A DNA stretch of 22,352 nt from a virus: positions 1 through 22,352 of IMG/VR virus record IMGVR_UViG_3300029286_000263. One strand, 5' to 3'. Below are positions 1-22,352 of the stretch, in pieces. Position numbers and translations under genes: made by a program. Every line of letters begins with the position of its first letter. Position 1 is the stretch's first letter. The notes beneath the pieces were generated by a model. The model saw only the letters and a program-made list of their open reading frames with translations, made no database searches and was not told the origin of the DNA.

Positions 1-39
1 GGTAACGGCGGAGGGCAAATGAATTCTTTAGGTAATTAA
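1..39 (+). CDS. C-terminal tail of an upstream gene (partial)
   Basis: Frame 1 is open from the first base to a TAA at 37-39 and reads GNGGGQMNSLGN. It could be the end of a gene that starts outside the window. An ATG at 19 preceded by GGAGGG would otherwise give only a six-residue peptide. Too little is present to assign a function, and the open frame may be chance. Confidence 0.2.
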   Translation, partial: GNGGGQMNSLGN

Positions 40-62
40 ATTTTCGGGAGGGCTTCGTTTCG

Positions 63-1037
63 ATGGACATTCAAGAGTGGGAGGTTAAAAAACTTCGATT
101 GGCCGACTTGATACCCTGGCCGCGGAACCCCCGGAAGATAGGCCGGGAGGCATATGAGAGGCTTAAGGAGCGGATAATCGCCCGCGGCTGCAAATTTAAA
201 TGCCCCTTCTGCCTGCTGAGCGGCCTGAAGGGCTACCGGGAAATTCCGACCGAGCAGGTGGTCGAAAAAATCAGGCAGATACCCCGTGGCAGCATGGCGG
301 CCATATTTGCTCCGGAGAGAACATCTCATTCCGGCTGGAATGAAATCAAGGCCGCGATCCGGGATCAGAGCATCCGGGACTACGGTAGCGACGCCCGGCT
401 GGAAACCCTGGAAAAGGTAGACAGCGATTCTGTAATCATGGGTCTGGAGGGCGTCTCTTATCGTTTGAGAAAATCCATCAGGAAGAATTTTACCGACGAC
501 TTCATCATTGAAAAGATGAAAGATTTTTGTACCTCCGGAAAGCGGCTGAGATTCGGCGCTAAAATCAGTATATATTATATTGCCGACCTGCCCGGAGAAA
601 TCAATGAAGACTATAAAGAATTTCTGGATTTCATCCGCCGGATAGAATCAGAAAACTGGAGTCGGAACCTTTGCCTTGTCCCTGTGCTGAACCCATTAAG
701 CCCCAAACCGTTTACGCAACTGCGGGATGCGGTAATTCACCCGTTTCGAAATTACCCGGCCATTTGGGAGAACATATTGCGAGGCGGGGATAACAACCGA
801 AGGTGGGGCGTTCGCATCAAGGAGTACAAAGTTTGGGGGTGCTTCGAACGAACGGTTGACACAATCGTTCATCGCGGCGGATCGGAGGGGTATCAAATAA
901 TTGGAAAATTAAACGACAAACTTTTGCGTCAGGTTCCCGCCGACTGGGAAAGACAGGTTTTGGTGAGTAAGGAAATCTTAAAAGTTTGCGATAAAATAGG
1001 GTTGACACAAGAAAAATTATTGTACGAATACGATTAA
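63..1037 (+). CDS. Chimeric ParB-like N-terminus / radical SAM protein
   Basis: 324 residues. The ATG at 63 has GGGAGGG at 46-52 as its ribosome site. Residues about 8-37 (LADLIPWPRNPRK, then a helix) look like the opening of a ParB/Srx-type domain, which phages often carry near terminase genes, usually joined to a DNA methyltransferase. The ParB fold stops there, without its later conserved motifs. Next comes IIARGCKFKCPFC, with a canonical CX3CX2C cluster (C43, C47, C50) that would bind a 4Fe-4S centre for S-adenosylmethionine cleavage. GLEGVSYRLRKSI (127-139) and LPGEINEDYKEF (176-187) fit the core of B12-type or MiaB-like radical SAM enzymes. No B12-binding domain is present. The stop abuts the small terminase start, suggesting co-transcription. 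The substrate is unknown; modification of DNA or a virion protein is only a guess. Certain about the cysteine motif; the joint could be natural recombination or an assembly artefact. Confidence 0.7.
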   Translation: MDIQEWEVKKLRLADLIPWPRNPRKIGREAYERLKERIIARGCKFKCPFCLLSGLKGYREIPTEQVVEKIRQIPRGSMAAIFAPERTSHSGWNEIKAAIRDQSIRDYGSDARLETLEKVDSDSVIMGLEGVSYRLRKSIRKNFTDDFIIEKMKDFCTSGKRLRFGAKISIYYIADLPGEINEDYKEFLDFIRRIESENWSRNLCLVPVLNPLSPKPFTQLRDAVIHPFRNYPAIWENILRGGDNNRRWGVRIKEYKVWGCFERTVDTIVHRGGSEGYQIIGKLNDKLLRQVPADWERQVLVSKEILKVCDKIGLTQEKLLYEYD

Positions 1038-1682
1038 ATGGCGACAAATCAAATTAGTGTTGTCGGTGCGTGTGAGAAGGTCTACGGCATTACCCCGCGC
1101 CGCTATCAACAGTTGGCAAAAGAGGGTTTTGTGCCTGCCGGAGTTAAGGGCGAGATAGATTTCATTGCCTCCACGAAAGCGATAATCGAGTATTACCGAA
1201 AAAAAGCAGAGGGGTCGGGAAGCATATCATTAACTGATGAACGGACGCGGCTGACAAAATTACAGGCTGACCTTGTGGAAAGGGAACTACGGGAAAAGGA
1301 TAGCGAGCTGCTTCCCTTTGAGCAAGTCAAGGCGGACTGGCTGCGGTATTGCGGTGCGGTAAAGGCGCGGCTGCTCAACCTCCCGACAAAATATGCCCCG
1401 ATATGTTTTGGCAAAACGATAGCCGAAATCAAAGAAACAATCGAGGGTGGAATTCACCAGGCGTTAGCGGAATTGGTACAATTAAAATATGACGAGCAAT
1501 CAAAGACTGTGGTCCGAGGTGGCGAGCATCTTCACCCCGCCGTCAAAAATGACGGTAAGCGAATGGGCGGACGCCGAAAGAGTATTAAGCCCAGAATCAA
1601 GCGCGGAGCCGGGAAAGTGGCTGACAATCCGGGCACCGTATCAAAAGGGGATGATGGACGCCTTCAACGATCCGCTGATTGA
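1038..1682 (+). CDS. Terminase small subunit (Nu1-like)
   Basis: 214 residues; the ATG follows directly on the previous TAA. The N-terminus (ACEKVYGITPRRYQQLAKEG, about 11-30) is a winged-helix DNA-binding segment as in lambda Nu1, followed by a basic recognition region and a long helical stretch (LTDERTRLTKLQADLVEREL, then a charged segment) typical of the family's oligomerisation part. WLRYCGAVKARLLNLPTKYAP (split by family as W-L-R-Y...K-Y-A-P, about 101-121) is a recurrent feature of these proteins. The role would be recognition of the packaging site and recruitment of the large subunit. The conserved part ends near residue 155; the last 60 or so residues are very basic and low in complexity and are read from DNA that also encodes the start of the large subunit in another frame, so this tail may be poorly constrained. 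Confidence 0.85.
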   Translation: MATNQISVVGACEKVYGITPRRYQQLAKEGFVPAGVKGEIDFIASTKAIIEYYRKKAEGSGSISLTDERTRLTKLQADLVERELREKDSELLPFEQVKADWLRYCGAVKARLLNLPTKYAPICFGKTIAEIKETIEGGIHQALAELVQLKYDEQSKTVVRGGEHLHPAVKNDGKRMGGRRKSIKPRIKRGAGKVADNPGTVSKGDDGRLQRSAD

Positions 1683-4497
1683 AATGGTGGTGTTGATGAC
1701 CAGCTCACAAATCGGGAAAGCACTGGCTATTGATACGCCGTTACCTACACCAAGCGGGTGGAAGGTAATGGCTGATATACAAATCGGGGATTTACTTTTT
1801 GACCAAAACGGCAATCAATGTGAAGTTACTTTTGCAACAGATATTATGTTTGATAGGCCGTGCTATTCTGTGCGATTTTCGGATGGGAGTGAAATTATTG
1901 CAGATGCCGAACATCAATGGTGTGTTGAGTCGGAATTAAAAATAATTCCCGCAATTCGTTCTCTTCGTGGAACCGGCAAGGGTTGTGGTAATAAGGGTTG
2001 GTTAAGTAAAGGAATTTCGTGTGGTATTCTTATGACAGAACAAATAAAAGAAACCTTACATTGTTGGAAAAACAGAAATACGTATGCTGTGCCAGTTGCC
2101 AAAATGCTTCAAATATCGGGTAGAGAACTTCCGATAGATCCATACGCACTCGGTGTTTGGTTGGGAGATGGACATTCTTATTCTCCACAAATTTCGTGTT
2201 CAGAAAAAGATATTGAAGTCGTCGATTATTTGCGTTCTTGTGGTTTAATAGTAGAAATTCGCAATGAGAAAACCTGTAAAAATCTCAAATTAAAATTACC
2301 AGAAAAAGAAAACGGATCATTAAGTTGTAGGTTGCGAGAGATGAAACTTTTGCGTGGAAGTAGTAGCACCGACAAGAACAACAGAAAACACATACCACAC
2401 GAATATCTTTGGGCGGGAACCAAACAACGGCTTTCTTTATTGCAGGGTTTAATGGATACAGACGGAAGCATATCGGAAAATGGGAGGTGTGAGTTTTCAA
2501 CCACATCAAAAGAAATTGCTGATGGTGTTGATGTTTTATTGTCTTCGTTAGGAATTAAGCACACAATAAAAACAAAAATTCCAACCTGCACATATAAAGG
2601 GGAAAAAGTGATTGGTAAAAAAGCATACAGGTTTTCATTTTTGGTGTATAACGAAATCCCGATTTTCAGACTTAAAAGAAAACTTGGAAAATTACCATCA
2701 AGAGAAGGCAGAATAACCACCGAAACAGAAAGACGAAGAATCATTAAAGTAGAAAAAGTAAAATCAGTTCCAGTTAGGTGTATCCAGGTAAACAGTGAAT
2801 CTCATTTATATTTAGCTGGCAAGCAAATGATACCAACACATAATACCGAATGCCTGAACAATATGCTGGGTTATGTCATTGATAAGGAACCATCGCCCAT
2901 TTTAATTGTTTACCCAACCCTCGAAATGGGGCAGGCGTGGAGCAAGGACAGACTATCGCCGATGCTCCGGGATACGGGCTGTATTCAGCGAAAAGTGTCG
3001 GACGTTGCCAGCCGGGAATCAGAAAATACTATCATGCATAAAGGCTTCGACGGAGGGCATCTTACAATATCCGGCGCAAACTCCGCGGCTTCGCTTGCCT
3101 CCCGGCCGGTCAGGGTGGTTTTGTGTGACGAGGTTGACCGCTATCCGGTTACAGCCGGCACGGAAGGCGATCCGGTCAGGTTGGCTTTCAAGCGGTGTGC
3201 CACATTCTGGAACCGGAAGAAGTTGGTTACATCCACTCCGACTGTCCGCGGCATCAGCCGGATTGAGCGGTTCTGGGATGAATCTGATAAGCGGCTGTTT
3301 TACGTTCCCTGCCCGCATTGTGATGTCTACCAAGTTTTAAGCTGGAAAAATGTGCGGTGGCCGAAAGCAGAGGATGGGTCGTATCAAACAGACAAGGCGT
3401 GTTACATCTGCGAGTTTTGCCAAAAGCCGATTACGGATGGCGACAAGCCCGGCAGTCTGGCAAAAGGTGAATGGCGTAAAACGGCGCAATCAAAAGGAGT
3501 CGCCGGTTTTCACATAAACGAATTATATTCGCCGTGGGTTTCGTTCCGGGAAATGGCTGAAGATTTTTTGGAGGCGAAGAAATCACCGGACACCTTGCAG
3601 GTATTCATCAACACCTCGCTTGGCGAGGTCTGGGACGAGTCCGGAGAGACAATCAGCGATGAAGGGCTGATGGCCAGGCGGGAGCAGTATTATGCCGAAA
3701 TACCGGAAGAAGTTGTTGTTTTGACCTGCGGTGTGGACGTTCAGGATGACCGCATTGAGGCGGAAGTTGTCGGCTGGGGGCCGGGCGAGGAGTCCTGGAA
3801 TGTAGTCAGCCAGATGTTTCACGGAGATCCAGCCAAGCCGGAAGTCTGGCAAGACCTCGATTTGTTTCTGCAAAAGGATTTCCAGCATGAGGTCGGCTGT
3901 AAATTAAAAATTGCCTGTACCTGCATCGACTCCGGCGGTCATCATACCCAGGCGGTTTATTCTTTCGTAAAGCAACGGCAGCACCGCAGGATATTTGCCG
4001 TCAAAGGTAGCAATCAGCCCGGGCGTCCAATCGTCGGCCGCTACACCACCGGGAATAATATGCGAGTCAAACTATTCCCAATTGGCACAGATACGGCAAA
4101 GGAGCTGGTCTATGGCCGGCTGAAGATAGAGAGTCCCGGACCATCTTTCTGTCATTTCCCAATTGACCGGGACATGGAATACTTTAAGCAACTCACCGCG
4201 GAGAAGATGGTGCAAAAGTTTTCGATGGGTAAGTTGACCCGAAAATGGGTGGCGGTCAGAAAGCGCAATGAAGCGCTGGATATGCGGATTTACGCCACGG
4301 CCGCGCTGTATATTCTCAATCCAGATTTTGATGTATTGAGCCAAATCATCAAAGAGCAAGCGGAAGAAATAGAAGCGCACGGCAATACGCCGCAGCCGGA
4401 GACTGAATTAAAGACTGCGGATGACGGCCAGCGCGAGTCTGTTGACCGGGTAAGGCAACGCCGCCACAATGCGTCTTTCACCCGCGGCTGGCGGTAG
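1489..4497 (+). CDS. Terminase large subunit (GpA family) interrupted by an intein
   Basis: 1002 residues, of which 78-452 are an intein, leaving a 627-residue extein, close to lambda GpA size. It is the ATP-driven motor and nuclease that packages and cuts concatemeric DNA. The N-terminus (LWSEVASIF, MTVSEWADAERVLSP, RAPYQKGMMDAF) is typical of the GpA family and supports the ATG at 1489 inside the small-subunit gene. Walker A is SSQIGK/TE, restored only after splicing. Walker B is VVLCDEVDRY (543-552), followed by a coupling-type VTSTPT (580-585). A zinc-ribbon-like set, CPHC (608-611) and CYICEFC (638-644), follows. The nuclease domain begins near CGVDVQDDRIEAEVVGWG with later acidic residues such as CIDSGG. 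The C-terminus is basic. Without splicing the ATPase loop would be broken, so activity should depend on the intein. No strong ribosome site precedes the ATG, so translation may be coupled to the small-subunit gene. Confidence 0.95.
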   Translation: MTSNQRLWSEVASIFTPPSKMTVSEWADAERVLSPESSAEPGKWLTIRAPYQKGMMDAFNDPLIEMVVLMTSSQIGKALAIDTPLPTPSGWKVMADIQIGDLLFDQNGNQCEVTFATDIMFDRPCYSVRFSDGSEIIADAEHQWCVESELKIIPAIRSLRGTGKGCGNKGWLSKGISCGILMTEQIKETLHCWKNRNTYAVPVAKMLQISGRELPIDPYALGVWLGDGHSYSPQISCSEKDIEVVDYLRSCGLIVEIRNEKTCKNLKLKLPEKENGSLSCRLREMKLLRGSSSTDKNNRKHIPHEYLWAGTKQRLSLLQGLMDTDGSISENGRCEFSTTSKEIADGVDVLLSSLGIKHTIKTKIPTCTYKGEKVIGKKAYRFSFLVYNEIPIFRLKRKLGKLPSREGRITTETERRRIIKVEKVKSVPVRCIQVNSESHLYLAGKQMIPTHNTECLNNMLGYVIDKEPSPILIVYPTLEMGQAWSKDRLSPMLRDTGCIQRKVSDVASRESENTIMHKGFDGGHLTISGANSAASLASRPVRVVLCDEVDRYPVTAGTEGDPVRLAFKRCATFWNRKKLVTSTPTVRGISRIERFWDESDKRLFYVPCPHCDVYQVLSWKNVRWPKAEDGSYQTDKACYICEFCQKPITDGDKPGSLAKGEWRKTAQSKGVAGFHINELYSPWVSFREMAEDFLEAKKSPDTLQVFINTSLGEVWDESGETISDEGLMARREQYYAEIPEEVVVLTCGVDVQDDRIEAEVVGWGPGEESWNVVSQMFHGDPAKPEVWQDLDLFLQKDFQHEVGCKLKIACTCIDSGGHHTQAVYSFVKQRQHRRIFAVKGSNQPGRPIVGRYTTGNNMRVKLFPIGTDTAKELVYGRLKIESPGPSFCHFPIDRDMEYFKQLTAEKMVQKFSMGKLTRKWVAVRKRNEALDMRIYATAALYILNPDFDVLSQIIKEQAEEIEAHGNTPQPETELKTADDGQRESVDRVRQRRHNASFTRGWR
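1720..2844 (+). mobile_element. Intein with LAGLIDADG homing endonuclease, class 3 signature
   Basis: 375 residues inserted between Lys77 and Thr453 of the terminase. It starts ALAIDTPLPTPSGW, with Ala where most inteins have Cys or Ser, and ends IPTHN followed by Thr. Block B reads GSEIIADAEHQW, giving His at intein residue 65 and Trp at 67 (B12). Block F reads VRCIQV, with Cys354 where class 1 inteins usually have Asp. Block G has Thr373-His374-Asn375. Trp, Cys and Thr together are the WCT triplet that defines class 3 inteins, where the block F Cys is the first nucleophile. Two dodecapeptide motifs, ALGVWLGDG (143-151) and LQGLMDTDG (241-249), mark an apparently intact DOD homing endonuclease. 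The DNA is plainly richer in A and T than the flanking extein, consistent with recent arrival. The extein reads through cleanly once it is removed. Confidence 0.95.
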
Positions 4498-4532
4498 TTG
4501 CCAGGCACTTGACAAAGGAAAAGTCGGGGGTT

Positions 4533-4739
4533 ATGATAAAAGTAGCCAACATCGAATTGTCAGGAGATGCGATTAAAGACCTGCCGCCGGATAAGGTGAA
4601 CGACATCCTTTGGGCGGTCTCGAAAATGATACGATTTGCGAAAGAAGAATTTATCGGCAACGTTCAATTCAATTTCTACAAAGGCGGAATTACAAACGCC
4701 AACAATTCATATAGCGATAAACCGGAGCATAGGACGTAA
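4533..4739 (+). CDS. Small protein of unknown function between terminase and connector genes
   Basis: 68 residues from the ATG at 4533 (MIKVANIELSGDAIK), chosen over a TTG at 4509 because AAAGGA lies upstream at 4514-4519 and the first residues of the longer form look unstructured. The protein has a short beta-like start, a helix (PDKVNDILWAVSKMIRFAKE) and a polar tail. Its place matches lambda gpW, and its length is the same, but I see no clear gpW sequence pattern, and a better gpW-like domain occurs at the end of the protein at 6256. It is the last gene before a strong terminator. Function unknown. Confidence 0.55.
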   Translation: MIKVANIELSGDAIKDLPPDKVNDILWAVSKMIRFAKEEFIGNVQFNFYKGGITNANNSYSDKPEHRT

Positions 4740-4787
4740 AAAATAACCAGAATCTAATTTAAGCGGTCGGGACACTGGTAAAAAACC

Positions 4788-4829
4788 AAGCCCACTTTGC
4801 GGCATAACGCCGTAGAGTGGGCTTTTTTT
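4788..4829 (+). terminator. Strong intrinsic terminator
   Basis: AAGCCCACTTTGCGGC (4788-4803) pairs with 4809-4824 to form an uninterrupted 16-bp stem with two G-U pairs and a five-base loop ATAAC, followed directly by a run of T to 4829. This is a textbook Rho-independent terminator on the + strand, placed 24 bases before the next gene's ATG, within the late gene cluster. Confidence 0.9.
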
Positions 4830-4852
4830 ATTGCTAAAACGGAGGCAGAGGA

Positions 4853-6247
4853 ATGAAAAGGATATTCTGGTCATTAAGTGCAATTCTGTTGTTTTACGGC
4901 ATTGGTGCGGCGGCCACAATCTACCAGACGATACCCACCCCGAAAATTACCTATTCCGATTATGTCGGTCTCAAGGTGGCAAGTGATGAGACGTTGGTGG
5001 ACACCACAATTCTGGACAGTGGTTTAACCCGGCAGGTAAGCGTCGTGGGTAAAAGCAACGTGGCGGTCCAGGTTCAAGGCACGTGGTCAGGCACCCTTTT
5101 GTTTGAGGGCAGCAATTCGGACACCCCAACCGCCGCCCCGACCTTTGTTTCCCTGTATGCCATTGAACCCAATGACGGCACGGTAGCCACCAGCACAACC
5201 GACAATGGCGTATTTATTGTTTCGGTCGGCGGGTTGAAAACTTTCCGGGTGCGTTCTGAAACATCCGCCTGGACGGGTAAGGCAACGGTTAAGATGCAGA
5301 CTTCGGAGGGCGCCTATCGGCCAACCACACAAGCCGTTTCAGGCACCGTTACCGTAACCCCGTCCGGCACACAGGCAGTCAGTAACCAGGCATTGACAGA
5401 CGCGCAGGATACCAACACCGGAATTTTTATCAAACAAAAATCCAGCGAAGTTTTTGAGGTAAACGATAATAATAGCTCCTTGACCGTGGACAATCAAACC
5501 CTGACAGATGGCGCGGATTTGAATACTGGCATTGTTGTGCGCCCATCTACCGCCGCGTCCTGGGGTGTTACCGGCACCTTCTGGCAGTCAACGCAGCCGG
5601 TAAGTCTGGCCGATGCACAAAGTAACGACACCGGCATTTATACCCGCCCAAAATCCGGTCAAACCTGGCCGGTCTCTAATCAGACGCTGACGGACGGCGC
5701 AGACTTAAATACCGGCATCGTGATTCGGCCGGCAACTGGCGCAGAATTCACCATATCCGGGACGGTTCAAGCCGACACCGTGATAGTGGACAGTCCGCTC
5801 GGTGTTGATATTCACTCAATGCCAGCTATTACCGGAGCCGTAACCGTAAGCGGAAGTGTCAACGTGGACTCACCGCTGGTGGTAGACGTCCACACAATGC
5901 CGACGACAACCGTCACCGGAGCTGTTACCGTATCTGGCACAGCCACAACCACACCTGTCGCCGTACTGAGTGAGGTTTGTTATAGCGATACCGCTAAACA
6001 GATAAAGGGTTCCGCCGGCACAGTTTATGCCATTTTGGTATCCGGGGTTGGCGTAACCGCCGGGGACACGGTGATGATTAAAAACAGCACAGATAATTCT
6101 GGCACGTCTTTAATTACCATTGTGGCTGACGCCGTAAATGGCACGTGGGCGTTCTATCCATCTGTTGGAATTACTTATACTGCGGGCATTTACTTTGATG
6201 TTTCCATAACAGGCGGAGATTTCACGGCAACGGTAGTTTATCAATAG
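4853..6247 (+). CDS. Repeat-rich beta-structured protein with signal peptide, probable virion surface protein
   Basis: 464 residues. The ATG follows GGAGGCAGAGGA, a good ribosome site. The N-terminus (MKRIFWSLSAILLFYGIGAA, then ATIYQ) has a basic start, a hydrophobic core and small residues before a plausible signal-peptidase site near residue 21. Residues about 50-150 (VAVQVQGTWSGTLLFEGSNS) look like the beta-sandwich often seen in phage structural proteins. Four imperfect repeats of about 30 residues follow (for example NQTLTDGADLNTGIVVRP), then two copies of a VDSPLxVDxHxMP...TGAVTVSG unit, then a globular C-terminus (VYAILVSGVGVTAGDTVMIK). No catalytic motif is visible. It sits between the packaging genes and the portal, just after a strong terminator, so it may be expressed separately. 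A Sec signal is unusual for a virion protein; export to the cell surface is an alternative. Function inferred only from architecture. Confidence 0.7.
   Translation: MKRIFWSLSAILLFYGIGAAATIYQTIPTPKITYSDYVGLKVASDETLVDTTILDSGLTRQVSVVGKSNVAVQVQGTWSGTLLFEGSNSDTPTAAPTFVSLYAIEPNDGTVATSTTDNGVFIVSVGGLKTFRVRSETSAWTGKATVKMQTSEGAYRPTTQAVSGTVTVTPSGTQAVSNQALTDAQDTNTGIFIKQKSSEVFEVNDNNSSLTVDNQTLTDGADLNTGIVVRPSTAASWGVTGTFWQSTQPVSLADAQSNDTGIYTRPKSGQTWPVSNQTLTDGADLNTGIVIRPATGAEFTISGTVQADTVIVDSPLGVDIHSMPAITGAVTVSGSVNVDSPLVVDVHTMPTTTVTGAVTVSGTATTTPVAVLSEVCYSDTAKQIKGSAGTVYAILVSGVGVTAGDTVMIKNSTDNSGTSLITIVADAVNGTWAFYPSVGITYTAGIYFDVSITGGDFTATVVYQ
5374..5760 (+). repeat. Four imperfect ~95-nt coding repeats
   Basis: Within the gene at 4853, units begin near 5374, 5485, 5590 and 5672 and share the pattern NQTLTDGADLNTGIxxRP...W/F-x-V. 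The second and fourth are most alike (TDGADLNTGIV in both), while the DNA has diverged mainly at third codon positions. This indicates old duplication kept under protein-level selection. Confidence 0.75.
5786..5942 (+). repeat. Two tandem ~75-nt coding repeats
   Basis: Copies begin at 5786 and 5864 and encode VDSPLGVDIHSMP...TGAVTVSG and VDSPLVVDVHTMP...TGAVTVSG. Synonymous differences dominate, as in the preceding repeat set of the same gene. Confidence 0.75.
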
Positions 6248-6255
6248 GGAAAATT

Positions 6256-6831
6256 ATGAGCGTGACTATTCCAGAAGGCGAACCGCTTACCATTATAGCG
6301 GGTGACTATATTCAGTGGTATCGGACTGATTTATCCGACTATCCGTCAAGCGAATATACCCTGAAATATATGATTTACAACACCTCGAAATCATACGAAG
6401 TCACCGCGGCTGCATACGGAAGTCAGTATTTAGTCACCATTGCGACGACCACTTCCGATGACTATACGGCCGGCTCCTATAAATGGGACGCCTATGTCAG
6501 TAAAACCGGAGTCCGCTATAAAGTGGATACTGGATATATCACGGTTAAACAGGACACCGGAGCATTAACTGGCGGGACAGGGTACGACTATTCCTCGACC
6601 GTCAAGACGATTTTTGACGCGATTGAGGCCGTCATTCAGGGCAGGGCAAGCAAGGACCAGGAAGAATTTGCGATAGCCGGCCGGAGCCTGAAACGGACGC
6701 CGATTGCCGACCTTCTGAAATTAAGGAACTTTTATAAGGCGGAATACGAACAAGAATTGAGAGCCGAAGCCATTGATTTAGGCGACCAGCCAAGCGGCAA
6801 GGTGCGCGTTAGATTTGTGGGGCCGAGATGA
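6256..6831 (+). CDS. Head-tail connector-type protein: beta N-domain plus gpW-like C-domain
   Basis: 191 residues. Residues 1-100 form a beta-rich domain (PLTIIAGDYIQWYRTDLSDY, GSYKWDAYVSK, VDTGYITVKQD). After a Gly-rich hinge (101-111) comes a helical part: KTIFDAIEAVIQGR, AGRSLKRTPIADLLKLRNFY and KVRVRF. The helix-hairpin-helix pattern ending in 'DLLKLR' is that of the gpW-like connector domain, in lambda a small separate protein stopping DNA leakage after packaging. The two-domain form is common just before portal genes in prophages as far as I recall. Its stop overlaps the portal start by four bases (ATGA), so translation is probably coupled. Family known from pattern; exact role inferred. 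Confidence 0.65.
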   Translation: MSVTIPEGEPLTIIAGDYIQWYRTDLSDYPSSEYTLKYMIYNTSKSYEVTAAAYGSQYLVTIATTTSDDYTAGSYKWDAYVSKTGVRYKVDTGYITVKQDTGALTGGTGYDYSSTVKTIFDAIEAVIQGRASKDQEEFAIAGRSLKRTPIADLLKLRNFYKAEYEQELRAEAIDLGDQPSGKVRVRFVGPR

Positions 6832-8342
6832 GCATATTCGCAAATGTCCTGGACCGGATGGGGTTCACGCCGAAGGTAAACGTTCGCAGATCCTATGCGC
6901 GGGGCTGGAGCGCGGCAAACCAAGACCGGCTCACAAACGACTGGCAAACGACATCCTTGTCGGCGGACGGGGAAGTAACGGGCGGGAAACGGAAAATAAT
7001 CGTTGCCCGCAGTCGGGATTTGTGGATGAACAACGACTACGCGAAGCGCTACATCGACATGGTTTCCACGAATGTTGTCGGACCGGATGGTGTTGTCTTA
7101 CAAAACAAGGCATACGACATTCCGCCGACCGTAAAGCAGAAGGGCAAATTAGACGAGTGGGCGAATTATCTGATTGAGGATGCGTTCTGGCGCTGGGGCG
7201 AGAAATACTGCGATGTTACCGGGACGTTGAGCTGGCTTGATTTGCAGCGGCTGACAGCCGAAACCGCGGCACGGGACGGCGAAATATTTATCCGCAAAAT
7301 CAAGAGCTTCCAGAATCCGTTCAAATTCGCCATTCAGGTTTTGGAGACCGACTATTGTCCGGACGATCTTAACGTGCTCGAACTCCCCAACGGAAATCGC
7401 ATCGTGATGGGCGTTGAGCTCAATAAATGGGGTCAGCCGGTTGCCTATTACTTCACCGCGAGGCATCCCGGCGACAGCGAATACCTTTATTATCTTGATA
7501 AATACCTGCGAATTCCGGCAGAAGAAATCGACCATATTTTCTTAAAAACCCGGCCTGGACAGACGCGGGGCATCCCCTGGCTGGCTGTGGCAATGACCCG
7601 CTTAAAGATGCTGGGCGCTTATGAAGAAGCGGAAGTTATAGCGGCACGGGTAGCGGCCTGTAAAATGGGTTTTTTTCAGAGCGAGCCGCCGGAAATCGGA
7701 ACGGGGAAGGCGTATAAGGGCGACGCAAAGGATTCCGATAATACGCCAATTACAGAAGCAGAACCCGGCATATTAGAGGAGTTACCGCCTGGCCTGAAAT
7801 TTCAGGCGTGGGACCCGCAGCATCCGAATAGCAATTTTGGGATTTTTATGAAATCCGTCCTGCGTGGGGTTGCTTCTGGGTTGGGTGTCTCATACAACAC
7901 GCTGGCCAACGACCTTGAAAGTACAAGTTATTCGTCTGGCCGCATTGGAGTCCTTGACGAGCGGGATTCCTGGCGCAAAATCCAGCGCTGGTTTGTTTCC
8001 GCGCTCCACCAGAAAATTTTTGAACCCTGGCTTGAAATGGCTTTGTTGACCAGCCAGATTCCGTTGCCGGTCAGCAAAATGGACAAGTTTAACCAGGCGA
8101 CCTGGCATCCGCGGGGTTTCGATTGGGTCGATCCGCAGAAGGATGCCACCGCCACGATTGAGTCAATAAACTTCGGCCTGAAAACCCGAACCCAGGCGTT
8201 AGCAGAAAAAGGACTTGACCTGAACGAGCATTTTGCACAACTGGCCGAAGAAAAACAACTGGCCGAACAATACGGGCTTGAATTTATCGCGCCCGGCCAG
8301 AAAACACAGCCGACCGACCAACCACCGGCGGCCCAGGAATAA
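6828..8342 (+). CDS. Portal protein (lambda gpB family)
   Basis: 504 residues, near lambda gpB (533). It forms the dodecameric ring at one capsid vertex through which DNA enters and to which the connector attaches. Family features include the N-terminal ARSRDLWMNNDYAKRYIDM and NVVGPDGVVLQNKA, the middle GEIFIRKIK and VLETDYCPDDLN, the HIFLKTRPGQTRGIPWLAVA stretch typical of lambda-type portals, the stem and crown region with GVASGLGVSYNTLANDLEST and SSGR, and a Gln/Pro-rich C-terminus. The start overlaps the preceding gene by four bases. Only ten bases separate it from the protease-capsid gene. Assignment is firm from the ordered motifs and neighbours. Confidence 0.93.
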   Translation: MSIFANVLDRMGFTPKVNVRRSYARGWSAANQDRLTNDWQTTSLSADGEVTGGKRKIIVARSRDLWMNNDYAKRYIDMVSTNVVGPDGVVLQNKAYDIPPTVKQKGKLDEWANYLIEDAFWRWGEKYCDVTGTLSWLDLQRLTAETAARDGEIFIRKIKSFQNPFKFAIQVLETDYCPDDLNVLELPNGNRIVMGVELNKWGQPVAYYFTARHPGDSEYLYYLDKYLRIPAEEIDHIFLKTRPGQTRGIPWLAVAMTRLKMLGAYEEAEVIAARVAACKMGFFQSEPPEIGTGKAYKGDAKDSDNTPITEAEPGILEELPPGLKFQAWDPQHPNSNFGIFMKSVLRGVASGLGVSYNTLANDLESTSYSSGRIGVLDERDSWRKIQRWFVSALHQKIFEPWLEMALLTSQIPLPVSKMDKFNQATWHPRGFDWVDPQKDATATIESINFGLKTRTQALAEKGLDLNEHFAQLAEEKQLAEQYGLEFIAPGQKTQPTDQPPAAQE

Positions 8343-8351
8343 GGAGCGATT

Positions 8352-10295
8352 ATGTCAAAGGAAAAGGGTGATGCCGGCGCACTCAAGATACTGAAATCGC
8401 TGGTGCACAAGAAACAAGAGCGCATCTTCACCTTTGAAAAGTCCACCATTGACGAAGAAGCGCGGACGGTCGAGCTGTCGTTTTCGTCTGAAGAACCCGG
8501 CGAACGGTTTTACGGCATGGAAATCCTGGACCACCAGGAAACATCCGTCAGGTTGCAAAGGCTGAATGACGGCGGCGCGGCTTTATTTAATCACAATACC
8601 GATGACCACGTCGGCGCAATAGAATCGGAAACGGCTCACATTGACACCGGCTCCAGGAAAGGGCGGGCGAAGGTGCGCTTTGGAAAAGGCGTGCTGGCAA
8701 GTGAGAAGTTTCAGGACGTGAAGGACGGGATTCTTCGCAACGTGAGCGTCGGGTATTGGGTTCACAAGATGGTGATGGAAAAAGAGGTCGGGGGCGTTAA
8801 AACCTATCGGGTAACCGACTGGGAGCCGCTGGAAATCTCTTTTGTGACCGTGCCGATGGATGCGTCGGTAGGCGTCGGCAGAGCGGCAGATGGGGACTCA
8901 TCCAAAGTTTTAGGCGCGGATGGGGAAGTGGTTCACGAAGAAGCGGCTCCAGCAGCGGGCGACCCGCCTCCGGCAGAGCCAGAAAAGGAGAAAAAAATGG
9001 ATAAATGCGTAAAGTGCGGTACTTTGCTGGTCGATGGCGCTTGCCCGACCTGCAAGGCGCTGGAAGCGCGGAATAAGGAAAACTCCGAAATCCTCGCTAT
9101 CGGCAAAAAGTTCGGCAAGGACGTTGACGCCGCCGAATATGTTGCAAGCGGCAAGTCCGTAGCCGAATTCAAGGATGCCATAATTGCCGGGATGAAGGAA
9201 ACCCCGACCGTTACGGTTATCAAGGACGAGGCGGACAACAAGAACAAGGTCAATCAGGGCTGGAAGCATTTCGGCGAATTCCTGCAAGCGGTTGCCTCTG
9301 CGGAAAAACGCGGCGGAAGCATGGACAATAGGTTAGTCCGGGCTGCTGCTGGAATGGGTGAATCCGTGCCGTCTGACGGAGGTTTTCTCTTACAGGACAC
9401 CTTCACCACGGACCTGCTCAAACTGACTCACGACACCGGAGTCCTGTACCCGCTCTGCCGCCGGATTCCCATCGGACCGGGAAGCAATAACCTTTCGGCG
9501 CCAGTAACTGACGAGACCAGCCGAGCCACAGGTTCACGGTTTGGCGGCTTGCAGATGTATTGGGATGACGAAGGAACGGCGGCCACAAACAAAAAGGTGA
9601 AATGGGCAAAGCTGGAAATGAAGTTGCACAAACTTCATGGGCTTTCTTACGTCACCGAGGAAATGCTTCAGGATGTTTCGCAGCTTGAGGCAATCGTAAA
9701 GGGCGCTTTCGCAGAAGAAGCAAACTTTATGATTGACGACGGGATTATCAACGGCACGGGCGCGGGCGAAATGCTCGGTATCCTTGCCGCCTCATGTCTC
9801 GTCAGCCAGGCCGCCGAAACCGGACAGACTGCGGATACGATTCTGTCGGAGAACGTTATCAATATGTATTCGCGGATGCCGGCTCGGAGCCTGAAGAACG
9901 GAATCTGGCTTTGCAATAACGAAGCGTTTCCGCAGCTGTGCCAGATGTACACGGCGGTTGGTACTGGTGGCGTTCCGGTTTTCACGCCTCCGGGTGGCAT
10001 TTCAACCGCTCCTTTCGGGACGCTTTTTGGCCGACCGATTCAGTATGTTGAACAGTGCGCGAAGTTGGGCGACCTGGGCGACATTGTTTTCGCTGATTTG
10101 AGCCAGTATCTTATCATCGAAAAAGGCCAGCTGGAAGCCGCCGGAAGCATCCACGTCCGCTTCATCTACGACGAAATGACCTACAAATTCACGGTGCGGA
10201 TAAACGGGCAGCCGATTCCGAGAAGTGCGCTGACTCCTTACAAGGCGACCTCCGGAAGAACTGTTAGTCCGTTTGTCGCATTGGCGGCTCGGTAA
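8352..10295 (+). CDS. Prohead protease-major capsid protein fusion with zinc-ribbon linker
   Basis: 647 residues with two functions in one chain. Residues about 25-175 are an HK97-type (S78) prohead protease: FNHNTDDHVG places the catalytic His at 81, RNVSVGYW the catalytic Ser at 132, and EISFVTVPMD is the usual closing strand. Residues 190-215 are acidic and Pro/Ala-rich. Then a small zinc ribbon, CVKC (219-222) and CPTC (231-234), leads to a helical scaffold-like delta region (235-300). From about 300 on is the HK97-fold capsid protein: GESVPSDGGFLLQDTFTTDL is the N-arm/E-loop lead, LHGLSYVTEEMLQDVSQLEA the spine helix region, and GTLFGRPIQYVE plus LGDIVFADLSQYLI the late core strands. The protease should cut the linker and scaffold away during maturation. 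A possible internal start (ATG 8997) could supply extra capsid subunits without protease. The ATG at 8352 follows AAGGAG. Confidence 0.93.
   Translation: MSKEKGDAGALKILKSLVHKKQERIFTFEKSTIDEEARTVELSFSSEEPGERFYGMEILDHQETSVRLQRLNDGGAALFNHNTDDHVGAIESETAHIDTGSRKGRAKVRFGKGVLASEKFQDVKDGILRNVSVGYWVHKMVMEKEVGGVKTYRVTDWEPLEISFVTVPMDASVGVGRAADGDSSKVLGADGEVVHEEAAPAAGDPPPAEPEKEKKMDKCVKCGTLLVDGACPTCKALEARNKENSEILAIGKKFGKDVDAAEYVASGKSVAEFKDAIIAGMKETPTVTVIKDEADNKNKVNQGWKHFGEFLQAVASAEKRGGSMDNRLVRAAAGMGESVPSDGGFLLQDTFTTDLLKLTHDTGVLYPLCRRIPIGPGSNNLSAPVTDETSRATGSRFGGLQMYWDDEGTAATNKKVKWAKLEMKLHKLHGLSYVTEEMLQDVSQLEAIVKGAFAEEANFMIDDGIINGTGAGEMLGILAASCLVSQAAETGQTADTILSENVINMYSRMPARSLKNGIWLCNNEAFPQLCQMYTAVGTGGVPVFTPPGGISTAPFGTLFGRPIQYVEQCAKLGDLGDIVFADLSQYLIIEKGQLEAAGSIHVRFIYDEMTYKFTVRINGQPIPRSALTPYKATSGRTVSPFVALAAR
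8984..8999 (+). promoter_or_regulatory. Putative internal ribosome binding site and start inside the protease-capsid gene
   Basis: AAAAGGAG at 8983-8990 lies six bases before an in-frame ATG at 8997 (Met216), directly at the zinc ribbon (MDKCVKCG). Starting here would give a 432-residue scaffold-plus-capsid chain lacking the protease, as lambda Nu3 arises from an internal start in C. The same purine run also encodes EKEKK, so the site may be fortuitous. Confidence 0.45.
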
Positions 10296-10300
10296 GAAGG

Positions 10301-10347
10301 GGGTACTGCTGTACCCAAACGGGGGCGGTTATCAAATTACCGCCCCC
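10301..10347 (+). promoter_or_regulatory. Two tandem RNA hairpins after the capsid gene
   Basis: GGGTAC-tgct-GTACCC (10301-10316) and a nine-base GC-rich stem GGGGGCGGT/ACCGCCCCC (10321-10329 with 10339-10347, nine-base loop). No T run follows the larger stem, so it is not a standard intrinsic terminator. It could protect the capsid transcript end or give partial attenuation. Confidence 0.7.
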
Positions 10348-10373
10348 ACAAACAAGAACTTGAGGAGGAGAAT

Positions 10374-10847
10374 ATGGGTAAAGGAATCTGTTTGCCGGAA
10401 GAAGGACACATAGTCCCAATCCTTCCGCCTATCGATATGGCCGGAACGTCCACCCGGACTTCCCTTTATGTCAACATGGAGAATTACAGCCATTGCGACA
10501 TAATCCTGGGAATCGGTGTATCTGCTGGTACTGCAACGGCGATTTTGTATGAATCGTCTGACGGTAGCGGTTCAAGCGTTACCGCTATTGCGGCCAGTTA
10601 CTACGCGGAAGAAACAACCACCATTGATGTGCTGGGTGCCAGGACTGCCCTGGCAACGACAGGGCTTACGATAGCGGCCACAAGCAACATCTTCTACGTT
10701 ATCAGCGTAGACTCAGATCAGCTGAGCGCCGGCTATCCGTACATCAACCTGCGGCTCTCGGCGCTGGACAACACGACCGTTACCTGTGCCTATGCGGTGT
10801 TGACGGGCGCAAGGTACGGAGCCGACCAGAGCGCGACGGCTCAATAG
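10374..10847 (+). CDS. Probable capsid-associated (decoration-type) protein
   Basis: 157 residues; ATG at 10374 after GAGGAGGAG. The N-terminus KGICLPEEGHIVPILPPIDM and the closing TGARYGADQSAT resemble a phage protein family I recall being found just downstream of HK97-type capsid genes. The body is beta-rich with repeated Thr/Ala segments (VSAGTATAILYESSDGSGSS, TALATTGLTIAA). No enzyme motif or transmembrane segment is seen. Its place, between capsid and tail-connector genes and flanked on both sides by GC-rich hairpins, suggests a highly expressed head component such as a decoration or stabilising protein, in the position of lambda D/FI. Role inferred from position, not from a recognised fold. 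Confidence 0.55.
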   Translation: MGKGICLPEEGHIVPILPPIDMAGTSTRTSLYVNMENYSHCDIILGIGVSAGTATAILYESSDGSGSSVTAIAASYYAEETTTIDVLGARTALATTGLTIAATSNIFYVISVDSDQLSAGYPYINLRLSALDNTTVTCAYAVLTGARYGADQSATAQ

Positions 10848-10857
10848 TGTAATTTAT

Positions 10858-10887
10858 CGGGCGGGTAGTCATTCGGCTGCCCGCCCG
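10858..10887 (+). promoter_or_regulatory. GC-rich intergenic hairpin
   Basis: CGGGCGGG (10858-10865) pairs with CCCGCCCG (10880-10887), extended inward by three more pairs (one G-U) around an eight-base loop. There is no T tract afterwards. It is the second spacer hairpin in this part of the cluster. Confidence 0.7.
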
Positions 10888-10938
10888 CGGGGAACCGCTC
10901 CGAAAAGCCTAATTCTGGCTATGGAATGGAGGTAGAAA

Positions 10939-11475
10939 ATGGGAATTGCAAAAGTCAAGTCCAAGTGGACAAGTGGCGGGCTGGTGTTCACGTCCAGCTC
11001 AATGGGAACCAACATCCCTGCGATTGCTTCTTATGGCTACACCGACACCGCGGCAAACGAGCTGGGAGTAGCATTTTACGCGGAAACGCACCTGACCGGA
11101 GTTCTGGCCGGGACGCTTTACGGGTCCGGTTCCTGGATTAACATTGATTCCGCTGCAACGCCTGGCTCGAATATGATTTGCGCTCAGGACAATGGCATCT
11201 ATGTTGATGCCGCGCCCACCATTACCAGCGCAAAACTGGTAATTGGTATGCGAATGGAAGTCATCGTAGCGGACGGAGCCGATCCGGGTGAATTGTATTT
11301 GTTCAGCACCAACATATACGACAACGCGCTGACGGCCATGTTCGACATCAACGCCAAGGTTGATGCCGGCTGGATCACCGGCGCGGCCACAACGACGACC
11401 ACAGGCCACATCCCGTTGTTCAAGGAAGCCAGCACAGGTACGGTCTTTTACGTCAACGTCTACACCGGCGGGTAA
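10939..11475 (+). CDS. Probable head-associated structural protein
   Basis: 178 residues; ATG at 10939 follows TGGAGGTAGAAA. The start (MGIAKVKSKWTSGGLVFTSS) and a beta-rich, Gly/Ala/Thr-rich body (LAGTLYGSGSWINIDSAATP, KLVIGMRMEVIVADGADPGE, TTTTTGHIPLFKEASTGTVF) suggest a compact all-beta virion protein. Length, composition and the flanking hairpins match the preceding gene, and the two could act together on the capsid surface or at the vertex. The two protein sequences are not visibly homologous. No catalytic motif is seen. Function is inferred from position between the capsid gene and connector genes only. Confidence 0.5.
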   Translation: MGIAKVKSKWTSGGLVFTSSSMGTNIPAIASYGYTDTAANELGVAFYAETHLTGVLAGTLYGSGSWINIDSAATPGSNMICAQDNGIYVDAAPTITSAKLVIGMRMEVIVADGADPGELYLFSTNIYDNALTAMFDINAKVDAGWITGAATTTTTGHIPLFKEASTGTVFYVNVYTGG

Positions 11476-11488
11476 TTTCGCGGGCTTT

Positions 11489-11513
11489 GGCGGTTGAGCC
11501 AAAATCAACCGCC
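11489..11513 (+). promoter_or_regulatory. Intergenic hairpin
   Basis: GGCGGTTGA (11489-11497) pairs perfectly with TCAACCGCC (11505-11513) around the seven-base loop GCCAAAA. It is the third spacer hairpin after a head gene and also lacks a T run. Confidence 0.7.
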
Positions 11514-11527
11514 TTCCGGGGAGGTAA

Positions 11528-11851
11528 ATGGAGCTGAAAGTGTTTGAACGGATCATCCTGCTGAATGTTCTCCCGAGAGAGGGCGATTTCACCACCCTCA
11601 AGATCATCCGCAAGCTGCGGGAGGATTTAAGTTTTTCCGAAGAAGAACATAAAGCATTGCAATTCAAGCAAGAGGATGGGAAGGTATTGTGGGTGGCTGA
11701 AGCGGACATTGCCAAGCCGGTTGAAATAGGCGAAAAAGCAAAAGAAATTATCCGCAATCGGTTTAAGGAATTGAGCGAGCAGAAAAAACTGAAAGAAGAA
11801 CACTTGCCACTTTACGAGAGGTTCGTGGAAGGATTGTTTAATGGGAGCTGA
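11528..11851 (+). CDS. Conserved phage protein of unknown function
   Basis: 107 residues; ATG after GGGGAGGTAA. The first half (FERIILLNVLPREGDFTTLK, then IIRKLREDLSFSEEEHKAL) is a pattern I recall from hypothetical proteins of many phages, and the rest is charged and helical (EIGEKAKEIIRNRFKELSEQ). It is probably a small soluble helical protein. It overlaps the next gene by 11 bases, implying coupled translation in the head-to-tail connector block. No function can be assigned; an assembly role is a reasonable guess from context. Confidence 0.6.
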   Translation: MELKVFERIILLNVLPREGDFTTLKIIRKLREDLSFSEEEHKALQFKQEDGKVLWVAEADIAKPVEIGEKAKEIIRNRFKELSEQKKLKEEHLPLYERFVEGLFNGS

Positions 11852-12134
11852 AAGCGCCGCTGACAGACTGGCCATGTTAGGCACCGATGATTTCGGGACT
11901 GCCGCCACAATAAGCAGCTCAACGGTCTACGGGATTTTTGACGACGCCTATCAAACGGTGATTGAGGCGACCGGAGAAGTGGCAACGACAGCGCCGCAGT
12001 TCCTTTGCCGGACGGCTGACGTATCAAGCGTCGCGCAGGGGAATACGATAACCATAAATTCCATTGCTTACAAGGCAATAAGTATAGAATCCGACGGGAC
12101 AGGCATGACCACGATTCAGCTTTCGAGGGATTGA
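11841..12134 (+). CDS. Head-tail joining protein, gpFII-like
   Basis: 97 residues; the ATG lies inside the end of the previous gene and has GGAAGGA upstream. An N-terminal helical lead (ESAADRLAMLGTDDFGTAAT) introduces a small beta barrel whose last strands read NTITINSIAYKAISIESDGT then GMTTIQL. This closing pattern, ending in D-G-T-G-hydrophobic strand, is typical of the lambda FII/phage-attachment family that joins the filled head to the tail. A Tyr/Phe-rich middle (YGIFDDAYQTVIE) fits the same family. The next gene starts two bases after its stop. Assignment rests on pattern and order (before the tail terminator). Confidence 0.6.
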   Translation: MGAESAADRLAMLGTDDFGTAATISSSTVYGIFDDAYQTVIEATGEVATTAPQFLCRTADVSSVAQGNTITINSIAYKAISIESDGTGMTTIQLSRD

Positions 12135-12135
12135 T

Positions 12136-12567
12136 ATGGCGAAAAACATTCGGCAACAGATTATTACGAAAGTTGACACGCTTCTGAAAACCATTACGGT
12201 TGCTAATGGTTACGAGACGGCGCTCGGCTCAAAGGTTTATGAGTGGCGCGAATATCCGATTGATGATGATGCGCCGCCGGCTTGCGTTTATAAAGATACC
12301 GACGATATTTCAATGTTTGCGACTAACCAATGGAAACATTCATTGAAATTGGAGATATTGTTATACGGTAATACCGCTTCGCAGGTCAGGCAGATGATAG
12401 CCGATGTCATCAAGGCAATCGGTACAAAAACGACCTGGGATGGTCTGGCGCTGCGGACCGAACCCATCGGAGAGGACACCGGGGCGGAACACAAAAACAA
12501 GCTGGTGTTTGTCAGCCACCTCTCGTTCCAAATTGACTATGTTTCCACCTACTGGTCGGCCTACTAA
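12136..12567 (+). CDS. Tail completion / tail terminator protein (gpZ- or gpU-like)
   Basis: 143 residues. The N-terminal helix (IRQQIITKVDTLLKTIT) followed by VYEWREYPIDDDAPPACVYK, a central KHSLKLEILLYG strand, a long helix (ASQVRQMIADVIKAI) and final strands (NKLVFVSHLSFQIDY) is the order seen in tail completion and tail terminator proteins, which cap the tail tube at the correct length and bind the head connector. It lies exactly between the head-tail joining protein and the tail tube genes. Whether it corresponds to lambda Z or U cannot be decided from sequence alone; a single gene may serve both roles here. Confidence 0.6.
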   Translation: MAKNIRQQIITKVDTLLKTITVANGYETALGSKVYEWREYPIDDDAPPACVYKDTDDISMFATNQWKHSLKLEILLYGNTASQVRQMIADVIKAIGTKTTWDGLALRTEPIGEDTGAEHKNKLVFVSHLSFQIDYVSTYWSAY

Positions 12568-12633
12568 TATGGGGAAAAATGGAAGAACCGCTTGGAATAT
12601 TGTGCCAATCGTGTCATAAAAGAGGAGGATTTC

Positions 12634-13434
12634 ATGGCTGAATATGGGATTGTAACAGCGGTGGAGGTAAAACCGGCGGGGTCTGCCATCGTGGTTCCTG
12701 CGACCGGGGGAAGCATAACCATCGGCTCGGCGGTCATCCCGGTGCATTGTGTCGGTCAAATGAACCCGTTCAGCCAGGTGGCCGGTCCGGTTTCCGCCTC
12801 TGGCCGGATTGATTTCGTTTACCAGTTGGACACCTTGCCGACCTTAGCCATCCCGGATGGGACCAGCAAGCAATTAAACACATTTGATGTGACCATCGGG
12901 ACGTACAAAATCACGACCTGCAAAATGACGAATTTTACCCTCAACGCTTCAATGGATGATGTCGTCAAGGGTTCATTTTCGTTTCAAGGGCTGGTTTTCT
13001 CTACCGGGAATACAAATCCGACTAAACCGACCGCCGTTCCTGGCTACAAATCCTGGACGTTGGTAGCATCAAACCTCGGCACATTTCAGGCCATTTCTAT
13101 TGACTTGACGATAGACAACACCGTCAAACCGATTCACTATATGGGCGCATCTTCACCGGCCAGGAACCCGCAGTATTTAGCGGAGGGTTTTCAGTCCATC
13201 AAGTTCAACGCGAAACTTGCCTCGCTGCCAACCTTGCCCGCCGATATTACGGCTGACGCTTTGGCCGCCATTGCCGCACCGACATTCGTATTCACCGATA
13301 GCGCGGCAGTTGCAAACACCCTTACCATTACCTTTACAAACGCTCTGGCTGAAGAATTGAGCCAGGACCTTGACCCGGAAGATTTGGTGCGCTACGGCGT
13401 CAATTACTCTGCTGAAGCGGTAGCGTTTACATAA
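12634..13434 (+). CDS. Major tail tube protein, copy 1
   Basis: 267 residues from the ATG at 12634, preceded by GAGGAGGA; an in-frame ATG at 12592 lacks a ribosome site and is rejected because the paralogue starts with the same MAEYGIVTAVEV. The protein is beta-rich with segments typical of tube subunits: TFDVTIGTYKITTCKMTNFT, LNASMDDVVKGSFSFQGLVF and PEDLVRYGVNYSAEA at the end. It would stack in rings to form the tail tube through which DNA leaves. It has a paralogue 12 bases downstream. The order after the completion protein and before the tail assembly chaperone is that expected for the tube gene. Confidence 0.75.
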   Translation: MAEYGIVTAVEVKPAGSAIVVPATGGSITIGSAVIPVHCVGQMNPFSQVAGPVSASGRIDFVYQLDTLPTLAIPDGTSKQLNTFDVTIGTYKITTCKMTNFTLNASMDDVVKGSFSFQGLVFSTGNTNPTKPTAVPGYKSWTLVASNLGTFQAISIDLTIDNTVKPIHYMGASSPARNPQYLAEGFQSIKFNAKLASLPTLPADITADALAAIAAPTFVFTDSAAVANTLTITFTNALAEELSQDLDPEDLVRYGVNYSAEAVAFT

Positions 13435-13446
13435 GAGAGGGGAAAC

Positions 13447-14253
13447 ATGGCTGAATATGGAATAGTAACCGCGGTGGAGGTGGACCCAACAGGAGCGGAT
13501 GCCATTATCATACCCGCGACCGGAGGGAACCTTACAATTGGGTCAGCGGTAATACCGGTACATTGTGACGGCGCTATGCCCTCGTTTTCGGATACATCCG
13601 GCATAGTCAATATATCTGGCCGGATTGATTTTATTGTCCAGGGGATGGATTTGCTTAATCTGGCAATCGCCGCGCAAGGGGCGCAATACACTACCTTTGA
13701 CGTTACGGTCGGCACTTACAAGATAAGCACCTGCAAGATGACCAACCTGACCCTGAACGCCAGCATCGACGATATTTTCAAGGGTTCATTTTCCTTTGTT
13801 GGTTTAACGTGGGGAACCACCACAAACCCGACCTTGCCGACCACGGTCCCAGGATACCAGACTTGGATAATGACCACAACTAACCTCGGCACATTCTCTG
13901 CGGCCTCTGTTGATATTACGATAGACAATGCGATTAAGGCCGTGCATTACATGGGCGTCGGTGGAGATAACGACCGGCTTCCGCAGTATCTGGCCGACGG
14001 GTTTCAGTCTATCAAATTTAACGCAAAACTGGTCAACATTCCGACCGTTCCGGCTGACATTACGGCAAACGCCTTGAGTTTGACTATTGACCCGACGATT
14101 GTTTTCGTGGACAACGCGGCCGGGACAAACACAATGACCATTACTTTTACCAATGCGGCGGCATCTGACCTTTCGCAGGATTTAGACCCGGAAGATTTGG
14201 TAAGGTACGGGCTGACCTATGAATGTGAAGATATAGCCTGGGCGGTAGCATAA
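13447..14253 (+). CDS. Major tail tube protein, copy 2 (paralogue)
   Basis: 268 residues; ATG after GAGAGGGGAAAC. It is collinear with the preceding protein: both share MAEYGIVTAVEV, TIGSAVIPVHC, SGRIDF, GTYKI-TCKMTN-TLNAS, a KGSFSF strand, HYMG, PQYLA-GFQSIKFNAKL and SQDLDPEDLVRYG. They differ most in surface-type segments and in the DNA, where synonymous change is wide, so the duplication is not recent. Either both build the tube, in separate or alternating rings, or one makes a special part such as the tube's end or an external decoration. A normal stop at 14251-14253 is followed by a G9 run that forms the next ribosome site. Confidence 0.75.
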   Translation: MAEYGIVTAVEVDPTGADAIIIPATGGNLTIGSAVIPVHCDGAMPSFSDTSGIVNISGRIDFIVQGMDLLNLAIAAQGAQYTTFDVTVGTYKISTCKMTNLTLNASIDDIFKGSFSFVGLTWGTTTNPTLPTTVPGYQTWIMTTTNLGTFSAASVDITIDNAIKAVHYMGVGGDNDRLPQYLADGFQSIKFNAKLVNIPTVPADITANALSLTIDPTIVFVDNAAGTNTMTITFTNAAASDLSQDLDPEDLVRYGLTYECEDIAWAVA

Positions 14254-14269
14254 AAAAGGGGGGGGGAGG

Positions 14270-14587
14270 ATGGAAAAAATCGTAACAATCGGAGATAAGC
14301 AATACACCCTGCGGCCTTACGGCATTGAAGCATGGCGGAAGATTGGCAAGGCAGCATGGAAAGGCAAGGAATTGGACACGATAGAGTACGCCCTGGTCAA
14401 TGTTTTCTACTCGATTTCCGCCTGGAATTTGAAGGACGGAGATAAGGACCTGCCCGTCACCTGGGAAAACTTCGAAAGATTTGTCCCGCCGGCGCACGTT
14501 CAGGAAATGGTTTTAATCGCAGAGGCGGTCAATGGCCTGACCGAAGAAGAAAAAAATGTGTTACCCGGTCAATCTGCGATAGCTTAG
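14270..14587 (+). CDS. Tail assembly chaperone, short form (gpG-like)
   Basis: 105 residues. The ATG follows an A6G9AGGA tract. The start EKIVTIGDKQYTLRPYGIEA with a following helical body is like the tail assembly chaperones that coat the tape measure while the tube polymerises. The gene lies between tube and tape-measure genes, the position of lambda G. A heptamer A AAA AAT at 14551-14557 near the end, and a second open frame running in the -1 phase to 14799, show that it also serves as the first part of a frameshift product. Confidence 0.75.
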   Translation: MEKIVTIGDKQYTLRPYGIEAWRKIGKAAWKGKELDTIEYALVNVFYSISAWNLKDGDKDLPVTWENFERFVPPAHVQEMVLIAEAVNGLTEEEKNVLPGQSAIA

Positions 14588-14799
14588 GTTGGCCGGAAGC
14601 GATTTACAAGGGTATCAAGGCAGCGCAGGAGAAGAAAAAGAAGGCGGGGGTTGTCCACGTACCGGAACTGACGGAATACTACCTCTGGAAGCGCTTTGGC
14701 AACGATTATAAGGATTGGAATATGCACGAGATTGCGGTCAGAGGGCTGGCTGAGGACATCATTTACGAACACGAAAAGACGATAGCGGGGAGAAAGTAA
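14270..14799 (+). CDS. Tail assembly chaperone, -1 frameshift product (gpGT-like)
   Basis: Predicted 176-residue fusion: the first 96 codons (14270-14557) are read in the frame of the short form, then the ribosome slips back one base on A AAA AAT and continues from 14557 to the TAA at 14797-14799. The extra 80 residues begin CVTRSICDSLGWPEAIYKGI and include ELTEYYLWKRFGND and MHEIAVRGLAEDII, a good coding-like sequence without stops and with no start codon suitable for separate expression. By analogy with lambda GT the extension would contact the tube subunit and recruit it to the tape measure. The stop touches the tape-measure ATG (TAAATG). Confidence 0.8.
14551..14596 (+). promoter_or_regulatory. 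Programmed -1 ribosomal frameshift site
   Basis: The slippery heptamer A AAA AAT (14551-14557) is in the correct phase (codons AAA, AAT). After a seven-base spacer, CCGGTCAA (14565-14572) pairs with TTGGCCGG (14589-14596) in an eight-base stem with one T-G wobble and a 16-base loop. The zero-frame stop (TAG, 14585-14587) lies in the loop. Confidence 0.8.
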
Positions 14800-16296
14800 A
14801 TGGCGATGGGCGGAACGGCGGCAAAACTGGAAGTTCTTATATCCGCACGGGATGAGGCAACCAAAAAATTGATGGGGCTGACTAAAGCCGTTGAGGAGTC
14901 AGCCGCCCGGATGCGGAAAATCGGGCTTGGGATGATGGCAATCGGCACGGCCAGCAGCGCCGCGATTGGCTTATCCCTGCGAGCCGTGATTGCCTACAAT
15001 GAAGAATTACTCCGCCTTTCCAAAATCACCGGGATGTCAATAGAGGACACGCAGAAATGGCGCTATGCCATTACGCAGTCCGAAGGCAATTTTGAGGCGT
15101 TGACGCAAGTTTTCTTGAAATTGAATGATGTCCGGGGCAAGGCATTAAGTGGCGGCAAAGCACAGGTTAAGGCATTTCAGGATTTGGGTGTTTCCTTGAC
15201 TGGCACCGGGAACAAAGCGAAAACAACCACCGAAATCTTGCTTGAATTATCAGATAAACTCAAAACCGGCAAGGCGTCTGAAGAAGGGCTGGCCAACGCA
15301 ATGGAGTTAATCGGCATCCGGGGCGGCAGGACCCTGCTGCCATTCTTACGGGAAGGCAAGGAGAGAATCGTCGCCTTGATGACCGAGGCGGAGCGCCTGG
15401 GGCTTATTTCTACCGCCGAATCGCAAGCTATCGATGCCCTGGGCGACCGAATATCCGCATTGACCTTGCCGCTGATGAAACTCCGGGCTTCTTTTGCTAC
15501 CGCCGTTGCTCCGGCATTAGAGCGGTTTGCGGATTTGGTCGAGCGGGTGATGAATTGGTTTGATAGACTTTCGCCTTCCACCAAAACATTCATTTCTAAC
15601 CTTGCCCTTTTGGGTTCCGCGCTATTAGTGGTGGCCGGAGCCGGGCTGGTATTTAAGGGATTTCTGGCTGGCCTGGCCGTGTTCAAGTGGGCGACCCTTA
15701 CGTCTGCCTTTGAAACCTTTGCCCTGAAAATCATGTATATGGTAAACGGTCTCAAGGCATTTTCCCTTGCGGCGGTTAAGGCCGTCGGATGGGCGGCAGC
15801 CATTTATGCCGTGATTGAAGCGGAAATCCGGTTAATCAACGCCGGGACTTCCGGCATCTTCAAATTGATGCAGGCATACGAAACGCTGCGGGGACGGGGT
15901 AAAGGGCAGGCGGCAACGGATTATGGCGAGCAGTCAAAGAAATATTGGGATTTGGCAATCAGTCCCAAATCCCAGGCCTGGGAAGAAATATTTAAGCCGA
16001 TGGTTAATACCTTCGTCAACGCTATATCTTCAATGGCCGAGGCCGCAGAAATGCCCGGCGATAAACTGAAAAAAAGTTTACAGTCAGCCGGGGATGAGGT
16101 TGACAAGCAATTCGGCGCAGGGTTCGGCAAATCCCAATTCGGCGTCGAAGGATACGTCCCGGCGCTTATGGGCGTATCCGGCGGATTTACGGGGACGGTC
16201 AAGCCGGGATTGAACGTTTTGAACTTTACCATATATGCCGATGACCGTAAAGTCGGTGAGGCGGTACAAACGGCGCTTAACAAGACAATACATTGA
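14800..16296 (+). CDS. Tail tape measure protein
   Basis: 498 residues; ATG directly after the frameshift ORF's TAA, with GGGGAGAAAG upstream. The N-terminus (KLEVLISARDEATKKLMGLT, KAVEESAARMRKIGLGMMAI) is the usual tape-measure start with a hydrophobic patch at about 41-66. A long helical region follows, then a strongly hydrophobic stretch at about 264-296 (SNLALLGSALLVVAGAGLVF) that may enter the host membrane at DNA ejection, and a second one near 316-345. It sets tail length and is extruded on infection. At about 1.5 angstroms per residue, known from other siphophages, the tail would be near 75 nm, which is short. No lytic transglycosylase or peptidase motif is visible. Confidence 0.88.
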   Translation: MAMGGTAAKLEVLISARDEATKKLMGLTKAVEESAARMRKIGLGMMAIGTASSAAIGLSLRAVIAYNEELLRLSKITGMSIEDTQKWRYAITQSEGNFEALTQVFLKLNDVRGKALSGGKAQVKAFQDLGVSLTGTGNKAKTTTEILLELSDKLKTGKASEEGLANAMELIGIRGGRTLLPFLREGKERIVALMTEAERLGLISTAESQAIDALGDRISALTLPLMKLRASFATAVAPALERFADLVERVMNWFDRLSPSTKTFISNLALLGSALLVVAGAGLVFKGFLAGLAVFKWATLTSAFETFALKIMYMVNGLKAFSLAAVKAVGWAAAIYAVIEAEIRLINAGTSGIFKLMQAYETLRGRGKGQAATDYGEQSKKYWDLAISPKSQAWEEIFKPMVNTFVNAISSMAEAAEMPGDKLKKSLQSAGDEVDKQFGAGFGKSQFGVEGYVPALMGVSGGFTGTVKPGLNVLNFTIYADDRKVGEAVQTALNKTIH

Positions 16297-18491
16297 TGTG
16301 GAAACGTTGCTTTTTTCTGGGGGTTTTAATTATGGCCGTTAGCGCATCCGTAGTCTTTGGCGGCAAGCCGACACTTGGTGTAATCAGCCACGCCGGTTTT
16401 GCAATGGAGCAGAAGGGGAAGGATGTATTGACTTCCCTTGACCAGAATTTATTTTATGAGCCGAATTCTGGCGCGGTGATGCTCCGGCCTGACCTGGAAT
16501 TAAAATCAATGGGCGGGTCAAGCCCAAGCTGGACTGACGGAGATGCTTCGGCGGTGACGGCTACCGGCGGCTCCTGGGAATTGGTAACCATGCCCGGTAT
16601 GCCGGAATTGAAATTGCTACATCAAAAGGACACGACTGCATCGGAGTGGAGCCTTGTTAGTACATCAAATTTCGGTGAAAACCAGGGATTTCTGGTGTAC
16701 TGGTTGAAACATGTCACATCATCGGATTTGGATGATTCTTCTATCTGGTTTGCGGCTATCAAGGAATCGTATAGTTCAATCTGGGTAAAAATACATCCCA
16801 GAGAAAAAATTGATATTTATCGTATTTATGACGGAATAACCACACATTGGGAGCGGGAAATACCTATAAACTTTTTACCAACCGATAGCCAAAAAGAGAC
16901 AACCTTTTTGGTTGGGTTTTACGTGGGCGATTATCTCATTTTGGGTATCAACGGATTGGAAAACACACTGGCAATTAAAATTCAGGGGTTTGAATACGGA
17001 ACTGATGCCAATGGAAACAAGTATCCCGTTTTGACTTCGGTAGATGTTCTTCCGCCATATGCTGGCAGCCGCTTTGAAGTTTGGGGGTCTGGTGCTGGCG
17101 TTTTCGGATTCCGGCGCATGAAATACAGCGTATCCACGACCACCCCACCTTATTCAGGCAAACTCATTTCCCCATATTTCATGCCCGGAGTCAGCCCCTC
17201 CGCTTCTACTGTTGCAAAAATTACTAAGTCTATTCAACCGACCGGAAGTTCTATTCTCGGTGCTTTTAGTGACGGAAAACCAGTAGAGCTCGAAGGTGTT
17301 GGCGGGAGCGGGGCGTTAACCGGAAGAATAAGATATGGCTTTATCTTTCGCGGGAACGGTAATGTTACCCCATATGCCTATAATTGGCGCATAAAAGACC
17401 CCTTAACCCGCATTACCGCCGATGGCTCAACGCAGACACTGACAAGTGACGTCCTTTATTACCGGGAAGATATTACCGGCAATAAGGATGGCTCATTTGG
17501 CGATTGGACGTCCAACTTCAAGATAACCTGTTATTCCACCTATTACGACACGGTGTTTACCAGCCGAAACGCGAAGATGGTTATTTCCCTGAATCCCGGA
17601 ACCGGCGCAACACAGCGGTGTACCCATTTTGCGGATACCCTGACCGTCAACAGGGAAGATTTGGGGACGTTTGAATTAGAGGTTGCCGGTCAAAGCGTAG
17701 TCAAACGGCTGAAATTAACCCCAATTTTACGGGCGGAATCTTTTGACGACAGGAGCTGGCGGCATGGCGATTTAATGAAATACCTTTGCTATAATCTGGG
17801 CGGAGTCACGATAGTTAATTCCGCCGGTAGCGTCTTATCCGCGTCCGATTATTCCTCTGACCCGCTATTGCCGATTTCCCAGGAAAAAGACCGCGCAAAC
17901 TGGCAATTTAACCCCGGCACGTCAATCTGGGACGCGATGAATACGGTCAGGGAATACTCCGGATGGGCATTGTATCCAGACAATTCCGGGCAAATAGTTT
18001 ACAAGGCAATGCCGACATCTGCGGCGGATGCCAATTGGACTATTGCCATAGGCGACGTCGGCCTGAATGTCAAATACACCATCGGCGATTTGGCTCGCAC
18101 CCGGTTTATGGTTTTGGGGCAGGCGGGGTCTGATGACTCTGCCGGGCGGTTCAAAAAGGGTGATGGTTTGTTAGTTTACAAAACAAACTCTACCCTTGAA
18201 ACAGAGATGGGTGAAAGCCGTCCGTTGTGGATTTTTGACCCAGCCTTGTCCAGCGTCGCCATAGTAAACAAGATGTGCAATCAGCTTTACGATTATTACA
18301 CCAGCCTGCACAAAATCATATCCTTCAATGTTACCGATTTTAAGGCATACAAAACGATGCAATTATACCAGGTGCTGTCAATTACGGATAGCAAGGTTCC
18401 AGATGTTGACGGCAAGTATTTAATTACCGGCATCCACATATCCGCCGACCCGTCCATTATGAGCGGGTCAATCGAGGCAATAAGCCTATAA
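16296..18491 (+). CDS. Tail hub / tail-tip protein with lectin-like N-terminal region
   Basis: 731 residues if started at the ATG at 16296, which overlaps the tape-measure TGA. This form has a signal-like N-terminus (MWKRCFFLGVLIMAVSASVV). An alternative ATG at 16332 (MAVSASVVFGGKPTLGVISH), eight bases after GGGGG, would remove it. Residues about 80-260 are beta-rich with many Trp and Tyr, resembling a concanavalin-like fold, and their DNA is more A/T-rich than the rest. From about 450 on the protein looks like a baseplate hub: TLTVNREDLGTFELEVAG, a segment of RHGDLMKYL, GTSIWDAMNTVREYSGWALY, and a last domain ending DVDGKYLITGIHISADPS, as in gp27/gpD-type hubs. It would close the tube and anchor receptor-binding proteins. 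Its place after the tape measure supports this. Hub assignment moderate; lectin reading tentative. Confidence 0.6.
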   Translation: MWKRCFFLGVLIMAVSASVVFGGKPTLGVISHAGFAMEQKGKDVLTSLDQNLFYEPNSGAVMLRPDLELKSMGGSSPSWTDGDASAVTATGGSWELVTMPGMPELKLLHQKDTTASEWSLVSTSNFGENQGFLVYWLKHVTSSDLDDSSIWFAAIKESYSSIWVKIHPREKIDIYRIYDGITTHWEREIPINFLPTDSQKETTFLVGFYVGDYLILGINGLENTLAIKIQGFEYGTDANGNKYPVLTSVDVLPPYAGSRFEVWGSGAGVFGFRRMKYSVSTTTPPYSGKLISPYFMPGVSPSASTVAKITKSIQPTGSSILGAFSDGKPVELEGVGGSGALTGRIRYGFIFRGNGNVTPYAYNWRIKDPLTRITADGSTQTLTSDVLYYREDITGNKDGSFGDWTSNFKITCYSTYYDTVFTSRNAKMVISLNPGTGATQRCTHFADTLTVNREDLGTFELEVAGQSVVKRLKLTPILRAESFDDRSWRHGDLMKYLCYNLGGVTIVNSAGSVLSASDYSSDPLLPISQEKDRANWQFNPGTSIWDAMNTVREYSGWALYPDNSGQIVYKAMPTSAADANWTIAIGDVGLNVKYTIGDLARTRFMVLGQAGSDDSAGRFKKGDGLLVYKTNSTLETEMGESRPLWIFDPALSSVAIVNKMCNQLYDYYTSLHKIISFNVTDFKAYKTMQLYQVLSITDSKVPDVDGKYLITGIHISADPSIMSGSIEAISL

Positions 18492-18871
18492 TGGCCAGCA
18501 TAAGCGTTGACAGCGGGAAGTTCGCGGCATACCGGACGGATGATGCCTCCGGCGCTAATCCGGTGGTGGAGATTATCGCCGAAACTGACGGCGGGGCGTG
18601 TGTCCTGAAAGACAGCACCGGCAAAGTCTGGGTGTTCCGGCAATACGACGCCAAACTTGAATATAAGCGGTCAACTGATACAATCGGCGATACTTTCGGT
18701 GCCTGGACGGAGATTGTTGGAGCAGATGTTTCCGATGGTATTCCCGGCGCTTGCCAGTTTGATACATCGGCTATCGAGGTGGTTTATTTCAAGACGGACG
18801 ATAAACTATATCGGAGCGTAACTTTGGACTACGGCGGAACTTGGGAATCCACAGAGGAGATAACAACGTGA
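18491..18871 (+). CDS. Small tail-tip protein with BNR/sialidase-like repeat pattern
   Basis: 126 residues; its ATG shares the A of the hub gene's TAA. The sequence VWVFRQYDAKLEYKRSTDTI followed by GDTFGAWTEI, and later YFKTDDKLYRSVTLDYGGTW, has the Tyr/Trp-rich S-x-D-x-G-x-T-W-like pattern of BNR/Asp-box beta-propeller blades. Two such blades are too few for a complete propeller, so it may assemble with the next protein or as an oligomer. The stop overlaps the next gene's GTG by four bases. No enzymatic residues can be judged. Probable role at the tail tip; glycan contact is a guess. Confidence 0.55.
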   Translation: MASISVDSGKFAAYRTDDASGANPVVEIIAETDGGACVLKDSTGKVWVFRQYDAKLEYKRSTDTIGDTFGAWTEIVGADVSDGIPGACQFDTSAIEVVYFKTDDKLYRSVTLDYGGTWESTEEITT

Positions 18872-19812
18872 GTCCGCAGGTTGTGATATTAGACACAGGG
18901 CAAATTATCCGGTGTGTCAACGGCAGCCAGTCCGGTTACTGCTGCGACGCTATGATTGACCCTATTACCGGTAAGGTGTTTCGGGCGGGGAGTGTGGGCG
19001 GCGGGCTGCTGGTTATAAGCGGAACAACCTGTAAGATTTATTCTGCTGGTTTGACCGAGGTGAGAACGCTTTCATATACGCTCGGAACTTATGAAGAATG
19101 TGATGTTTTGATGGTGGCAAACAAATGGTTGGGTATAGGAATCTATGAACCCGACCCTTATCCCGGAACAAAGGATGATGTGTTTCGTTCATTTCTTCTT
19201 TCAACTGGGGACGTTGTTACTTCCGTATCGCTATCTACAGTCAACTATTCTGCTGCTGATGGCGTAGGTTCATCGGACAATTATTTCTGGGAAGCCACCC
19301 GCCTGCGTCCTTCTGGCGGAATTGATGGGGATGTCCGATGGAAAAAGTTTAACGAAGTCGGAGCGGTCATTGTCAGCACAGACGTTAATATTGACGGTTG
19401 GGAACACGACATGATGATTTTCCCGTCTAATGACGCCGACGGATTAATATTTTCCCATTTTCGGAAATATGATGTCGACCATTTCGATTACAAAAATGCC
19501 GTGGTTTCAACGGTTGATTTTTCCTTTTTGGCCGAATTGACATCTTCGTATTCCCAGTATATGGGGATAGACCGGGCGGAAAAAGAATTGCTTGTCTGGG
19601 ATGGGTCAACCTGCAACGTTTATGATTACGCTTTCAATCTGGCCAGGTCTTTTTCCGTCGGGTTCACATCTACCAGTTGGAGACCGATTGCCGTATCAAG
19701 AGGCAACTATTTTTTCTCCGGCAACGGAGTCATTCGTAAAACAAACAAGGACGGCGTTCTAATCAAACAGGAAACAGTGGCATCTGATGCCATAATGTGG
19801 TTTGGGAATTGA
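18868..19812 (+). CDS. Beta-propeller-like tail protein, unknown function
   Basis: 314 residues from the GTG at 18868, which overlaps the previous stop (GTGA) and has AGAGGAGA seven bases upstream. A longer in-frame TTG at 18841 is rejected as it lies within the previous gene without a ribosome site. Sequence repeats of short hydrophobic strands with aromatic and Asp/Gly turns (PITGKVFRAGSVGGGLLVIS, EKELLVWDGSTCNVYDYAFN, SRGNYFFSGNGVIRKTNKDG) suggest a blade-type beta protein. No signal peptide or catalytic motif is seen. The context (hub, BNR-like gene, then baseplate-like and fibre genes) suggests a tail-tip component, perhaps completed with the preceding protein. Confidence 0.6.
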   Translation: MSPQVVILDTGQIIRCVNGSQSGYCCDAMIDPITGKVFRAGSVGGGLLVISGTTCKIYSAGLTEVRTLSYTLGTYEECDVLMVANKWLGIGIYEPDPYPGTKDDVFRSFLLSTGDVVTSVSLSTVNYSAADGVGSSDNYFWEATRLRPSGGIDGDVRWKKFNEVGAVIVSTDVNIDGWEHDMMIFPSNDADGLIFSHFRKYDVDHFDYKNAVVSTVDFSFLAELTSSYSQYMGIDRAEKELLVWDGSTCNVYDYAFNLARSFSVGFTSTSWRPIAVSRGNYFFSGNGVIRKTNKDGVLIKQETVASDAIMWFGN

Positions 19813-19815
19813 TAA

Positions 19816-19995
19816 ATGGATAACACCGAACTCATACGCCGGTTTATGGAAAGCGTCAAGCGCCAGGCGGAGAAGGAATCCGAGCAGGGGATAAACAAGC
19901 CCCGGAGCACGATTCGCCATTTGGAAGCGCAAGCCGACGGAACTAACGTCCGGCTACTTACGGCACTTCCCGCGTTCGCGCAGGAGGCAACCTAA
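19816..19995 (+). CDS. Small charged helical protein
   Basis: 59 residues (MDNTELIRRFMESVKRQAEK, a polar middle, and TALPAFAQEAT at the end). It begins three bases after the previous stop and ends one base before the next ATG, so it fills the spacer exactly and is probably real. Its start lacks a strong ribosome site and may depend on coupling. Rich in Glu, Arg and Lys at the N-terminus; likely helical. No family recognised. Confidence 0.55.
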   Translation: MDNTELIRRFMESVKRQAEKESEQGINKPRSTIRHLEAQADGTNVRLLTALPAFAQEAT

Positions 19996-19996
19996 A

Positions 19997-20260
19997 ATGG
20001 CTGACCCTGTCGTGGTGAGCGTAACAGGCGAAATCGCGGCAAAGAGCGTAACCGGCACAATTACCGCCGTGTCCGTTTCCGCGAACATAAACGAATACGG
20101 CTGGTATGGGTTCTCCTGGTATAAGGATTTTTCAGCGGCAGGATTGGCCGGGTATCAAATAAGCGATTTCCCGGATATACCAATGGACAGTCCGCTGCTT
20201 GTGTATAACGTAACCAGCGCGGCAAAAGACCCGAATTCTTACGGGGATTGGGAGACATGA
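19997..20260 (+). CDS. Small tail-region protein of unknown function
   Basis: 87 residues; ATG after GCAGGAGGCAACCTAAA, a good ribosome site. The first 30 residues are an alternating Val/Thr/Ser strand pattern (VVVSVTGEIAAKSVTGTITA), the middle is aromatic (NEYGWYGFSWYKDF), and the end polar. It may be a beta-rich accessory protein of the tail tip or baseplate, judged only by its neighbours. No recognised family, signal peptide or membrane segment. Confidence 0.55.
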   Translation: MADPVVVSVTGEIAAKSVTGTITAVSVSANINEYGWYGFSWYKDFSAAGLAGYQISDFPDIPMDSPLLVYNVTSAAKDPNSYGDWET

Positions 20261-20293
20261 TTAAAAATTGTTTGTAAAGTGAAGGAGTAAACA

Positions 20294-20977
20294 ATGAGCC
20301 AAATTATCTCATATACCCGCGGCGACTCCGGGACAATCAGTTGTCAAATCAACGATTCTGCCGGGGACGGCTACGACATTTCGCTGGTAGACAAGGCCAC
20401 GCTCTCCGTCAAGTCCGCCACAACCGACACCACGTATCAATTTCAGGTATCCGGCAACCTGCCGGGCGGCGCGACCGGATTGATAACCTTTACCATGCTA
20501 CCGCGATATACGGGCTATCTGACCGTCAATTCAAGCGGTGAGCCGTTATCTGTTACCGGCTTGACCGGGGCGGAGGCGGCGGGAACCCTGGCAGCCGGGA
20601 CGTATTACCACCGCGTTTCTGCCCTCAACTGGCGGGGTGAAACGCTGGCCTGTACCGAGGTCGGCACGGCGATAACCATTAACCACGGCGTAGAACTGGA
20701 CTGGACGGCTGTTACCGGGGCGTCAAGCTATAAGGTTTACGGCCGGTCAACCGGGGCGGAACTCTATATCGCCACCGTAACCGCTCCGACCGTTACCTAT
20801 ACCGACTCCGGGGCGATCACACCGTCCGGCGCCTTGCCAACAGCCGACACAACGCGGATGAGCGCCGGGACATATTACTACGATGTCGAACTCCAGTGGT
20901 CCAGCGGCGCGACCATCTATACGCCACTCAACAGCACTTTTGTACTTGCCGCCGACATAACGGTTTCCACCCCGTAG
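20294..20977 (+). CDS. BppU-like baseplate protein with nested fibronectin type III-like domain
   Basis: 227 residues; ATG after GAAGGAGT. Residues 1-75 (YTRGDSGTISCQIND, SLVDKATLSVKS, GLITFTMLPRYTG) and 186-227 (TRMSAGTYYYDVELQW, NSTFVLAADITVSTP) form the two halves of a beta-sandwich like the N-terminal domain of BppU-type upper baseplate proteins. Between them, about 80-185 reads as a separate domain: TYYHRVSALNWRGET, ELDWTAVTGASSYKVYGRST, PTVTYTDSG, a fibronectin type III pattern. The insertion lies in a loop of the outer domain, so both folds should be intact. Such added domains commonly bind sugars or cell surfaces. It precedes the tail fibre gene, so it is probably an adaptor between tip and fibre. 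Confidence 0.6.
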   Translation: MSQIISYTRGDSGTISCQINDSAGDGYDISLVDKATLSVKSATTDTTYQFQVSGNLPGGATGLITFTMLPRYTGYLTVNSSGEPLSVTGLTGAEAAGTLAAGTYYHRVSALNWRGETLACTEVGTAITINHGVELDWTAVTGASSYKVYGRSTGAELYIATVTAPTVTYTDSGAITPSGALPTADTTRMSAGTYYYDVELQWSSGATIYTPLNSTFVLAADITVSTP

Positions 20978-20989
20978 GAGGATATAAAT

Positions 20990-22352
20990 ATGACATTTAA
21001 GCGGATAATTCAATGGGCGGCCGTTTCCGGGGCAATTTTGGCCGGGCTCTGGGCGGCGATTAAGTACCTGCCCTGCCCGCATAACCACATCATAGACAAT
21101 GTGTGGGCGGCAAGCCAGATTTACCCAAAAGACAACACGTCGTTTATCAATATCCCGTTTTATTTCCGCGGCGCGTCGGTCAAGGATACCAACCTAACTG
21201 CACCGCCCGGCAGCCCGTCGGAAGGGGACAGGTATATCGTAGGTTCGGTCGCCACCGACACCTGGGCGGGCAAGGAAACCCAGATAGCGGAATATCATGC
21301 CCGGAGCGGCGGAACCGCAACCTGGTATTATACCGACCCGTGGCGCGGGTTATCTTCCTGGTGTGAGGCTGACAGCATCCTCTATATTTATAATGGGGCG
21401 TCTTGGACGACTTCCAGTTCGGCAATTGGGACGCTTGCACATTCGTCTTTAACCAACCTCTCCTATGCCTCAGCCGGTCATACCGGCTTTGAGCCGACCG
21501 TTACAAAGGGCAATCTAACCACCGGCACGGCCGGGGTAACGGTTACCGGCGGAAGTTCTGCGGTCATCGGGTCCGGGACAACCCTTAATATCGCCACCGC
21601 GACCGGTTCCGATAGCGGTTTGCTTTCAAATACCGATTGGTCCACCTTTAACGGCAAGCAGGATGCCTTAACCTTCATTCACCCGATTGTCAATTCCGGC
21701 GGGAGTGTGTCTATGGACCAGGCCACCACTTCAGACAGCGGGTTTTTATCGGCCATCGATTGGAACACCTTCAACGATAAGGCCGAGGCCGCGCATACCC
21801 ACGTCGCGGCGGACATTACCGATTTGGATAATTCTTACGCTACCGACACCGCTTTGGCAGCCGAGGCCGCGCAGCTTCGCGCAGAGGCCGCCACAGATAC
21901 AGAGCTGGAAGATGCTATTGCAGCAACGGAAGCACAGCTCCGGGCGGAGGCGGCAACGGATACGGAATTGGCAGCCGAAGCGGCACAACTGCGGGCTGAA
22001 ATGGCAACTGATACGGAACTTGCCGGCAAGGAGCCGACGATTTCCGCCGGGGCGGTGTCCCAATACTGGCGCGGTGATAAATCTTGGCAGACGCTTAATT
22101 TGGATGCCCTGGCTGATGTCCTGGCATCCGGTGCCGCACAAGGCGATATTCTATACTTTGACACCGACTCCTGGAAGCTCTTGACCGCTGGCGATTCCGG
22201 CAAATTCCTCAAGACCCAGGGCGCGGCGGCAAATCCCATTTGGGATACCCCGGCCGGCAGCGGTGATATGCTTAAGGCCGATTATGCTACCCAGGACGCT
22301 AACATCGTTGACACGGCGTTTCAGATAGAGATACCCAGTCAGGCAACCGGCG
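20990..22352 (+). CDS. Tail fibre protein, N-terminal part (runs off the window)
   Basis: At least 454 residues, open to the last base. The ATG at 20990 follows TAGGAGGATATAA. The N-terminus (MTFKRIIQWAAVSGAILAGL, then WAAIKYLPC) is a basic-hydrophobic segment like a membrane anchor. Residues about 69-141 (PPGSPSEGDRYIVGSVATDT, then IAEY and ILYIYNGASWTT) fit the DUF2793 type found in fibre proteins. Two copies of an SDSGxLSxxDWxTFNxK unit follow, then HTHVAADITDLDN, a recurring fibre element, then a helical repeat array, then YWRGDKSWQTLNLDALADVL and beta segments. This layout is typical of trimeric fibres whose receptor-binding tip is C-terminal and here missing. Host range would depend on that missing part. 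The DNA holds no stop in this frame. Confidence 0.8.
   Translation, partial: MTFKRIIQWAAVSGAILAGLWAAIKYLPCPHNHIIDNVWAASQIYPKDNTSFINIPFYFRGASVKDTNLTAPPGSPSEGDRYIVGSVATDTWAGKETQIAEYHARSGGTATWYYTDPWRGLSSWCEADSILYIYNGASWTTSSSAIGTLAHSSLTNLSYASAGHTGFEPTVTKGNLTTGTAGVTVTGGSSAVIGSGTTLNIATATGSDSGLLSNTDWSTFNGKQDALTFIHPIVNSGGSVSMDQATTSDSGFLSAIDWNTFNDKAEAAHTHVAADITDLDNSYATDTALAAEAAQLRAEAATDTELEDAIAATEAQLRAEAATDTELAAEAAQLRAEMATDTELAGKEPTISAGAVSQYWRGDKSWQTLNLDALADVLASGAAQGDILYFDTDSWKLLTAGDSGKFLKTQGAAANPIWDTPAGSGDMLKADYATQDANIVDTAFQIEIPSQATG
21853..22024 (+). repeat. Coding repeats of a 16-18-residue helical unit
   Basis: In the fibre gene, three copies of AEAAQLRAEAATDTEL-like sequence follow each other, the second with an inserted DAIAAT. 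Heptad-like spacing of Leu and Ala suggests a trimeric coiled-coil rod. Third-position changes separate the copies. Confidence 0.75.

What the first reader, a model, noticed from the sequence alone, without database searches (positions are those of the whole stretch)
1720..2844. Class 3 (W-C-T) intein in the Walker A loop of a terminase large subunit
The intein begins with Ala rather than Cys or Ser, and carries Trp at B12 (intein residue 67), Cys at F4 (354) and Thr at G5 (373), the triplet that defines class 3 splicing. It has two intact LAGLIDADG motifs and A/T-rich DNA unlike its surroundings. It sits between Lys and Thr of the ATPase P-loop, so packaging is impossible until it splices. 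Class 3 inteins are rare, with a proposed phage origin; one with Thr as the downstream residue is a useful case.
Basis: partly seen in the sequence, partly recalled or inferred. Interest (0 to 1): 0.75.

Follow-up and report, generated by a model that had tools for sequence, protein, structure and literature searches.

The report
Class 3 intein in phage terminase
A self-removing protein segment (an intein of the known class 3 type, with its own DNA-cutting domain) interrupts the ATP-binding loop of a phage DNA-packaging motor; it is a normal member of a large known group, but some of its closest relatives appear to be made as two separate pieces, which is unusual.

Summary
Window 1720-2844 encodes a 375-residue intein inside a GpA-family terminase large subunit (1489-4497), between Lys and Thr of the P-loop (SSQIGK|T). 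It starts with Ala and carries His65 (B:10), Trp67 (B:12), Cys354 (F:4), Thr373 (G:5), His374, Asn375 and Thr+1. Both blocks align without gaps to the proven class 3 DnaB inteins, and the predicted splicing domain superposes on the M. smegmatis one (rmsd 1.3 A, 50% identity, 125 of 125 residues). The middle is a two-motif LAGLIDADG endonuclease like PI-SceI. GC is 37.7% against 53% in the extein.

Class 3 inteins are not rare: 1701 were catalogued by 2020. Ser or Thr at +1 is their rule. P-loop K|T terminase inteins are also known. This is a new member of a known kind.

Following relatives gave a better lead. At the same site, 36 mostly Rhodobacterales (pro)phage loci (12 distinct at 90% DNA identity) carry a related class 3 intein split between two overlapping genes, both under strong purifying selection. 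Only one natural split class 3 intein is in the literature I could search. Splicing was not tested for either.

The parts
1038..1682 (+). Terminase small subunit, overlapping the start of the large subunit by 194 nt
   Evidence: PHROG 57, E 9e-23
1489..1719 (+). N-extein of GpA-family terminase large subunit, ending ...MTSSQIGK (P-loop up to Lys)
   Evidence: Translation; BLAST matches of up to 66% identity to N-exteins of GpA relatives
1720..2844 (+). Class 3 intein, 375 aa (Ala1 to Asn375)
1720..1761 (+). Intein block A, ALAIDTPLPTPSGW; Ala at position 1, no N-terminal nucleophile
   Evidence: Gapless alignment to 6bs8 and 6rix
1885..1929 (+). Intein block B, GSEIIADAEHQWCVE; His65 (B:10), Trp67 (B:12)
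2143..2175 (+). First LAGLIDADG motif, YALGVWLGDGH (Asp150)
   Evidence: endonuclease part aligned to PI-SceI
2431..2475 (+). Second LAGLIDADG motif, LSLLQGLMDTDGSIS (Asp248)
   Evidence: Pfam LAGLIDADG_3, E 6e-11
2764..2844 (+). Intein blocks F and G, SVPVRCIQV...IPTHN; Cys354 (F:4), Thr373 (G:5), His374, Asn375
2845..4497 (+). C-extein: Thr+1, rest of GpA ATPase domain and nuclease domain
   Evidence: Pfam GpA_ATPase and GpA_nuclease

Best explanation
The insert is a class 3 intein carrying a LAGLIDADG homing endonuclease, fixed between Lys and Thr of the P-loop of a GpA-family terminase large subunit. Inferred mechanism, by homology to tested class 3 inteins: Cys354 (F:4), helped by His65 and with Trp67 and Thr373 in the active-site core, attacks the Lys-Ala1 bond and forms a thioester-branched intermediate. 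The N-extein then moves to Thr+1, Asn375 cyclises with help from His374, and the exteins join, restoring SSQIGKTE. Until then the Walker A loop is interrupted and the motor cannot bind ATP normally. The endonuclease domain would cut intein-free terminase alleles and spread the intein by homing. Shown here: the anatomy, conservation and predicted fold. Not shown: splicing, cleavage, homing.
For: WCT plus His B:10, His G:6 and Asn G:7 present and invariant in 15 same-site inteins; Thr+1 present. Gapless block alignment to the biochemically proven class 3 Msm and Mch DnaB inteins (PMC5222942, PMC7664689). AlphaFold model, mean pLDDT 88.6, superposes its splicing domain on 6bs8 at Z 22.7, 1.3 A over 125 residues, 50% identity, and the whole chain on PI-SceI at Z 27.3. 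Both terminase halves are intact and joined in frame. GC contrast fits a recent mobile arrival. At the Q-x-G-K site, 120 of 120 retrieved Ala1 pattern matches in viral contigs lie in intein homologues.
Against: No splicing or endonuclease assay exists for this sequence. Class is assigned from sequence and predicted fold only. The linker 79-96 is predicted with low confidence.
Confidence: 0.95

Rival explanations
1. Class 2 intein: Ala1, with the +1 residue attacking the N-terminal junction directly and no block F intermediate.
For: Ala1 is shared with class 2 (PMC4031507).
Against: Known class 2 inteins are KlbA orthologues with Ser at G:6 and Cys+1 (PMC4031507). Here G:6 is His, +1 is Thr, and F:4 is Cys in a WCT set.
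Confidence: 0.01
2. Decayed intein that no longer splices, leaving a dead terminase in a defective phage.
For: A class 3 pseudogene is known (PMC3196547). The record is a 22-kb virus fragment, so phage viability cannot be judged.
Against: All catalytic residues and both endonuclease motifs are intact, the frame is open through 1002 codons, and neighbouring packaging and capsid genes are intact.
Confidence: 0.04
3. Splices normally, but the endonuclease is inactive, so the intein is now immobile.
For: No cleavage data; the lineage also holds mini-inteins without endonuclease (L057, L083).
Against: Both LAGLIDADG acids are retained, as are the invariant Lys223 and Pro226 of the KHIP motif. Base composition suggests recent arrival.
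Confidence: 0.2

Closest known systems
Class 3 DnaB inteins of Mycobacterium smegmatis (6bs8) and M. chimaera (6rix)
   Same: WCT triplet, Ala1, His-Asn end, splicing-domain fold (Z 22.7, 1.3 A, 50% identity).
   Different: Those are mini-inteins in DnaB helicase without endonuclease; this one has a LAGLIDADG domain and sits in a terminase.
Mycobacteriophage TerL inteins, sites a-g (PMC5050341)
   Same: Terminase host protein; TerL1-a is also between Lys and Thr of the P-loop; class 3 inteins occur at sites c, d and e.
   Different: Those are terminase_1, terminase_6 and a terminase-like family; this host is a GpA-family terminase.
GpA-terminase K|T class 3 inteins in IMG/VR and prophages (L017, L054, L117, L148, L161 and others)
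   Same: Same host family, same insertion point, same WCT; 34-55% identity to the window intein over 14 aligned relatives.
   Different: Vary in endonuclease content; one subclade is split into two genes; a few have Cys1.
AceL NrdHF split class 3 intein (PMC7891396)
   Same: Class 3 mechanism; relevant to the split relatives, not to the window.
   Different: It is in ribonucleotide reductase, has Met instead of Trp at B:12, and is distant in sequence.

Membership tests
Class 3 intein | Trp at B:12, Cys at F:4, Thr at G:5 | tested here: met
   W67, C354, T373 in register with 6bs8 and 6rix without gaps
Class 3 intein | No Ser, Thr or Cys at intein position 1 | tested here: met
   Ala1
Class 3 intein | His at B:10, His at G:6, Asn at G:7 | tested here: met
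   H65, H374, N375, invariant in 15 same-site inteins
Class 3 intein | Ser or Thr at +1 | tested here: met
   Thr+1 at 2845-2847
Class 3 intein | HINT fold | tested here: met
   Predicted model, Z 22.7 to 6bs8, 1.3 A over 125 residues
Class 3 intein | Falls in the single class 3 clade, apart from class 1 | tested here: inconclusive
   Groups with Ala1/WCT inteins, but a rooted tree with class 1 outgroups was unresolved because of very long branches
Class 3 intein | Splicing requires Cys F:4 and passes through a block F thioester branch | not testable with these tools
   Needs mutants and thiol-lability assay
LAGLIDADG homing endonuclease | Two LAGLIDADG motifs with catalytic acids | tested here: met
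   WLGDG and GLMDTDG, Pfam LAGLIDADG_3 E 6e-11; PI-SceI fold match Z 27.3
LAGLIDADG homing endonuclease | Cuts intein-free alleles of the host gene | not testable with these tools
   Needs a cleavage assay
GpA-family terminase large subunit | GpA ATPase and GpA nuclease domains in order | tested here: met
   E 8e-79 and 1.5e-93
Class 2 intein | Cys+1 and Ser at G:6 | tested here: not met
   Thr+1 and His374

The most novel reading that the evidence does not exclude
The window intein is an unsplit relative of a natural family of split class 3 inteins. At the same GpA-terminase P-loop site, Rhodobacterales (pro)phages encode N-extein+IntN and endonuclease+IntC+C-extein as two overlapping genes in different frames, with a conserved ATG/TTG start for the second, so the packaging motor would have to be assembled by protein trans-splicing. 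The window intein would then serve as the one-chain comparator for how a frame shift in the endonuclease linker turns a class 3 intein into a split one.
Probability: 0.6. Interest if true: 0.65.

Novelty: new member of a known kind. Interest (0 to 1): 0.38.

Why it matters
By itself it adds a well-preserved, endonuclease-bearing class 3 intein in a GpA terminase, a host family not named among the intein-bearing terminases in the mycobacteriophage survey (PMC5050341). Its lineage matters more: at one insertion site there are full-length, mini, Cys1-bearing and apparently split class 3 inteins. That gives a natural series for studying how class 3 inteins lose endonucleases, gain or keep an N-terminal nucleophile, or split. 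If the split family is real, it multiplies the number of known natural split class 3 inteins from one and supplies candidates for protein ligation tools.

Tried and rejected
Searching viral contigs with the intein protein alone found nothing, because the back-translated patterns were too specific; P-loop DNA patterns worked. No isolate phage record covers 80% of the intein-bearing terminase, so the same-site group is known here only from uncultivated virus contigs and genome assemblies. A rooted tree to ask whether Cys1/WCT inteins are ancestral or reverted was unresolved: the two class 1 outgroups sat on branches of 8-10 changes per site, AU p 0.5. The Tori and Perler 2011 paper on the class 3 definition was not held, so its statements come second-hand from PMC3196547 and PMC5222942. 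For the split family I looked for a shared slippery sequence in the overlap by eye and saw none; I did not run a formal frameshift predictor. A search of 391 Rhodobacterales genomes found the split form in only 2, so it is sporadic. No RNA family or tRNA lies in the window.

Full report
What is there. The ORF at 1489-4497 is a GpA-family terminase large subunit (Pfam GpA_ATPase 8e-79, GpA_nuclease 1.5e-93) interrupted by 375 codons at 1720-2844. The insertion point is ...MTSSQIGK | ALAIDTP...IPTHN | TECLNNM..., between the invariant Lys and the following Thr of the Walker A loop. Terminase small subunit lies upstream; portal, a protease-capsid fusion and tail genes follow in the usual order. 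The window is the whole of a 22,352-base virus record.

Is it class 3? Against Protein Data Bank sequences the best matches are the class 3 DnaB inteins of M. smegmatis (6bs8, E 9e-33) and M. chimaera (6rix, E 9e-32). The alignments run without gaps through blocks A-B and F-G, so Trp67 falls on B:12, Cys354 on F:4 and Thr373 on G:5. Across 15 same-site inteins Ala1, His65, Trp67, Cys354, Thr373, His374 and Asn375 are invariant. An AlphaFold model (mean pLDDT 88.6, pTM 0.88) puts the splicing domain on 6bs8 at Z 22.7, 1.3 A over 125 of 125 residues with 50% identity, and the whole chain on PI-SceI at Z 27.3. Published work defines class 3 by this triplet and shows Cys F:4 to be the first nucleophile (PMC5222942, PMC7664689). 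The assignment to class 3 is firm at the level of sequence and predicted fold; the chemistry is inferred.

How unusual is it? Not very. A 2020 survey counted 1701 class 3 inteins in nr, 82.5% with LAGLIDADG motifs (PMC7891396). Ser or Thr at +1 is the rule; one Cys+1 case was the exception (PMC5222942). Lys|Thr P-loop terminase inteins and class 3 terminase inteins are both described in mycobacteriophages (PMC5050341). The same pattern with Cys gave 12, of which 9 are intein homologues. The pattern is biased towards this lineage, so these are not frequencies of classes in general. The base composition (37.7% GC against 53.0%; GC3 28.8% against 61.2%) and intact endonuclease motifs suggest a recent, still mobile element; both points are inference.

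Relatives at the same site. A GpA-biased pattern scan of viral contigs and of one genome per species, together with the loci, gave 76 loci whose exteins match this terminase: 68 with Ala1 and 8 with Cys1. Some are near-duplicates, and a few match the terminase only weakly. All whose blocks B, F and G could be read in the alignment keep Trp B:12, Cys F:4 and Thr G:5, including the Cys1 group. Two lack the endonuclease (L057, 166 aa; L083, 174 aa). In a quick tree the window intein lies in a fork with L117, L161, L203, L148 and the split group (SH-aLRT 83, so weak); its highest identity to any row is 58% over 339 columns, to a member of the split group, L185.

The split group. In 36 loci, mostly Rhodobacterales prophages and viral contigs (21 distinct at 97%, 18 at 95%, 12 at 90% DNA identity over IntN), the reading frame of the terminase closes about 100 to 150 residues into the intein (usually ...EGDC*). 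The rest continues in the +1 frame: endonuclease, IntC with Cys F:4 and Thr-His-Asn, then the C-extein. In a few of the 36 the contig ends before IntC, and in L180 the second frame closes early. The overlap is usually 53-56 nt. In all 26 sequences with a readable IntC the second frame has a start codon at the same place, ATG in 25 and TTG in L196 (L201, cut off later, also has TTG), with a G-rich stretch such as GGGGGA or AGGGAC about 8-13 nt upstream. dN/dS is 0.02-0.19 in N-extein, IntN, endonuclease+IntC and C-extein, with 0.43-0.69 synonymous differences per site, in seven pairs. Both halves are therefore kept functional, and a sequencing error or a dead gene is very unlikely. The group is one clade (SH-aLRT 99) next to the unsplit L148. 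It is sporadic: 2 of 391 Rhodobacterales genomes sampled; two copies occur in one Thalassovita autumnalis genome. My preferred reading is a split intein made through internal initiation. Programmed +1 frameshifting inside the overlap is the rival (I put it at about 0.25-0.3); I saw no conserved slippery site, but did not test this formally. The literature I could search holds one natural split class 3 intein (AceL NrdHF) and one artificial one (PMC7891396, PMC10559147).

Verdict. Two of its reasons for interest (rarity, Thr+1) do not. The window intein is a new member of a known kind. The lead worth following is the split family that its relatives revealed.

Noticed in passing
L198 2424-5655, L202, L185, L187, L190, L191, L030, L156, L163, L168, L172, L196 and about 24 more loci: Class 3 intein at the same GpA-terminase site is split into two overlapping ORFs (N-extein+IntN; endonuclease+IntC+C-extein in the +1 frame) with a conserved ATG/TTG start for the second and strong purifying selection on both: a probable natural split class 3 intein family.
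   Followed up: partly
L132, L133, L134, L137, L138, L140, L141 (N-terminal part only read in L136): GpA-terminase inteins at the same site with Cys at position 1 and the full W-C-T triplet; could be reversions or relics of a Cys1 ancestor. A rooted tree was unresolved.
   Followed up: partly
L057 and L083: Mini-inteins (166 and 174 aa) at the same site with WCT but no endonuclease domain.
   Followed up: no
L205 1030-3992 (Endozoicomonas plasmid CP092490.1): Related GpA terminase whose P-loop Lys reads Gly and whose intein starts with Pro; the C-extein continues in a second ORF that overlaps by 4 nt. Possibly a decaying or differently organised copy.
   Followed up: no
window 63-1037: Radical SAM family protein (Pfam E 1e-9) directly upstream of the terminase small subunit, same strand; an unusual neighbour for a packaging module.
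   Followed up: no
window 1489-1682: Terminase small and large subunit genes overlap by 194 nt in different frames.
   Followed up: no
window 8352-10295: Prohead protease (Peptidase_S78) and major capsid protein (Phage_capsid) fused in one 647-aa ORF.
   Followed up: no
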